Shown here: positions 1 through 64,000 of the stretch, piece after piece
Position numbering within the stretch: the first letter of the stretch is position 1
Layout: each line of letters begins with the position of its first letter
NCBI GenBank assembly: GCA_021801345.1
Contig: JAJYYA010000027.1
Coordinates: forward strand, 1-64,000
DNA from: Nitrospirota bacterium
GTDB taxonomy: Bacteria > Nitrospirota > Leptospirillia > Leptospirillales > Leptospirillaceae
DNA: 64,000 nucleotides
Direction of reading: 5' to 3'
Notes under the pieces: model-generated
What the model saw: the letters and a program-made list of their open reading frames with translations, nothing else
What the model was told of the DNA's origin: nothing
Databases searched by the model: none
Translations under genes and position numbers: made by a program

Positions 1-99
1 AGGCGATATTCGTAAGTTGTTAATAGTAAAAAGAAAATAAATAGGGAAACTCAAAATGCGATTTGCGAAATAAGAGTTATGAACAACGCCTGTTCTCTG

Positions 100-1809
100 T
101 TATGAACAGACCGTGTTCTCTGTTCCCGTGTCTTCGCCAGAGAAGGGGGAAGTGGCCGCTTTCCCCTTCTCACTCTTGCCTTTTTCCTCATTCGTCTCTT
201 TCTTGCCTCCCTCCTTCTTGTTCTTCTTTGTTATGAACGGAGGGGGCTCGACCGCCTCCGCAAAGTACTCCGTCCCCCGAACGTTCTCGTGCGCGACGGG
301 GGACGATCGCGGCTCGACCGAGGCCCCGTTTTCCATGCCGTTCTTCAGGATCCCGAGCACCGTGGCGTATGAGAAGCTCCTGAGCGCAAGCGCCCGTCCG
401 CACGCCGCATTCAGACGGTCCGGATAGCTTTTTCGAAGCGACAGGATCCCCTGACAGCTCCGGTAGGCCAAAGGCGGATATCGCCGGCTCTCAAAAATCT
501 TTTCGAAGAAGGCGACGACGGAGGACCCCACTTCTGCGGCCTGCTTCAGGAACAGCTCCTGGGACTGGTCCAGGTACCCCTTGTGGTGGGGCGGCATGTG
601 GTCCCGGACGGTCTTGAAGCGCTCCCGGGAGTTGGCGTTCCGGGGATGGCTCGCTACCCGCTCCTCCCGGTAGAAGATCTCGACGGTCCGGGCCGTGATC
701 CGCACGTCCACCACCTCCCCCACCAGCCGGTAGGGAACGCTGTAGTAAAAACGCCCCAGATCGATGTGGTAGTCGATGTGAACGGTGCTTTTGACCCAGT
801 CCTGCGTTTCGAAGGGTTCTGCCGGCAAGGGTCCAAGGGCCGGCTGGTCTTCCTCCACAAAGATCGTCCACCGGCTGTCGGTGCGCCCCTGGAAGGGCTT
901 TCGGTTGAAGATCGCGAGCTGATCCAGAAGCGCCGCGTTCAGATCCTCGATCGAGACGAACTTTCGGTGTCGAAGCGGCGCCATCAGAGACCGCTGTGCG
1001 TTCAGAACCCCATTTTCCACGCTCCCCTTGTCCCGCGGCTTTTTACTGCGGGCCGCGTGGACCTCCACGTTGTAGTGACGGCCCATCTCGCGGAAGGCCC
1101 GATGAAGACGGGGCTCCACACGGCATTGGGAGACGATCGCCGTCTTCGGTCGATCGGGGATGACTACCACAGGGACTCCCCCCATGTATTCGAAGGTCTT
1201 CCGGTGGCCCTCGATCCAGGAGGCGCTCTTCATGTCCGGGGTGGCGCAGGCAAAGGTGTAGGACGACCGCCCCATGACCGCCACGAACAGGCTCACCCAT
1301 TGGGGCTTTCCCCCGGGGGGCTCGATCAGGATCTTCGGTCCCGAGTAGTCGACGTAGAGCTCCTGCCCCGGTGCATGGGGGATGTGAAGCCGCAGATCCC
1401 TGTTCTTCAAATGCTCCTTGTAGAGCGCGCAGAACTGGCTGTAGCCCAAGCCCTCCGGGTGGGACTCCCGGTACTCCTTCCAGAGAAGCCACCGGGTCAC
1501 GCCGCTCTTCTTCCGTTGCGTCAGTTCCTTCTCCACCTCATTCCAGTCCGGAATCAGGGCGCCCGACTGCGCCGTCGTCTCCTGGCTCTCCGGATAAAGG
1601 GCGCTCCGCAGCCGCTCCCTGTCCCGGCTCTCCTCCCGAAGCGGCCAATGGCAGATCCCGAGTTCCTTGGCCATGCTCAGATACTTCGCTACCGTCGGAC
1701 GCGAGATCCCGACCGTTCGCGCGATCCTTCGCACCGACTCCTCGCCCTTCCCATACCGCTCTTCCAGAACTTCCAGCACTTTGAACATGGATAGCCTCTC
1801 TTGGACCAT
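100..1809 (-). CDS. istA: IS21-family transposase IstA
   Basis: The 569-residue product is a DDE transposase that joins the ends of the insertion sequence to target DNA, working with the IstB ATPase. The N-terminus holds a helix-turn-helix (about residues 26-46). The integrase core follows, with candidate catalytic D154 (in LYVDYSG), D219 (in VIPDRPKTAI) and E265 (in DKGSVENG). The start is supported by AAAGGAG a few bases upstream. The C-terminus is unusual: about 45 residues after the core are low complexity and rich in Lys, Glu and Gly, and the usual istB overlap is not seen in the 99 bases downstream. The gene reads toward the left window edge. Family assignment is firm; whether the element is still active cannot be told from here. 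Confidence 0.9.
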   Translation of the reverse strand: MVQERLSMFKVLEVLEERYGKGEESVRRIARTVGISRPTVAKYLSMAKELGICHWPLREESRDRERLRSALYPESQETTAQSGALIPDWNEVEKELTQRKKSGVTRWLLWKEYRESHPEGLGYSQFCALYKEHLKNRDLRLHIPHAPGQELYVDYSGPKILIEPPGGKPQWVSLFVAVMGRSSYTFACATPDMKSASWIEGHRKTFEYMGGVPVVVIPDRPKTAIVSQCRVEPRLHRAFREMGRHYNVEVHAARSKKPRDKGSVENGVLNAQRSLMAPLRHRKFVSIEDLNAALLDQLAIFNRKPFQGRTDSRWTIFVEEDQPALGPLPAEPFETQDWVKSTVHIDYHIDLGRFYYSVPYRLVGEVVDVRITARTVEIFYREERVASHPRNANSRERFKTVRDHMPPHHKGYLDQSQELFLKQAAEVGSSVVAFFEKIFESRRYPPLAYRSCQGILSLRKSYPDRLNAACGRALALRSFSYATVLGILKNGMENGASVEPRSSPVAHENVRGTEYFAEAVEPPPFITKKNKKEGGKKETNEEKGKSEKGKAATSPFSGEDTGTENTVCS

Positions 1810-1912
1810 CTCGACTCCTTTCGTATGGTGGATTTGCGACCATAGAACCAGAGTCTGAGTATCCGTGAAATTTTGGATGTTGGGCAGGGGGGTGTTAGAG
1901 AGAGTTCAGGGG

Positions 1913-2005
1913 GTGGCAATCATGCATCGGAATCAGGTGGCAATCATGGATCGGAATAAGTGGCAATCATGCGTCGGAATAAGTGGCAATCATGGACCGG
2001 AATAT
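1913..2005 (-). repeat. Four tandem 23-bp terminal repeats of the IS21 element
   Basis: Four near-identical units start at 1913, 1937, 1960 and 1983. Each contains GTGGCAATCATG followed by a variable dinucleotide and CGGAAT on the plus strand. They lie 104-196 bp upstream of the istA start, at the very end of the element, and fit the multiple terminal transposase-binding sites known for IS21. Four clustered copies at one end is more than the two or three usually described; the other end lies outside the window. Confidence 0.8.
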
Positions 2006-2008
2006 GCA

Positions 2009-3878
2009 GTTCACTATTTCCGAAAAAAAGGCTTCCGTGTTGCCCTCTTCTAAGCCACCTATGCGGTGGTTCACTCCTGTCTGTCTTGACGAAGTTTACG
2101 AACGGACTTCTAAGCCACCTATGCGGTGGTTCACTTCCGGAGGATCTTCTGAGGCCCACGCAAATACTTCTAAGCCACCTATGCGGTGGTTCACTGATCG
2201 ATGCGTCCCTGGAGCCCCATGACGCCCTTCTAAGCCACCTATGCGGTGGTTCACACACACACTGGACCGTGTCCTTCCAGCGGGAAGCTTCTAAGCCACC
2301 TATGCGGTGGTTCACTTCCCGCATCCTGTATGCCCTTCAACGCTCCTGGCTTCTAAGCCACCTATGCGGTGGTTCACGGGTTTGGCTCCCGCTGGATCCA
2401 TGATTCACTCTTCTAAGCCACCTATGCGGTGGTTCACGAAAGACTGGAACCGGATGTTAATCTCGTCCTCTTCTAAGCCACCTATGCGGTGGTTCACGGT
2501 GTCGGGCCGGTCTCTTCCTGTAGTGGGGACTTCTAAGCCACCTATGCGGTGGTTCACCCTCTCCTTTCGTGAGGCGCCCCTTTGCGTCACTTCTAAGCCA
2601 CCTATGCGGTGGTTCACGATAGCGACCTCGCCTCGGGGGGCTCCTCGCTCTTCTAAGCCACCTATGCGGTGGTTCACTTCCGCCTGCATGCCTCTCTTTA
2701 GCACAGAAACTTCTAAGCCACCTATGCGGTGGTTCACAGAGATCCGTCTTTATGCCGTTGCATGTGCAACTTCTAAGCCACCTATGCGGTGGTTCACGGC
2801 CGTCGAACGGGCAGACGGAACCAGGGAATCTTCTAAGCCACCTATGCGGTGGTTCACCAACGGGTTGGATGATGCCCTCTGGTGTCTACCTTCTAAGCCA
2901 CCTATGCGGTGGTTCACGGAAAGACCCACAAGGTCAACCCGATCCTTCTCTTCTAAGCCACCTATGCGGTGGTTCACCTTCCGGGACTGTTCCTCGGCCT
3001 CCTTCCTGACTTCTAAGCCACCTATGCGGTGGTTCACTTACCGGACGAAGCGGCCCTTATCGTTATCCACTTCTAAGCCACCTATGCGGTGGTTCACGTC
3101 GGGATGATGATGTCGAGAGATTCCTTCGACTTCTAAGCCACCTATGCGGTGGTTCACGGCCTGCGCCTGGGCCCGGGCCTCGTCGTTCGGCTTCTAAGCC
3201 ACCTATGCGGTGGTTCACTATCTATTGGCTTATCGCCATGGGGATTCTTTCTTCTAAGCCACCTATGCGGTGGTTCACGGCACGAGTCACGCTGGAACCT
3301 TTCTCGCCCTCTTCTAAGCCACCTATGCGGTGGTTCACCCTCTCCCTCGTAGAATCGACTCATCCTAAGTCTTCTAAGCCACCTATGCGGTGGTTCACAC
3401 AATCACGGTCAAGCTGGACCGGGTTTAATACTTCTAAGCCACCTATGCGGTGGTTCACCTGTTGATGAGGCTTACATGATTCACAATCACCTTCTAAGCC
3501 ACCTATGCGGTGGTTCACTTTTTAACCTAATGAGGGAGGGATCAGACAATCTTCTAAGCCACCTATGCGGTGGTTCACGCATCATCCAACCCATTGCTGT
3601 CCAAGATCGTCTTCTAAGCCACCTATGCGGTGGTTCACGTTATTTGCGAGATTTAAAGACTGGAAAGTATCTTCTAAGCCACCTATGCGGTGGTTCACAT
3701 AAGATGCGCCACGTCCCGAGCGCACGCAACCTTCTAAGCCACCTATGCGGTGGTTCACCAGACGGATGGGAAAAACTTCTGTCCCATCTTCTTCTAAGCC
3801 ACCTATGCGGTGGTTCACTTCTTCCTCGATCTCTCTCTTGATATCGAGAACTTCTAAGCCACCTATGCGGTGGTTCAC
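2009..3878 (-). CRISPR. Type I-F CRISPR array: 31 intact repeats plus a 6-nt repeat remnant
   Basis: Thirty-one identical 28-bp repeats run from 2047-2074 to 3851-3878, mostly with a 60-bp period. Spacers are 32 bp except for two of 33 (starting 2255 and 3158) and one of 34 (starting 2316). On the minus strand the repeat begins GTGAACCACCGCATAGGTGG and ends CTTAGAAG. This gives a CCACC/GGTGG stem with loop GCATA and an 8-nt handle, the same geometry as the Cas6f (Csy4) substrate of known I-F systems. Transcription is therefore on the minus strand from the leader beside cas1, and spacer 3819-3850 is the newest. The distal end is not degenerate: a 32-bp spacer (2015-2046) precedes GTTCAC, the last six bases of a repeat cut by the IS element, giving 31 spacers in all. 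Confidence 0.98.
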
Positions 3879-3985
3879 CGAATAAAGTTCCGCAAAAATA
3901 CTGTTCTTTAAAATACTTGTTTATAAAACCATCCAAGAACCTTCTATTTTCCCTCCTTCCATAAGGTACCGTCGTTATGCGATTC
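3879..3985 (-). promoter_or_regulatory. CRISPR leader
   Basis: This 107-bp AT-rich stretch lies between the cas1 stop and the first repeat, on the transcribed (minus) strand. Leaders of I-F arrays hold the array promoter and the integration signals for new spacers. AT-rich TATAAA and TATTTT stretches are present near 3906-3925, but I cannot single out one promoter with confidence. Confidence 0.7.
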
Positions 3986-4930
3986 TTACGAGATCGTTTT
4001 TTTGATGGTCTCGATAATATCGTCCATAACCATCTTTGACTGGTAATGATCGATCAATTCATCGCGAAACTCCTGATCTCGTTCATTATCTTTGGCTGCC
4101 TGAAATGAAAATGGCAATGTGATGGCATCCTTGTAAAGGTCCGCCACATCGAAAACAAGCGCCCCCCTCCGGGTCTTCCCATGCATGACGGGAAGCGCAA
4201 AGGAAATCCCCAGAACGTTCAGTGCGGATGCGGCATATCCGTAGGCGATATAATTGCCGTGGTCCAGATAGCTGTTCGCAACGTCAATCAAGGTTTCCTT
4301 TTTCCCTTGACCTTCATTTCGCGTGAAGCCGGAGATGTTGAATCCTCTCGCCATCTTTGCGTAAAGGCTTTTGGCCCATTCCGCCTCAACCGACATCAAA
4401 CGTTCAGTATCCGGTGCCGAATGCGCTTTTTTTATTGAGTAATCAATTTCGGGTTCAGAAAGAACAATATCGGCTTTCTTGAGAAAGGGAAGGGCAGACC
4501 AGCTCTCGATTGTCCAACGAAGTCTTTTCTCAAAAAACGTCTTCGCAACGGAAAGTCTGGATTCTTCGTTGATCCACATTTTTATCCATGCCTGCATATA
4601 CTCCGTAGGACGATATTCGGATTGAGGGGAGAGGAAGACGTAATCGATGGAAGAAAAGAGCGGCGAGCCGCCGTTGCCGACAAAACCAAAAACGATGTTG
4701 GATTCCGCAAGTCTTCTGGCCGCCGCATCGGTAATCGAACTTCCTTTCCCGAGAAGGATGAAAACGGTATTGCGTTCCGGAATATTAAAGAATCGCCCGA
4801 TCTCCCCCTCTTCCGTCAGGTAGACAACCCGTTCGTCTTTTACGGACACCTTGACATGATCCAGATAGAACACGTTCGCTCTTTTCGAGAGCAGGATCTG
4901 TCTGGGCTTTGCCTTTTCACCCGCAGACAT
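3986..4930 (-). CDS. cas1: CRISPR integrase Cas1, type I-F
   Basis: The 314-residue protein integrates new spacers at the leader end of the array together with the Cas2 part of Cas2-3. The I-F type is shown by the N-terminal ILLSKRANVFYL block and by LSPQSEYRPTEYMQ (about residues 100-113). Candidate metal-binding residues are E182 (SVEAEWAKSLY), H250 (VMHGKTRRG), D261 and D264 (FDVADLYKD). The start is the ATG at 4930, which overlaps the cas6f stop in an ATGA. A longer in-frame extension to 5083 would overlap cas6f by about 150 bases and has no family similarity. It is the last gene of the operon and lies directly before the leader. In most I-F loci cas1 is instead the first gene, next to cas2-3. 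Confidence 0.95.
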   Translation of the reverse strand: MSAGEKAKPRQILLSKRANVFYLDHVKVSVKDERVVYLTEEGEIGRFFNIPERNTVFILLGKGSSITDAAARRLAESNIVFGFVGNGGSPLFSSIDYVFLSPQSEYRPTEYMQAWIKMWINEESRLSVAKTFFEKRLRWTIESWSALPFLKKADIVLSEPEIDYSIKKAHSAPDTERLMSVEAEWAKSLYAKMARGFNISGFTRNEGQGKKETLIDVANSYLDHGNYIAYGYAASALNVLGISFALPVMHGKTRRGALVFDVADLYKDAITLPFSFQAAKDNERDQEFRDELIDHYQSKMVMDDIIETIKKTIS

Positions 4931-5538
4931 CAGAGACCCATGGGCAATGAGAACGAATGCGTTGTTCCCGAGAGTCCATATCCGTCGGGACAGCAAATAT
5001 CGGTTCGTTCTCCATTTCTCTTGGTAATGTGCAAACTGAATATCGTTCCGGTCGTTTTGCTTCGCAACCGGAAGAAGGGCCATTCGGCGGAAGCATCAAT
5101 CCGTTTCTGTCTAAGATCGATTCCCTGAGAGGATCTCGGAATACGCTCTTTGTGTTCGCCTCTAAATTGCGTAGACTTCCGAGTCGGAATCCGGAATCTC
5201 CGGTATTCGATCCATGGGCCGGAATAGTTCTCGGGAATGAGGAGAGGTTCCCGGAAAAGATGGATTCTGGATCCGATCCTTTCGTGCTTGTCCAATTCTT
5301 CGTAAACGATCTTCCAGTCTTCTTCCGATTCGGCAAAAACTCGGAAAACGTGTCCAGGATGACGGCGTTCCCCTTCCCTCATCAAGGGAAACCCGAGCGC
5401 AAAACGCCCGGGATTGTTTCGGAAGACTCCATGCAGGACGGAAAACAAAAAAGTGGCTACGGGGAGGGTTGGAATACCCCCCTCCCCCACCGTAGCCCCA
5501 TCCCTGATTCTGATGTCCGAATAGATGCGTGGCTTCAT
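4930..5538 (-). CDS. cas6f: CRISPR RNA endonuclease Cas6f (Csy4)
   Basis: The 202-residue protein should cut pre-crRNA after the repeat stem-loop and stay bound to the 3' end of the crRNA in the Csy complex. H36 (LFSVLHGVF) aligns by eye with the catalytic His29 of Pseudomonas Csy4. S160 in LRSKTTG aligns with Ser148. An arginine-rich stretch (about residues 112-146) fits the RNA-binding helix, though it looks shorter than in Pseudomonas. The C-terminal block GYGLSGTTHSF matches the family ending. The ATG overlaps the cas7f stop (ATGA) and the stop overlaps the cas1 start, so translation is coupled. The CCACC-GCATA-GGTGG hairpin of the array is a natural substrate. Confidence 0.93.
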   Translation of the reverse strand: MKPRIYSDIRIRDGATVGEGGIPTLPVATFLFSVLHGVFRNNPGRFALGFPLMREGERRHPGHVFRVFAESEEDWKIVYEELDKHERIGSRIHLFREPLLIPENYSGPWIEYRRFRIPTRKSTQFRGEHKERIPRSSQGIDLRQKRIDASAEWPFFRLRSKTTGTIFSLHITKRNGERTDICCPDGYGLSGTTHSFSLPMGL

Positions 5539-6680
5539 GGCAGTTCCTCCGTCTTTACATCCCCGCTTTCCTTTTTTTCGGATTCCTCGTTCTTCTTGTC
5601 GCTGGTGCCATAAACGCCTCCCCGCTCTATGGCGGCGATCATGTACATCCCTTCTGGAGAGTCCGGATTGATCTGGCTCAGACGAAGAGCCATCTCGAAA
5701 GAGGAATACTTGCCTTTCCGAAAAAAATCCTGTTGCGACAGGCTGGCTCCGAGCGGCTCGATCGGGATGGGGAGTCCGACCTCTTCAAAGTTCGGATACC
5801 ATGTATCGATCGTTCGGATAGCGTTGAAGATTTTCTGGTCCCGAATGGCGGCCCGACCAATAACCCGAATCTCGTCCTCCCCATTCCTTTCCTCATGACC
5901 AAGCGCATAGAGAAATCGCGACGGTCCATTCTTCTTGTCAAACCTTTGTTTCTCCACATAGTTCTGACTGGGAAAGACCTCAATGGATCCAATGATCCCA
6001 AAAGAGACGCTGGCTTCAACCAGCAGCCCCTCCAGGGATTCCCCCTTCATCTGCCTCACGATCTCAGTCGCAACATTGCGTTCATCTTGCGAATACTCAC
6101 CAAAGTTGTTCATGTCGATCTTGAGTCCATCGAAGGAAGCCAATTTGGATTTTGCTCCCTCCCTCCCAAGCCGGAAAACATCAATGGTAATTGATGAGGC
6201 CATTGTCCGGTTCCGCCACAACCACCGCCCATTGGCAATGTTTCTGGCATATCGGCAGGCGACTTCATAGAGCCCCTGGGAGTTCCTCGCTCTCCCGAGA
6301 AAATCCTTGACCATTTCCCGAGCCATTTTCTGATTCTCTTTGTCGCTTGAGGCACAAGAATCAAGCAGATCTTCGATGTCGAGAAACTTGGTTTCAAATC
6401 GGACGAGAAGCCCCATCGCATCTGAGTCCAGCTTGGCCGCATCAATGGTCTGAGGATTCGAGACGTGTCGTTCACCACCTGCTCCTGTCGTTGACGACTT
6501 GATCCAGGGGTTTTCGTTTCCCTTTCCATCGTTCACATTCTGTGTTCCACGAATGCCATGTCTCCGAACAAGAACAGGGGAGGCATCCTTTTCCTCGAAC
6601 AGATTGAACATCTCCGCATCGGAGACAACATGTCCTCGTCTAAACGCCATGACACCGGGAAGCTTCTTGAGTGTTTGCAT
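5535..6680 (-). CDS. cas7f: Csy complex backbone protein Cas7f (Csy3)
   Basis: The product (381 residues) forms the repeated backbone of the I-F surveillance complex along the crRNA. Family motifs are clear: NGRWLWRNR in the middle, EVFPSQ, FNAIRTIDTWYP and AAIERGGVYG near the end. It is about 40 residues longer than Pseudomonas Csy3 (342). The extra length is mainly a Ser/Gly/Asn-rich insert near residues 50-80 and a charged C-terminal tail rich in Glu and Lys. It follows cas5f after a 19-base gap and overlaps cas6f by an ATGA. Confidence 0.95.
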   Translation of the reverse strand: MQTLKKLPGVMAFRRGHVVSDAEMFNLFEEKDASPVLVRRHGIRGTQNVNDGKGNENPWIKSSTTGAGGERHVSNPQTIDAAKLDSDAMGLLVRFETKFLDIEDLLDSCASSDKENQKMAREMVKDFLGRARNSQGLYEVACRYARNIANGRWLWRNRTMASSITIDVFRLGREGAKSKLASFDGLKIDMNNFGEYSQDERNVATEIVRQMKGESLEGLLVEASVSFGIIGSIEVFPSQNYVEKQRFDKKNGPSRFLYALGHEERNGEDEIRVIGRAAIRDQKIFNAIRTIDTWYPNFEEVGLPIPIEPLGASLSQQDFFRKGKYSSFEMALRLSQINPDSPEGMYMIAAIERGGVYGTSDKKNEESEKKESGDVKTEELP

Positions 6681-6699
6681 TGTTTTCTCCTTTTCCTGT

Positions 6700-7554
6700 T
6701 TATGGGTGAGCCAATGCTAGGTAAACTCCGGGCATCGGTCGGGACCAGCGCCAAAAATGAAGTCCCGTATCCCTGCCGAGCGTTTTATACTGAACCAGCC
6801 CAACGAGCGGTTCAGCGTAGGCATGTGGCAGATTGCCTCGGACCTGCCTACGATTCTTGCGTTCCGAGATCTCCGCATAGCCAACGGTTGTGGGCATTAG
6901 CCAAGGCTCAGGCGATGAAAACTTCTGAGACTCTTCGCTAACGCTTTTTTTGCCGGAATCATGTTTAAATCTCCGCGTGACGCGAAGCAGAGTATCAAGT
7001 GGGTCCTTGTCGTTCTCGCCTTTTACCATGAGATCTTTTCTGTCGAGGATGGACCAGAGAAGGCGTCGTGTTTGTTTCAGCGCTCTGATGACTTTCTCCG
7101 GGTCACTCTCGTAAGGAAGAAGGACGGGGTCTCCATGTCGGAGGATGTCTCCACCGGCCAGCCTTCGTCCTCGAAGCCATGGAGCGATCGACGCGCTGTC
7201 CAGGGACAAACCCTCGTCGAATCGCAACACAAGAGAGCAATCGAGATGGCATCGAGCCGTCGGTTGAGAAGAAAGAATCGGGGATCCAGGATTGTGGGAG
7301 TTGTAATCCTCTTCGTTAATAAAAGAAGCCGCTTTGAACTGTGCCGGACGGAATGTTCCGGAAACGAACTCCCCCGGAAACTGGGCATCATGGTGAATGA
7401 TAGCAATGCCATTGTGACGGACCCCAAGATGACGTTCCAACGCATGGGCGAACCCCATGTAAGCCGTGATGGGCGGAGGACCAATCATCCACCATGCCGG
7501 CTGCGCGTTCGCGTTTTTGACCTCAAGTCGAGGAATGACGACATAGTGGCTCAC
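6700..7554 (-). CDS. cas5f: Csy complex protein Cas5f (Csy2)
   Basis: The 284-residue protein caps the 5' handle of the crRNA together with Cas8f. It is recognised by the start SHYVVIPRLEVKNANAQ, the GPPPITAYMGFAHALER block and the late block PEPWLMPTTVGYAEIS followed by AEPLVGLVQY, typical of Csy2. I chose the GTG at 7554, which overlaps the cas8f stop as GTGA, rather than the in-frame ATG at 7584 inside cas8f. It is shorter than Pseudomonas Csy2 (327). The neighbours on both sides are Csy complex genes on the same strand. Confidence 0.92.
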   Translation of the reverse strand: MSHYVVIPRLEVKNANAQPAWWMIGPPPITAYMGFAHALERHLGVRHNGIAIIHHDAQFPGEFVSGTFRPAQFKAASFINEEDYNSHNPGSPILSSQPTARCHLDCSLVLRFDEGLSLDSASIAPWLRGRRLAGGDILRHGDPVLLPYESDPEKVIRALKQTRRLLWSILDRKDLMVKGENDKDPLDTLLRVTRRFKHDSGKKSVSEESQKFSSPEPWLMPTTVGYAEISERKNRRQVRGNLPHAYAEPLVGLVQYKTLGRDTGLHFWRWSRPMPGVYLALAHP

Positions 7555-8687
7555 AGCAACCCCTCCTCGATGATTCCGATCCATCGGAGAGCATCGTGTT
7601 CCCCGATGTCGAGACTCCGGATCGTTTTCCCGTAAAAAAACCGTGCATCAAGGATCTTTTTCCAGACTTCTTTCGCCTGGTCCTTCACCCAATCCATTGT
7701 CCGCAGAGAAGGGTCAAGCCATGGATCTGGCTCTTGTTCGCGTTCAGGAAGAGAGTCCTCATGCTTGTCGATCAGGGATGCCGACTCGCTGGCTTTCTTT
7801 TTAATCGCCTCGACAATCCGCAGGAGGAAAACCCTTTCCGTTTCTCGCGTCTCGGCATCCCCGGGCATAATTCCACGGTGAGATGCAAGTATTTGTGAGC
7901 GCCATTCGTATAACTCCCGCAGGATAGGTCTCGGGATGGAACGATCAACGCCCCTGAAATGAATGGCATAAGCCGTGCGCTTCTCGCGATCTTCCGTGGG
8001 AGGGCAGAAAAAGAGAACGGTTTGAGCGGAGGACACATATTGTCCAACGTTCTGCATGTTCGATCCACCTATTCCAAGAAATCCCCTCCATCTGCCTATC
8101 ATTTCAGGGCTATCCGGATCGCCGTGGTCCACAACGTGACGTTCGTTTTTACGGGAGTAATCCAACGCTTCCTTGTCCAATCTCTTTTTAATGATCTCGC
8201 TGAAGCCGGGAGACGGAAGCGGGGTAAGGACAATATCCTCATTATTTTCAGACTGGACAACGATTTGCCTCAGCCTGAGCCCCACAAACTCGCTTTTTGT
8301 CTCATAGCGAGAGTCGAGCGAAGGGAGCGTTGCACGAACAAGATCGAGATCCTGCTCGACAACATTGGTATAAACCTCAGCGTTTCCCTCTCCTCCATTT
8401 TTAACCCAAAGATATTTCTTCATGGATGGGCTATCGCTAGCCCCACCAAGGTAATCGAGAGGGATCTCCCGAATGTCCATTGTCCGCAAGGCCACATAAG
8501 GAAGATCGATCCGATCATCCGATGAAAGCCGGATTCCAAAGGGAGTATTTTTTGTATTCGCGATTTTTGGATTGAAATGGGAAAACTCCTGGATGACCCC
8601 GAGATCCTTTTCCGTAACCCTTTCCCACGGGACTTCCTTTATCTTCTTTTCTTTCGTCTTTGGCCTTCCTTTAATTTTTTGTTCCAT
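7551..8687 (-). CDS. cas8f: Csy complex large subunit Cas8f (Csy1)
   Basis: The first gene of the cas operon encodes the I-F large subunit, which reads the protospacer-adjacent motif and starts DNA unwinding. Supporting signs are the block FLGIGGSNMQNVGQYVSS (about residues 204-221), similar to the FGGSNPQN block of Csy1, and the position directly before cas5f. At 378 residues it is shorter than Pseudomonas Csy1 (434). The N-terminus is very lysine-rich. The start has an AGGAGG ribosome site about 6 bases upstream and a good promoter at 8707-8734. Csy1 proteins diverge strongly, so the call leans partly on gene order. Confidence 0.85.
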   Translation of the reverse strand: MEQKIKGRPKTKEKKIKEVPWERVTEKDLGVIQEFSHFNPKIANTKNTPFGIRLSSDDRIDLPYVALRTMDIREIPLDYLGGASDSPSMKKYLWVKNGGEGNAEVYTNVVEQDLDLVRATLPSLDSRYETKSEFVGLRLRQIVVQSENNEDIVLTPLPSPGFSEIIKKRLDKEALDYSRKNERHVVDHGDPDSPEMIGRWRGFLGIGGSNMQNVGQYVSSAQTVLFFCPPTEDREKRTAYAIHFRGVDRSIPRPILRELYEWRSQILASHRGIMPGDAETRETERVFLLRIVEAIKKKASESASLIDKHEDSLPEREQEPDPWLDPSLRTMDWVKDQAKEVWKKILDARFFYGKTIRSLDIGEHDALRWIGIIEEGLL

Positions 8688-8706
8688 ATCGCCCTCCTGA
8701 AAGTCA

Positions 8707-8734
8707 TTCTATCACGAAAGATTTTAATGTCAAC
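8707..8734 (-). promoter_or_regulatory. Promoter of the cas8f-cas5f-cas7f-cas6f-cas1 operon
   Basis: On the minus strand there is TTGACA (8734-8729), a 16-bp spacer and TAGAAT (8712-8707). This is a near-consensus housekeeping promoter 20 bp upstream of the cas8f start. It is the best promoter match in the island. Its -35 overlaps one copy of a 13-bp direct repeat, so a repressor bound there would block it. Confidence 0.75.
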
Positions 8735-8820
8735 AATTTTAATCCTTATTTAAAAATAACTAAAGTTTTAGTTTGCGATATTTACTGTGTTATTGACGAA
8801 AAACTCATTTTAATGTTAAG
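8722..8820. promoter_or_regulatory. Divergent cas regulatory region with candidate operator
   Basis: Two elements stand out in this AT-rich region. One is a perfect palindrome, ACTAAA-GT-TTTAGT, at 8760-8773. The other is a direct repeat, ATTTTAATGT(C/T)AA, at 8722-8734 (on the -35 of the cas8f promoter) and 8809-8820 (just before the WYL gene). WYL repressors of the BrxR/CapW type are known to bind inverted repeats in the promoters of the defence systems they control. The palindrome is the likeliest site for the WYL regulator encoded next door. Binding is inferred, not shown. Confidence 0.5.
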
Positions 8821-8830
8821 GTCGATTCCT

Positions 8831-9661
8831 ATGAAGACGACAGAAAACATCATTCTTGAATTCGTTATAAAAAGAGCCTTTCGCACAGGGTCTGTTATGC
8901 GGACAGACCTCATGCGCGTTTTTGAAATGAAACCGCAGACAGCCACGAACACGCTGGCACGCATTCTCTCATCGCAGGGCAAGCTTATTGAACGGAGGGG
9001 AAAAGCCATCTTCCCGAAACCTGGGGCGAAAGTGCCGGCATTTGCCGGAGAAAAGGCGCTCCTGATGGAGCTTGACGCAGGAGAGAATGACCCGCAAAGA
9101 ACAGGGATTTTTCCGGAAGAACTCCCGGTCCACTATATCTCATGGACAAATTCCGCCCCGCCCTCTCCTGGCATACTGTTCACGATTATCGGAGCCATCC
9201 GGCAAGACGCTCTTCTGCGGATCGTTTATATCGGGATGAAAAAGGGAGAGGTCCCAAAAGAGAGAAGAATCATTCCTCTCGCCCTCGACCGAATAAATGA
9301 TCAGTGGCGCTTGGTGGCACAGGATATTCAGACAACATTTTCAAAGGAGACGAGACGGAAGAAGAACGAAGCCCCTCTGCGGACCTTCGTTCTCAGCCGA
9401 ATTCTCAAGGCGGAATGGGACCGCGGAAGAATGCCGAAAGGGATCCCAAGACTCGGGCACTGGGATGACATCGAAGAACTGCGCGTCACCGTCAACACTT
9501 CATGCAACGAACATCAAAAAGAAGCGGTGGAAAGGGAAATCGGAATTGAGAGGGGAGTGGTTCGGGTTCCGTCCCGGGCCCGATTTGAATTCGAGCGACG
9601 ATTCATGAACACGCCTCCGAGTCCGGGGGCCCTTTGGCCACCAATTACGAAGGAGCCCTGA
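8831..9661 (+). CDS. WYL-domain transcriptional regulator of the CRISPR-Cas locus (BrxR/CapW-like)
   Basis: The 276-residue protein has an N-terminal winged helix-turn-helix (about residues 1-60). A WYL domain follows (about 125-175, with LLRIVYIGMKKG, RRIIPLALDRINDQWRLVAQDI), then a C-terminal extension containing ELRVTVNTSC. This is the layout of BrxR/CapW regulators, dimeric repressors of BREX, CBASS and other defence loci that sense a ligand through WYL. The start at 8831 has AAGG nine bases upstream; an ATG at 8813 lacks a ribosome site. The stop overlaps the cas2-3 start (TGATG), so regulator and nuclease are translated together. Control of both cas operons is inferred from the divergent layout. 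Confidence 0.85.
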   Translation: MKTTENIILEFVIKRAFRTGSVMRTDLMRVFEMKPQTATNTLARILSSQGKLIERRGKAIFPKPGAKVPAFAGEKALLMELDAGENDPQRTGIFPEELPVHYISWTNSAPPSPGILFTIIGAIRQDALLRIVYIGMKKGEVPKERRIIPLALDRINDQWRLVAQDIQTTFSKETRRKKNEAPLRTFVLSRILKAEWDRGRMPKGIPRLGHWDDIEELRVTVNTSCNEHQKEAVEREIGIERGVVRVPSRARFEFERRFMNTPPSPGALWPPITKEP

Positions 9662-12600
9662 TGCATATCGTCCTCGTCTCTCTTTGTGAAAAAAGAGCGT
9701 GGAAAAAAAGTCGGGCTATTCTCGACAGCTATGCCCTCCGAAGCGGTGAGCGCACATGGATGACGCCCATTACGCTGGAAGGGCTTCGGGAATTGAGATC
9801 TGCCCTCCGGAGACAGGCGACACGCCAAACCTCCGTCGCCTGCTTTAGAAATCTTGGAAGATCCAGAATGGCCCTTCTCTGGGTTGTCGGGAATCGAGAC
9901 GGCTTCGGGGAAGATGGCATATCGCCTGTGGCATTCAGGAAGACAAAAGAAAGAAAAGAGTTTCCCTCCTGGGCAAGGATGGCCTCCGTCCTTGCCGGCT
10001 CGGCCGGATTGATGCACGATCTTGGAAAGTTCGGGTGCGTCTTTCAGGAAAAATTGAAAAGTCCGACTCCGAAAGCGGACCCGGTACGTCATGAATGGCT
10101 CTCCCTGATTCTTGTCCGGAACTTTCTAAAAGAAACAAGGATCCCGGAGACGTTCGACGAATGGAAGGCTCTCTGGGAAAAAACCTGGAAAGCCATCGGA
10201 GATGCTCCGGAGGACAAACGATTCAAGGCGCTCGCTCCCTTCGATGGCCCGCTGACAGACCCGGAACACACGCTTTTGTACCTCATCGCAACACATCATC
10301 GTCTTCCTTCCGGGGAAACGGGTGTCATCGATGAAAAGAACCATGTACGTCAGGAAAAGGACGTAGACCTCTCCTCGCCCTATCTCCTAACTCCTTTCTC
10401 TTCCCCGGAAAGGGAGATTTTCGACGAAATCGGAAGTCAGTTGAAGGCAATCCACATATTAAAGCAACAACATGCTCCTCCGGAAGATCCTCTCTACTGG
10501 AAATCCGTTGCCTGGCTTGCCAGGATTTCACTCATTCTATCCGACCACGAGGTTTCGTCTCGTGAACCGGAAGAAAAAGACATGCCCTTTCTTGAAAAGA
10601 ATCTCGTCGCCTATGCCAACACAAAAAAACAGGGAAAAAAACGGGCCTACAATCAGGAACTTAACTGGCATCTTGTGAACGTAGGACAAAAAGCCTCGGA
10701 GATGGTTGGGCGTATCCTATCGCTCGCACCCCCTTCTTTATCCAAAGAAGCGATTGATGAAATTCAAGTTCGAACAACCGACAAGCGTTATGAATGGCAA
10801 AACAGGGCCGCACAGTTCCTTGCCGATTCGTTCCGGAAAAATCCCGGCCCCCATCTCGTATTTAATATGGCCGGAACGGGATCGGGGAAAACGCGAATGA
10901 ACGCCAGAGCGATATGTGCCCTGAACGAAGACTCAGGGCACGTTCGTTTTGCCACGGCTCTCAACCTGAGAACACTGACCTTGCAGACGGGGAACGCTTA
11001 CCGTCGCCAGTTGGGAATCGGGGAAGATGAGATGGCCTGCGTTATCGGAGATTCCCTTATCAAAAAACTCTTTGACATGGCTCAGAACGAAAAGGTCCTA
11101 AGCGAGACGAACGACGACGAGAACGACAGCGAGGAAGATTTTGAAACGGAAACGGAATCGGAATTCGAGTGGTCTGAGTGTCCGGAATGGCTTAATAAAT
11201 TTCTTGCAAGAAAACCCAAGATGTCATCCGTAATAGGTGCGCCGGTCCTCGTTTCGACTGTCGACTTCCTGATTGATGCCGGGGATCCAAGAAAACAGGG
11301 CAATCACGCCTTGGCGTCGCTGCGATTGATGACAAGCGACCTGATTCTGGACGAGATCGACAGCTACGATCCGAAACCCATGATCGCGGTCCTTCGGCTT
11401 GTATGGCTTGTCGGATTATTCGGACGCAATCTTGTGGTCTCTTCGGCGACATTATCGCGTCCCGTTGCGCGCATGATCTGGACAGCCTATTGTTCGGGGA
11501 ACAGGGCGAGGGGACTCATGGACCGCAGAAATCCGTCTTTTCAATCCGTCCTGATCGACGATCAGGTCAGCCCTTCCGGAATCGCTTGCCGGGAGGAAGG
11601 AAAATTCATGGAGCACTATGAGTCTCATCTCTCTTCGATGTTTGGAAAGATTGGGGCATTGCCATATCGGAGAGCTTTTTTGCAGGAGGTCGAGGGAGGA
11701 GACCCTCAAACAAACCAAAAAGAGACAACGGAAGCCGTTTCTCTTCATATTAAAGACGCAATCATGAGCAGTCTTCGCAAATTGCATGAAGATCATCATG
11801 TTGTCGATCCAAAAACAGGAAAGAAGATTTCCTTTGGTCTGGTTCGGATTGCAAACATTCGTCCGACCATCGAGATCGCTTCCCATATTGCGGAAACGAT
11901 GCCGAACTCGGTCAGAGTCGCCTGTTATCATTCGCAACATCCCATGATTGTTCGATGGCATATTGAGAAGCGTCTGGATTTTCTCCTTTCGCGCCAGAGG
12001 GGAGATGGTCATATCTTTTCCGATCCGGAAATTCGACACATTATTGACAGCCTTCCAAAAACAAAAGAAAACTTCGCCTTTGTCGTGGTCGCAACACCCG
12101 TCGAGGAAATTGGACGGGATCACGATTTTGATTGGGCGATTATAGAGCCTTCCAGTACGCAGTCGATCGTTCAGACGGCGGGCCGGGTCAATCGCCACAG
12201 GAGACTTCCACTTCCAATCGATAGTGCTAAGCCAAACGTGTCGATCCTGCAATTCAATGTTAAGGCAATGAATCGGCGGAATGGAGCGGTTTTCAAGAGA
12301 CCCGGTCTTGAAAGGGAGGATTGCCTTTACGAGACGCATGATGTCAAGAAACTTCTGGATTGGGAGTGGTTGAACGAGAATCCGCTTGATGCACGTTTGA
12401 GATTTGATGGCAGACATTGTTTCCCAAAATTCGATGACCAATCTCTGGAAGCGTTGACCAAGGGAAATATCCGGGTCATCACGGAAGGACGGGTTCTGGA
12501 CGATAACGGCAAAGACAAGATGGAGTGGATGTCTTCCGATTATTACAAAAGGACCGCGTTACGGGAGAAAAACGCATCGAATGATGAAACTTTTTTCTAC

Positions 12601-12900
12601 CTCAAGGACCCAGTAAACAGCAATAACACAATCATCCTTTTGGAAAACGAAAACAATGGTATTAATCCCATGAATCCCATGACGAAAATCGACAGAAGTG
12701 TCACAGTTATCAAAGATGAAGTCCGTCCGAGCGCATGGCTCTCGCTCTCAGGGAAGGAAATGATTGAACTCATTGAAAAATATTCGATAAGAAAAGAACG
12801 AGGGCTAGAAGTGCATTTGTCATCCAGAAAAAATGCTGAGATGAAAAATATTGTCAGGGACCTTGATTTTGGGTTTTATTTGGACAGAGAAAGAGATTAG
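9661..12900 (+). CDS. cas3: Cas2-Cas3 fusion helicase-nuclease, type I-F
   Basis: The 1079-residue protein is the I-F hallmark fusion. It works with Cas1 in spacer capture and degrades target DNA after recruitment by the Csy complex. Residues 1-95 are the Cas2-like domain (HIVLVSLCEKRAWKKSRAIL, then SGERTWMTPIT). The HD nuclease begins with GLMHDLGK (H119, D120). The superfamily 2 helicase has Walker A AGTGSGKT near residue 405 and DEID (Walker B) near 564. QTAGRVNRH (about 838-846) fits helicase motif VI. An acidic low-complexity stretch rich in Asp, Glu and Asn lies near residues 480-505. The ATG at 9661 matches the family N-terminus; the in-frame ATG at 9634 would overlap the WYL gene further. 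All key motifs look intact. Confidence 0.95.
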   Translation: MHIVLVSLCEKRAWKKSRAILDSYALRSGERTWMTPITLEGLRELRSALRRQATRQTSVACFRNLGRSRMALLWVVGNRDGFGEDGISPVAFRKTKERKEFPSWARMASVLAGSAGLMHDLGKFGCVFQEKLKSPTPKADPVRHEWLSLILVRNFLKETRIPETFDEWKALWEKTWKAIGDAPEDKRFKALAPFDGPLTDPEHTLLYLIATHHRLPSGETGVIDEKNHVRQEKDVDLSSPYLLTPFSSPEREIFDEIGSQLKAIHILKQQHAPPEDPLYWKSVAWLARISLILSDHEVSSREPEEKDMPFLEKNLVAYANTKKQGKKRAYNQELNWHLVNVGQKASEMVGRILSLAPPSLSKEAIDEIQVRTTDKRYEWQNRAAQFLADSFRKNPGPHLVFNMAGTGSGKTRMNARAICALNEDSGHVRFATALNLRTLTLQTGNAYRRQLGIGEDEMACVIGDSLIKKLFDMAQNEKVLSETNDDENDSEEDFETETESEFEWSECPEWLNKFLARKPKMSSVIGAPVLVSTVDFLIDAGDPRKQGNHALASLRLMTSDLILDEIDSYDPKPMIAVLRLVWLVGLFGRNLVVSSATLSRPVARMIWTAYCSGNRARGLMDRRNPSFQSVLIDDQVSPSGIACREEGKFMEHYESHLSSMFGKIGALPYRRAFLQEVEGGDPQTNQKETTEAVSLHIKDAIMSSLRKLHEDHHVVDPKTGKKISFGLVRIANIRPTIEIASHIAETMPNSVRVACYHSQHPMIVRWHIEKRLDFLLSRQRGDGHIFSDPEIRHIIDSLPKTKENFAFVVVATPVEEIGRDHDFDWAIIEPSSTQSIVQTAGRVNRHRRLPLPIDSAKPNVSILQFNVKAMNRRNGAVFKRPGLEREDCLYETHDVKKLLDWEWLNENPLDARLRFDGRHCFPKFDDQSLEALTKGNIRVITEGRVLDDNGKDKMEWMSSDYYKRTALREKNASNDETFFYLKDPVNSNNTIILLENENNGINPMNPMTKIDRSVTVIKDEVRPSAWLSLSGKEMIELIEKYSIRKERGLEVHLSSRKNAEMKNIVRDLDFGFYLDRERD

Positions 12901-13265
12901 CTCAAGGCCTCCAGGGAGATGGAGATTCTGGAATATCTTCAGACAGAACGGGGTTATTGACGGGAAAGTGTGAGCAAAAGAACACCTGCACAGAAGCCCC
13001 CACAACATCCTCACCTGCTCGCTGGCCGCCAGAGCGTTGGCGATCCGGCATGTTACCGCGAACAAGGATGCCAGCGCGCCCTGGGTGGTCGTGTACAACT
13101 GTCCACCGCAAAGCAGAAGTAAAGGCCCTGAAAAGTTGTCGTAACGCAGAACATATCATGCCCTGCCTCGGGTTCCGCCCGCATCGATTACGGGCGACGC
13201 GGTCAGACAGATTTTAAGCTTCCGATGACTTACGGCAATAGACAGTTCTCGTCCCCCCGCCCGAA
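12901..13265. other. Intergenic stretch without recognisable gene
   Basis: These 365 bases lie between the cas2-3 stop and the nifA stop (convergent). Short open frames exist on both strands (for example 12957-13217), but none has a ribosome site, a recognisable motif or a codon pattern like its neighbours. I see no repeat, terminator hairpin with T-tract or integrase site. It marks the right border of the CRISPR island. Confidence 0.5.
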
Positions 13266-14876
13266 TCACTCCTCAGGCAGGTCGTCGGGGATCCCGTACT
13301 TGATCATGCGGTAGCGAAGCTGCCGCGGCGTGACCCCAAGAGCCCGGGCCGCCCGGGTCTTCACGTATCCGTAGCGCTTCAGGACAGACTCGATCTGTTC
13401 CCTCTCAAGGGAGCTGACCGCCCCGAGGAGCCCTTTGCTCCGAACCTCCGGCTCCTCCCCGCGGATCGCGGCCTCCCGCCGAGAAATCCCTTCCGGAGCC
13501 ACCGGGGAGATCTCGACTTTGGCTGGACGGGGGTAGAGGGTCATCGCCCTCCGGACATCCTCCTCCGAGATCCGGTCTTCCCGGGCCATCACCACAAGCC
13601 TCTCCACCATATTTTCAAGCTCCCGGACATTGCCTGTCCATTCGTAATCGATCAGGAGATCAAGGACTCCCGAACCGAGTGCGACACTCCGTCCGTTATC
13701 CCGATTGAATCTCTCCAAAAAATGCTCGAGAAGCAGCGGAATGTCCTCCCGCCTCTCCCGAAGGGGAGGAAGGACCAGAGGCACGACATTCAGACGGTAG
13801 TAGAGGTCCTCCCGGAAAAGGTTCCGTCGGATCATCTCCTCGAGGTTTTTGTTCGTGGCGGCAATGATCCGCACGTCGACGGGAATGACCCGCTGGCCTC
13901 CAAGCCGCTCCACGGAGCGCTCCTGAAGAACACGCAGGAGCTTCACCTGCACAGCCGGAGAGATCTCTCCGATCTCGTCGAGAAAGATTGTCCCGCCGTC
14001 GGCCGCCTCGAACTTGCCCGGACGGGAGATATGGGCTCCTGTAAAGGCCCCCTTCTCGTGGCCAAAAAGCTGACTCTCGAGAAGGGTCTCGGGGATCGCG
14101 GCACAGTTGATCTGCACGAAGGGGTTCTTGGCCCGGGGGCTCATAAAGTGGAGGGCCTTGGCGATCACCTCCTTGCCGGTCCCGCTTTCGCCGAGGATCA
14201 GGACGGTCGCCCGGCTACCGGCCACCTGGTGGACGCTCTCCGCGATCTGGTGCATGACCTTGGAGCGCCCGATCCACCCTTCAATCGCATATCGATCCTT
14301 CAGCGCATGCTCGAGGCGTGTGGCCTCCTCAAGAAGCTTCCGGTTTTCCAGGGAGAGGCGCTGGCGAAGAAGCACCGCCTGGGCAATGGTCGACCCGATG
14401 ATCGAGAGCACCCGTGTGTCCTCTTCGAGATCACGCTCGTTCCGGGACATGTCGCAGTCGGCCGAGAGAACGCCCAGCTTCTTCCCCTGAAAGATCAGAG
14501 GAACGGCGATAAAGGCCGTCTTCGTCCGCCCCTTCCCTCTTCGGCTCCCGGTGCGATTCAGAAAGCGGGGTTCGGCATCGATGTCGGGGACGACGATGGG
14601 CTCTCCGGTCGAAAGCACCGTTCCGCTGATCCCCTCCCCCGCCTTGAACCGCCCTTTCCTCTTCTCCTCCTCCGACATCCCGAAGGCGAGCTCCGTCATG
14701 AGCTCGTCGGTCTGCGCATCGAGCAGGAGGATGGCTCCCCGGTGGAGATCGAGCTGGGAGTCCATGATCCCCAGAATGTGCGCCAGGGCGCTGTCGAGGT
14801 CCGGAGAGCTCGCAAGCTCTCGGCTTATCTCAAAGAAAGCCGTCAGCTCCCGAATGATTTTTTGCTCGTGATTCAT
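13266..14876 (-). CDS. nifA: NifA-like sigma54-dependent activator
   Basis: The 536-residue enhancer-binding protein contacts sigma54 RNA polymerase and drives open complex formation. Domains in order are GAF sensor (about 20-165), AAA+ core (about 195-425) and a Fis-type helix-turn-helix at the end ([18 protein letters not shown]). The AAA+ core has Walker A GESGTGKE (229-236), the sigma54 contact loop GAFTGA (276-281) and the DE of Walker B in [10 protein letters not shown]. The GAF-AAA-Fis order and the place beside glnA favour NifA over NtrC, which has a receiver domain. The cysteine linker of oxygen-sensitive NifA proteins is not seen. I chose ATG 14876 because GGGGGAT precedes it. No nif structural gene is in the window. 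Confidence 0.8.
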
Positions 14877-14887
14877 CGATCCCCCGC

Positions 14888-14926
14888 ACAAAAAAAGGGC
14901 CTGAACAAATTTCTTTGTCCAGGCCC
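14888..14926 (-). terminator. Rho-independent terminator after glnA
   Basis: On the minus strand GGGCCTG (14926-14920) pairs with CAGGCCC (14903-14897), with further pairing of ACAAA/TTTGT inside. A run of seven T then follows. It lies 80 bp after the glnA stop and ends only about 12 bp before the nifA start. nifA must therefore be expressed by read-through or from a promoter overlapping this hairpin. Confidence 0.9.
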
Positions 14927-15005
14927 GGCATGACTTTTCGGGCCTGGGCAGACTGCGCCCGCGGCTCCGTTGCCGAAGACTTCCCGACGACCCTTTCGAA
15001 GGGGT

Positions 15006-16415
15006 CTAGATGTCGTAGTACAGGAAGAACTCGTGGGGATGAGGACGAAGCCGGACTGCATCCACTTCCTTCTTCATCTTTTCGTGGATCCAGGTCTCGA
15101 TCAGCTCGGAGGTAAACACCCCTCCCTTGAGAAGGAAGTCGTGATCCTTCTCGAGTGCCATGAGAGACTGTTCGAGGCTTCCCGGCATCTGCTTGATCTT
15201 CTTCTTCTCCCGGTCGGTCAGCTCGTAGAGATCCTTGTCGAGCGGAGCCGGAGGCTCGAGCTTTCGCTCGACTCCGTCAAGACCCGCCATGAGAAGGGCG
15301 GCAAAGACGATGTACGGATTGCTCGAGGGGTCGGGAGTCCGGAACTCGATGCGCTTGGACTTCTCGCTCTTCGAGTACATCGGGATACGAACGCAGGCGG
15401 AACGGTTCCGCTTCGAGTACATGAGATTGATCGGAGCCTCATAGCCCGGAACCAGACGGCGATAGGAGTTGGTCGTGGGAGCGATGAAGGCCAGAAGTGC
15501 CGGCGCGTGATGGATCAGTCCGCCGATGTAGTGGCGGGCCATCTCCGAGATGTCCCCGTAACCGCCCTTCTGGTAGAAGAGGTTCTTGCCGGCCTTCCAG
15601 AGGCTCTGGTGGACATGCATCCCGGAACCGTTGTCCTGGAAAAGAGGCTTGGGCATGAATGTGGCCGTCTTTCCGTACTTGACGGCGGTATTCTTCACGA
15701 CATACTTGTACTTCATCACGTTGTCGGCCATCTTGGTCATGGTGTCGAAGCGCATGTCGATCTCGCACTGTCCGGCGGTCGCCACCTCGTGGTGGTGGAC
15801 CTCGCAGCGAATCCCGATCTGCTCCATGGTCAGGACCATCTCGCTTCTGAGATCCTGCAGGGAGTCGGTCGGGGGCACAGGGAAGTATCCTTCCTTGTGG
15901 CGAATCTTGTAACCCAGATTCGGATCTTCCTCCCGTCCGGTGTTCCAGGCCCCTTCGATCGAGTCGACGGCGTAGTGGGAAAAGTTCGATCCCGAACCGT
16001 AACGGACATCGTCGAAGACGAAGAACTCGCACTCGGGACCCCAGTAAGAGATATCGGCCACCTTCTTGAGGTAGTTTTCCGCCTTCTGGGCGATGTAGCG
16101 AGGATCCTTGGAGTAGGACTCACCGGTGATGGGGTCCTTGATGTTGCAGATAAGGGAAAGCGTCGGCACCTGGGTAAAAGGGTCGAGAAAGGCGGTCTTG
16201 GAGTCGGGAATGAGGAGCATGTCGGACTCGTTGATGGTCTGGAAGCCTCGGATGCTGGACCCGTCGAAGCCCAGGCCCTCCTCGAAGGTCTCCTCGGAGA
16301 GCTGGTGGGGGGTGATGGAAAAGTGCTGCCAGGTTCCGAAGAGATCGGTAAACTTCACATCGATGATCTGAACGTTGTTTTTCTTTGCATAGTCAAGCAC
16401 TTCTTTCGGGGTCAT
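15006..16415 (-). CDS. glnA: Glutamine synthetase, type I
   Basis: The 469-residue enzyme makes glutamine from glutamate, ammonia and ATP and is the main entry point for ammonia. It has the usual GSI length and blocks: GLGFDGSSIRGFQ, PTLSLICNI, GPECEFFVFD, the ammonia/metal region NGSGMHVHQSLW, and NRSACVRIP. Near the C-terminus, NLMYSKRNRSA and RIEFRTPDPSSNPY fit. The adenylylation loop region lies around MYSKSEKSKR; I cannot say whether it is modified. The start at 16415 has AGGAG about 11 bases upstream; an in-frame extension to 16538 runs through a structured leader and is rejected. nifA follows after a terminator. Confidence 0.97.
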   Translation of the reverse strand: MTPKEVLDYAKKNNVQIIDVKFTDLFGTWQHFSITPHQLSEETFEEGLGFDGSSIRGFQTINESDMLLIPDSKTAFLDPFTQVPTLSLICNIKDPITGESYSKDPRYIAQKAENYLKKVADISYWGPECEFFVFDDVRYGSGSNFSHYAVDSIEGAWNTGREEDPNLGYKIRHKEGYFPVPPTDSLQDLRSEMVLTMEQIGIRCEVHHHEVATAGQCEIDMRFDTMTKMADNVMKYKYVVKNTAVKYGKTATFMPKPLFQDNGSGMHVHQSLWKAGKNLFYQKGGYGDISEMARHYIGGLIHHAPALLAFIAPTTNSYRRLVPGYEAPINLMYSKRNRSACVRIPMYSKSEKSKRIEFRTPDPSSNPYIVFAALLMAGLDGVERKLEPPAPLDKDLYELTDREKKKIKQMPGSLEQSLMALEKDHDFLLKGGVFTSELIETWIHEKMKKEVDAVRLRPHPHEFFLYYDI

Positions 16416-16510
16416 GAGAATCCTGCTCCTGGAATGATGGTCATGGGATGAACAATCACGGGGCGGGGCGGGGGCTGGTCCCGACTCCCGTCTCCGCCTC
16501 AACATAAAAA

Positions 16511-16619
16511 GGGGGCGAAACAAAAAAAGAGCCTCCATGACGACTCATGAAGACTCCCTTGTCTTCGCCCCTTATTCTCGCTCCCGATCACCGACTTTGC
16601 GCTAATTTCGCCGATGATC
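16511..16619 (-). promoter_or_regulatory. Structured 5' leader of glnA (candidate attenuator)
   Basis: Three nested or serial stems can be drawn on the minus strand. Stem A pairs 16610-16619 with 16586-16595 (10 bp, two wobble pairs, 14-nt loop). Stem B is an outer stem, GGGGCGAA (16571-16564) with TTCGCCCC (16519-16512), followed by TTTTTATG. Inside B sits a perfect terminator (16522-16556). No other minus-strand gene lies upstream before the divergent oxidoreductase gene, so these structures belong to the glnA transcript. I could not match it to a known riboswitch class. Confidence 0.5.
16522..16556 (-). terminator. Intrinsic terminator hairpin inside the glnA leader
   Basis: On the minus strand GAGTCTTCATGA (16556-16545), loop GTCG, and TCATGGAGGCTC (16540-16529) form a 12-bp stem with two wobble pairs. 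Seven T follow directly. It lies 107-141 bases upstream of the glnA start, so it would stop glnA transcription early unless prevented. Confidence 0.8.
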
Positions 16620-16896
16620 CTTTCCTCGAGCCTGTCTTTGGCCTTGGAAAGTCCGGATGCGTTTTTCGCGATACCATTCCCAAAAGAGTACACGTTGAGC
16701 AAAAAAAAGGCAATATCTTCTTTGAAAAAATCCGGAAGCGGAGAAAAACTCTCTCAAAACAGCCCCGATGGGCCCCCGTTTAACGAAAATCTTTCTCGAG
16801 ATGACTTCTCCCGGACTTTTCGGCTATGCTCTCTTTACGGAGAGAAGGCGCATCCCAAATTGGAAGGCTTCTTACCCGAATCCCCCTGAGGGTCCC

Positions 16897-18282
16897 TTGA
16901 AACCAAGAAAAATTCTCGTCATCGGCGCCGGATCGGCCGGGCGCTATGCCGCAAGGCAAGCCGCAAGACTCGGAGCTGAGGTCGTTCTGGCCTCTCCCCC
17001 TCCCTTCGGAGGGCTCTGCATTTTGAAGGGATGCATGCCCTCCAAGGCCCTTCTCCGGCCGGCCCACGTCTTCCATTTTCTCCGGACGGGCCTTTCCGAA
17101 CTCGGGATCTCTCTTGATGAGCGCTCTCTCCGGGTCGACATTCCCGCGATCGTGGCGATGAAGAACGCCATGATCCGCGAGATGGCCGAATCGGCCCACC
17201 AAAGCGTCATGGGGGACCCGGGAATACGATTCATTCCCGCTTCCGCCACCTTTCTCTCCCACAGCTCCGCCCGGATCGGAGATGAGGTTCTCCACTTCGA
17301 CCGGGCTATCGTGGCGACCGGATCGACCCCCCGCATTCCGGAGATCCCCGGGATCGACCGGGAGTGGCTTTGGACCTCGGACGACCTCCTCGAATCCCTG
17401 ACCCTTCCCCGGTCGGTGATCGTCATGGGGGCCGGCCCGGTAGGGCTTGAACTCGGACAATACCTCTCGATGCTGGGGGTCCGGGTCGAGGTTGTCGAGA
17501 TCTCCCCTCGCTGGAACCGGCACGTCGACCTCCGAATCGGGGAGGGGTACCTCGCCGCACTGGCCAAAAGCGGTCTGCGGGTCCACCTCGGCATGACCGC
17601 CCACCGCTTCGAGACATATGGAGGCCGGCCGATCCTTCATGCCACAACAAAGGAGGGAGAGGCCCTTCGCTTTGAGGCCGACCGGATCCTCTTTTCCACC
17701 GGCCGGCAGGCGGCCGTCACGGGACTCTCCTGCGAACAGGCCGGAATTCACCTTACCCATGCCGGCGCGATCGCCGTAGACCCCTGTCTCCGCACATCAA
17801 ACCCTCACATCTTTGCCGCGGGAGACGTGACGGGACACCTTCCCGTCCTGAATCTTGCCACCTACCACGGGGAGATGGCCGGGACAAACGCGGTCCTCGA
17901 CCCGCCGCGCGTCGTCGAAGACCGCCCTGTCCCCCTTTCGATCTTCACCGAGCCGGAGTTTGCGCGGGTGGGACTCGGCGAGTCGGAGGCCCGGGAACGC
18001 GCCATTCCCGTCATGACGGGATATCTCCCCTTTTCCGAACTCGGGCGGGCCATCGTCAACCGCCAAACCGAGGGGGCGCTGAAGATCACGGCCTCCGCGA
18101 AGACCCGGGAGATCCTGGGCGCGGAGATGTTCGGACCGGGAGCCGCCGATCTTATCCACCTGATCGGGGTGGCCCTTTCCCTTCGGGCCACCGTCGACAC
18201 CTACCAGAGGATCCTTCATATCCATCCGACCATGGCCGAGATCGTCCGCTACGTCATCGACGAGATGACCGACGCCCTCTGA
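16897..18282 (+). CDS. FAD-dependent pyridine nucleotide-disulfide oxidoreductase (dihydrolipoamide dehydrogenase/mercuric reductase-like)
   Basis: This flavoenzyme transfers electrons between NAD(P)H and a disulfide through a redox-active cysteine pair. The start ILVIGAGSAG binds FAD. GGLCILKGCMPSK holds the cysteine pair (C-x4-C). VIVMGAGPVGLELG is the NAD(P) site, AAGDVTG the second FAD contact, and HIHPTMAEIV the C-terminal His-Glu pair of the partner subunit. Substrate is not clear: no lipoyl enzyme or mer gene is nearby, and the sequence GGLCILKGC deviates from the usual GGTCxNxGC. The start is uncertain: TTG 16897 has GAGGG just upstream and fits the family N-terminus. ATGs at 16768 and 16801 would add about 43 or 32 unconserved residues. 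Confidence 0.8.
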   Translation: MKPRKILVIGAGSAGRYAARQAARLGAEVVLASPPPFGGLCILKGCMPSKALLRPAHVFHFLRTGLSELGISLDERSLRVDIPAIVAMKNAMIREMAESAHQSVMGDPGIRFIPASATFLSHSSARIGDEVLHFDRAIVATGSTPRIPEIPGIDREWLWTSDDLLESLTLPRSVIVMGAGPVGLELGQYLSMLGVRVEVVEISPRWNRHVDLRIGEGYLAALAKSGLRVHLGMTAHRFETYGGRPILHATTKEGEALRFEADRILFSTGRQAAVTGLSCEQAGIHLTHAGAIAVDPCLRTSNPHIFAAGDVTGHLPVLNLATYHGEMAGTNAVLDPPRVVEDRPVPLSIFTEPEFARVGLGESEARERAIPVMTGYLPFSELGRAIVNRQTEGALKITASAKTREILGAEMFGPGAADLIHLIGVALSLRATVDTYQRILHIHPTMAEIVRYVIDEMTDAL

Positions 18283-18387
18283 CCCGACCATTTTTCATTT
18301 TTCCAAGGTTCCTGTGGTAGGCTAACGATCATACTCTTTTGCCGTCCCCGATCGTGACTTTGGCATATTCGACAAGAAAAAGGCCCC

Positions 18388-19740
18388 ATGGACCCCTCTC
18401 CTCCCCAAAATGTCTGCCGCCTGCTCCTTGTGCGTCCCCGCGCGCTCTCCCCCTTGCGCTGGGACCTGATCGTCCAGACCCTCATGCAGATCTCCGACAG
18501 CGCCATCGTCCTCTCGTCCGTCATCGATCCCCACCCCTCGCAGAACATTCAGATCGTCGCCGCGATGGACGGCATTCCCATTGTCACCCATGCCAAGGAG
18601 CTTCCTCCGGGAAGCTTCACCCATATCGCCCTCGAAGACGGCGCTCCCGACATGATGGACGAGAAGGGCGATCCCTGGCCCCGCATCTCTTTTTCCTTCA
18701 TCGCCTTTCTGGCCGAGCAGATCGCTGCGCGCAACGGCCTCATGGCAATTTTCAACCGCTACAGGTCCTTTGCCCAGAGTCTCACCAACCTGATTCCGCT
18801 CGAGGTCTCTTTTTCCTACGAGTCGCTGATCTGCCAGTCGCTTCGACAGCTTCTCTCTGCCAACGCCGCCGCCTATTGCGAAGCCAAAGTCGATGACCGG
18901 ATCGTAACGGTCCTCTCGAGCGATCCGGTAAGCCTCTTTGCCGAGCAGGCCTCCTTCCCCCTGACGGAGGCCGTCCGCGAGATCCTCTTCCTCAAGGATC
19001 GATACTTCGACGAACTCGACCCCAAAAAGACCGGGATCCTCCACCTCCCCCACACGGGGTCCCAGCACGTCGTCGTCTTCAAGCTCCAACAGGAGACGGC
19101 CCCCTCGATCCCCTTTCTTCTCCTCTTTCCTCCGCCCTTTCCCGAGGAGAATCCCCAACCGGAGATGGAGTTCCAGAACGCGCTCGAACTCTCGGCACCG
19201 GTCCTCGAAACGAGCCATGCGCTTTTCGCCCACAGGAGCCATCTCAAGCGAAAGTCGGAGCACGACCCCCTGACCAAGATCCTCAACCGGGACTCCCTCG
19301 ATGCCTTCATTGATCACGCCTGGATGGAGGCCGTTTCAAGGAAGAGCCCGCTCTCGCTTCTGATGATCGACATCGACCACTTCAAAAAGGTGAACGATAC
19401 CCTGGGCCATCAGATCGGAGACGAGATCATCGTCTCGGTAACCTCCAAGATCGCCGGAACGCTCCGGTCGAAAGACGGCTTCGGCCGTTACGGGGGCGAG
19501 GAGTTCGTCGTCGTTCTGCCCGAGATCGAAAAGGAGACGGCAATCAGGATCGCCGAAAGGCTTCTGGGGACGGTGCGCTCCATGAGGCACCCCAAGGCGG
19601 GGGGGGTGACGGTCAGCATCGGGGTGGCCAATTTTCCGGAGGATCTCTCCCGAAAGGACGATCTGATGACTCTGGCCGACAAAATGCTGTATGAAGCCAA
19701 GCGCGGCGGACGCGACCGGGTAGCCGCAAAAACCCCCTGA
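18388..19740 (+). CDS. Diguanylate cyclase (GGDEF domain)
   Basis: The 450-residue protein should make cyclic di-GMP from two GTP. The C-terminal third is a GGDEF domain: DPLTKILNRDSL, LLMIDIDHFKKVNDTLGHQIGD, then the active site YGGEEF and a late SIGVANF. The signature is GGEEF, an active variant in known cyclases. The N-terminal 280 residues look like a soluble GAF-like sensor region with no membrane segment. No RxxD inhibitory site is obvious just before GGEEF (the residues are GFGRYGGEEF). It stands alone between the oxidoreductase gene and the convergent transglycosylase gene. Confidence 0.93.
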   Translation: MDPSPPQNVCRLLLVRPRALSPLRWDLIVQTLMQISDSAIVLSSVIDPHPSQNIQIVAAMDGIPIVTHAKELPPGSFTHIALEDGAPDMMDEKGDPWPRISFSFIAFLAEQIAARNGLMAIFNRYRSFAQSLTNLIPLEVSFSYESLICQSLRQLLSANAAAYCEAKVDDRIVTVLSSDPVSLFAEQASFPLTEAVREILFLKDRYFDELDPKKTGILHLPHTGSQHVVVFKLQQETAPSIPFLLLFPPPFPEENPQPEMEFQNALELSAPVLETSHALFAHRSHLKRKSEHDPLTKILNRDSLDAFIDHAWMEAVSRKSPLSLLMIDIDHFKKVNDTLGHQIGDEIIVSVTSKIAGTLRSKDGFGRYGGEEFVVVLPEIEKETAIRIAERLLGTVRSMRHPKAGGVTVSIGVANFPEDLSRKDDLMTLADKMLYEAKRGGRDRVAAKTP

Positions 19741-19764
19741 CAGGCCTCTTTCTCCTTCCAAAGA

Positions 19765-20328
19765 CTATTGGCAGGAGACTCCCCGGCGACGAAGCCCGCC
19801 GAGAAAGGCCATTCCCTTCTCCAGCACTCCCTCCACATACCGCTTGTGGGCCTTCCCCACCCTCCCTGACCACCGGCCGAGCATCGATACGGCGTCCCCT
19901 CCGGAAAGCCTGAGGTCGTGGGAAAGAATCAGCCCCGCCGCCCGCACATTCAGGTCGATATTCAGGAGGTCGGACCTCCGGATCTCCCGAAGCCCCCAGG
20001 GGGAGCGGCGCGCGAGATGCGCCTTCCAGAAGGCGTAATGGACCTGGAAGAGACCGTAGTCGCCCGAGTCGCGATTGACCGCCATCGGGTTAAAGGCGGA
20101 CTCCTGCTCGGCGATGGCGACGAGAAGGTAGAGGGGGAGCCCGGTTCTCCGGGAGGCGGAGATCAGGGAGGCCGCAATCCGTTCGGAGGTCCTCCCGGAC
20201 TGGGGTGGCCGGCTATGGGAGGCGATATATTCGGCCACCCCGGAAAGGGGGCAGGGGGCGGCGAGAAGCGGCATCGGCCGCAAAAGCAGCCCTAAAAGGG
20301 CGCAAAAAAAGAGGGCCTGCTGTGCCAC
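19765..20328 (-). CDS. Lytic transglycosylase, SLT domain, secreted
   Basis: The 187-residue protein should cleave the glycan strands of peptidoglycan in the periplasm. The SLT domain shows AIAEQESAFNPMAVN (catalytic Glu in EQES) followed by SGDYGLFQVHYAFW and NIDLNVRAAGLIL. A hydrophobic segment (ALFFCALLGLLL) and LLAAP look like a signal peptide and cleavage site. I chose GTG 20328. This places the first codons inside the terminator hairpin of erpA. Earlier in-frame starts (20391, 20589) lie inside erpA. The type with a short SLT domain and no LysM is common beside secretion or division genes, but none is seen here. Confidence 0.75.
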   Translation of the reverse strand: MAQQALFFCALLGLLLRPMPLLAAPCPLSGVAEYIASHSRPPQSGRTSERIAASLISASRRTGLPLYLLVAIAEQESAFNPMAVNRDSGDYGLFQVHYAFWKAHLARRSPWGLREIRRSDLLNIDLNVRAAGLILSHDLRLSGGDAVSMLGRWSGRVGKAHKRYVEGVLEKGMAFLGGLRRRGVSCQ

Positions 20329-20337
20329 AGGCCCTCT
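20304..20337 (-). terminator. Rho-independent terminator after erpA
   Basis: On the minus strand CAGGCCCTCT at 20328-20337 (plus coordinates) pairs with 20310-20319, giving a perfect 10-bp stem with an 8-nt loop, followed by seven T. It lies about 30 bp after the erpA stop and overlaps the likely start of the transglycosylase gene. Confidence 0.92.
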
Positions 20338-20366
20338 CTGACCTTCCGGAAATCTCCCCGGAAGTT

Positions 20367-20690
20367 TCAGACCGAGAAGGAGCTTCCGCATCCGCAGGAG
20401 CTCTTTGCATTCGGGTTCTTGATGGCGAATCCCGAGCCGTAAAGATTCTCGACGTAGTCGACGGTCGCCCCGGAAAGAAGAGGATAACTCTGCGAGTCGA
20501 TGAAGAGCTTCACGCCGGCCTCCTCGACGACCTGGTCCATCTCGCCCGGAGCCTCCTCGAAGGACATCCCGTACTGGAAGCCATGACATCCGCCCCCGGA
20601 GACATAGACCCGAAGTCCATAGCCTTCCTTGTTTTCCGTCTTGAGGTATTCGTTGACCTTTTCCACTGCCTTTTCGCTCATTGTGATCAT
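20367..20690 (-). CDS. erpA: A-type iron-sulfur cluster carrier (ErpA/IscA family)
   Basis: The 107-residue protein carries Fe-S clusters from the scaffold to target proteins. The three conserved cysteines are present: C35 in GGGCHGFQYG, and C99 and C101 in SSCGCGSSFSV. Length and ends match the family. ATG 20690 has AGGAG upstream. It appears to be a single-gene unit, since a strong terminator follows at 20304-20337 and no isc or suf gene is adjacent. The window holds many Fe-S proteins (Rieske, radical SAM, ferredoxins) that would need it. ErpA and IscA cannot be separated with certainty by eye. Confidence 0.92.
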   Translation of the reverse strand: MITMSEKAVEKVNEYLKTENKEGYGLRVYVSGGGCHGFQYGMSFEEAPGEMDQVVEEAGVKLFIDSQSYPLLSGATVDYVENLYGSGFAIKNPNAKSSCGCGSSFSV

Positions 20691-20801
20691 TGTCTCGCTC
20701 CTGTTGGGTCTCTCATCATGTGTATGATATTCGGGGAGATTCTCTCCCCTATGAGTGCATCCGGGTCCGGGAGGACCCCGGCCCCGGCCGAAAAAGCTGT
20801 C

Positions 20802-20999
20802 TCAGTGATAGGCCATAATCTTCCGGTTGCGGCTCACAATGGGGGAGGGCCTGTGGGATCGGTTCGAAAGGATGACCGAATCCACGATCTCACCGCACAG
20901 GAGGCAACGCCACCCGCGAAAGTTCAGAAAGCCGGAGTCGTCCTTGATGTCGCTGAACTCCTCTTCCACCATCTTCCCATGACAACGCTGACAGTCCAT
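20802..20999 (-). CDS. Small zinc ribbon protein
   Basis: The 65-residue protein has two Cys pairs, C3-x2-C6 and C32-x2-C35 (DCQRCHGK and WRCLLCGEIVD), which should bind one zinc ion. The rest is polar and basic at the C-terminus. The start at 20999 is fixed by AAGGAGGAG five bases upstream; the in-frame ATG at 21065 lacks such a site. No enzymatic domain is visible. Similar short zinc ribbons are often of unknown role in Nitrospirota and deltaproteobacteria. Confidence 0.75.
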   Translation of the reverse strand: MDCQRCHGKMVEEEFSDIKDDSGFLNFRGWRCLLCGEIVDSVILSNRSHRPSPIVSRNRKIMAYH

Positions 21000-21218
21000 T
21001 GCACTCCTCCTTGTGGATCGAGGAACCGTTGAAACGTCCTCCCCGATGCCATAGAAGTATTGCAAGATGAATGCCAGAAGTGGCCAATCACAAAAAAGGA
21101 TTGAATCAAGACATCTTGAGAAAAATCGTTTCCAAGCCTGACGAAAATAAAGAAGAAAAATCGCCAGAAACTGTCCGATAATGAAACAGTCCCTCCGACT
21201 CCCGTCGGTTTTGAAACG

Positions 21219-21335
21219 CTATCCCCCGGTCAGAAGACGGGAGAGCTGGGGACCGAAGAAATAGATTCCGAAGACGACCAGGGCCGGAATGGCCACCGTA
21301 AGCGCAAACAGGACAAGCGTCAGAGCCTTTTTCAC
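21219..21335 (-). CDS. 38-residue single-span membrane protein
   Basis: A GTG at 21335 begins a short frame of 38 codons: KKALTLVLFALTVAIPALV, then a hydrophobic VFGIYFFG segment and a short polar tail PQLSRLLTGG. One hydrophobic helix spans about residues 4-28, with two lysines at the N-terminus, so it would sit N-in in the membrane. AGGGGGG lies about six bases before the GTG. The start is 24 bases after the greA stop on the same strand, so it is probably co-transcribed. Function unknown; below the length cut-off of most gene finders. Confidence 0.6.
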   Translation of the reverse strand: MKKALTLVLFALTVAIPALVVFGIYFFGPQLSRLLTGG

Positions 21336-21359
21336 AAAAACCCCCCTTCAGGGAGCGAC

Positions 21360-21836
21360 TCACCCCTCGTAGTCGATCCGGCAGACCTCGTATTCGATCT
21401 CTCCGGCAGGCACCCGGATCAGGACCGTCTCGCCCACCCGCCGTCCGACGAGGGCCTTCCCGACGGGGGAGGCCACAGAAAGCCGTCCGCGCTTGAGGTC
21501 GACCTCCTCCTGCCCGACGAGGGTATAGACCTTTTCCTCACCGGTGGCGCTGTTCTTGAGAGAGACCGTGGCTCCGAAGGTCACGCGATCTTTGTCCTGG
21601 TGGGCAGAAGAGACAACGATGGCGGTAGACAGCTTCGCCTCGAGCTCCTTGATACGCCCTTCGATAAAGGACTGCTTCTCCTTGGCGGCGTGGTACTCGG
21701 CGTTTTCGGAGAGATCTCCGTGTGCCCGGGCCTCCGCAATGTCCTGGATGTTCTTGGCCCGATCGACCTTCTTCAGGCGATCGAGCTCCTCCTGGAGCCT
21801 TGCGTATCCTTCCTTGGTCATGGGTGTCTGTTGCAT
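21360..21836 (-). CDS. greA: Transcription elongation factor GreA
   Basis: The 158-residue factor enters the RNA polymerase secondary channel and stimulates cleavage of backtracked RNA. The N-terminal coiled coil carries the acidic tip in AEARAHGDLSENAEYHAAKE (D and E of GDLSENAEY). The C-terminal FKBP-like half includes VTFGATVSL and SPVGKALVGRRVGE. Length is normal. GGAG precedes the ATG. It lies 82 bp after carB on the same strand and may be part of the pyrimidine transcript or have its own promoter. Confidence 0.96.
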   Translation of the reverse strand: MQQTPMTKEGYARLQEELDRLKKVDRAKNIQDIAEARAHGDLSENAEYHAAKEKQSFIEGRIKELEAKLSTAIVVSSAHQDKDRVTFGATVSLKNSATGEEKVYTLVGQEEVDLKRGRLSVASPVGKALVGRRVGETVLIRVPAGEIEYEVCRIDYEG

Positions 21837-21918
21837 AGGTTCTCCTCAGGTCATGTTCAGCAAAGATATCGTCGTGACAAGGTCTCTTTTCGAGAGTAAA
21901 CAGATTTTCCTGAAAAAC

Positions 21919-24900
21919 TCAAGCGCCGGCCCCGTCAGAGAGCAGACGGTGGAGCTCCTGAAGAGAGCGGACACCAGACTCCTGGCCTGTCTTGAGCGCC
22001 AGGACGAGGGCCCGAGCCCCCTCGATCGTCGTGTAGTAGGGAATGTTCCTAAGAAGCGTCTCCTGGCGAATGGAAAGAGAGTCCTTCTGTGCCTGTTTGC
22101 CCGAGACGGTATTGATCACGAGCTGGACCTCTCCGTCCTTGATGAGATCCACGATGTGGGGACGCCCCTCCTTGACCTTGAGCACGCCCACCGAAGGGAT
22201 CCCTGCCCCGGCGAGGGCCCGCGAGGTTCCTCCCGTTGCCATGATCCTGAATCCGGCCTCAAAAAGGCTCCGGGAGATCTCGACAGCCGCAGGCTTGTCC
22301 CGGTCACTGACGCTCACAAAGACCGTTCCCGAGGTCGGAAGAACCATCCCCGAGGCCTCCTGGGCATCCCTGAAAGCGCCGCCGAACTCCCCGGAGACTC
22401 CCATCACCTCGCCCGTCGACTTCATTTCCGGGCTAAGCAGGGTATCGGCCCCCCGGAACCTCCGGAAGGGGAAGACCGCCTCCTTCACCGCCGTATAAGG
22501 GAGAAGCGGGGGGCGGCGCCCCGAAAGACCGAGGGAGGCCAGCGTCTCTCCCATCATGATGCGCATCGCCATTTTGGGAAGAGAGAGACCGATCGCCTTG
22601 GAGGTGAAAGGAACGGTCCGGGAGGCCCGGGGGTTCACCTCCAGCACAAAGACTGTTTCATTTTGAACAGCAAACTGGATATTCATCAACCCCCGGACCG
22701 AGAGCGCCTCCCCCAGAATCTTCGTCTGCCGGGAGATCTCGGAGAGGACGGCCTCCGAAAGAGATCGCGGGGGAATGAAGCAGGCCGAGTCCCCGGAGTG
22801 GATTCCCGCCTGCTCGACATGCTCGAGGATCCCTCCCACCACGACCTCATGGCCATCGCCCAGCGCATCGACATCGACCTCGGTGGCGTCGGAGAAGAAG
22901 GAGTCGATCAGAAGGGGAAACCGGAAGTCGAGGGTCGCGATCCGCCGTTCGTATTCGAACCAGTCCTCCAGATCGTAGAGGATCTCCATCGCCTCCCCCC
23001 CGAGAACATAGGAGGGTCTCACCAGCACGGGAAAGCCGATACGTTGGATTTCGGGAAGGGCCTCCTCGATGCGGTGAACGAGCCCGCTCCGGGGCTGGAG
23101 AAGGCCAAGCCGGTCGATCAGGTCCCGGAACCGTTCCCGGTCCTCGGCGAGATCGGTCATCTCATAAGAGGTGCCCAAAAGGGGCACTCCCGCCTCGTGG
23201 AGCCCCTTCATGAGCCGGAGGGGGGTCTGCCCTCCGAACTGGACGACAACCCCCCGCGGAGATTCGCAGGCGATGACCTCCAGAACATCCTCGAGGGTCA
23301 AAGGGTCGAAGAAGAGGCGGTCGGAGACATTGAAGTCGGTGGAGACGGTCTCGGGGTTACAGTTCATCATGGCCGCGGAAATTCCCATCTCCCGGAGCGC
23401 CAGGACCCCGTGCACGCAGCAGTAGTCGAACTCGACCCCCTGGCCGATCCGGTTGGGACCCGACCCCAGGATGATGACTGAGTCGGAGGAGCCGGCGGGA
23501 CGACGCCATTCGGGAGACCCGTGGTAGGTCCCATAGAGATAGGGCGTTCTCGCGGTAAACTCCCCCGCACAGGTGTCGACGGTGCGGAGGTTCATCCGGA
23601 TCCCGTGGTCCTCGCGACAGCTCCGGATCTCGGCCTCCGTACGGTCGAGAAAACGCGCCAGAGCGCGGTCGGAGAAGCCGTTTTCCTTGAGCGTCCGGAG
23701 AAGCTCCCGGGGGATCCCGGAAAGGGGCTGCCCCCGATACTTTTGGATCTCCTCCTCGAACTCGACGATCCGTTCAAACTCCCGAAGAAACCAGGGGTCA
23801 AAGCCTGTCAGACGCGCCAGCGTCTGGGTGTCGAGCCCCCGGCGGATCGCCTCCCCGATCTGATGGATCCGTCGGTCGGAAGGGGTCGAGAGAAGCTGGT
23901 CTAGCTCCTCACGATTCTCCGGAAGAGCGAAGGGCATCAGGTGGTCCGTACCGTTTTCCAGCGAACGCAAGGCCTTGAGAAACGCCTCCCGGAAGTTCTG
24001 GCCCATCCCCATGACCTCCCCCACCGACTTCATCTGGGGGCCCAGGGTCCGGTCGGACTGGGGAAACTTCTCGAAGTGAAAGCGCGGGATCTTGACGACG
24101 ACATAGTCGATTGCGGGCTCGAAGGCGGCGGGGGTCGTCCCGGTGATCTCGTTTGCGATCTCGTCGAGCGTATAGCCGATCGCCACCCGGGTCGCCACCC
24201 GGGCGATCGGAAAGCCCGTCGCCTTGGAGGCCAAAGCCGAGCTCCTCGAGACCCGCGGGTTCATCTCGATGACGACGACGCGGCCGTCTTTGGGATTGAT
24301 CGCAAACTGCACATTCGAGCCCCCGGTCTCGACGCCGACCTCGCGAAGGATCGCGATCGCCGCATCGCGCAGATCCTGGTACTCGCGGTCGGTCAGAGTC
24401 ATGGCCGGGGCGACGGTAATGCTGTCTCCGGTGTGGACCCCCATCGGGTCGACATTTTCAATGCTGCAGACGATAATCGCATTGTCCTTCTTGTCCCGAA
24501 CCACCTCGAGCTCGAACTCTTTCCAGCCGATCAGGGACTCCTCGACGAGGATCTCCCCGATCGGACTCTGATCGATCCCGAAAAGGACCGCCCGGGAAAA
24601 CTCTTCCCGGTTGTAAACGACCGACTGGCCGGTTCCGCCGAGAGTGAAGGAGGGACGGATAAGAAGGGGGAAAGAGAGCTTTGCCAGAGCCTCAAGGGCT
24701 TCGGGAAGCGTCCGCACAAGCGTGCTCTGGGGGACGGAGAGACCGATCCGGGCCATCGCCTCCTTGAACTTGCCCCGGTCCTCCGCCATTTCGATCGTCT
24801 CGAGGGAGCTTCCCAGAAGGGTGATCCCCAGACGGTCGAGGATGCCGTCCTTGGCCAGGGCCACGGCCAGGTTCAGCGCCGTCTGCCCCCCCATTGTGGG

Positions 24901-25161
24901 CAGGATGGCATCCGGCCTCTCCCGCAGGAGCACCTGGCTCACCTTCTCCACGGTAAGAGGAACCATGTAGGTGGCATCGGCAATCTCCGGATCGGTCATG
25001 ATGGTGGCAGGATTCGAATTCACCAGGCTGACCCGGTACCCCTCCTCTTTCAGGGTTTTGACCGCCTGGGTTCCGGAGTAGTCGAATTCGCCCGCTTGGC
25101 CGATCACGATCGGCCCGCTGCCGATGATCAGGATGTGGCGAAGGTCATCTCTTTTTGGCAC
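21919..25161 (-). CDS. carB: Carbamoyl-phosphate synthase large subunit
   Basis: The 1080-residue enzyme makes carbamoyl phosphate from bicarbonate, ammonia (from CarA) and two ATP, for pyrimidine and arginine synthesis. Both ATP-grasp halves are present: [19 protein letters not shown] starts the first, and [19 protein letters not shown] the second. [11 protein letters not shown] and [11 protein letters not shown] mark the repeated active sites. The C-terminal allosteric domain (about 940-1080) is full length. GTG 25161 is used with AGGAG upstream and overlaps the radical SAM gene by 34 bases. Confidence 0.97.
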
Positions 25162-26135
25162 TCTTTCTCCTCTGGCTCCTCTGGTTCCGAGGAGGCCGGG
25201 AACAGGCCCTCATCCTCCCCTTCGAACTCCTGTACATATCCCTCGACGAGCCCCTCTGAAAAGAGAATCCGGAGCCCCCGGTCATACTCGTCTTGCGTAA
25301 TCCTCCGGGCCAGAGCCGGGATCCTGAGCGCCCGATGGGTCGGAAAATATTGTCCCATGAAGGAGACGGCCGTCTCCCGACCAAGCTCTTCCCGGATAAA
25401 TCCCGCCACCTCGGAAAACCCCGACAGCCCCCCCGGAAGGAGCAGGTGGCGAATGAGAAGACCCCGTCGGGCAAGTCCTGAGGCGTCAAGGGAGAGCGGA
25501 CCGACCTGACGGGCCATCTCCCGCACCGCGGCGCGGTTTCTCTCCCCATAGCCGGGAGCCTTCGAGTGACGAAGGGCCACGATGTCGGAGGCATACTTCA
25601 TGTCGGGAAGATAGATGTCGACAAATCCCTCGAGAAGGCGGAGCATGGCCGGCTCGTCGTAGCCGTTCGAGTTGTAGACCACCGGTGCGGTAAGCCCGTC
25701 CTTCCGGGCCAGCGCCAGGGCATGCAGGATCTGGGGCACCACATGGCTGGGGGTGACGAGGTTGATGTTGTGAGCCCCCCGGGATTCAAGCTTCAAAAAG
25801 ATCTCCGCGATCTCCTTGGGCGTCTTCTCCTGTCCCTGACCGAGCTGGCTGAGAGGAAAGTTCTGGCAAAAGTCGCAGGCCAGGTTGCAGCCGGAGAAGA
25901 AGACCGTTCCCGAGCCCCTCGTCCCTGTCAGACAAGGCTCCTCACCGAAGTGAAGATTGGCGGCGGCGACCTTGGCGAGAAGGCCAGTACGGCAGGTTCC
26001 GGTCTCCCCAGAGAGGCGGTCGACACCGCAGAAGCGGGGACAGACACGGCAGGCGGCCAGGGCCTCGTAGCCCGACCGGACCTTCTCGGCAACCTCCTCC
26101 GGAAGGTCCCCCAAAAAAGGGAGGGGAGCGGTCAC
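25128..26135 (-). CDS. Radical SAM protein, PflX/COG1313-like
   Basis: The 335-residue protein has the radical SAM cluster motif CNLACDFC near residue 83-90, following GTVFFSG. A second Cys set near the N-terminus ([12 protein letters not shown] and TCRTG) is typical of the PflX group, which resembles pyruvate formate-lyase activases but has no established substrate. [15 protein letters not shown] is a hallmark block of that group. The C-terminus is acidic (many Glu and Pro). GTG 26135 overlaps the carA stop and its end overlaps carB, so it is fully embedded between the two subunits of carbamoyl-phosphate synthase. No pyruvate formate-lyase is seen nearby. Confidence 0.85.
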
Positions 26136-27238
26136 AGATCCTCCCCCGAGAGGATCGACGCAATGCGGGAAAAGATCGTCCTTCCGTCCCGGGGGCCCGG
26201 GGCCGACTCCGGATGGAACTGGACCGAATAGATCCGTGCTTCACGAAACCAAAGCCCTTCGAGCGAGTGGTCGTAGAGACTTTCGAAGGTTCGGATCGCC
26301 CCCGCCGGAAGCGTGCTCGGATCGACGGCGTAGTTGTGGTTCTGAGAGGTGATGAGAACGCGTCCCTCCAAGATGTCGAGAACCGGATGGTTGATGCCAT
26401 GGTGTCCGAAGGGAAGTTTAAAGGTCTGAGCCCCCACCGCCCGGGCCAGAAGTTGATGGCCGAGACAGATCCCGAAAAGGGGGAGACGGCCCACGAGGCC
26501 CCGAATCTCTTCCACCACCGGAGTGAGAACCGCCGGGTCCCCCGGACCATTCGAAAGGATCACCCCGTCGGGTCGATCTTCGAGGATCTGGCGGGCGGTG
26601 GTCTGCGGGGGGACAACGGTCACCGCGACCCCCATCGACAGAATACACCGGGCGATCGACTCCTTGGCCCCGTAGTCGACAAGGACCACGCGAAGGGTGG
26701 AAGGCCCTTCCGGGAGGAGCGTCCGCCTCGTCCGGGTCGCGACCCGGGCGACAAGGTCGCTCTCCCCGATCGGAGGAACCTCCCGGGCCATCCGGAGCAG
26801 GGTCGCCGGATCCTGCTCCTCTGTGGTCAGAACCCCCCGGAGAACCCCCCTGTCACGGAGGCGATGGGTCAGAAGGCGCGTGTCGATCCCTGTCGCGGCC
26901 ACGACCCCCTCCTCGCGGAAGTAGTCGGGGAGAGAGAGGCGGGAGCGGTAGTTCGACGGGATCCCGACGATCTCTCGGGCCACGAATCCCGACAGGTGGA
27001 CCTTGCCCGACTCGGCATCGTCCCGGGTGATCCCGGTATTGCCGATCATGGGAGCGGTCATTGCGACGATCTGGCCGGCATAGGACGGGTCGGTCAGAAC
27101 CTCCTCGTATCCCGACATTGCGGTATTGAAGACGAACTCCCCGGCAACCGTCCCGGGAACCCCGGCCGACTGGCCGGCAAGAATCGTCCCGTCCTCGAGC
27201 GCCAGGGAAATCTTCCTGATTTTTGTGCGATCCCTCAT
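26132..27238 (-). CDS. carA: Carbamoyl-phosphate synthase small subunit
   Basis: The 368-residue glutaminase hydrolyses glutamine and feeds ammonia to CarB. The C-terminal class I amidotransferase domain has the nucleophile in FGICLGHQLLA and the His/Glu pair in VQFHPESAPGP. The N-terminal domain shows GEFVFNTAMSGYEEVLTDPSYAGQ. The ATG at 27238 overlaps the pyrC stop; a longer frame to 27364 would lie inside pyrC and is rejected. Part of the pyrR-pyrB-pyrC-carA-radical SAM-carB operon. Confidence 0.97.
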   Translation of the reverse strand: MRDRTKIRKISLALEDGTILAGQSAGVPGTVAGEFVFNTAMSGYEEVLTDPSYAGQIVAMTAPMIGNTGITRDDAESGKVHLSGFVAREIVGIPSNYRSRLSLPDYFREEGVVAATGIDTRLLTHRLRDRGVLRGVLTTEEQDPATLLRMAREVPPIGESDLVARVATRTRRTLLPEGPSTLRVVLVDYGAKESIARCILSMGVAVTVVPPQTTARQILEDRPDGVILSNGPGDPAVLTPVVEEIRGLVGRLPLFGICLGHQLLARAVGAQTFKLPFGHHGINHPVLDILEGRVLITSQNHNYAVDPSTLPAGAIRTFESLYDHSLEGLWFREARIYSVQFHPESAPGPRDGRTIFSRIASILSGEDL

Positions 27239-28533
27239 CCGCGACTCTCCTCGAAGACGATGCGGCCGCCGACGATTGTAGCGACGACGCGGCCTTTCAT
27301 TTTCCGTCCGGTAAAGGGCGAGTTCCGGCTCTTCGAGCGGTACCCCGGCCGACCCGCCTCCCACTCCCCTTCCAGATCAAGCAGCACGAGATCGGCAAGC
27401 CCTCCGGGCCTGAGACTCCCGTGCGGAAGCCCGAAGATTTCCGACGGGCGGGCGGAAAGGAGGATCATAAGCTCGGAGAGGGTGATATGCCCGTCCCGGA
27501 CAAGCTCCAGCGAAAGGGCGAAGGCGGTTTCAAGGCCGATGATGCCAAACGGTGCGCGGTCAAACTCCTGCTCCTTCTCGTGGGGAGCATGCGGGGCATG
27601 ATCGGTCGCGATCGCATCGATGGTCCCGTCACACAGGCCGGCAATCACAGCCAGCCGGTCCTCCTCTCGCCTGAGAGGCGGGTTCATCTTGGCATGGGTC
27701 CCGTGGCAGCGGACGGCCTCGTCCGTCAGGGAAAAGTAGTGGGGACAGGTCTCTGCGGTCACGCGAAGATGGCGACTCTTGGCCTCCCTGACAAGCCTGA
27801 CCCCGCCGGCGGTGGAGAGGTGAGCCACATGGAGGTGGCCTCCGGCAAGTTCAAGAACCGCAAGGTCCCGAGCGATCGAGACCTCCTCGGAGGCGTTGGG
27901 GATTCCCGCAAGCCCAAGCTCCGCCGAAACCGACCCCTCGTTCATGACGCCGCGGTTGGACAGCGGCATATCCTCGCAGTGGTCGATGACGGGCTTGCCG
28001 AAAAGCCGGCTGTACTCGAGGGCCCGACGAAGCATCAAGGCCGTCGAGACCGGTCGTCCGTCGTCGGAGTAGGCGATGCAACCGGCTCCGGAAAGCGCTC
28101 CCATCTCCGAGAGCTCCGCGCCCTCGAGGCCTTTGGTCACCGCGCCGATCGGAAAGACCCGGACCAGCCCAACCTCACGGGCGCGTTCGAGGATGGCGCG
28201 TGTCACGGCAGCGTTGTCGTTGACCGGCTGGGTGTTGGCCATCACGCACACGGAGGTGAACCCTCCGGCGGCGGCAGCGCGAGCGCCCGAGGCAACGGTC
28301 TCCTTGTACTCGAAGCCTGGCTCCCTGAAGTGGGCATGCAGGTCGACAAATCCAGGACAGAGAAGTCCTCCGCGCCCATCGATGCCGGGCGTTCCTGCGG
28401 GGACGGGAGTTCCCGGAGGGGCCACCCGACCCTCCAGGATAAGCAGGGACTCTCCCGCCTTTGAAATCCCTTCCGACGGGTCGAACAGGTGGACATTTTC
28501 CAACAGAAGATTTCCCCCCGACGCCTCCTTCAC
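27235..28533 (-). CDS. pyrC: Dihydroorotase
   Basis: The 432-residue zinc amidohydrolase closes carbamoyl aspartate to dihydroorotate. The metal site DLHAHFREPG, then HLHVAHLSTAGG, ETCPHY and DHAPHAPHE place it in the class I dihydroorotases. GTG 28533 overlaps the pyrB stop as GTGA, giving a start KEASGGNLLLENVHL that matches the family. The longer frame to 28854 runs into pyrB and is rejected. Class I dihydroorotases often bind aspartate transcarbamylase directly, which fits the tight coupling to pyrB. Confidence 0.95.
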   Translation of the reverse strand: MKEASGGNLLLENVHLFDPSEGISKAGESLLILEGRVAPPGTPVPAGTPGIDGRGGLLCPGFVDLHAHFREPGFEYKETVASGARAAAAGGFTSVCVMANTQPVNDNAAVTRAILERAREVGLVRVFPIGAVTKGLEGAELSEMGALSGAGCIAYSDDGRPVSTALMLRRALEYSRLFGKPVIDHCEDMPLSNRGVMNEGSVSAELGLAGIPNASEEVSIARDLAVLELAGGHLHVAHLSTAGGVRLVREAKSRHLRVTAETCPHYFSLTDEAVRCHGTHAKMNPPLRREEDRLAVIAGLCDGTIDAIATDHAPHAPHEKEQEFDRAPFGIIGLETAFALSLELVRDGHITLSELMILLSARPSEIFGLPHGSLRPGGLADLVLLDLEGEWEAGRPGYRSKSRNSPFTGRKMKGRVVATIVGGRIVFEESRG

Positions 28534-29522
28534 AAAACCTCCCCCCTCGCGGGCATGGACAGAAGAGCGGCCTCTTCCGGGCGCCCTCCCATCAACAGAT
28601 AGAGTACAGCCATGCGAACCGAGACCCCGAACTCGACCTGATCGAGAATGGCCACCTCGTTTCGAAAGCCCTCTTCGCCGGAAATTTCGACCCCCCGATT
28701 GACCGGACCCGGGTGGAGGACAACCGCCTCTGGGGCATGGCGTTCGAGAACCCGGGCCGAAAGACCATAAAGGCTTGCATACTCGGAGAGGGAAGGAATA
28801 TACCCTCCCGATGCGCGTTCGAGCTGGAGACGGAGGGCCATGACCACATCGCACCCTTCGATCCCCCGGTCGAGTCGATGATGGACCGTCACCGGCCAGC
28901 CCTCGATTCCGCGGGGCAAGAGCGTCGGAGGAGCCACAAGGCGGATACGAGCCCCCATGGCCGAAAGTGCCAGAACATTGGAACGGGCGACCCGACTGTG
29001 AAGGATATCCCCTACGATCGCCACCGACAGCCCGTCGATATGTCCCTTCTTCTTCCTGATGGTAAAAAGGTCGAGAAGGGCCTGGGTCGGATGCTCGTGA
29101 CAGCCGTCCCCCCCGTTTACGACATGGCAGTTAACGCGCTCGGCCACAAAGGCGGCGGCACCCGACGAAGCATGCCGAATCACGATCCCGTCGGCCCCCA
29201 GAGCCTCGATCGTGCGAACGGTGTCAGAAAGGCTTTCCCCTTTTGTCACGCTGCTCTGGGAAGGGGTGACATTGATCACGTCGGCTGAGAGGCGCTTGGC
29301 CGCGATCTCGAAGGAAGAGCGCGTTCGGGTCGACGATTCGTAGAAGAGGTTGACCAGGGTCTTCCCGCGGAGAACCGGAACCTTCTTGACCGTCTGATGG
29401 CCGACATCGAGAAAGGTCTCTGCGGCATCGAGGATGGATGTGATCCTCTCCTTCGACATCCCGGAGAGGGAGAGCAGGTGGGGGCCAAGGGAGAAAGCGG
29501 CGGGAAGGGAACGATCAGGCAT
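28530..29522 (-). CDS. pyrB: Aspartate carbamoyltransferase catalytic subunit
   Basis: The 330-residue enzyme joins carbamoyl phosphate and aspartate, the first committed pyrimidine step. The carbamoyl phosphate site ESSTRTRSSFE, the HPTQALLDL block and the aspartate region LHPGPVNRGVE are all intact. No pyrI regulatory gene is present in the window. The start (ATG 29522, GGAGGAG upstream) overlaps the pyrR stop by eight bases. Confidence 0.97.
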   Translation of the reverse strand: MPDRSLPAAFSLGPHLLSLSGMSKERITSILDAAETFLDVGHQTVKKVPVLRGKTLVNLFYESSTRTRSSFEIAAKRLSADVINVTPSQSSVTKGESLSDTVRTIEALGADGIVIRHASSGAAAFVAERVNCHVVNGGDGCHEHPTQALLDLFTIRKKKGHIDGLSVAIVGDILHSRVARSNVLALSAMGARIRLVAPPTLLPRGIEGWPVTVHHRLDRGIEGCDVVMALRLQLERASGGYIPSLSEYASLYGLSARVLERHAPEAVVLHPGPVNRGVEISGEEGFRNEVAILDQVEFGVSVRMAVLYLLMGGRPEEAALLSMPARGEVL

Positions 29523-30075
29523 GGTCTCCTCCCGGAATCGGACGGACGACCGTCACACTTTCCTCCCCCTCGGAGAGATCCACAAGAACTTTCTCTTCGT
29601 GAGCCGTAGGAAGATTTTTCCCTACGAAGTCGGCACGGATAGGGAGCTCCCGATGGCCCCGATCGACAAGGACGGCCAGCATGATGCGCGAGGGGCGCCC
29701 GAAGTCGACGAGAAAGTCCATGGCAGCCCGGACCGTCCGTCCGGTGAAGAGAACGTCGTCGACGAGCACGATTTTCCTTCCGTCGATGGAAAGGGGAAGA
29801 TGACTTTGCCGAAGAAGGGGCAACCCCTCCCTCCCCGAAAGGTCATCGCGGTAGAGGGTGACATCGAGCGCGCCGACGGGAGGGGGGGTTCCCTCGAACT
29901 CTTCGATCAGCTGCGCAAGCTTTTTGGCCAAAGGCTCCCCTCCCTTGAGGATCCCCACGAGATACAACCCGGAAGGTCCCTGGTTCTTTTCCAGGATTTC
30001 GTGGGCCATGCGCCGGAGGATACGGTCGATGCGGGGAGGATCGAGGAGAAGTCGAGGGGAGTCGAAGAGGGTCAT
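29515..30075 (-). CDS. pyrR: Bifunctional PyrR: pyr operon regulator / uracil phosphoribosyltransferase
   Basis: The 186-residue protein belongs to the PRPP-binding transferases: VLVDDVLFTGRTVRAAMD is the PRPP loop and LVGILKGGEPLA an early substrate loop. In Gram-positive bacteria PyrR binds pyr leader RNA and causes termination when UMP is high. As first gene of this operon it should do the same or a related job. ATG 30075 has GGGAGG upstream; the longer frame to 30114 does not fit. A pair of mutually exclusive hairpins lies about 165-200 bp upstream. Confidence 0.94.
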   Translation of the reverse strand: MTLFDSPRLLLDPPRIDRILRRMAHEILEKNQGPSGLYLVGILKGGEPLAKKLAQLIEEFEGTPPPVGALDVTLYRDDLSGREGLPLLRQSHLPLSIDGRKIVLVDDVLFTGRTVRAAMDFLVDFGRPSRIMLAVLVDRGHRELPIRADFVGKNLPTAHEEKVLVDLSEGEESVTVVRPIPGGDHA

Positions 30076-30237
30076 CGCGCCTCCCTGCAAGGCGTCATCA
30101 AGACAAACGCACACGGGAACTCATTATGCCAGCCACTGTTATCTTCCGGATTGAGAAAACGGGAAAGAAGTCGAATGAAAGGTCGGAGAGCTTCGGTCCG
30201 GAGCGCTCCATGCACACGCTCCCCCCGGCGGGTCGGT

Positions 30238-30277
30238 AAAAACATCTTGAGCCCCTTTCCGGGCTCGCAGTCCCGGA
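30238..30277 (-). promoter_or_regulatory. Candidate attenuator hairpins upstream of pyrR
   Basis: On the minus strand TCCGGG (30277-30272) can pair with CCCGGA (30263-30258). Alternatively GAGCCC (30266-30261) can pair with GGGCTC (30254-30249), followed six bases later by five T (30242-30238). The two stems share bases 30261-30263, so they exclude each other, as in antiterminator/terminator pairs. The known PyrR-binding consensus is not clearly present. The region 30076-30405 otherwise shows no gene I can support. Confidence 0.35.
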
Positions 30278-30405
30278 TTTAAAGGAGTGATGGAAGATTT
30301 GCGGCGTCCCCGGGTAAGAGCAGACAGGGCCGCACTTTTCTTCGCCTGCCTCGCCCGACAAGAAAGCGGCCTTACGTTAGGCCCTAGGCAAAGAGGAGAG
30401 CAAAT

Positions 30406-31137
30406 CTATCGAGATTCGGACGGCGGCGAGGGGGACGCGGAGGAATTTTTTGCCTCCTGCCGCTCCTTCAGGCCGTTCACCAGGCCCATCTTCTGGAAGG
30501 ATGGCTTGACGAGCTTTGTCATGTGCGTCGAACCGTCCCCGTGTACCTCGGGGTAGACACAATAGTTGGCAAGGATCGTCGCCTGAGTGTCCTTGAAGAA
30601 ATTACCGTAAAAGGGACCCCCGGTCAAGATGCCCCCGGCCTTCTGCAGAAAGCCTCGATACATATCGATATTTCTGGGATATATAGCGCCATTTTCGATG
30701 TCGAAGTTCGGCTTTTTGAGGACCAGACTCTCCTTGTCCTGCTCCACCGTCCAGAGCCATTCTCGGACGCCCTGAAGGTTGGTGAAGACCGCCGCCTCCC
30801 GGGTCCAGGGATGCTGGTTGATCGGCATGAAGTAGGGGTAAAAGGTCCGGAGCTCCGCCTCAGCGGCGAACATGCGCTTCGACCAGTCCTTTTTCCAGCG
30901 TTCGTAGCGCTCCGCGGTGACCTTCGGGTCGGCAAGCATCGCGTCCATCTCGGTCGCCAGAGTCCTGTAATTGCCGTAGAGGACCGCAAGCCGCGCATGA
31001 ACCTCCGCCACCGGATAGTTGGGCTTCCCGTCGACGACCCAGGCCCGGGCGGAAGGAGGCTGGAGCGCAAAAAGGCCCGAGAGGATCACAATCCCCACAG
31101 GAACAACATAAAAAAAGAGACGCCGAAAGACCCTCAT
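30406..31137 (-). CDS. Exported protein of unknown function
   Basis: The 243-residue product begins with a basic stretch and a hydrophobic segment (LFFYVVPVGIVILSGLFAL, about residues 7-25). An AxA site (SARA) follows, so it is a secreted or membrane-anchored periplasmic protein. The mature part is rich in aromatic residues (Tyr, Trp, Phe) with one cysteine (in NYCVYPEV) and has a predicted mostly helical look. The tail is Ser/Pro-rich. GGAGG precedes the ATG. I do not recognise a domain. It is followed by 300 bp of non-coding sequence and preceded by the HIT gene on the same strand. Confidence 0.75.
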   Translation of the reverse strand: MRVFRRLFFYVVPVGIVILSGLFALQPPSARAWVVDGKPNYPVAEVHARLAVLYGNYRTLATEMDAMLADPKVTAERYERWKKDWSKRMFAAEAELRTFYPYFMPINQHPWTREAAVFTNLQGVREWLWTVEQDKESLVLKKPNFDIENGAIYPRNIDMYRGFLQKAGGILTGGPFYGNFFKDTQATILANYCVYPEVHGDGSTHMTKLVKPSFQKMGLVNGLKERQEAKNSSASPSPPSESR

Positions 31138-31238
31138 GCCGACCTCCTACCTCTCCATTTAGGAATAACACTCCCTATCCTACGCCCGATCCCTTTCCCT
31201 GTAAACATCCCCACTCCGGGCCATTCCGGCAGAACCTC

Positions 31239-31763
31239 TCAGGATGTCGACCCGAAAGCCGTTCTTGCGGGGATCTTTAAAAAGTAGGGACGCATCCGGT
31301 CGTAGCTTTCGCGGAGGTCCTCCGGAACGACCCTGGTCTCGGACACCGTCGTCAGAAAGTTGGTATCGCCATCCCACCTGGGGAGTATATGGGCATGAAG
31401 GTGGCCGGCGATTCCCGCACCGGCGGCCGACCCGACATTCACGCCCATGTTGAAGCCTCCCGGGCGGTAGATCTCGCCTATGATCCTCTCGCACTCCCTG
31501 AGGAGGGCCGTCATCTCGCAGAGAACCTCCAGGGAAAAGTCTCCCATCTTCGCTCCATGGGAAAGGGGGACAACCATCAGGTGGCCGCTGGTATAGGGAA
31601 AGGCGTTCATGACAATGTAACAGAGCTCACCGCGATAGAGCACCAGCCGGTCACGACTCACCCCCTCCCGGGGAATTTCGCAAAGGAGACAACTCCCGTC
31701 GCCGGCCGTCCGGGACTCTCCCTTGATATAGCGCATGCGCCAGGGCGCAAAGAGATGCTCCAT
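31239..31763 (-). CDS. HIT family nucleotide hydrolase/phosphorylase (Ap4A-type)
   Basis: The 174-residue protein has the histidine triad GHLHAHILPRW (HxHxHxx), the catalytic site for splitting dinucleotide polyphosphates or nucleotide phosphoramidates. Earlier blocks CLLCEIPREG and VMNAFPYTSGHLMVVP are typical of the Ap4A phosphorylase-like branch. GHLMVVPLSHGAKM is near the centre. A single CxxC (CLLC) near residue 25 may bind zinc. It lies downstream of tsaE in the same direction. Confidence 0.92.
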   Translation of the reverse strand: MEHLFAPWRMRYIKGESRTAGDGSCLLCEIPREGVSRDRLVLYRGELCYIVMNAFPYTSGHLMVVPLSHGAKMGDFSLEVLCEMTALLRECERIIGEIYRPGGFNMGVNVGSAAGAGIAGHLHAHILPRWDGDTNFLTTVSETRVVPEDLRESYDRMRPYFLKIPARTAFGSTS

Positions 31764-31839
31764 CCGTTCAGATCCCTCTCGTGGTTAGAATATTCTGTCG
31801 ACTTTTTCGGGGAGGCCTCTGTCTCCGGGCAGGCATGGG

Positions 31840-32403
31840 TCAGGGGCTGTCGCACGGAGAATCGACCCGGTTCAGCGAGGGCTCCTCCTTCGCAAGGTTC
31901 CCCCAGAAAGCGTCCCGGACCGTGGACCACTCCTCGCCCCGAAGAGGATCGGACTCCCAGAGAAGCGAAAGACACCGGCCCAAGCCGTCTCCGGGAATCG
32001 AAAGCCCCACCCGGAGGCGAAGCGGGAAGCAGACGACAAGGGAGGAAGGAAGCTTCTCCCCCCACTCGACCACCGTCATCCGCCGGGAGGCTCCGGCAAG
32101 AAGCGCCTCCTCGAGATCCTCCGCTCCGGGGGAGACCCTGTCCCAGTCGGCATGAAGAAGCCCTGGCCCCGCCCCCCCCGCCGAAGACGGGTATTCCTGC
32201 AGGTAGAGGAATGTCGGAGAGGCGATTCGGGACAAGATCCCCATTCCCCGGGCGACCCCCGCGGCAAGCGAGGTCTTTCCCGTCCCCATGGCTCCGGAGA
32301 GAAGGATGAGAGCCCCCGGAGAGGCGGTCCGTCCCAGGGACTCGCCGATCCGTCCCAGGGAGATCTCCGGAGGAACTCGCAGAAAATCCTGCGGCCCGTC
32401 CAT
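31840..32403 (-). CDS. tsaE: tRNA threonylcarbamoyladenosine synthesis ATPase TsaE
   Basis: The protein (187 residues from ATG 32403) is a small P-loop ATPase that drives the TsaBD(E) complex making t6A37 in tRNA. SGAMGTGKTSLAAGVARGMGI is Walker A, SPTFLYLQEY the family block that follows, and VEWGEKL the Walker B-like region with the conserved E-WGE. The in-frame ATG at 32430 would overlap the CBS gene by 20 bases and adds nine unconserved residues. TsaE proteins usually have about 150 residues, so the C-terminus is longer than normal. tsaB and tsaD are not in the window. Confidence 0.9.
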   Translation of the reverse strand: MDGPQDFLRVPPEISLGRIGESLGRTASPGALILLSGAMGTGKTSLAAGVARGMGILSRIASPTFLYLQEYPSSAGGAGPGLLHADWDRVSPGAEDLEEALLAGASRRMTVVEWGEKLPSSLVVCFPLRLRVGLSIPGDGLGRCLSLLWESDPLRGEEWSTVRDAFWGNLAKEEPSLNRVDSPCDSP

Positions 32404-32410
32404 TTTTGGC

Positions 32411-32902
32411 CTAGTCGACGGCGTCATCACCCGTCAGAAGGAGCCGGACGAGATCCTCCCTTCCAACGACTCCCAGAATACGTCCCGACTCGACCACCGG
32501 GAGGATGTCGACATCCTCCCGGTCAAGAAGAAGGACCGCCTCCCGAAGGGGGGCCTGGGGAGAGAGCGTGGGAGCGTTCCGGTTCACGATATCGGAGACC
32601 TTTGTCGCTCCGATGCGGGAGATCTCCTTTTTCAGGGTGGAGGGAAGCTCGAGAGGGATCCAGGAGTCGAACAGGGTCAGCACTGTGGGAATATGAAGGG
32701 GTTTTTCATGACGAATCAGATCATGCTCTCCAACGACACCCAGATACCGCCCCGACCCGTCGACGACCGGCGCTCCGGCAATCTTCCCCGTGGTCAGGAC
32801 CTCCGCAAGTCTTCTGAGAGAGTCCTCCGGAGTTACCGTCACCACATTCTTTGTCATGATCTCTCCGACCGTTTTCTCCACATCCCTCTCCTGAGTGAAC
32901 AC
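32411..32902 (-). CDS. Tandem CBS domain protein
   Basis: The 163-residue protein is two CBS domains and little else: first GEIMTKNVVTVTPEDSLRRL to GVVGEHDLIRH, second VSDIVNRNAPTLSPQAPL to GVVGREDLVRLL. Such pairs bind adenine nucleotides and act as energy sensors, but no catalytic partner is fused. The start codon appears to be GTG, with AAAGGAA close before it (short spacing), so the exact start is uncertain. It lies between an MFS transporter and tsaE. Confidence 0.88.
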   Translation of the reverse strand: MFTQERDVEKTVGEIMTKNVVTVTPEDSLRRLAEVLTTGKIAGAPVVDGSGRYLGVVGEHDLIRHEKPLHIPTVLTLFDSWIPLELPSTLKKEISRIGATKVSDIVNRNAPTLSPQAPLREAVLLLDREDVDILPVVESGRILGVVGREDLVRLLLTGDDAVD

Positions 32903-33017
32903 TTCCTTTATTGTCAGACTCCGCCACGCGAACCTTCCGCGGGCGGAGGTTTCGCTCTGATTCCGGCCTTCCGGCTCCCGGGTCCCTGATCCTCTGAAAA
33001 GAGTATAGCACGGGAAG

Positions 33018-34241
33018 CTACCCGGACCGGAGCGGAAGCTCCGGCTTGTCCCTGTGTCGCCTCTCGCGGAGGAAGGCCCGCCACACGGCGAACAATCCTG
33101 CCACCAGGGGGCCGGGAAGAAGGATTTCCACCGACACCTTGAGCCCCGCTTGGGCCGAGAAAAGCCCGATCAGGGCTCCCGAGGGAAGATCCCCCGTCAG
33201 GTGAGAGAGAAAGAGGCCGCCCCCCAGAACACATCCCCAAAGGGGAGGCGAGGAGGCCCTCAGAAAGGCCACAACAAGGCTGACAGTGAGTCCAAAGAGG
33301 GCGGCGCTCGAGAGCAGCATGCCGATAAAAAGCATCGGCCGACGGTCCGACAGGAGCACAAGGGACACCCCCGCAAGGGCCAGAAGCTGGGTGCGGAGCA
33401 GGAGCCCGAAGAGTCCTTCCAGGTCGCGATCATTGATGCGGTCACAAAAAAATCCCGACAGGAGAATCCCCGCCACACCTCCGGTGAGAAGGGCCAGCGC
33501 ACTCATCTGTCCGGCCGATGCGAGCGACAGGTGCCGAACGCGCGTCAGATAGACGGAAATCCAGACCCCCATCCCGCCCATCACAAAAAAGGTCACGCTC
33601 TGAAGCACGACCAGAGTCAAAAGTCGCCGATCAGAGAGGAGCAGGGAGAACCTCGAAAGAATCGGAAGATCGCATTGAACCTCTTGGACCTCCTCCCTCT
33701 CCGGCTTGGCAGCAAGGGCGAGGGGCAATAAAAACAGTCCCGCCAGAACGACTCCGGGGAGAACAGGCATGAAGAGAATATGATGGAAGTCGGAGATCTT
33801 TCTCGAGGCGAGAAGAAATCCGGAGGCCACCCCCAAGGGCATGGCGAGAAAGAAGAGGGCCATTCTTTTGCCGGTCCCCTTCTGCCCTCCAAGGACCCGC
33901 GGCCCGACCACGATCAGTGCCGCCTCGCCTACCCCCGTCAGGATTCTCCCCGAAAAAAGGCCGGTCTTCCCCTCGGAGAGGGCGCATATCGCCATTCCCA
34001 GGGAAAAAACGAGCACCCCGCCGGAGAGAAGCCTTCGGGGCGAGAAGCGGTCTAAGAGAACACCGATGGCAGGGGCGGACAGAAGGTAGGAAAGGGTAAA
34101 GGAGGAGCCGAGAGCGCCCATCTCCCCATCGGAAAGACGGTAAGCCGGAGCCAGAACGGGATACAGTGCGGTGAAGAGCTGGCGGTCGAGGTAGTTGAGA
34201 AGGTTGGAAAGAAAGAGCAGAAGAGGAAGAAAGAATCTCAC
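33018..34241 (-). CDS. Major facilitator superfamily transporter
   Basis: The 407-residue membrane protein has many hydrophobic segments consistent with 12 spans. NYLDRQLFTALYPVL in the first span and DRFSPRRLLSGG between spans 2 and 3 are MFS signatures (DRxxxRR loop). A basic central loop (about residues 185-200) separates the halves. DRQ near the start resembles the organic-acid/hexuronate and Spinster-like groups, but the substrate cannot be named. The DUF2127 gene precedes it by 30 bp on the same strand. Confidence 0.88.
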   Translation of the reverse strand: MRFFLPLLLFLSNLLNYLDRQLFTALYPVLAPAYRLSDGEMGALGSSFTLSYLLSAPAIGVLLDRFSPRRLLSGGVLVFSLGMAICALSEGKTGLFSGRILTGVGEAALIVVGPRVLGGQKGTGKRMALFFLAMPLGVASGFLLASRKISDFHHILFMPVLPGVVLAGLFLLPLALAAKPEREEVQEVQCDLPILSRFSLLLSDRRLLTLVVLQSVTFFVMGGMGVWISVYLTRVRHLSLASAGQMSALALLTGGVAGILLSGFFCDRINDRDLEGLFGLLLRTQLLALAGVSLVLLSDRRPMLFIGMLLSSAALFGLTVSLVVAFLRASSPPLWGCVLGGGLFLSHLTGDLPSGALIGLFSAQAGLKVSVEILLPGPLVAGLFAVWRAFLRERRHRDKPELPLRSG

Positions 34242-34271
34242 GAAGACGCCCTCCTCGAGCGCCTCTACGGT

Positions 34272-34766
34272 TCAGGCAGGGTCGACGCTGTCGGCTGTCT
34301 CATGAATGCCATGAAACAGCTGGCGGTTCTTCAGTAGATAGATCACGATAAGGACGTTCAGGACAAAGGCACCCAGCCTCCACAGGGAGAAATGGGAATG
34401 CATCGCATAGATCTCGAGGGGGATGAGCGCCGAGATCTCGATGATGGTCATGTATTCCGCCCACCTAAAGCGCCTGTGGAGCCCCCATGCCACAACCATG
34501 TTCACCAACCCGTAGACGACCCCGCCGACCGAAATGATCATCAGCATATTGGGCCCCACCAGACCTGTCTTCCGAAAGATCTGGCCGGTAAAGGCGTTGT
34601 CCGTATCGATATTGAGGTTCTGCGCCCAATGGTAAAGCAGGTGGTTCAGGCGCACAGGACCCAGGGAGAGTCCGCCGATCCCGATGAAAAAGGCGAGCAA
34701 CCCCTTCGCAATACGCTCAAGGATGATGTATTTTAAAAAGAGGGGCGAACGCCGGGAGAGGATCAT
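34272..34766 (-). CDS. DUF2127 family membrane protein
   Basis: The 164-residue protein has four hydrophobic helices. The block RWAEYMTIIEISALIPLEIYAM is the hallmark of DUF2127, a family of unknown function. It starts ILSRRSPLFLKYIILERIAKG, where the family has a similar basic helix start. No ribosome site is seen, but TACAAT lies six bases before the ATG on the minus strand, so the mRNA may be leaderless. The divergent gene starts only 29 bp away. Confidence 0.82.
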   Translation of the reverse strand: MILSRRSPLFLKYIILERIAKGLLAFFIGIGGLSLGPVRLNHLLYHWAQNLNIDTDNAFTGQIFRKTGLVGPNMLMIISVGGVVYGLVNMVVAWGLHRRFRWAEYMTIIEISALIPLEIYAMHSHFSLWRLGAFVLNVLIVIYLLKNRQLFHGIHETADSVDPA

Positions 34767-34795
34767 TGCGCCATTGTACCAGAGGAGGAGTGGCT

Positions 34796-35215
34796 ATGGA
34801 TAGAAGAATCCGGAAGAAGGGAGAAAGACCGAAGAGGACGCGAAGGATCCGGCCATGGAAGACGGCCTGCGCGTCTCTTATGGCCTTCGCCGTTCTCCTC
34901 CCTGCAACCGTCCGGGCCGCGCGAGCGGAAGCAAACGCCCCCCTGGCCGTCTCCTTCCCTAAGAGCGTCCACCAGGGAGAGGCGCTCAAGATCCGGATCA
35001 CTTTCCCGAAGGCCCCCCCGGACAGGGAGTTCTATCGGCTCGAGGTCGACGTGGACAGCCATCCGGTCGCACTGGCCGATCTTTCCGAGGAGTCCTCCAC
35101 ATGGATCACCGTTCCGGCTCAAGCCGCCGGAGTCCACGTTGTCACCGTCGTCTGGAGAAACCCTCCGGGCGGCGCCACCGAAGTTCAGGCAAGAACGGTC
35201 AAGATTCTCCCCTGA
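34796..35215 (+). CDS. Exported protein of unknown function
   Basis: The 139-residue product starts with many basic residues (DRRIRKKGERPKRTRRIRPW), then a hydrophobic segment CASLMAFAVLLPATV and a possible cleavage site after ARA or AEA. The mature part (about 95 residues) is beta-rich with a pattern like a single Ig-like domain, and ends TVKILP. ATG 34796 has GAGGAGG upstream; the frame start at 34766 does not. I recognise no family. It is followed at 62 bp by a lipoprotein gene. Confidence 0.7.
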   Translation: MDRRIRKKGERPKRTRRIRPWKTACASLMAFAVLLPATVRAARAEANAPLAVSFPKSVHQGEALKIRITFPKAPPDREFYRLEVDVDSHPVALADLSEESSTWITVPAQAAGVHVVTVVWRNPPGGATEVQARTVKILP

Positions 35216-35276
35216 GATCCTCGACAGGGGAGGTCGCTAAACATTTTCACCGCTTTCAAAAAAGGAGACACACACG

Positions 35277-35939
35277 ATGCGACCCACCTCAACACGACAC
35301 CATGGACGATTTCGTTTTATTCCGGCCGAAGGGCTGACCGCCATCGCCATCATGGGCCTTCTTACCTTTTCGGGATGCGCGTCCTACGGACCGGCGCCTC
35401 CGGTGGTCGTCTCCGCTCCGACCTCCGAAGGGGCCGGATCGGTCGCCGCCCGGGGTTTTGTTCCCCTTTCGGTCCTTCCGACGACAACTCCCGCCGACAT
35501 GGCCGATGTGGGAACGCTCTACCACCAGGACGGAAGCTACTCCCAGCTTGTTCCCCGGGACCCCGTCGCCCCTGCTCTCGACACAATTCTCGTCAAAGAG
35601 CTCAGAAAAGCCGGATACGATCCGGTGCTCTCGCCTGCGCCGGCCCCCAAAGACGCCCCGACACTGTCGCTCAAGGTGACGGTTTTCCAAGACAATGTGC
35701 GCCAGAGTCTGGTCGAAGCAAAGCAAACAGCCCGGATCGCATTCCAGGCAACGCTCGTCATCCATGACGGGCGCACGACCCGGACAATGACCCGCACGAT
35801 CTCTCGCCATCTCTCCCCCAAGCCGGTCGTCTCGTTCGATCCCGGGACGCTTTCTGCGCTGATGGGGGAGCTCTTTGCGAAGAGCCTACGGGAGGATCTC
35901 ATCCCGTCGATTAAGGCCAAGACAGGAGCCTCGCAGTGA
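35277..35939 (+). CDS. Outer membrane lipoprotein of unknown function
   Basis: The 220-residue protein has a signal peptide ending in the lipobox FSGC (Cys near residue 34), then a Pro/Val/Ser-rich linker. A globular part (about 75-215) shows alternating strands and the pattern ILVKELRKAGYDPV and TLSLKVTVFQDN. It resembles YajG- or LptE-like lipoproteins in outline only. Its stop overlaps the GTG of the next gene, a membrane-anchored cytochrome c, so the two are coupled. Confidence 0.75.
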   Translation: MRPTSTRHHGRFRFIPAEGLTAIAIMGLLTFSGCASYGPAPPVVVSAPTSEGAGSVAARGFVPLSVLPTTTPADMADVGTLYHQDGSYSQLVPRDPVAPALDTILVKELRKAGYDPVLSPAPAPKDAPTLSLKVTVFQDNVRQSLVEAKQTARIAFQATLVIHDGRTTRTMTRTISRHLSPKPVVSFDPGTLSALMGELFAKSLREDLIPSIKAKTGASQ

Positions 35940-36286
35940 CCAATCGCCCTCTTTCCAACGGCAAAGCCCTGGCCATCACGGTCGGGGCGGCCGCCTTCTT
36001 TTTTGGACTTCTCCTCTTTATTCCCTCCCCCCGCTCGCGCCCTCCTCAAGTCTCCTCCGACGGAGGGACGGCGAACCCGGTGACAGCGAAGGAGTCGCCC
36101 GAGAGTCTTTTCAAATCACGCTGCGTGCAGTGCCATGCTCTTCCGGCCTTGACCCACCGGACGCCGGAGGATTGGCGAATTCTCGTTCTGAAGATGAACC
36201 GCTACATGAAACAGACCGGACGACGCTCTCTCTCCGATACCGAGACCCGGGAGGTCACCCATTATATCGTCAGCAATCAGCGGTAG
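35936..36286 (+). CDS. Membrane-anchored monoheme cytochrome c
   Basis: The 116-residue protein has one N-terminal hydrophobic helix (about residues 11-28, ITVGAAAFFFGLLLFI) and one haem motif CVQCH. HALPALTHRTPEDW after it and MNRYM later could give the Met ligand of a class I cytochrome (candidate Met in LKMNRYM). The tail HYIVSNQR ends the fold. GTG 35936 overlaps the lipoprotein stop. It probably shuttles electrons in the periplasm while bound to the inner membrane. The partner is unknown. Confidence 0.85.
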   Translation: MTNRPLSNGKALAITVGAAAFFFGLLLFIPSPRSRPPQVSSDGGTANPVTAKESPESLFKSRCVQCHALPALTHRTPEDWRILVLKMNRYMKQTGRRSLSDTETREVTHYIVSNQR

Positions 36287-36305
36287 AACCTTCGGTGTGC
36301 TCCCC

Positions 36306-37436
36306 CTATCCGACGGGGGGCCTTAGCCCCCCGAACCGGAATCCGGAAAAGGAAGGCCTCTCCAAAATCCCCCTCGACATGAGGAGCACCTTGAACAGGC
36401 GCCCCATCTTGAGAGGGTGAAGAAGGATCCCCGCATTCATTAATGCCTCCGGGGAGAGCCTGTCGCCATTGGCCTCGACCCAGTCCTCAAATCCCAGCCC
36501 CATGAGCCACGACATCTGGTCGGTATAGCCTTCGAGACGATAGCCCAAAGACTTGAGCGTCCCCGCCACACGGGAAAAGTCCACAAAGGCCGTAAGATCG
36601 GTTTTTCCCGGGGAGTCGAGAAGCTCTCCGGAGACCGTGTGGTTTCTGTAGGCGAGAAGGGTGCCTTCTCGCCGCCTTTCGGACCTGAGCTCCTCTGCGA
36701 TATCCCCGTAGTCGACCCAGAGCATGAATCCCCTCTCGAGAAGCCCGTCAAGGAAACCGAGCACCGTCGGAATCTCAAGACAGATTTCGGTCTCCTGACC
36801 CTCGCGTCGGGAAAGATCAGAGCCGAACCCCTCCGCAAGGATCGCGTGAAGAGCCGGATCGGAAATCTCCCCCCACACGAAGGAGAGCCCCCCCGAGTCG
36901 TTCTTCTCGACGTAGCACTCCTCCCATCGCTTATTTTTGACACGAAGCCGGTGTACCGGAAGGGCATCGAGAAACTCGTTTCCCAGAACGACGCCGCTTG
37001 AGGGAGGGGGAAGAGCTCCTTTTTCCGAAAGAGAGGCGTCGGAGATGTTCGGCAACGCGATCCATCGCGGGGGGTGGGGGAGGTCAAAGCAGGAGAGCCT
37101 TTCCCGCTGGCGCTTCTCCAGCACCCCTGGAAGCTCGACAAGAAGGGGCAAGGTCCGGGCGTAAAAGGCCGGGTCGGCCTTTCGGAAGATGGAGAGAAGG
37201 TCCTCCATCAACGTTCCGTTGCCGGGACCGGCCTCGATCAGATAGAATGGATCGGGAGATCCCAAAGCGCGGTCGATCTCTCCGATCTGGAGTGCCAGAA
37301 GGCTGGCAAAGGCAGGGCTTGTCTCGGGGGCGGTATAGAAGTCCCCCCCTTCATGGCCGATTCCCGCATGGCGGGTATAGTAGCCATCCCGGGGCGATCC
37401 CGCCGCCTGTCTCATGAACTCACAAAAGGTCACCAT
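36306..37436 (-). CDS. SAM-dependent methyltransferase, MidA/NDUFAF7 family
   Basis: The 376-residue protein matches the class I methyltransferase family that in eukaryotes modifies complex I subunit NDUFS2 (NDUFAF7) and whose bacterial members are poorly known. Blocks are FMRQAAGSPRDGYYTR, GDFYTAPETSPAFASLLA, LIEAGPGNGTLMEDLL (SAM loop) and VVLGNEFLDALPVHRL. The gene is convergent with the cytochrome gene. The 3' end contains a GGGGGGC-CTTA-GCCCCCC hairpin within the coding region, without a T-tract. Confidence 0.9.
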   Translation of the reverse strand: MVTFCEFMRQAAGSPRDGYYTRHAGIGHEGGDFYTAPETSPAFASLLALQIGEIDRALGSPDPFYLIEAGPGNGTLMEDLLSIFRKADPAFYARTLPLLVELPGVLEKRQRERLSCFDLPHPPRWIALPNISDASLSEKGALPPPSSGVVLGNEFLDALPVHRLRVKNKRWEECYVEKNDSGGLSFVWGEISDPALHAILAEGFGSDLSRREGQETEICLEIPTVLGFLDGLLERGFMLWVDYGDIAEELRSERRREGTLLAYRNHTVSGELLDSPGKTDLTAFVDFSRVAGTLKSLGYRLEGYTDQMSWLMGLGFEDWVEANGDRLSPEALMNAGILLHPLKMGRLFKVLLMSRGILERPSFSGFRFGGLRPPVG

Positions 37437-37466
37437 CCCTTAATCCTTATCCTTTGCAGGCGACAC

Positions 37467-37751
37467 ATGCTGATCCGCCTCCTTTTCATCGCCTTTCTTC
37501 TTGTCCTGGTGGGCCGTGCGGCGCGCACGCTTCTCGGGAGCCCGCACAAAAAACCCGGCCCCGAGTCCCCCCGGCCCCTCGTCGTCGATCCGGTCTGCGG
37601 CCTCTACATCGACCCGGCCGACGCTCTTTCCGCCCGGGATCTTGCCGGGCAATCCGTCTACTTTTGCAGCGGAGAGTGCCGCGACAGATACCTGTCCTCA
37701 CACCTTCCCCTTCGCGGATCCGGAAAAGCGAGCCCTCCCGATGGAGATTGA
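37467..37751 (+). CDS. Small membrane-anchored YHS/TRASH-domain protein
   Basis: The 94-residue protein has an N-terminal membrane helix (LIRLLFIAFLLVLVG) and a YHS domain. DPVCGLYIDPADALSAR and VYFCSGECRDRYLS provide three Cys for metal binding (C in DPVC, FCS and GEC). YHS/TRASH domains bind transition metals and are often found with copper or iron handling proteins. Here the next gene, glycerate 2-kinase, overlaps by 11 bases, with no metal genes nearby. The ribosome site is weak (GCAGG). Confidence 0.8.
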   Translation: MLIRLLFIAFLLVLVGRAARTLLGSPHKKPGPESPRPLVVDPVCGLYIDPADALSARDLAGQSVYFCSGECRDRYLSSHLPLRGSGKASPPDGD

Positions 37752-39051
37752 GACTCTCCGGACGAAGCTTCTGGCCGCCGTTCCGGACTACATGGCGGAG
37801 ATCGCCCCCGGCCCTCTCATCAGACGCTACCTCGAGAAGAACCCTGCGCCCCCTCTTCCCGCAGGGCCCAAGGCCCTTCTCTCCCTTGGCAAAGCGGCAG
37901 GAGCCATGACGGCCACCCTTGCCGACACCTTCGACGTCGCCCCCGCCCACACCCTTTCGATTCTTCCCGAGGGATACCCCCCTCCCCCCCCGTCCTATCC
38001 CCTCTTTTGGGGATCGCATCCCCTCCCCGACAGACGGAGCCTCGAGGCCTTCGAACGACTTCGCGACTTCATCCACACGCTTCCGGACGAGAGGCTCTTA
38101 GTCGTCGCCCTTTCGGGGGGAAGTTCAAGTCTCGTCGTCCAACCGCTCCCCCCGGTGGGCCTCGAGGACAAGGTTTCGCTCTCGAAGCGTCTCATTGAGA
38201 GCGGGGCCCCGATCGAGACGGTCAACGCCCTGCGCATCCATCTTTCGTCCTTCAAGGGAGGAGGGCTGGCCCGGATGATCGGCTCGCGCCCCTCGCTGAC
38301 CTACATCCTCTCAGACATTCCCGGAGACGGAGCGTCTCTCGTCGGATCCTCTCCCATGTTTTCGGTCCTAAGAGACGGGCCGGGGATGCTCTCCGCGCTT
38401 GAACTCTGGCTTGGCGACACAATCCCAGAGCCGGTTCGCAGGCTTCTTCTTTCCCTGCCGTCCCTCCCTCCCCCGCCTCCGGCTTCCCAGGCCCTCTTCG
38501 GAGGCGTTCTGGCCTCCTCAAAAACACTCATCTCCGCCATGCAAAAAATTTTCCTGCCGATTGCTCCGCTCTCCGGGCTTCCCCTCCACATTCTCTCGGA
38601 GGAGCTTTGCGGAGAAGCCCGGGAGGTCGGACGGGTTCTGGCCTCCCAGATCCGATGGCATGCGCCCACTCATCCGGAAGGAGCCCTCTGGGCAGCCTCC
38701 GGAGAGACCACCGTCACGCTTTCCCAAGGATCTCCCGGCCGGGGAGGACGAACTCAGGAACTGGCACTCTCCCTCGCTCTTTCGCTTTCAAAAACCTCCG
38801 CACTCGTCCTCTCTCTGGCCTCGGACGGCTCCGACGGCAACTCCGGTCTGGCGGGAGCCCTCCTTCCGAGCGCCCCTTTTTGCAATCCCCGCCTCGCCCA
38901 CGAAGGGCAGGAGGCCCTCTTTCGCCATGATTCCGGAGAATTCCTCGAGCGCCACGGATGGGGCATCCGGACCGGACCCTCCGGCACCAACCTCAACGAC
39001 CTTCTCATGGTCGTCTATCCTCCCTCCTCCCCACCTAGGAGTCCCCTATGA
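37741..39051 (+). CDS. Glycerate 2-kinase (MOFRL family)
   Basis: The 436-residue enzyme should phosphorylate D-glycerate at the 2-position, linking photorespiration-like glycolate or serine metabolism to 2-phosphoglycerate. LSLGKAAGAMT, LSGGSSSLVV and the C-terminal MOFRL block SLASDGSDGNSG with GTNLNDLL are characteristic. ATG 37741 lies inside the end of the YHS gene; the longer frame to 37501 is rejected. The next small gene overlaps its stop as ATGA. Confidence 0.92.
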   Translation: MEIETLRTKLLAAVPDYMAEIAPGPLIRRYLEKNPAPPLPAGPKALLSLGKAAGAMTATLADTFDVAPAHTLSILPEGYPPPPPSYPLFWGSHPLPDRRSLEAFERLRDFIHTLPDERLLVVALSGGSSSLVVQPLPPVGLEDKVSLSKRLIESGAPIETVNALRIHLSSFKGGGLARMIGSRPSLTYILSDIPGDGASLVGSSPMFSVLRDGPGMLSALELWLGDTIPEPVRRLLLSLPSLPPPPPASQALFGGVLASSKTLISAMQKIFLPIAPLSGLPLHILSEELCGEAREVGRVLASQIRWHAPTHPEGALWAASGETTVTLSQGSPGRGGRTQELALSLALSLSKTSALVLSLASDGSDGNSGLAGALLPSAPFCNPRLAHEGQEALFRHDSGEFLERHGWGIRTGPSGTNLNDLLMVVYPPSSPPRSPL

Positions 39052-39404
39052 CATTTCCACGAAGCGCCCTGAGCCTTTTCGCCTTGGCCTGCCTTCTTGC
39101 TCTTTCCCCGATCTCCTCCCATGCCTCCGGGCTTCCCCCCCCCGGGCTTGAGTATCCCGTTGTCTGGTGGGCACAAAACCACGTCAAGGAGGCCCTTCGG
39201 CTCTACCGGACCACCTCCTGGCAATCCCTCGGCGAGGCCTGCCGGTCGGGCATTCTCTCCCGCAAGACCGGAACGAGAGCCCTTGGGGCATTTATTCGGG
39301 ACCATCGCAGGCGAACCTTCTGCCGACGCTTTCCCGGCCCCACCCATCATCTTCTCAGAGAAGCTCCCTACTTTATGGTCAGACCGCCCGGCGCCCAGAA
39401 ATAG
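39048..39404 (+). CDS. Small exported protein of unknown function
   Basis: The 118-residue product begins with a clear signal peptide (LFALACLLALSPISSHASG, cleavage near residue 27). The mature part is basic (many Arg), contains two Cys and no known domain. ATG 39048 overlaps the glycerate kinase stop. The last 37 bases overlap, tail to tail, the 3' end of sppA on the other strand. It could be a real secreted peptide or a weak gene; the signal peptide and coupling favour a real one. Confidence 0.55.
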   Translation: MTFPRSALSLFALACLLALSPISSHASGLPPPGLEYPVVWWAQNHVKEALRLYRTTSWQSLGEACRSGILSRKTGTRALGAFIRDHRRRTFCRRFPGPTHHLLREAPYFMVRPPGAQK

Positions 39405-40372
39405 AGCGGTTCGGGTCCCAGAGAACGGATCAGACCCACAAGTGCGGCAGCCGAGACCGACGAGATCCCGCCCGCCTCCATCCCGAAGAGCGGAGGCGAA
39501 CCTCCACCGCTCTCTTCGTAGGTCACCAGACGAAGCTTTTGGGTTTTTGTGATCCTCTCCAGGTGACGGACAAGATCCGAGCGGTACCCGACCCGATCCA
39601 CAAGGCCCAGCGAACGTGCCAGAGAGGCAGGATAGACGCGGCCGTCGGCAAGAGGACCCAGCCTTTCGGGAGTCATTTTTCGTCCCCTCTCGACAACCCG
39701 AAGAAAGTTCCCGTAAAAATCCTTCACCAGTCCTTCAAAGATCGCCCTGTCCTCAGGCGTCATCTTTCGAAGGGGGGACCCCATCTCCTTTTCCGGCCCC
39801 GACGCAACCGTTCTGTCGGTAATTCCGACCTTCTTCATAAGACCTTCGACCCCGATATTGGCGATCAAGACACCGATACTTCCCACCACGCTCGTCGGGT
39901 GCGCCCAGACCTCATCGGCCGCCATTGCCGCGTAGTAGGCCCCTGAGGCTCCAAGATCCCCGAAGAACGCCACAACCGGGATCCGTGTTCTCTCCCGGAA
40001 GAGCATGATTCTGTGGTAGAGCCTGTCAGAGGCGGTCACCGTTCCTCCAGGGCTGTCGATCTCCAGAACGACGCCACGTACATGGGGGTCGCGCGACGCC
40101 TTATCGAGCTCCCGCTCAAGCTGGCGAACCTGATTGACCCTTCCTCCGAGAAAAGGAGTGCCCTTCTTGTTCGCCTGGTCTCCGATGAATCCTCTGACGG
40201 GCAGAAAGACCACCTTCTCTACAGCGCCTCCTGCCGGGCGAAGGTCCTTCTCAACGAGCCCCCGGTCCTCGGGGAAGAGGTTGACCGTCACGCATCCGCC
40301 CAAAAAAAGCAGACCCAAGGCAACAAAAATCGCCCTGCCAGATCTGGTGGTGATTGTTTTTGAGAGGTCCAT
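39368..40372 (-). CDS. sppA: Signal peptide peptidase SppA (S49 family)
   Basis: The 334-residue protease should digest signal peptides in the inner membrane. The N-terminal hydrophobic segment ends in LLFLGGC, a lipobox-like site. The catalytic serine sits in GDLGASGAYYAA and the lysine in ASGPEKEMGSP, matching the Ser-Lys dyad of the short (SppA36) form. EIDSPGGTVTASDRLY is the oligomer-contact block. It is the last gene of an operon after yajQ (20-bp gap). Confidence 0.94.
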   Translation of the reverse strand: MDLSKTITTRSGRAIFVALGLLFLGGCVTVNLFPEDRGLVEKDLRPAGGAVEKVVFLPVRGFIGDQANKKGTPFLGGRVNQVRQLERELDKASRDPHVRGVVLEIDSPGGTVTASDRLYHRIMLFRERTRIPVVAFFGDLGASGAYYAAMAADEVWAHPTSVVGSIGVLIANIGVEGLMKKVGITDRTVASGPEKEMGSPLRKMTPEDRAIFEGLVKDFYGNFLRVVERGRKMTPERLGPLADGRVYPASLARSLGLVDRVGYRSDLVRHLERITKTQKLRLVTYEESGGGSPPLFGMEAGGISSVSAAALVGLIRSLGPEPLYFWAPGGLTIK

Positions 40373-40392
40373 CTGGTCTCCTCGGCTTTGTT

Positions 40393-40884
40393 TTAGCGAT
40401 AGTTGTTGAACTGAAGATCGATCCCGAAGTCGGTGGCTTTAAGACGGGCGATCACGCCTTGAAGATCATCGCGGGACTTCCCGGTTACGCGAATGCTGTC
40501 CCCCTGGATCTGGGCCTGCACCTTGAGCTTTGTTCCCTTAATCTCCTTGACGACCTCTTTGGCGACCTCCGCGGACAGCCCCTGCTTAAGCGCGATCCGT
40601 TGTCGAACCGTCCCGCCCAGCGCCTCTTCGACTTTTTTCTTGTCGAGATTTTTGAGCGGAATTCCCCGGCGCACCAGCTTGGACTCGAGAACATCGATGA
40701 CGGCCACGAGCTTGTGGGAGTCTTTCGCCGAAAGGACCAGTTCCTCCTTCTCCCATTCTATTTTGGCCCCGCTGTCCTTGAGGTCAAAGCGGGTTCCGAT
40801 CTCTTTGATGGCTTGCTCGACAGCATTTTTTGCCTCCTGCAAGTCGACCTTCGACACCACATCAAATGAGGCTTCAGACGCCAT
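40393..40884 (-). CDS. yajQ: YajQ family nucleotide-binding protein
   Basis: The 163-residue protein is a cytoplasmic two-ferredoxin-fold protein. YajQ homologues bind cyclic di-GMP in Xanthomonas and nucleotides elsewhere. The start ASEASFDVVSKVDLQEAKNA and the end SIRVTGKSRDDLQ, followed by DFGIDLQFNNYR, are diagnostic. It fits the cyclic di-GMP theme with the GGDEF protein in the same window, although the two are far apart. It lies between the ABC-2 permease and sppA. Confidence 0.95.
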   Translation of the reverse strand: MASEASFDVVSKVDLQEAKNAVEQAIKEIGTRFDLKDSGAKIEWEKEELVLSAKDSHKLVAVIDVLESKLVRRGIPLKNLDKKKVEEALGGTVRQRIALKQGLSAEVAKEVVKEIKGTKLKVQAQIQGDSIRVTGKSRDDLQGVIARLKATDFGIDLQFNNYR

Positions 40885-40908
40885 CCTTCTCCTCCTTTTA
40901 GTTTTAAA

Positions 40909-41745
40909 CTAGTCCGTTTTATTGAAGAGGACGACGGAGAGTGTCGCCATCGTTCCCATGAAGAGTCCGAGGCTGACGAGATCGGTCAGCATCGAATGAA
41001 AGTGAACGCCTGTCAATGCCCGGCGCAAAAGGTCGACTCCATAGGTCAAAGGATCGACCCGGGAGGCCACGGCAAGCCACGGGGGAAGTCTGTCGAGAGG
41101 ATAGAGCGCCCCCGAGAGAAAAAAGAGGGGGAGAATCACAAAGTTCATCAACACCATAAAGCCCTGGCTGGAGGTCATCCTGACACCGAGAAGAATGCCG
41201 ACCGACGTCTGAGTCAGCCCGATGAGGATCATGACAAGAAAGGCCATGAGGATCCGACCCGGGGACGGGTGCAGGTGAAAGAGAGGGAAAAGGAGCAGGA
41301 TGAGGCCCCCCTGAACGACAGAGTTCGTCGCCCCTCCGAGAATTTTTCCCGTAACGACCGCCGTCCGGGACAAGGGGGCCACCAGCACCTCCTTCAAGAA
41401 CCCCACCTCCCGGTCCCAGACAATGGCCACGCCGGCAAAAGAGGCGGTAAAAAGGACGCTCATGGCAACGATCCCCGGAAAGAGAAATCCCTGATACCCG
41501 AGAGTTCCCCCGGATCCCGTCACTCCCATCGCCCCCATCCGGGGCGAAAGGCCTCCCCCCAGGATGAAGAGAAACAAAAGCGGCTGGATAAAGGAACCCA
41601 CGAGTCGGATCCGGTCTCTCCACAGGCGGATGACATCTCTCTGCCAGAGCGTGTAGATCCCCATCAGATCCCTCGTCAGAGGAGGCGCGAGGGGTCGGCT
41701 CCTGCCCACGAGAACCGACCAGGAAACATTCTTTTCATCTGTCAT
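40909..41745 (-). CDS. ABC-2 type transporter permease
   Basis: The 278-residue membrane protein has six hydrophobic segments and the ABC-2 signature FLKEVLVAPLSRTAVVTGKILGG in the coupling region. It ends with SVVLFNKTD. The gene overlaps the ATPase gene stop in an ATGA. Drug, polysaccharide or haem-related export is possible; the substrate cannot be named from the sequence. Confidence 0.92.
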   Translation of the reverse strand: MTDEKNVSWSVLVGRSRPLAPPLTRDLMGIYTLWQRDVIRLWRDRIRLVGSFIQPLLFLFILGGGLSPRMGAMGVTGSGGTLGYQGFLFPGIVAMSVLFTASFAGVAIVWDREVGFLKEVLVAPLSRTAVVTGKILGGATNSVVQGGLILLLFPLFHLHPSPGRILMAFLVMILIGLTQTSVGILLGVRMTSSQGFMVLMNFVILPLFFLSGALYPLDRLPPWLAVASRVDPLTYGVDLLRRALTGVHFHSMLTDLVSLGLFMGTMATLSVVLFNKTD

Positions 41746-42707
41746 AAATGTTCCCCCTTCTCCGCCGTCTGTCCCTTAAGCTCGCTTCCGGTATAATGAA
41801 TGAACACATCATCGAGATTGGGACGACGCACAGAAGCCTCGCGAATCGGGAAGGGAAGCGCCCTGAGAAGATCCCACGGGGAAAGGGATTCCCCGGAAGG
41901 CATCGGAAACGATAGGGACTGCTCCTCTTTCTTGATCCTTCCGGAAAGCTTCGGGTAGGTCCCGAGAAGATACTTCATCACATCTTCGGGCTGCCCGGCT
42001 TCAAGGGTGAGCCTTTCGGAGGAGAGATCCTTTTTCAGCCGATCCGGAGTTCCCTCCGCGACGATTTTCCCGGCATTGATGATCGCGACCCTGTCCGAGC
42101 TGTCGGCCTCCTCGAGATAGTGCGTCGTCAGGAAGACGGTCATTCCTACCTCTTTCCTGACGCGATGGATGTGCTCCCACACCGAACGGCGGGAATGGGG
42201 ATCAAGCCCCAGTGTCGGCTCGTCAAGGATCAGAAGTCGAGGCGCATGAAGGAGTCCCCGAGCAATCTCCAGACGTCTTTTCATCCCTCCGGAAAAGGTC
42301 CGCACCAGGTCGTCCCGACGATCACCAAGCCCCATCACCTCCAGAAGAAATTTTCCCCGTATTCGTCTCGACACAGCGTCAATTCCATAGAGCCTTCCGT
42401 GGAACTCGAGATTTTCCCAAGCGGTCAGGCGATCGTCGAGGCTGGGATCCTGAAAAATAATTCCGATTCTCTGGCGGACCTCATGCGGCGATGTGACGAC
42501 ATCAAGCGAATCAATTTTGATCGTTCCTTTTGTCGGCCTCAAAAGGGCCACCATCATCTGGATGGTTGTCGTCTTTCCAGCCCCGTTCGGTCCAAGAAAG
42601 GAAAAAAACTCCCCCTCTCCTACCGAAAAGGAGATGTCGTCGACGGCCGTCCGCGATCCTTTCCGGCCTTTATAGATTTTCGAAAGATGCTGAGCCTCAA
42701 TCATCAT
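41742..42707 (-). CDS. ABC transporter ATP-binding protein, DrrA-like
   Basis: The 321-residue ATPase has Walker A FLGPNGAGKTTTIQMM, signature FSGGMKRRLEIARGL, Walker B LLILDEPTLGLDP and the switch His in FLTTHYLEEADSS. The C-terminal domain (about 215-321) is that of DrrA-type daunorubicin/multidrug subfamily. ATG 42707 was chosen over a TTG at 42716. It pairs with the permease that follows. YajQ and SppA genes downstream share the direction. Confidence 0.94.
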   Translation of the reverse strand: MMIEAQHLSKIYKGRKGSRTAVDDISFSVGEGEFFSFLGPNGAGKTTTIQMMVALLRPTKGTIKIDSLDVVTSPHEVRQRIGIIFQDPSLDDRLTAWENLEFHGRLYGIDAVSRRIRGKFLLEVMGLGDRRDDLVRTFSGGMKRRLEIARGLLHAPRLLILDEPTLGLDPHSRRSVWEHIHRVRKEVGMTVFLTTHYLEEADSSDRVAIINAGKIVAEGTPDRLKKDLSSERLTLEAGQPEDVMKYLLGTYPKLSGRIKKEEQSLSFPMPSGESLSPWDLLRALPFPIREASVRRPNLDDVFIHYTGSELKGQTAEKGEHL

Positions 42708-42802
42708 TTTCCCCAAGATTGGTCATGAAACGTTTTCTCTTCTATTCTACCCGGAACGCTCTCACGGTTCGAGAGATCTTTTTGTTCCAACACTTTCTGG
42801 GC

Positions 42803-42831
42803 AAAAAAAAACGGCAGGATTTCTCCTGCCG
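42803..42831 (-). terminator. Rho-independent terminator of the bc-complex operon
   Basis: On the minus strand CGGCAGGA, loop GAAA, TCCTGCCG form a perfect 8-bp stem with a stable tetraloop followed by nine T. It lies 24 bp after the tetraheme cytochrome stop and separates that operon from the ABC transporter genes. Confidence 0.95.
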
Positions 42832-42854
42832 TCTTTCTAGAGACCGGGGGTTGA

Positions 42855-43814
42855 TCAATTGGTCTGGGCGACCTTCTCTTCCCCGGGAATGAAGACTCCC
42901 TTGTAGTTCGTGATCGGAATCGGAATCGGACGTCCATTGTCCCGGTCGATCGGAAGGAACTTTTGGGGAATGGTGATCACCGACGGATCATCTAGACCGA
43001 GAACCCAAGTGGTCAGAGCTGTCGTCTGAAGGTCCGTCAGATGAAAGTTCGGCATGATCGTCGGCGGAACCTTGAATGCGGGGATCCCCGGGGAAATCTT
43101 TCGGGGATTCTTGAAATGCTCCCACTCCCACTCGCGCATCGAATGCAGACCACCGACATGGTTAAAGTCGTGAACATTATAGAACCCAAGCTCCGTCCGG
43201 CTGCCGAACCCCGAAAGATCGGGGGCCAAGACTCCGTGAAGATTGAACTGGGTCATCGTATGGCAAGATCCACAGCCTTTCTGAACAATCGTCTTTTTTG
43301 CGAGGTTCAGGAACGGGGTCATTGGCGGATTGATCCCCGGCTTGAAAAGATCGGTGTGGCACTTGAGGCAGGAGGCCTCGGAGAATGCCCCCCGTTTGGG
43401 CTGATAGTTGAGCGATGTATTGAAGCCGTGCGCCTGAGAAACCGTCGTTGAGACCCCCTGACCATCATGGCAGATGGTGCAGCCGAACTTCTCGAAGGGA
43501 TGCTTACCGATATATCCGGAAAGATCCGGGTGCGTCGTAAAGGGTTCCGGCGCCGTCTTGAATGCGGGAATGGCAATCCCCATATGGCAGGTCATGCAGC
43601 GGTCCGGCTTGTTCATGATCGGATTCCAGATCTGCACCACAGTCAGCGTGGAGTTGGCCAGTTCCGGCTTGTGTGTGATTTTGGCCAGAAGCTGGTAATA
43701 GGCGCGCTGGTATGTCATCCATTCCGGGTGGGTATCCTTATAGAGCTCATAAAAGAAAACCGCCCCGAGAAGGATCGTCGAGAGGAAGAAAAGACCGTAA
43801 ACACGCATTTTCAT
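42855..43814 (-). CDS. Tetraheme cytochrome c subunit of the bc complex
   Basis: The 319-residue protein has an N-terminal membrane anchor (about residues 4-22) and four haem motifs, CMTCH (73-77), CTICH (112-116), CLKCH (149-153) and CGSCH (181-185). His-rich spacing gives possible distal ligands. The C-terminal third has no haem motif. It takes the place of cytochrome c1 or f as the electron exit of a quinol-cytochrome c reductase. Overlap with the small membrane subunit gene (ATGA) and the terminator after it make it the last gene of the operon. Multiheme c subunits in bc complexes are known from Nitrospirota and anammox bacteria. Confidence 0.9.
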   Translation of the reverse strand: MKMRVYGLFFLSTILLGAVFFYELYKDTHPEWMTYQRAYYQLLAKITHKPELANSTLTVVQIWNPIMNKPDRCMTCHMGIAIPAFKTAPEPFTTHPDLSGYIGKHPFEKFGCTICHDGQGVSTTVSQAHGFNTSLNYQPKRGAFSEASCLKCHTDLFKPGINPPMTPFLNLAKKTIVQKGCGSCHTMTQFNLHGVLAPDLSGFGSRTELGFYNVHDFNHVGGLHSMREWEWEHFKNPRKISPGIPAFKVPPTIMPNFHLTDLQTTALTTWVLGLDDPSVITIPQKFLPIDRDNGRPIPIPITNYKGVFIPGEEKVAQTN

Positions 43815-44026
43815 TCTTTACGTCCCCTTTCCGTGGTCTGGGCCGATTTGCGGAGAGGATGGCCTTCGGGATAGAAGGAGCCTTCCTGCCACTTCTGGAA
43901 CCAGATAACAAGATAGTAAAAAATGGCAGTTCCCACAAAAAGGGTCAGGGAGATGCCGATCCGGTAGGGATACCCGAAATATTCCTCAACCCAGGGGGCA
44001 TTGAGCAACTGATGAAACTGATCCAT
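43811..44026 (-). CDS. Small membrane subunit of the bc complex
   Basis: The 71-residue protein has one hydrophobic segment (GISLTLFVGTAIFYYLVIWF, about residues 24-43) followed by a charged tail. It sits between the cytochrome b C-terminal half and the tetraheme cytochrome gene, coupled to the latter by ATGA. No cofactor motif is present. Its place in the operon suggests a structural subunit; no family is recognised. Confidence 0.8.
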   Translation of the reverse strand: MDQFHQLLNAPWVEEYFGYPYRIGISLTLFVGTAIFYYLVIWFQKWQEGSFYPEGHPLRKSAQTTERGRKE

Positions 44027-44126
44027 CGAACCTCCTTGCCCGACATTCGCGGACAGATTTTATCCCCGGAGGCGGGAGCGGCTCAATTTGGCCGTCCCCT
44101 CCGTTAAAGTCCACCAAACTGACAGA

Positions 44127-44957
44127 TCAGATATTGATCCAGGGCGTCACAAGCACATACTTGATGTTGAACAGAAGACGAAGAACGATCTTGAGCGCAA
44201 CCCCCATCATCGACAGGAAGAAGAAGGAAAATGTCAGATAGCGCCAGAGGCCCATCGCCTTATACATGGGCTTCCAGACGATCATCGGGATGATTGTTCC
44301 CAAGGCAAAGTATCCGATAAAGATAATATCGCCAAAAAGCTTCCCGACCCCTTCGCTCACATGGAACCAGTTGACGAAGATCAAATGAAGCGGAATCAGC
44401 GTCACGAGTGCCGGATTCATGTGCTCGAGATGATTGCTCCAAGGCCAGTACCACTGCCAGTCAAGACCGCGGAGGTAGGTTCCGATGATGATGGTAATCC
44501 ACCAGATCGCAAAGCCGAAGGAGTAGTTGAAGACGGCGAACTTGCGTTCGGTGTAGGTATAGTAGCCGACTCCCTTGGGATTGACATCGAGGTAGGGGAA
44601 GAGCATGAGCCCCACGATGATCATGCCAGGCAGAACCACACCGGCATACCAGGGGTCGAAGTACACAAGCAACTCCTGAAGTCCCAGAAAGTACCACGGC
44701 GCGCGCATGGGATTCGGCGTGGTCGAGGGATCTGCCAGAGACCGAAGAGGCGCATGTTCAAACTGGATTAGAACCATCAGGCCAACTGTCACGAGGATGG
44801 CACAGATAATTTCGATCATCAGGAGATTCGGCCAGACATAGACGGTATCTTCCGGCTCCTTCCTGACGATGGGTGCCGTCTTTTTCATTAGCTCGACGAG
44901 TCCGTAGGACTTACGCGAGTCGCGGGGGAAGATCTCCCGGGTCACCTTTTCATCCAT
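44127..44957 (-). CDS. Cytochrome b, C-terminal half (subunit IV-like)
   Basis: The 276-residue membrane protein matches the subunit IV side of split cytochrome b. The quinol-site loop is present as NPMRAPWYFLGLQELL, so the classical PEWY tetrapeptide reads APWY. FPYLDVNPKGVGYYTYTERK follows. Several helices follow; the N-terminal soluble stretch of about 50 residues is longer than in chloroplast subunit IV. Together with the preceding gene it makes a full cytochrome b. Confidence 0.88.
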   Translation of the reverse strand: MDEKVTREIFPRDSRKSYGLVELMKKTAPIVRKEPEDTVYVWPNLLMIEIICAILVTVGLMVLIQFEHAPLRSLADPSTTPNPMRAPWYFLGLQELLVYFDPWYAGVVLPGMIIVGLMLFPYLDVNPKGVGYYTYTERKFAVFNYSFGFAIWWITIIIGTYLRGLDWQWYWPWSNHLEHMNPALVTLIPLHLIFVNWFHVSEGVGKLFGDIIFIGYFALGTIIPMIVWKPMYKAMGLWRYLTFSFFFLSMMGVALKIVLRLLFNIKYVLVTPWINI

Positions 44958-45043
44958 TATTGCCCCACCTCTCCATTAACTCTCACCAAAAACCATATAA
45001 GTATGATTGTGCCTCGCAAACCCTTAAAAAGCCCTGCAGACCT

Positions 45044-45805
45044 TTAGAGAGGACCGGAAAAACCGTCTTTCCTGATGCGCCAGAAGTGGACGGCGAGGAA
45101 GACTGTCACGACGAGCGGAAGCACGACACAGTGAAGAACGTAGAACCGGATAAGAGCATTTTGCCCCACGACCGTTCCTCCGAGAAGCATGAACATGATG
45201 TCGTTCGTCGGAAGGAAGCCCAACTGGGGTCCCCAAGGGCCATTCTGACCGATAAGGGGTGTGTAGGAGGCCATCTTTGCACCCACCGTCACCGCCCAGT
45301 AGGCCAGCTGATCCCAAGGCAGAAGATAGCCCGTCCAGGAGAGCACCAGCGTGTTGACGAGAAGGACGACGCCGACAATCCAGTTGAATTCCCTTGGCGC
45401 CTTGTACGCCCCCGTAAGAAAGACTCTCGTCATGTGAAGCCAGACAAAAAGAACCATTCCATGCGCGGCAAACCGGTGAAGGTCACGCATCAGGTTTCCC
45501 CCGAAGATCACGAACTGGAGGTCCTTGATGTTCCTGTAGGCCAGTCCGGTGTAAGGCGTATAGTAGAACATAAGCCAGATGCCGGTCACCGAGAGGACAA
45601 TGAAGAGGAAGAGGGTAATTCCTCCCAGACAGAAGGTATAGCGCATTCTGAGCGCAGAGCGCCGGACCTTGACCGGATGGACATGGAGAAAGACGCTGGA
45701 AAAGATTGCATAGGCCCGGTCTAGATCGTTGTCGGGATAGCCGTGTCGAAATACAGACTTGAAGATCTGGGATTCGACAATTTCATTCTTTATTTTTTGA
45801 AGCAT
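45044..45805 (-). CDS. Cytochrome b, N-terminal half (b6-like)
   Basis: The 253-residue membrane protein carries both b haems. The first pair of His is in [10 protein letters not shown] and [11 protein letters not shown] (14 apart). The second is in [10 protein letters not shown] and [12 protein letters not shown] (15 apart), the spacing of b6-type proteins. [13 protein letters not shown] matches the conserved end of b6. The gene start is ATG 45805 with AAAGGGA upstream; the ATG at 45835 lacks a family match. Confidence 0.9.
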
Positions 45806-45959
45806 GCTTCTAGTCCCTTTCGTTAAAAGGACCATTTCCTGAGGTCAATCCCGGGTCCGTCATGGGTCCGGCACAGGAAAAAGGGATCCTCGCATGGGCC
45901 TGCGGCAGACGTTGGCACAAACGGGCCGTCTGCCGTCTACTCAGTATACGTGCTCTCCG

Positions 45960-46580
45960 TCAACAAAGAAGGCGGTTGGCGGCGCAGGATGCGCCGGCCG
46001 GAGCCGAGTGCTTGATGTAAAAAGGATCGACTTCCTTGACCTTTTCCTTGACCCAGAGGCCTTGAGGTGTCTGGACGGGATCCGGGTCAAGTCGGATCAC
46101 CGTATTGACGATCAGCTCTCCGTCGAGGGGATCGCGTGTAATCTGTCCTCTCCAGAGGGTCCGGGGAGCCGGTCCGCCCCGCACGTTCCCATGGGCATCG
46201 TAGATCGATCCATGGCAGGGACAACGAAAGCGCTTCTGATCGGGGAACCAGTTCGGAGTACATCCCAGATGCCGGCAGATTGAGATCATATTGTAGATCC
46301 CGCGCATGTTGCGCACCACCCAGAAGCGTCCCTTGAGCTTCCATCGTTCGTCCACCCCAAGTCCGTAGACAGAGACATGGCCGATTTTAAAGACAGTCGG
46401 AGGTTCGTAGAGGACAGGAGGAAAGAGATATTTGTAGGCCGCAAAGGCCGTTCCCGCCATGGAGGCGCCCACGACGGACCAGCCAGCCGCCACGAGGAAT
46501 TTCCTGCGTCCCTTCTCTGCCGGACTCATCCCTTCCCCGGCGTCATCGGATTGGTGTGTTTGGGCCGAAAGATTTGTCAT
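45960..46580 (-). CDS. Rieske iron-sulfur protein
   Basis: The 206-residue protein carries the [2Fe-2S] cluster that takes the first electron from quinol. Box I is CRHLGC (C102, H104, C107; the first cysteine is usually followed by Thr), box [11 protein letters not shown] (C120, C122, H123). A twin-arginine-like signal anchor, [12 protein letters not shown], is followed by a hydrophobic helix. The protein ends in CAANRLLC, an unusual Cys-containing tail. The start overlaps the preceding FAD oxidoreductase stop (ATGA). Confidence 0.93.
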
Positions 46581-48424
46581 TGGAGCGTGACCTCCTGTTT
46601 GATTTCAAGGTGTTCCATTGCAATGGCCCCGGTCGGGCAACGCTTGGCGCACAGTCCGCAGCGGATGCACCGCATCCCGTCCCATATCATTGCCGTTGAT
46701 TGAGAAAGCGTCTGAACGACAGGTTCGTCGATATGCTCCGGAGTGATCTCCGTATCCGTAAAGGCCTCGACGAGTGGCTCCATCTTTCCGTGTTCAAGAT
46801 CAACATCAGAAAGGGGAACCATCTTGAGTGCGTATTCGGGGCAGACGTCCACGCATCCGCCACAGAGGACGCACTTGTGCCCCTCGAAGATGGGATTGAC
46901 ATGGCAGGTCAGACAGCGCGAGGCCTGGGTTCTGGCCTCCTCTTCGCTCATGGAGAGCTCCGCCAGTTCAAAATTGGTCCGACGAAAGTCCGGATGCAGA
47001 AGATCTGGATTCTTTCGTTCGATCGTGTAGTACCCCTTCTTGTTGAACTCCTCCGGCCAGATGGGAGAAGGGTTGGGCCGGTGGGCGATCGGAGTCGATA
47101 TCCCCATCAGATTCTTCGAAACGCCGGACTTCATCAGGTAGGCGTGAACCGATTGAGCCGCCTTCTGTCCTCCCGCAATGGCATCGATAAAGATCCTCGG
47201 GCCGGTCACGACGTCGCCGGCAGCAAAGACACCAGGCACCCCGGTATCCATGGAATGGATATTGGCCCGGATCACCCCATTGCGACCAACAATTCCCTCG
47301 AGGTCTTCGGGAACATAGGATGTGTCGATGACCTGTCCGATGGCAAGAATGACAGACGATCCATGAATAACGCTGATTTTTTCCTCGTCGAAGGTCGGAG
47401 AAAAGCGTCCCTGATCATCGAAGACGGAGAGAACCTTCTTGACCTCGAGACCTTCAAACTTTCCATTGCTTCCGAGAATCCTCCGGGTCCCGAGACGGAT
47501 CGCAAACTCCGCCCCTTCATGGACGGCATCCTCGATCTCAAGATCGTCGGCGGGCATCTCGTCCCAGGTTTCGAGGGTGACCACGGTCACCTTCTCGACG
47601 CCGGGGACCCTGATTGCCGTCCTGACGACGTCCATGGCGACGTTACCCGCACCGACAACAACGGGCCGGGGACCGATGGGAAGGGGTTCGTGCCGGTGAT
47701 AGACAGACTGGAGAAAGGGAAGCGCCGAATAGACCCCTTCGAGATCCTTTCCCTCGAAGGGAATGGGACGACTCCCCCATGCTCCCGAGGAAAGGATGAC
47801 TGCGGCATACTCTTCGCGGAGCTGGGCAAGAGTGACATCCTTCCCAACCTTGACATTCAGGCGAGCCTCGACCCCCATACTCATGATGGCCGCAATTTCA
47901 GCCTGAAAGAGAGGGCGGGGAAGACGATACTCCGGCACGAGATAAAAGAGTCCCCCGAGACGGTCCTGTGCCTCAAAGATCGTCGCACGATAACCCAGAC
48001 GCGCCAGATCGTGGGCGGCCGAGAGACCGGCCGGCCCGCCGCCGACAATCGCGACCTTCGGTCCGGTCGCCTTGCCGTAAGGCACGCCCGGAGCCGTGGA
48101 ATAGCGAAGCGTCGAGGCCGGATCGGAAACGACCTCCGCCCCGAACTTTTCGGTAACAAATCTCTTGAGAGCGCGAATCGTCACCGGCTTGTCGATATTT
48201 CCCCGGGTACAGGCCGTCTCGCAAGGAGCATTGCAGACCCATCCGCACACAGAAGCAAACGGGTTCGGACCACGCGCGATCGCATAGGCGCGCTCGTAGA
48301 GTCCCTGGGCAATTGCCTGAACATATCCGCCCGCATCCGTCCCTACGGGACAGGCCTTGCGGCACGCAACCTGATCCGAGTAGTACTGGTAATCAGGTAT
48401 ATGGAGCTTGTATTTTCCCTTCAT
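46577..48424 (-). CDS. GltD-like FAD-NAD(P)H oxidoreductase with ferredoxin domains, first gene of the bc operon
   Basis: The 615-residue protein is built like the small subunit of NADPH glutamate synthase. Its N-terminal Fe-S part has [14 protein letters not shown] and [16 protein letters not shown]. An FAD site [15 protein letters not shown] and a NAD(P) site [13 protein letters not shown] follow, then [11 protein letters not shown]. At the C-terminus it adds two ferredoxin-type sets, [12 protein letters not shown] and [12 protein letters not shown]. No GltB is present; instead it is coupled to the Rieske gene. It could link NAD(P)H or ferredoxin to the quinone/bc complex, a role proposed for similar genes in anammox and nitrite oxidisers. 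ATG 48424 has GGAGGAGG upstream. Confidence 0.85.
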
Positions 48425-48575
48425 TTCGTTCCTCCTCCGCGGGTTGCAACGATCCCATACGGAAAGAGGGACACCAAGCTTGCGAGGCCCTTCCAGAGTT
48501 CGGTCAAAGCCCCCAAGGTTCCCTATCCGGCCTAACGATGAGAATGATTTACATATTAAACTTGTAGTGGCGCAA

Positions 48576-48604
48576 TTTTTAACATATCCACACCAGCGAG
48601 TCAA
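48576..48604 (-). promoter_or_regulatory. Promoter of the bc-complex operon
   Basis: On the minus strand TTGACT (48604-48599) is followed after exactly 17 bp by TAAAAA (48581-48576), then an AT-rich stretch. It lies about 150 bp upstream of the FAD oxidoreductase start. The -10 matches only four of six positions, so the exact site is uncertain. Confidence 0.55.
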
Positions 48605-48690
48605 GATGTCTCTTCCTGAATTCTGAAATACAGGGCATCTCCGCCTTATCCGGTCTCTCATCTTGACGCGATGCACCCCTCTTGGCAATG

Positions 48691-48699
48691 TGCTACAAT
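48691..48699 (+). promoter_or_regulatory. Possible extended -10 promoter of nadK
   Basis: TGCTACAAT fits the extended -10 form (TGnTAnnnT) 87 bp before the nadK ATG. A suitable -35 at normal distance is not present, which is common for extended -10 sites. Confidence 0.4.
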
Positions 48700-48786
48700 C
48701 TCCCCCGGACAAACAGGTTTTCGCGCAGGATCTCTTTATGCAGGGCCGGTGCCTGGTCTTTCGGGAAAGCCGCCCATGGACGGACA

Positions 48787-49671
48787 ATGTCGAAGAAAAT
48801 CCTTCTGAAGACGATTGGCATACTGACGAAACCTCACCGATCGTCCGAAGTCCGCCAGCTTCTTAAACCCCTCCTTCCCTGGCTTGCCGCAAAAAACCTT
48901 CATGTCATGCTTGACCGGGAAGCCATCCTTTCCTTGGGCGACACCACCCAGGACACATTCGACCGAGAGGCGATCGCCGCCTCCGCCGACCTTCTTGTTG
49001 TCCTCGGAGGTGACGGAACACTTCTCTCTGCCGCACGGATCGCGACAAGCCGCCAGATCCCCATCCTGGGGATCAACCTCGGAACCCTCGGATTTCTGGC
49101 CGAGGTGCCGAAGGAGGAGACATTCCATGTTCTCGAATCGGTTATCTCCGGCCGCTATGTCGTTGAAAGACGGGCCATGATCCATGCCGATCTCATCCGC
49201 AACAACCGGGATCTCCTTCTCTCCCACGACGTCCTCAATGATGTGGTCATCAACAAGGGAACGACGGCGCGCATGATCGAGGTGGAGATCTTTTCAAACA
49301 CACACTTCGTCACAGAGATGAAGGGCGACGGGGTCATTTTCTCCACCGCCACCGGTTCGACCGCCTACTCGATGGCGGCCGGAGGCCCCATTCTTCACCC
49401 CGAGTCCCCCGGCATCGTGATGACCCCGATCTGCCCTCACACGTTGACCCAGCGTCCCATCGTCTTTCCCGAGACCGCAAAACTCGAGACCCTCTTCAAA
49501 ACAGGAGAAGCGAACGTCATGGTCACCTTCGACGGACAGATCAGCGCCACACTCGAAAAAGGAGATGTCCTCAAGATTTCCCAGTCGGACCAGATCACCA
49601 GACTTCTGGTCTCGCCCGACAGGAACTACTTCGAGGTTTTGCGCGACAAACTTCGGTGGGGGGGAGCGTGA
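48787..49671 (+). CDS. nadK: NAD kinase
   Basis: The 294-residue enzyme makes NADP from NAD. VVLGGDGTLLSAAR holds the catalytic GGDG, and GDGVIFSTATGSTAYSMAAGG the NAD site. HDVLNDVVINKG and CPHTLTQRPIVF are further family blocks. ATG 48787 gives a start SKKILLKTIGILTKP typical of NadK; the frame extends to 48682 without a family match. The ribosome site is weak. The next gene overlaps as GTGA. Confidence 0.96.
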   Translation: MSKKILLKTIGILTKPHRSSEVRQLLKPLLPWLAAKNLHVMLDREAILSLGDTTQDTFDREAIAASADLLVVLGGDGTLLSAARIATSRQIPILGINLGTLGFLAEVPKEETFHVLESVISGRYVVERRAMIHADLIRNNRDLLLSHDVLNDVVINKGTTARMIEVEIFSNTHFVTEMKGDGVIFSTATGSTAYSMAAGGPILHPESPGIVMTPICPHTLTQRPIVFPETAKLETLFKTGEANVMVTFDGQISATLEKGDVLKISQSDQITRLLVSPDRNYFEVLRDKLRWGGA

Positions 49672-50444
49672 AGGAGTTTTGTTCCAGTCGGGAATTCATG
49701 GAAGCGGTTTCGGAGATGGCTGTCGGTACAGGATTTCGACCGAGAGTTCTTGGCCATGTTCAGTCAGATTCCGGATCGGTTCCGATCCTTTCACTGTCAC
49801 GAAAGGTTGCCGGGAGGGCTCCCCGAATTCTGATTGCCGCCGGAATCCATGGAGACGAGCCGGCCGGACCCCATGCCGTCCTTTCCCTGCTCGAACAGTT
49901 TGAAAAGGGGTGGGAGTCGCTTCACCGCCTTCAGGTCGAAATCGTCCCTTTGATCAACCCCTCCGGGTTCGACAGAAGGGAGCGGCACAACCAGACCGGG
50001 ACCGACCTCAATCGCACCTTCGGCTCCCCGGCCCCTCCTCCGGAGATCCGCCTTCTGATGGACGACTACCGGAGACGCCCGATCGACCTTTTCGTCGACC
50101 TTCACGAAGATGTCGACACGCCAGGGTTCTATCTTTATGAACTGGCCCCAGACCTTCCCTCTGCCTTCGGGCCGAAGATCCTCGCCGCTCTCCGGGCCGA
50201 AGGCCATCCGATCAATCTCTCCCCTGTCATCGAAGGCATGGCTGCCACCGACGGACTGATCCTCCGCACCTCCCGCACCGTTCCCCGTTTCTTCAGGCAG
50301 GGCGCCCCACAGGGGCTCTACATGAAACGCCTCGGAGCCCGGCGCACGCTGACCTTCGAATCCCCTCCCCGACTCCCTCTTTCCGACCGGGTCGCCATGC
50401 AGCTTCTCGCCCTCCGGACCGTCGTCGACCTCTATACCCCCTGA
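49668..50444 (+). CDS. M14-type zinc carboxypeptidase/deacylase
   Basis: The 258-residue protein has the zinc motif AAGIHGDEPAG (HxxE) and INPSGFDRRERHNQTGTDLNRTF, the substrate-binding block of M14 (NPxG, R and the N-R pair). DLHEDVDTPGFYLYE gives the third zinc His. The length is like that of succinylglutamate desuccinylase-type and murein peptide amidase-type proteins. A likely catalytic Glu lies in TFESP. The substrate is unknown. Starts with GTG 49668, coupled to nadK. Confidence 0.85.
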   Translation: MKEFCSSREFMEAVSEMAVGTGFRPRVLGHVQSDSGSVPILSLSRKVAGRAPRILIAAGIHGDEPAGPHAVLSLLEQFEKGWESLHRLQVEIVPLINPSGFDRRERHNQTGTDLNRTFGSPAPPPEIRLLMDDYRRRPIDLFVDLHEDVDTPGFYLYELAPDLPSAFGPKILAALRAEGHPINLSPVIEGMAATDGLILRTSRTVPRFFRQGAPQGLYMKRLGARRTLTFESPPRLPLSDRVAMQLLALRTVVDLYTP

Positions 50445-50458
50445 CCGGGGAAGGGCCC

Positions 50459-52759
50459 CTACGGAACGACCGGAGGCGCGATCACATTCATGATCGGCGC
50501 CAGGGCCGCAACCCCGTTGAGGCTGATCGTAAAACCGAACCCCGTCTGAACCGGGAGGGGGGCCGGCTCGTTCACGATATAGTACATGAAGGCCCCCGAC
50601 CAGCACTGTCCGTTATATCCCATATTGAACGACTCCATCTGCGTTCCCGCCCCGGGCCCCTGCCCCAGGTCGTAGTAATAGGCCCCTCCCAGATAAAGCC
50701 CATTGCTCGTGCTGACCCCGAGATAGGGAACCAGAAAGTTCGTCCCGTACGGCTGGGTGTAGGTCTCGGTAATCTCGGTCGGGCTGAAGAAATTGCCCAT
50801 GATGGGAACGTTTCCCGCGTGGGCCTCCGTCTGACCGAGAACGGCGTTGAGCATGACCGGCCCGGGAGCCACCGCCGCCTGGTTGAACATGATGGCCGAG
50901 TCCTCTGTGGGCAGGACTCTCTGGTTCGCGTCGTAGAACCCCTCGGCAAAGAAGGAGACCGGCTGGCCGCTCAGAAGGTGGAGGGAGCCGTAGACCGGAG
51001 AGTAGGGGGTTTGAATCGGCAGAAAGGGGTTGGGAAGTGTCTGCCCTCCGAAAAACATCGTCTGGGCCGATCCGGGAAGGGTCGTATACTGGTAGGTATC
51101 GGCGAGCTTCAGCGAGAGAAGCTCCTTCGACTGTCCGTCGGCCCCCTGCCAGAATAGCCGCTGGGTAAAGGTCAATGTCGTGGCGTTCATGCCGAGGACA
51201 TTGTCGGAAAACCCGCTCTGGATGATCTGGGTCTCGTTGTTCTGGGGAGCGTAGTCGAGATCGAGGTCGAGCTGCATCTGGTGGGTGAGAACCCCTCCCC
51301 CCGACGTGTAGAAGTCGCGCTCGACGGTGGACTGGGCCCCGATCCCCAGGTTCGGAACCGCCTGGTCGAAGGGGGTTGCCGTCTGGTAGCCCTGACTGTA
51401 GGCCGTGGTCAGAATCCCGGCATGGGGAGTCAGGACAAGGGCTCCGTCGCCCAGAACGTAAGATCCCGTGGCGTGGGGATAGACCAGCCCTCTCTGGAGC
51501 ATAAGCGGCCCGCTCTGGATCTCCGCCCCGGAGAGAAAGGAGGAGAAATAGAGCCCGGAACTCCCCAGAGAGTAGTCGTAGAGACTGGCGCTCCCCTGGG
51601 GGAGCTTCGAGACGGTCGTATTGAGCCCCGGGAAGATGTCCTGGTTGTAGTCGGCGATAAGGTTGACTTCGCTGTTGTCCTGGTAGGCGTTCACGAAGAG
51701 GGTGGAGAGCAGCTCCGGGTTGAAGGTCATGGTCGAGCCCACGCTCATGAGCTGGTAGAAGTCCTGGGCGTTGACGTAGTTGATGTTTCCCATGATGGAG
51801 ACATTGTCGGTATTGTAGCTGTAGAGGTCCGTCGTGGAGGCGATGTTCGTCCGGAGCCCCAGGGGAGAATAGTCGACCGCCTGGTTCGTGATGTTCAGGG
51901 AGAGATTCTGGATGGAGCTGATCGCCTGCCGGTAGGTCACCCCCTCCCCGATGCCGAAGTTCGTCATGTCGTCCATCGCGATCGCAAGGTCGTAGGAGGG
52001 GTCGAGGTTCCAGAAGAAGGTATCGTAGAGGACCATCCCCTGAACGGTGTTGTACTGGACGTAGGGGAAGAGGAATCCCGACTTCTTCGAGGCGACGGGA
52101 AAGGAGAAATAGGGCATGTAGAGCGCCGGAACCCCCTTGATGTCGAGGGCGTTCGAAAGCCCAGAAAAGGCGTCGCCAAGGGTCATGTCGCCCGAGAGCG
52201 TGGAGATCGACCAGGAGGGAGAGGAGTTCTTGCCGCAGTCGCAGGTCGTCACCGAGCCCTTCTTGACGTGGTAGTGCTTGTGGTCCTTCCGGTGGATCAC
52301 CTCTCCCTTGATGTGATAGGTGTAGAGGACCTGCGCGTTGTTCATGGAGTAGAACTGCTTTGTCTTGACCTTCCCATGGTAGAGGATCGCCTCTCCCGTG
52401 AGCAGATTCGCCCGGATCCGCTCCCCCTCCATGGTCGTCCGAGGGCCCTTGAAGAGGACATGTCCGGCCCCCCAGACGATACTGGTCTTCTTGTTCAGGA
52501 TAAGCGAGTCGGCCCGAAGCGACCACAAATGCCGGGAAATATAGGCATGGCCATTGGCATGAAGAAGCGAGGTCTTCCGGTTGAGGCGGATATGGTCGGC
52601 CATGACCACGACCTTGTCCGTATCCGGAGACTTTGTTGGAGAAGACACGCTTGAGGTCTGCGGGTCGGCGGCCCGTGCCTCTCCCGGAGGAAAGAGGAAA
52701 AAAGCGAAGAGGAGGAGGGCAAGCCATAGGGGCCCTCCCGGGACCTTTAAAAATCTCAA
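50459..52759 (-). CDS. lptD: LPS assembly outer membrane protein LptD
   Basis: The 766-residue protein should insert lipopolysaccharide into the outer membrane. A signal peptide ends near residue 30 (EARAADPQ). The N-terminal OstA/LptA-like domain spans about 45-180 (HIRLNRKTSLLHANGHAYI, YHGKVKTKQFYSMNN). A large beta-barrel follows, with many alternating Tyr/Asn/Ser segments. Cysteines occur as TTCDCGK (about 172) and GQCW near the end, possible disulfide partners. The start overlaps folC (ATGA), making it the last gene of the trp operon. lptE is not seen next to it. Confidence 0.88.
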   Translation of the reverse strand: MRFLKVPGGPLWLALLLFAFFLFPPGEARAADPQTSSVSSPTKSPDTDKVVVMADHIRLNRKTSLLHANGHAYISRHLWSLRADSLILNKKTSIVWGAGHVLFKGPRTTMEGERIRANLLTGEAILYHGKVKTKQFYSMNNAQVLYTYHIKGEVIHRKDHKHYHVKKGSVTTCDCGKNSSPSWSISTLSGDMTLGDAFSGLSNALDIKGVPALYMPYFSFPVASKKSGFLFPYVQYNTVQGMVLYDTFFWNLDPSYDLAIAMDDMTNFGIGEGVTYRQAISSIQNLSLNITNQAVDYSPLGLRTNIASTTDLYSYNTDNVSIMGNINYVNAQDFYQLMSVGSTMTFNPELLSTLFVNAYQDNSEVNLIADYNQDIFPGLNTTVSKLPQGSASLYDYSLGSSGLYFSSFLSGAEIQSGPLMLQRGLVYPHATGSYVLGDGALVLTPHAGILTTAYSQGYQTATPFDQAVPNLGIGAQSTVERDFYTSGGGVLTHQMQLDLDLDYAPQNNETQIIQSGFSDNVLGMNATTLTFTQRLFWQGADGQSKELLSLKLADTYQYTTLPGSAQTMFFGGQTLPNPFLPIQTPYSPVYGSLHLLSGQPVSFFAEGFYDANQRVLPTEDSAIMFNQAAVAPGPVMLNAVLGQTEAHAGNVPIMGNFFSPTEITETYTQPYGTNFLVPYLGVSTSNGLYLGGAYYYDLGQGPGAGTQMESFNMGYNGQCWSGAFMYYIVNEPAPLPVQTGFGFTISLNGVAALAPIMNVIAPPVVP

Positions 52760-54149
52760 GCTCCCTCCGTCAGAGGGAGGTCCCTTTCGTTTCCCGAAAA
52801 AAGGACGCCTTCAGAGGGAGCAACGAAGCGGGGGCGAACCGCCCCCACAAGGTAGAGGGAGCCCGCCACGACAACGACCCGCCCGTCCCTCTCCCGAGCC
52901 CAGTCCAAGACCCGGTCAAGAAGGGCCGGCAAGGATCCCCGGACAACCGGAACCCCCCCGGCCTCTTCGATCCCTCCGACAAAGCGCTCCATCTCGGCGG
53001 GGGAGGTCCACGAACGCCTTCCGAGAGCCTTCCGGTCCGCCCCTTTCCCCTCCTCTCCAAGATCTGCAAAAAAGAGTGCCCCGGGTTTGGGCAGGGCGCC
53101 AACAATCGATTTGAGCATCTGACGCCAATCCTTGTCGGCGTGGAAGGCCAGACACCAGCCTATCGTGACCCCAGGTCCGAAACGGTCCCGAAGGGATTCG
53201 AGAAGGCGCTCCATCGCCTCGGGGTTGTGGGCGCCGTCGAGAATCGTCACCGGAGAAAGAGAGACGGTTTCAAATCGGCCGGGATTGGTCGCCGCATGCA
53301 CCCCCTCCCGCATCGCCCCGGGAGAGAGCGCAAGGGGACTCCACTCGAGCGCCGCCACCGCCCCCGCCACATTGTCGGACTGGTAAGTCGCAGTCAGTGC
53401 CGGTGAAAAGACTCTCTCCCCCCATCGTCCCCGGTACCGCAAGAGGCGCTCGCCTCCCTCGCTCTCCGGTCTTTCCCAGCGGGAAAAGAAGTCCTTTCCG
53501 GAGAGCACCGGGAGAAAGCCCACCGTCCGCGCTCTTTCCAAAAAAGCTCGCCGGAGGACGGGATCGTGAAGGGTCGCCACAAAGGTTCTCCCCGGCCGGC
53601 CCACCGCCACCTTCTCCTCAAAGATCCGCTCGATTCCGGGACCGAGGATCTCTTCGTGGTCGAGCGAGACCCCGGTCAGGAGAGTGACCGCAGGGTCGCA
53701 TACGGTGGTCGCATCCCATCTTCCCCCCAAGCCCGCCTCAAGGACCACGGCATTGCAGCCGGAGCGGGAGAAGGCCAAAAAGGCGACGACCGTGAGCAGC
53801 TCAAAGAAGGTCAGTTCGACGGAGAGGGAGGAAGAGAGCCCGAAGACCTCTTGGACAAGCTCCGAGAAGACGGCGGAAGGCAGGATCTCTCCCGAAAGAG
53901 TGATGCGCTCCCGCACATCGGAGAGATGGGGAGAGGTATAGCGTCCCGTCCGGTAGCCGGCCTTCCTGAGGATGGATTCGAGAAGGCAGGCCGTCGACCC
54001 CTTCCCGTTGGTCCCGACGACCTGGATCGTAAAGGGCCCCCGTTCGGGATGGTCCAAGGCCTTGAGAACGGCCCCGACCCTCTCGAGACCCGGATTGATC
54101 CCAAAATGCAAAAGCCCTGACAGGATGGCCTTGACGTCATCCGGTCCCG

Positions 54150-54153
<4 letters not shown>
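52756..54153 (-). CDS. folC: Folylpolyglutamate/dihydrofolate synthase
   Basis: The 465-residue Mur-ligase-like ATPase adds glutamate to folates. VVGTNGKGSTACLLESIL is the P-loop, TSPHLSDVRERITLSG the next block, and ILDGAHNPEAMERL the catalytic C-terminal block. GTG 54153 overlaps the accD stop; a longer frame to 54216 lies in accD. Cotranscribed with accD and lptD. Confidence 0.94.
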
Positions 54154-55081
<928 letters not shown>

Positions 55082-55085
<4 letters not shown>

Positions 55086-55891
55086 GAAAGTCTTCCCGCC
55101 CTGTCTCGCGCCGTCACGAACTCAAGAAACGTCTCCTCCCAAAGATCGGACTGCCTCTCGTCTTTGACCAGGCGGCTTCCGATAATGACGCCGTCGGCAA
55201 ATCCCAAAATCTCCTGCGCCATCTCCTTGGAGGAGACCCCGAACCCCATGCACACCGGAAGAGCCGTCCACTCTCGAAGTTGCCCCACCATTCTCCGCGC
55301 GGACTCGGTGATCGAGAGGGCGGCCCCGGTCGTCCCCATGAGTCCCACATAATAGACGAACCCCCGGGACTCCCGGACGATCCGCCGCGCCCTGCCGGGA
55401 TCGGTCGTCGGAGAGACGAATCCCACAAGGTTGATCCCGAACTCCCGGAAGACGGGGCGATAGTCCCGCGCGTCCTCAAAGGAGAGATCCGGAATCACAA
55501 CCCCTGCGATCCTCCCCGTTGCCCGGGCCTTTTCGCAAAAGGCCCGGACCCCCATGTGGTGGAAGAGATTGAAGTAGGTCATCAGATAGATCGGGGGCAG
55601 GTCCTCTTGCGGGATCGTCCCGATCCAGTCGAGAATCGAGGAGACCGCCGTCTCGTGACGAAGAGAGCGTTGGGCTGCGGCCTGAATGACCGGGCCATCG
55701 GCCGTCGGATCGGAGAAGGGAATGCCAAGCTCGACCGCAAAAACGCCCCGGGAAGCGGCAATCTTAAGGTAGTGCCGGGTCGTCTCGAGATCCGGATCCC
55801 CCGCCACAAGATAGGGAATGAGTGCCGGAGGCGAGACCCCCCTTTTCCAGACCGTGGCATTCCGGTGTGCTCTCTTGTCCGGCGCGATCAC
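55082..55891 (-). CDS. trpA: Tryptophan synthase alpha subunit
   Basis: The 269-residue TIM barrel releases indole from indole-glycerol phosphate. [30 protein letters not shown] (catalytic Glu and Asp regions), [10 protein letters not shown] (usually SxxGxTG) and [11 protein letters not shown] are present. The barrel is complete. GTG 55891 overlaps the trpB stop. A second longer reading (to 56695) runs antiframe in trpB and is rejected. Confidence 0.95.
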
Positions 55892-57138
55892 AGGATCTCC
55901 CCTTTTTCTTCCAGGATCCGGGAGACCTCCATCACATCCTTGTCCCCCCGCCCCGACAGGTTCACGAGAATGTTCTGGTCTGCCCTCATCGTCTTGGCGA
56001 GACGAAGGGCATAGGCGATGGCATGGGAGCTCTCGAGCGCCGGAATGATCCCTTCGGTGCGAGAGAGCGTCCTGAAGGCCTCCAGCGCCTCTTCGTCCCC
56101 GACGGAGTCGAAGAGGATCCTCCCGGTTTCCCGGTAGTAGGCCAGCTCCGGACCGACGGCCGAGTAGTCGAGTCCGGCCGAAACCGAGTGGGTATTCTCG
56201 ATCTGTCCGTCTCCGTTTTGGAGAACGTAGGTACGCGTCCCCTGAAGGACCCCCACCGATCCGCCGGAAAATCGGGCGGCATGCTCGCCCGGCGAGAGCG
56301 AACGTCCCCCGGCCTCCACTCCGAACATGCGAACCTTCGTATCGGCGATGAACGGATGAAAGAGGCCGATGGCATTGCTGCCCCCGCCGACGCAGGCGAC
56401 GAGGGCGTCGGGAAGAACGCCCTCCGTCTTCAGAAACTGTCTCCTGGCCTCCTTCCCGATGATCGACTGGAAAGAGCGGACCATGAGCGGGAAAGGATGG
56501 GGACCAAAGGCCGTTCCCAGAAGATAATGGGTCTCTCCCACGGTACGGGACCAGTCCCTGAGAGCTTCGCTGATCGCATCCTTGAGCGTCCGTCCTCCGA
56601 GCTCGACGGGATTGACCTTCGCCCCCAGAAGCTTCATGCGAAAAACATTGAGCGCCTGACGGCGGACATCTTCGGATCCCATGTAAATCTCGCACTCAAA
56701 CCCCAGGCGAGCGGCCACCGTCGCGGTCGCAACCCCGTGCTGTCCGGCACCGGTTTCCGCGATGAGGCGCCGCTTCCCCATACGGGCGGCCAGAAGTCCC
56801 TGCCCCACGGCGTTGGTAATCTTGTGGGCTCCCGTATGATTGAGATCCTCCCGTTTGAGCCAGATGCGGGCTCCCCCGGCCGCTTTCGAAAGAGAAAGCG
56901 CCGGGTAGAGAGGGGTGGGGCGGCCGGAATAATTGGAAAGCATGCCGACAAAGGTCTTTCTAAACGATGGATCCTTCCATGCCCCCCGAAAGGCATGCTC
57001 GAGCTCATAGAGAGCCGCCATCAGCGTCTCGGAAACAAATCGCCCGCCAAACTCCCCGAAGTATCCCCGAAGATCGGGAAGAACGGGAGAGGCTTTCGCA
57101 GTCGCACCCTGGACGGCCCTCGCCTTCACGGGCTTCAC
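55888..57138 (-). CDS. trpB: Tryptophan synthase beta subunit
   Basis: The 416-residue PLP enzyme joins indole and serine. [16 protein letters not shown] carries the PLP lysine, [14 protein letters not shown] the phosphate loop, and [14 protein letters not shown] a further family block. The length and N-terminal [16 protein letters not shown] are typical of TrpB1, which works with TrpA. ATGA overlap with trpF. Confidence 0.97.
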
Positions 57139-57776
57139 AGAGTGACCTCCCGGCTGCGAACATTTTTCACAAAGGTCCGGATGCGCCCCTCCTCCTTAAC
57201 CCCGGGCCGGGATTCAACCCCTGAGGAGACATCGACGCCGAAGGGACGTCGTCCCCCGAGAGCGTCTAACGCCAACCCGACAGAGTCCGGAGTCAGCCCT
57301 CCTGACAGGACAAGTGGAAGCGGCCACTTGAGCCCGCTCAGAGCGGCGTAGTTCCACACCTCTCCGGTTCCGCCCAGCCCCTTTTCGGAGCGCCCCTCCA
57401 CCAAAAGACGGAAGGCTCCGTGGGGGGCGTCGAGCTGCGCGCGGCCGTCCCATCGCACCACATGCATCCAGGGAACCCCGAAAGAGGAGAGACGTCCGTA
57501 CTCCTCCCGGCCCAGAGGACCTCCGTGCCATTGAATGAGATCGATCTCGACCCTGTCGACGACCTCCCCGATCTTCTCCCAGTCGGCCTCCGTAAAGACG
57601 CCGACCTTCTCAAGCCGTTTCCCGGCGGCCAGAGCGATCTCAGCCGCCCTGTCGACCGAAAGAGCCCGGGGCGAGCGCGATGAAAAGATGAGACCTATCG
57701 CATCGGCCCCGGCCGCCTCCACAAGGAGGGCATCCTCGGGGCGGGTCAACCCACAGATCTTAATCCACAATCCCAC
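57135..57776 (-). CDS. trpF: Phosphoribosylanthranilate isomerase
   Basis: The 213-residue barrel converts phosphoribosylanthranilate. The start [18 protein letters not shown] holds the catalytic Cys in KICG; the catalytic Asp should be in [10 protein letters not shown] near the end. GTG 57776 has GGAGGAG five bases upstream and overlaps trpC by 17 bases. The order trpC then trpF as separate genes, not fused, is seen here. Confidence 0.93.
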
Positions 57777-58563
57777 GAAACTCCTCCAGTGCACGTCCCG
57801 GATCGGACGCAGAAAGAAAGCTCTCCCCGACGAGCAGGGCATCAACGCCAAGATCTGCCATGCGCCGATAGTCGGCGTGGGTCTTCAGCCCACTTTCCGC
57901 AACGCGGACAACTCCTTCGGGGAGACCGGCGAGAAGACGCGCCCCCCGCGCAAGATCGATCTCCAGAGTATCGAGATCCCGACTGTTGACCCCCACCATG
58001 CGCGCGCCGGCCGAAAGCGCCGCCTCCACCTCGCGATCCGAGTGCGTCTCGACAAGCACCGACATCCCAAGAGAACTCCCCAGGGAGAGAAGCAACTTCA
58101 GAAGGTCGCCCGGAAGGATCCTCACGATAAGAAGCAGGATGTCCGCTCCGGCAACCCGGCTCTCCAGGACCTGGTAAGGGTCGACAATAAAATCCTTTCT
58201 GAGGATCGGCAGCGCCTCTCCGGCCGGACTTTTTCGCACAGTCGCGAGATCATCGAGAGCGCCGCCAAAGAACGTGCCGTCGGTCAGGATCGACAGGGCC
58301 GCCGCCCCGGACCTTCGGTAGGACTCCGCGATCTCGAGCGGAGCGTAGGGGTTCCGGATCTCTCCGCGTGACGGGCTCTTCCTCTTCATCTCGGCAATGA
58401 TCCCAGGCGAGCCTCCTCCCGCCTTCGGGAGGAAGGCAGGAGGAAAGGGACGGACGGGCGGTGCATCGGCCAGGGCCTTCTCGAGTGCGGCGAGGGGACG
58501 CCGTCCCCCCGATTCTTCCACCTCCCGCCTCTTGCGGAAGACAATCTGCTCCAACAGTGTCAT
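57760..58563 (-). CDS. trpC: Indole-3-glycerol phosphate synthase
   Basis: The 267-residue barrel closes the indole ring. IIAEMKRKSPSRGEI has the catalytic Lys and the substrate block, ILRKDFIVDPYQV the second Lys, and MVGVNSRDLDTLEID and VAESGLKTHADY complete it. ATG 58563 overlaps the trpD stop; the longer frame to 58587 does not fit the family. Confidence 0.95.
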   Translation of the reverse strand: MTLLEQIVFRKRREVEESGGRRPLAALEKALADAPPVRPFPPAFLPKAGGGSPGIIAEMKRKSPSRGEIRNPYAPLEIAESYRRSGAAALSILTDGTFFGGALDDLATVRKSPAGEALPILRKDFIVDPYQVLESRVAGADILLLIVRILPGDLLKLLLSLGSSLGMSVLVETHSDREVEAALSAGARMVGVNSRDLDTLEIDLARGARLLAGLPEGVVRVAESGLKTHADYRRMADLGVDALLVGESFLSASDPGRALEEFRGIVD

Positions 58564-59573
58564 CGCGTGTGAGCGCTCCCCTGCCATCGGGTCAGCACCC
58601 CCAGAGCCTTCCCCGAGTCGATCGACTCCCGGGCCAGCCCCACCCCCTCCGGCAGGCTCGAGGCGGCTCCCGCAACGATAAAACCCGGAGCGGCCCCGGC
58701 CAGGACCCAGTCTTTCAGGGGACCCGGCTCCCCCGCCAGGACCCGGCGGATCAAGTCGGCATTTTTCATTTTGTCCCCGCCGCGGGCGGCCTCGAGAGGC
58801 GAAGAGGAAAGACCGAAGTCACTGGCTGTGACCTCACGCCAGGACCTCCGGCCTCCCGACAGATGAAGGATGGTCGTGGTGGAGGAGAGGTTGACCTCAT
58901 CGAGTCCGTCTCCGTGAAGGGCCATGACCTCGACACTCCCTGTCTTCTCCAGCACATCGACAACCGTCTCGAGCTTCTGTCGGTCATAGACCCCCACCAC
59001 CTGCCGCGTCACCTTCGCCGGATTCGACAGAGGGCCCAAAAGGTTGAAGATCGTCCGGACTCCGAGTTCGCGCCTCACCCCCGCCGCCAAGCGAAGGGCC
59101 GGGTGGTAAAGAGGGGCAAAAAGAAAGGTCAGCCCATTCGCAAGAAAAAGACGGGCCGCCTCCTCGGGCTCGACATCGACGGCAATTCCCAGTGCCTCGA
59201 GCACATCGGAAGAGCCGGCAAGGCTGGAAACGGCGCGGTTGCCATGCTTCACCACCGGAACACCCCCCCCGGCCAGAACAAAGGAAACCGCCGTCGAAAG
59301 GTTGACCGTCCCGGCGCGATCTCCGCCCGTGCCGCAGACATCGAGCGCCCCTCCCGCCTCTACAGGGAACGGCCGGCACCGGGCCCGCAGAGCATCGACC
59401 GCCCCGGCAATCTCGTCGGAGCTCTCCCCCTTTACCGACAGTGCCACAAGGATCCCGGACAGGAGCGCGTCGGAGACCTGACCGTCCATGACAGCCCCCA
59501 TGACCTCGGCCATCTCCCCCCGACTGAGGGAGCGTCCTTCCATCGCCGCCGCAAGCGCCTCTCTCGGGGTCAC
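58560..59573 (-). CDS. trpD: Anthranilate phosphoribosyltransferase
   Basis: The 337-residue enzyme attaches PRPP to anthranilate. DVCGTGGDRAGTVNLSTAV holds the PRPP loop (GTGGD), KHGNRAVSSLAGSSDVLEALG the anthranilate region, and FNLLGPLSNPA a further block. GTG 59573 overlaps trpG. It is not fused to trpG. Confidence 0.96.
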   Translation of the reverse strand: MTPREALAAAMEGRSLSRGEMAEVMGAVMDGQVSDALLSGILVALSVKGESSDEIAGAVDALRARCRPFPVEAGGALDVCGTGGDRAGTVNLSTAVSFVLAGGGVPVVKHGNRAVSSLAGSSDVLEALGIAVDVEPEEAARLFLANGLTFLFAPLYHPALRLAAGVRRELGVRTIFNLLGPLSNPAKVTRQVVGVYDRQKLETVVDVLEKTGSVEVMALHGDGLDEVNLSSTTTILHLSGGRRSWREVTASDFGLSSSPLEAARGGDKMKNADLIRRVLAGEPGPLKDWVLAGAAPGFIVAGAASSLPEGVGLARESIDSGKALGVLTRWQGSAHTR

Positions 59574-60181
59574 GAAGAGACATCCTTCCCGGTCTGGCGC
59601 CCGCCCCTTGCCTTTGCCAAATCCACAAAATTGGAAAGAAGCCGCTTTCCGTGAAGGGTCAGAATCGATTCGGGATGGAACTGAACACCCCAGACGGGAT
59701 AGCTGCGGTGAGCCATCGCCATGACCTCCCCCTCCTCCGTACGGGCCGTGACACGAAGCTCGTCGGGGAGAGAGCTTTCAAGAACGATCAGCGAATGGTA
59801 TCGCGTGGCGTCGAAGGGGGAAGGGATCCCGGCAAAAAGCTCGGACCCGTCATGAAAAACCGGAGAGGTTTTTCCGTGCATCAGCCGGGGCGCCCGAACA
59901 ACCGCCCCCCCGAAGACCTCGCCAATCGTCTGGTGCCCAAGACAGACCCCGAGGATCGGGGTCTGCGCTCCAAGTTCGCGCACGATCCGGGGGCAGATGC
60001 CGGACTCGGCAGGGGTTCCGGGCCCCGGAGAGAGGACGATGGCCTCGTAAGCTCCGGGCTCGATCTCCGAGAGGCTGATCCGGTCGTTCCGGAAAACCTC
60101 CATCTCCACCCCCAGCTCCCAGAAGTACTGAACAAGGTTGTAGGTGAAGGAGTCATAATTGTCGACCATCAGAAAAGCCAT
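59570..60181 (-). CDS. trpG: Anthranilate synthase glutaminase subunit
   Basis: The 203-residue amidotransferase supplies ammonia to TrpE (and possibly to PabB). ILGVCLGHQTIGEVFGG holds the nucleophilic Cys and VQFHPESILT the His/Glu pair. DNYDSFTYNLVQYF starts the fold. It overlaps trpE by 13 bases. Confidence 0.95.
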   Translation of the reverse strand: MAFLMVDNYDSFTYNLVQYFWELGVEMEVFRNDRISLSEIEPGAYEAIVLSPGPGTPAESGICPRIVRELGAQTPILGVCLGHQTIGEVFGGAVVRAPRLMHGKTSPVFHDGSELFAGIPSPFDATRYHSLIVLESSLPDELRVTARTEEGEVMAMAHRSYPVWGVQFHPESILTLHGKRLLSNFVDLAKARGGRQTGKDVSS

Positions 60182-61671
60182 GAACCCTCACTCCCGTGTG
60201 TGATCTCGAGGGCCCGGACCATCGCCTGGGCCTTGGCCAGAATCTCCTGATTCTCCCTTTCGGGGTCGCTGTCGGCCACAATACCCGCTCCCGCCTGAAA
60301 AAATCCCTTATTCCCCGAGATGAAGACCGAACGGATGGCGATGGCGAGATCCACGTCCCCTGAAAAGGCGACAACGCCGACGCATCCGGCATAGGGGCCT
60401 CTGCGGATGGTCTCTAGCTCTTCGATGATCTCCATGGCGCGAACCTTCGGCGCTCCCGAGAGAGTCCCGGCAGGATGGGCCGCCCGTATCACGTCGAATC
60501 CCGTCTTTCCCGGGGCCAGCCGCCCCAGCACATGGCTCACAATGTGAATCACATGGGAATAGCGTTCAAGAACCATCATCTCGCTCACCCGAACCCCGCC
60601 CTTCTGGGCGACCCGACCCACGTCGTTGCGACCGAGGTCGACGAGCATCACGTGCTCGGCCCGCTCCTTGGGGTCGGAAAGAAGGGCCTCGGAACGACGT
60701 TCGTCCTCCACGGGGTCCCCCGACCGGCGTACCGTGCCGGCGATCGGACGGAGGTCGACCGTCTCTCCGGACACCCGGACAAAGAGCTCCGGAGAGGAAC
60801 CGATAAGGGCGCGCGATCCGTTCTCGATCAAAAAAAGATAAGGGGACGGATTGATCGACCTGAGAACGCGGTACAGTGTGAGCGGGGAGGCCTCCCATTC
60901 GAACTCGAAGCGACGGGAGAGAACAACCTGAAAGATATTTCCGGCGCGGATGTGCTCCTTGGCCTCTTCGACAGAGCGCTTGAAGCTCTCGGCGTCGGTT
61001 GTCTCCACAAAGGAAAACCCCTTCCCCTGCTGCACCGTCTTCTCCGGGGAGCGGGCGAGAGCGAGGGAGTCCCAGAAGGAGGTCAGCCGAAGAGAGGCCT
61101 CGTCAAAAAGACTCTCGGGGCTTCCCGTCTCCCGGTCGATCCAGGTCAGGATCCGGATCTTCTGGAGGGCATGGTCGAAGACGACCATCATTTCCGGAAG
61201 AACAAAGGAGAGGTCCGGGAAGTCGTCGGCAGCGGGAAGATCGGAGGGAAGGCGTTCGAAACACCGGACGATGTCGTATCCCAGATAGCCGACCACCCCC
61301 TGGGCAAAGACCGGAACGCGGTCGTCGATTAAAACATCGAGCTCCTCCATCGCCTTGGCAAACTCGCTAAACAGATCCCCCGCCCGCTCCTCGTGTCCCG
61401 TACAGCGCCCGTCACGGAAGCGCTCGATCCGGAGAGGCGCGCCCACAGATCCGGAGAAGGAAAGCAGGACGCCCGAGCCCACGAACGAGTATCTCCCCCA
61501 CCGCTCCCCTCCGCTCGCACTCTCGAGGAGAAATCGCGGGGCCAAAGGAGAGAGGGCGGCAAAAGCCCCCGGAGGGGTCAGCAGGTCGGAGAGTGTCTCG
61601 GCAATGACCGGAACGATCCGCCGCTCCTTCAATCTTGCGAGACAGTCGGCGCGAGAGGTCAGAAGTTTCAC
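60169..61671 (-). CDS. trpE: Anthranilate synthase component I
   Basis: The 500-residue enzyme converts chorismate to anthranilate. Blocks [62 protein letters not shown] and [10 protein letters not shown] are all present. The N-terminal [18 protein letters not shown] carries the tryptophan feedback site (LLES). It is translationally coupled to the sigma54 activator before it (ATGA). Confidence 0.96.
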
Positions 61672-63110
61672 GAAATATCCCCCATCTCACGAAGCTTTCT
61701 CCACAGGGTCGATCGGCCGATCCCGAGAATCTTTGCCGCCTGGGACATATTTCCCCTTGTCTTCTCCAGCGCCTTCCGGATCATGACGTCCTCCATGCTC
61801 CTAAGGGCATTCGGGTGGGCCAGGACATTGTCGACAATCGGCCTCTCCTCCGGAGGGGGGAGGAGATCCCGGGGAAGCTCCTTCGCCCCGATCGTATGGT
61901 GGGTCGACAGGAGAACCGCATGCTCCATGATGTTCTGAAGCTCTCGGATATTGCCGGGATAGGAATGGTTCATCAGAATGTTTTGCGCCTCCTGCGTCAG
62001 GCCTTCAACATTTTTCCCGAATTCGGCATTGTAGCGGGAAAGAAAGGAAGAGATCAGAAGGGGAATATCCTCTCGCCGTTCCCTGAGAGGGGGAAGAAAA
62101 AGAGGCACCACTCGAAGGCGATAGTAAAGGTCCCGGCGAAAGGTCCCGGCCTCAATGGCCGCCTTGAGGTCCCGGTTCGTCGCGGCAATCACCCGCACGT
62201 CGACCTTGAGTGTTTTCGTCCCCCCGACACGTTCAAACTCCTCCTCCTGAAGAACCCGCAAAAGCTTGACCTGCATGGAGGCGGTGATCTCACCGATCTC
62301 GTCGAGAAAGAGCGTCCCCCCGGAAGCCATCTCAAATCGGCCAGGCTTACTGGAAACGGCACCGGTGAAGGCTCCCCGAACATGACCAAAGAGCTCTGAC
62401 TCGAGAACCCCTTCCGAGAGGGCGGCGCAGTTGACCTTGATGAAGGGTCCGTCCTTCCGGGGACTGTTCTCGTGTATGGCATGGGCGACCAGCTCCTTGC
62501 CCGTGCCGCTTTCTCCTTCGATCAGAACGGTGGACTTGCTCTGGGCAATCACAGGGAGAAGGTCGAAGAGCTCCCGCATCTTCTCGCTCTGACCGATAAT
62601 CTTTCCGAAGGCGTAGCGCCCCTTCAGCTCCTTTTTAAGCTCGGCGAGCTGGGTTACGTCGTGAAAGATCTCGACCCCTCCTACGACCTGTCCCTCGGCA
62701 TCCTTCAGGAGGGCCGTGTTCACCCGGACAAGTCGGGTTCTCCGGTTGCGGTCCGAAAGAGAGATCTCGTAGTTTCGGTAGGGTTCGCCCGACTCGAGAG
62801 TTTTCTCGAGCAGACAGCGGGCACTGCAGACAGAGCTCCGCATGGCCTTCTGACAGTCCATCCCCAGAACCTCTCCGCGGGCAATTCCCAGCATCTCCCG
62901 GGCCGCCCGGTTCAGGTAGAGAACTTTTTTGTCGAGGCCGATGGCCACCACGCCTTCCTCGAGAGAGTCCAGGATGTTGGCGGGCCCCAACGCATCGAGA
63001 GCCTTCTCCTGAATTTCCGAGATCTCAGGAACGGAGTCCGATGGGGATTCCCAAGAGGGGTGAAGCGGAAGCGGTATCCCCGAAGGTTTTCTGTTTGGCA
63101 TATCACGCAT
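61668..63110 (-). CDS. PAS-domain sigma54-dependent activator preceding trpE
   Basis: The 480-residue protein has a PAS domain (about 40-160), an AAA+ core (about 170-395) and a Fis-type helix-turn-helix at the end ([19 protein letters not shown]). Walker A is GESGTGKEL, the sigma54 loop GAFTGA, and the Walker B region [11 protein letters not shown]. The PAS domain carries a cysteine cluster ([20 protein letters not shown]), typical of a redox- or metal-responsive sensor. No histidine kinase accompanies it. Its stop overlaps the trpE start, so it is the upstream partner of the trp genes on one transcript. Its targets are unknown. Confidence 0.88.
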
Positions 63111-63183
63111 ATCCCGTCAAAGACGCACGTTTTTCACTGCTGACCCATTCTCCGGCCTAAAATCCCCCGAACCTCTTCAAAAA

Positions 63184-63453
63184 CTAAAGACTGGAGGGTC
63201 CCCCGCCGGAAAGATTTTTCAAGGGCCTCAAAGACAGGGCCCCGGCAGGACAGACGAAGAGGCACAAACGACACCGGGTGCAGAGAGCGCCGGGAAGTGC
63301 CGAACCCGGTCCCGGGCCTCGCCCGAGATCGAGCACTCCTGTCGGACAGAACTCCTCGCAGCGGTCACACATTCCGGCCTCCCGGCAGACCGAGGGCTGC
63401 CAGAGAATGTTCCCCTCCGCCACCACGGACTCCACGAAAACCGGAGAAGTCAT
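63184..63453 (-). CDS. 4Fe-4S ferredoxin-type protein
   Basis: The 89-residue protein has two cysteine sets, CREAGMCDRCEEFCP and CTRCRLCLFVCP, each suited to one [4Fe-4S] cluster, though the first set is unusual because its spacing is C-x5-C-x2-C-x3-C. A Gly/Pro-rich loop separates them. The N-terminal VFVESVVAEGNILWQPSVC suggests a NapF- or FwdF-like short ferredoxin. It sits between the Nudix gene and the sigma54 activator in the same direction. No ribosome site is evident. Confidence 0.8.
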   Translation of the reverse strand: MTSPVFVESVVAEGNILWQPSVCREAGMCDRCEEFCPTGVLDLGRGPGPGSALPGALCTRCRLCLFVCPAGALSLRPLKNLSGGGPSSL

Positions 63454-63543
63454 TATTTTAACACCGGCATACGAGAAACCAAAACCTGACCGCCGCCATC
63501 ACGGAAAAAAACGCCGCGACACCCCCCGAAGAGAGACGGCTCG

Positions 63544-64000
63544 TCAAAGATATCCGGCCAGACCCAGTGCCACAAGCGTCTTGGCATCCCTAATCTCCCC
63601 CGAGCGGACAAGCGCGCGAATCTCCGCCCGGTCGAAAAACAGCGGGGGATCGATCCACTCGTCCTCCTCTGGCCTAGGAGGACCGGCCGTCCCCCCCCGG
63701 GAGAGGACGAGATGGATGACCTCGTCACAGAAGCCCGGCGTCGTGAAGATCGGAAGAAGAAGCTCGAGTTCGGATCCCATCACCCCTGTCTCCTCAAGAA
63801 GCTCTCTTTTTGCCGCTTCGAGAACGTCCTCCCCCTTTTCGATCTTCCCGGCCGGAATCTCGAGAATCGGGGCGTCCACGGCTGGACGAAGCTGCCGGAT
63901 GAGAACGACCCGGCCGTCCGCCATGACCGGAAGAATGGCAACCCCGTGTCCGAATCGAACGATCTCGAAGGGTTGCCGGTGCCCCGGACGGTCGACATCG
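63544..64000 (-). CDS. Nudix hydrolase, ADP-ribose pyrophosphatase-like, 5' end beyond the window
   Basis: The frame stays open to the right edge: before the internal ATG at 63924 it encodes HRQPFEIVRFGHGVAILPV, typical of ADP-ribose pyrophosphatases, so the real start is outside. The Nudix box is GKIEKGEDVLEAAKRELLEE followed by TGV, with the metal-binding Glu residues intact. The protein should hydrolyse ADP-ribose or related nucleoside diphosphates. At least 150 residues are visible. It may be the first gene seen here of the trp operon transcript. Confidence 0.9.
   Translation of the reverse strand, partial: DVDRPGHRQPFEIVRFGHGVAILPVMADGRVVLIRQLRPAVDAPILEIPAGKIEKGEDVLEAAKRELLEETGVMGSELELLLPIFTTPGFCDEVIHLVLSRGGTAGPPRPEEDEWIDPPLFFDRAEIRALVRSGEIRDAKTLVALGLAGYL

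Follow-up and report, generated by a model that had tools for sequence, protein, structure and literature searches.

Two cut halves of a chromosomal type I-F CRISPR array around an IS21-family element in a Leptospirillaceae bacterium

Introduction

The CRISPR array of this Nitrospirota bacterium stops abruptly next to the end of an insertion sequence, and its repeats remain identical up to the point where they stop. The question thus raised by the locus is whether the array really ends there or has been cut by the element. The window, i.e., the whole 64,000-nucleotide stretch analysed here, corresponds to positions 1-64000 of contig C50 (85,520 bases), and its left edge is an assembly break. 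A previous reading, made from the sequence alone, had proposed that the array ran on leftward and that its older part lies outside the window; this older part was found on another contig of the same genome, C18. An IS21-family insertion that split one chromosomal type I-F array, later received nested inserts and cut off the older spacers from the leader, very probably accounts for the whole arrangement.

The cut repeat in the window

The array half located in the window comprises the following features:

2015-2046, minus strand: spacer adjoining the cut repeat, 32 bp, the same length as 27 of the 30 other window spacers
2047-3878, minus strand: leader-proximal half of the type I-F array, with 31 identical 28-bp repeats and 30 spacers

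The hexanucleotide GTTCAC at positions 2009-2014 (minus strand) corresponds to the final six bases of the 28-bp repeat CTTCTAAGCCACCTATGCGGTGGTTCAC, cut by the IS21 element, whose right end GGAATATGCA finishes at position 2008 and directly abuts it (window GGAATATGCA/GTTCAC). The 32-base spacer 2015-2046 comes next, directly followed by an intact 28-bp repeat at 2047-2074. The coordinates of GTTCAC, of the spacer and of the intact repeat had been given by the sequence-only reading and proved correct on re-reading, together with the location of the outer IS21 end directly before GTTCAC and the identity of the repeats up to the cut (31/31 intact repeats in 2047-3878). Since GTTCAC is rare elsewhere in the window (11 occurrences in the remaining 62.1 kb, approximately 1.8e-4 per position) and stands exactly one spacer length from a repeat and beside an IS end, a chance match is very unlikely; it was ruled out once the other half of the repeat had been located on C18.

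The older half of the array

Searching the own genome for copies of the repeat, with up to three mismatches allowed, yielded 31 matches on C50 and 30 on C18, the latter consisting of 29 exact matches and one match with two mismatches at C18:35848-35875. This last match contains the first 25 of the 28 repeat bases (C18:35848-35872), and the cut repeat, which ends at C18:35872, is directly followed by the left IS21 end (...CTTCTAAGCCACCTATGCGGTGGTT/TGCGTATTCC). The remnant thus finishes with GGTGGTT, next to TGCGTATTCCG, the partner of the IS end found in the window. The last C18 spacer begins with TTTTTAAGTCTGCC, and the pieces from C18 and from the window share the same orientation. The sequence-only reading had expected, to the left, the other IS end, the first part of the same repeat and more 60-bp units, and had held that a lack of repeats past this end would speak against the insertion; all three are present on C18, repeats included.

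The lack of distal decay at position 2047, which had been noticed earlier, is accounted for by three decayed repeats, one truncated and two missing one or more bases, that lie next to aspS, at the left extremity of the C18 array, and correspond to the usual leader-distal decay. Decay is confined to this aspS end. The C18 half contributes 3 decayed and 29 intact repeats and the window 31 intact ones; with the 1 cut repeat, this amounts to approximately 64 repeats and 63 spacers, provided that no units were lost at insertion; as all repeats are identical, whole repeat-spacer units lost during or after the insertion would leave no trace. The IS21 element separates approximately 32 older spacers on C18 from approximately 31 newer ones in the window. 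The strain devoid of the IS and carrying an uninterrupted array, which the earlier reading suggested looking for, was not found among the 14 genomes of the genus searched, none of which carries this array, and the exact repeat has no match in genome_contigs, a collection that may lack records of the own genome and of very near ones.

The IS21-family element and its nested inserts

The part of the element that occurs in the window consists of the following features:

1-74, strand not assigned: one end, probably, of an IS1634-type element (element X) that lies nested between the KfrA_N-like ORF and istA
75-2008, minus strand: right part of the IS21-family element, istA and the right terminal region, ending with GGAATATGCA; aligns to positions 1616-3540 of the C51 sister
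100-1809, minus strand: istA, intact IS21-family transposase of 569 aa (NCBIfam NF033546 transpos_IS21, 233.9 bits, cut-off 160; Pfam PF22483)
1914-2008, strand not assigned: short terminal repeats arrayed at the right end (GTGGCAATCATGNNTCGGAAT and variants), read from the sequence, last base A2008

The inverted partner of the right end extends from C18:35873 onwards (C18:35877-35972, 86% identity, minus strand), and istB, downstream of istA, is located on C18 as well (NF038214, 227.9 bits, above the cut-off of 200). Both the transposase IstA and its helper ATPase IstB are therefore present, and the ends are of the 5'-TG...CA-3' type with several short terminal repeats, TGCGTATTCC and GGAATATGCA being inverted with respect to each other, as found in the IS21 family. 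A complete sister element of 3544 bp occurs on contig C51 and shares 66-68% identity with the two IS pieces: the C18 piece covers positions 7-134 and 135-1619 of the sister, the window piece positions 1616-3540, and no gap is left between them. For neither half does the genome contain another near-identical copy. The element, of approximately 3.6 kb minus its own inserts, contains istA, a KfrA_N-like ORF and istB.

The KfrA_N-domain ORF is located between istA and istB on C18 (L036:17684-18322), and the same ORF was recognised on C51 by reading its sequence. Relatives of the element were collected by six-frame genome searches, whereas a search of genome_contigs found no IstA relatives. In another genome, three IS21-like istA copies follow each other with an exact period of 4470 bases (L117, G250:C1:2103900-2118400), which looks like a tandem amplification.

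The element has itself been the target of further insertions. The contig break falls between istA and the KfrA_N-like ORF, where the C51 sister has no insert. Positions 1-74 of the window end with ...GATTTGCGAAATAAG, an imperfect inverted repeat of the end of contig C18, CTTACTTTTCGCAAATC; the two ends of element X differ by small indels. Three further copies of the terminal 103 bases of C18 were identified in the genome by DNA search, on contigs C57, C12 and C4, and the C12 copy comes after a fragment of an IS1634-family transposase whose match lies below the curated cut-off of the model. As window positions 1-74 have no second copy in the assembly, their assignment to element X is presumptive. 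What interrupts the assembly is a nested repeat, probably an element of IS1634 type.

The second insert, on C18, is a minus-strand group II intron that Rfam recognises at L036:16032-16799 (RF02012 with 103.8 bits, RF00029 with 54.1 bits, both above the gathering scores). Its limits, deduced from the comparison with C51, delineate 826 bp (L036:16032-16857) with GTGCG...TAC extremities, which correspond to the GUGYG...AY ends of such introns. The insertion point, AAAGGAGAG/TCTATG, is located two codons before the istB stop and is intron-free in C51. No reverse transcriptase frame occurs within the 826-bp intron, and stretches related to it are found elsewhere in the own genome and in three congeners.

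A single locus between aspS and a sigma-54-type activator

Contigs C18 and C50 are not joined in the assembly, and the link between them passes through an unassembled element. The two arrays might accordingly be separate loci, each beside its own IS21 copy and only seemingly joined, a reading to which the physical separation of the contigs lends some weight but which is most improbable: the IS pieces complement each other and add up to a full element, the two parts of the cut repeat complement each other as well, the C18 array possesses no cas genes and, towards the IS, no leader of its own, and the flanks of C18 and C50 adjoin in congeners. The C18 array starts approximately 20 bases past the aspS stop codon, and the opposite border is located in the window:

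13266-14891, minus strand: sigma-54-type activator, named from its sequence, right border of the CRISPR-Cas island; beside aspS in congeners

In 10/10 congeners that carry both genes on one contig, aspS and the activator are convergent neighbours whose ends lie 10-20 bp apart; in an eleventh one, G013, a draft of 350 contigs, their matches fall on separate contigs. This synteny and the completeness of the IS indicate that both array halves and the CRISPR-Cas island occupy one site between aspS and the activator, and two separate loci were rejected on these grounds. What the congeners display is the aspS-activator site without the island, not the array without the IS.

The CRISPR-Cas island extends from C18:33921 to window position 13246, between the convergent aspS and activator genes, at a site which is empty in the congeners.

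Junctions and target duplication

The sequence-only reading had considered a target duplication of 4-8 bp such as GTTCAC. This part did not hold, since the two junctions share only the three bases GTT, less than the 4-8 bp of an IS21 duplication. Six related IS21 elements for which both ends are available exhibit duplications of 5-6 bp (CCCGT, GGGCCA, CCTCC, AGAGAG, GAAAC and GTAAGG); the element on contig C111 of G009 (IstA 68% identical) has a 6-bp duplication, and the first five sequences belong to more distant relatives. An end scan of the C51 sister revealed no duplication, in a contig that may be a collapsed repeat. In numerous members of the IS21 family, the target duplication measures 5 bp (PMC11208146).

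As the relatives duplicate 5-6 bp and 3 bp are shared here, one of the two junctions may have changed. The 3-bp overlap may stem from the loss of three bases on one side, from an atypical event or from a double insertion with subsequent recombination; slippage, for example, could have removed GGT or TGG from GTGGTTCAC at the right junction. In the double-insertion scenario, IS21 would have entered two different repeats at sites 3 bp apart, and a recombination between the copies that deleted the units in between would leave junctions derived from different events. The 6-bp flanks then expected, GTGGTT at the left junction and GTTCAC at the right one, are each plausible when taken singly, and the scenario would fit the difference between the 3 bp shared here and the 5-6 bp of the related elements. 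Such a scenario is unlikely, as it requires two near-identical landing places plus a deletion, while a small deletion in one copy of the duplicate, or a short duplication from the outset, takes only one event. A single insertion is thus the preferred reading. The element belongs to IS21 by its genes and its ends; the short duplication concerns a single event and could have changed later.

The type I-F genes and the direction of the array

The island contains the following genes to the right of the array:

3879-3985, minus strand: presumed leader between the array and cas1, from its position only
3986-5083, minus strand: cas1f (TIGR03637, 375 bits, cut-off 150)
4930-5538, minus strand: cas6f/csy4 (PF09618, 42.9 bits, cut-off 25; PADLOC Cas6f and type IV Cas6 models)
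5535-6680, minus strand: csy3/cas7f (TIGR02566, 230.6 bits, cut-off 157.6)
6700-7584, minus strand: csy2/cas5f (PF09614, 105.4 bits, cut-off 25; TIGR02565 below its cut-off)
7551-8687, minus strand: divergent csy1/cas8f (PADLOC Cas8f only, E 1.5e-15; no Pfam or NCBIfam match)
8813-9661, plus strand: WYL-domain regulator (PF13280)
9634-12900, plus strand: cas2-3f (TIGR02562, 781.9 bits, cut-off 566)

The full type I-F gene set was found (cas1f, fused cas2-3f, csy1, csy2, csy3 and cas6f), csy1 and cas6f by weaker models only, and all the cas reading frames are open. The array has the 28-bp repeats with a 5-bp hairpin and the 32-bp spacers of type I-F. An I-F3 CRISPR-associated transposon (tnsA/B/C, tniQ and a cascade devoid of Cas1 and Cas3) was considered and rejected: cas1f and cas2-3f stand beside the array, the transposase is an IstA, and none of the scanned ORFs was recognised as tns or tniQ.

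On the minus strand the repeat reads GTGAACCACCGCATAGGTGGCTTAGAAG, the established direction of type I-F repeats. This direction and the decayed repeats at the opposite, aspS end on C18 point to a leader located between cas1 and the array and to a transcription running from right to left. A scan of 3879-3985 found no sigma-70-like promoter, a result that says little. Folding places a hairpin in the repeat, and this hairpin is retained in the C18 remnant.

Proposed course of events and possible effects

The IS21 element would have transposed into one repeat of a type I-F array of approximately 64 repeats, the cut being located between base 25 and base 22 of 28. Later on, the IS21 would have received an IS1634-type element in the interval from istA to the KfrA_N-like ORF, as well as the 826-bp group II intron at the istB end. 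The 31 newer spacers, still joined to the leader, are predicted to continue acquiring, whereas the 32 older spacers on C18 are likely to be severed from the leader promoter and to have lost their leader-driven transcription. In the crRNA direction, spacer 2015-2046 would lack the downstream repeat hairpin and give rise to a crRNA devoid of its usual 3' end. Since istA and istB are co-oriented with the array and the C18 remnant keeps both the hairpin and the 8-base handle, transcripts that read out of the IS along istA and istB could still give rise to processed crRNAs of the older spacers.

Another idea is that the insertion was adaptive, selected either for silencing the older spacers or for driving them from an IS promoter. 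The common direction of istA, istB and the array, as well as the hairpin and handle retained in the C18 remnant, would agree with it, but a neutral insertion suffices for all the observations and selection appears quite unlikely. A highly speculative reading would have this IS21 lineage prefer the unpaired base of the I-F repeat and strike the array more than once; the copies would then have recombined with loss of part of the memory, what remains of the older half now being transcribed from the IS. If all this were true, the IS would be a second leader.

Spacers on both sides of the element

Four exact scans of viral_contigs for spacer targets gave no match; one of them concerned spacer 2015-2046, and another covered two near-identical spacers. 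The phage and plasmid matches of the spacers are marginal and several of them overlap repeats, so that no targets were assigned. Window spacer W13 (2798-2829 region) and C18 spacer C26 (L035 approximately 10698-10729) differ by 2/32 bases, at crRNA positions 3 and 18, and have no target in viral_contigs; W13, the newer of the two, may have been acquired anew from the same viral site once its seed had mutated. Two successive identical spacers (AGCCCCATCTGTGTGAGCTCGAGCGTCTTGAT) occur on C18 (L035:9438-9529), which indicates the duplication of one repeat-spacer unit.

Comparison with known systems

The 28-bp repeats, 32-bp spacers, cas1f, cas2-3f, csy1-3 and cas6f are shared with other type I-F CRISPR-Cas systems, from which the present locus differs by its divergent Cas8f and by a WYL regulator gene located between the divergent cas blocks. 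Similarly, the element shares istA and istB, the TG...CA ends and several short terminal repeats with the IS21 family, as described for the model IS21/IS5376 (PMC11208146), and differs from this model by the extra KfrA_N-like ORF that it shares with the C51 sister between istA and istB, and from numerous members of the family by junctions that share 3 bp instead of 5 bp (PMC11208146).

Where an array seems to end in a draft genome, it may in fact be broken by an IS; in the present case, another contig carried the true boundary at aspS, the decayed end and half of the spacers. The locus offers a natural case for asking whether spacers severed from their leader are still expressed; the general knowledge of CRISPR or of IS21 is left unchanged by it.

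An IS21-family (ISRso19-like) element was already described in Xanthomonas citri pv. citri (PMC6889575): located in a CRISPR repeat between two spacers, it similarly splits the array and broke draft assemblies. PCR and related strains devoid of the IS backed that case, and the text consulted gives no length for the target duplication at the repeat insertion. The same paper cites insertions of IS6110, either in a repeat or in a spacer, at the direct-repeat (CRISPR) locus of Mycobacterium tuberculosis; they also place an IS in a CRISPR array but differ in IS family and CRISPR type. With respect to the X. citri case, the present one concerns an unrelated host, a type I-F system, a longer array and an IS carrying two further inserts. 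The insertion of an IS21 element in a CRISPR repeat is thus already known, and the present locus is a further example, with another host, another CRISPR type and nested inserts.
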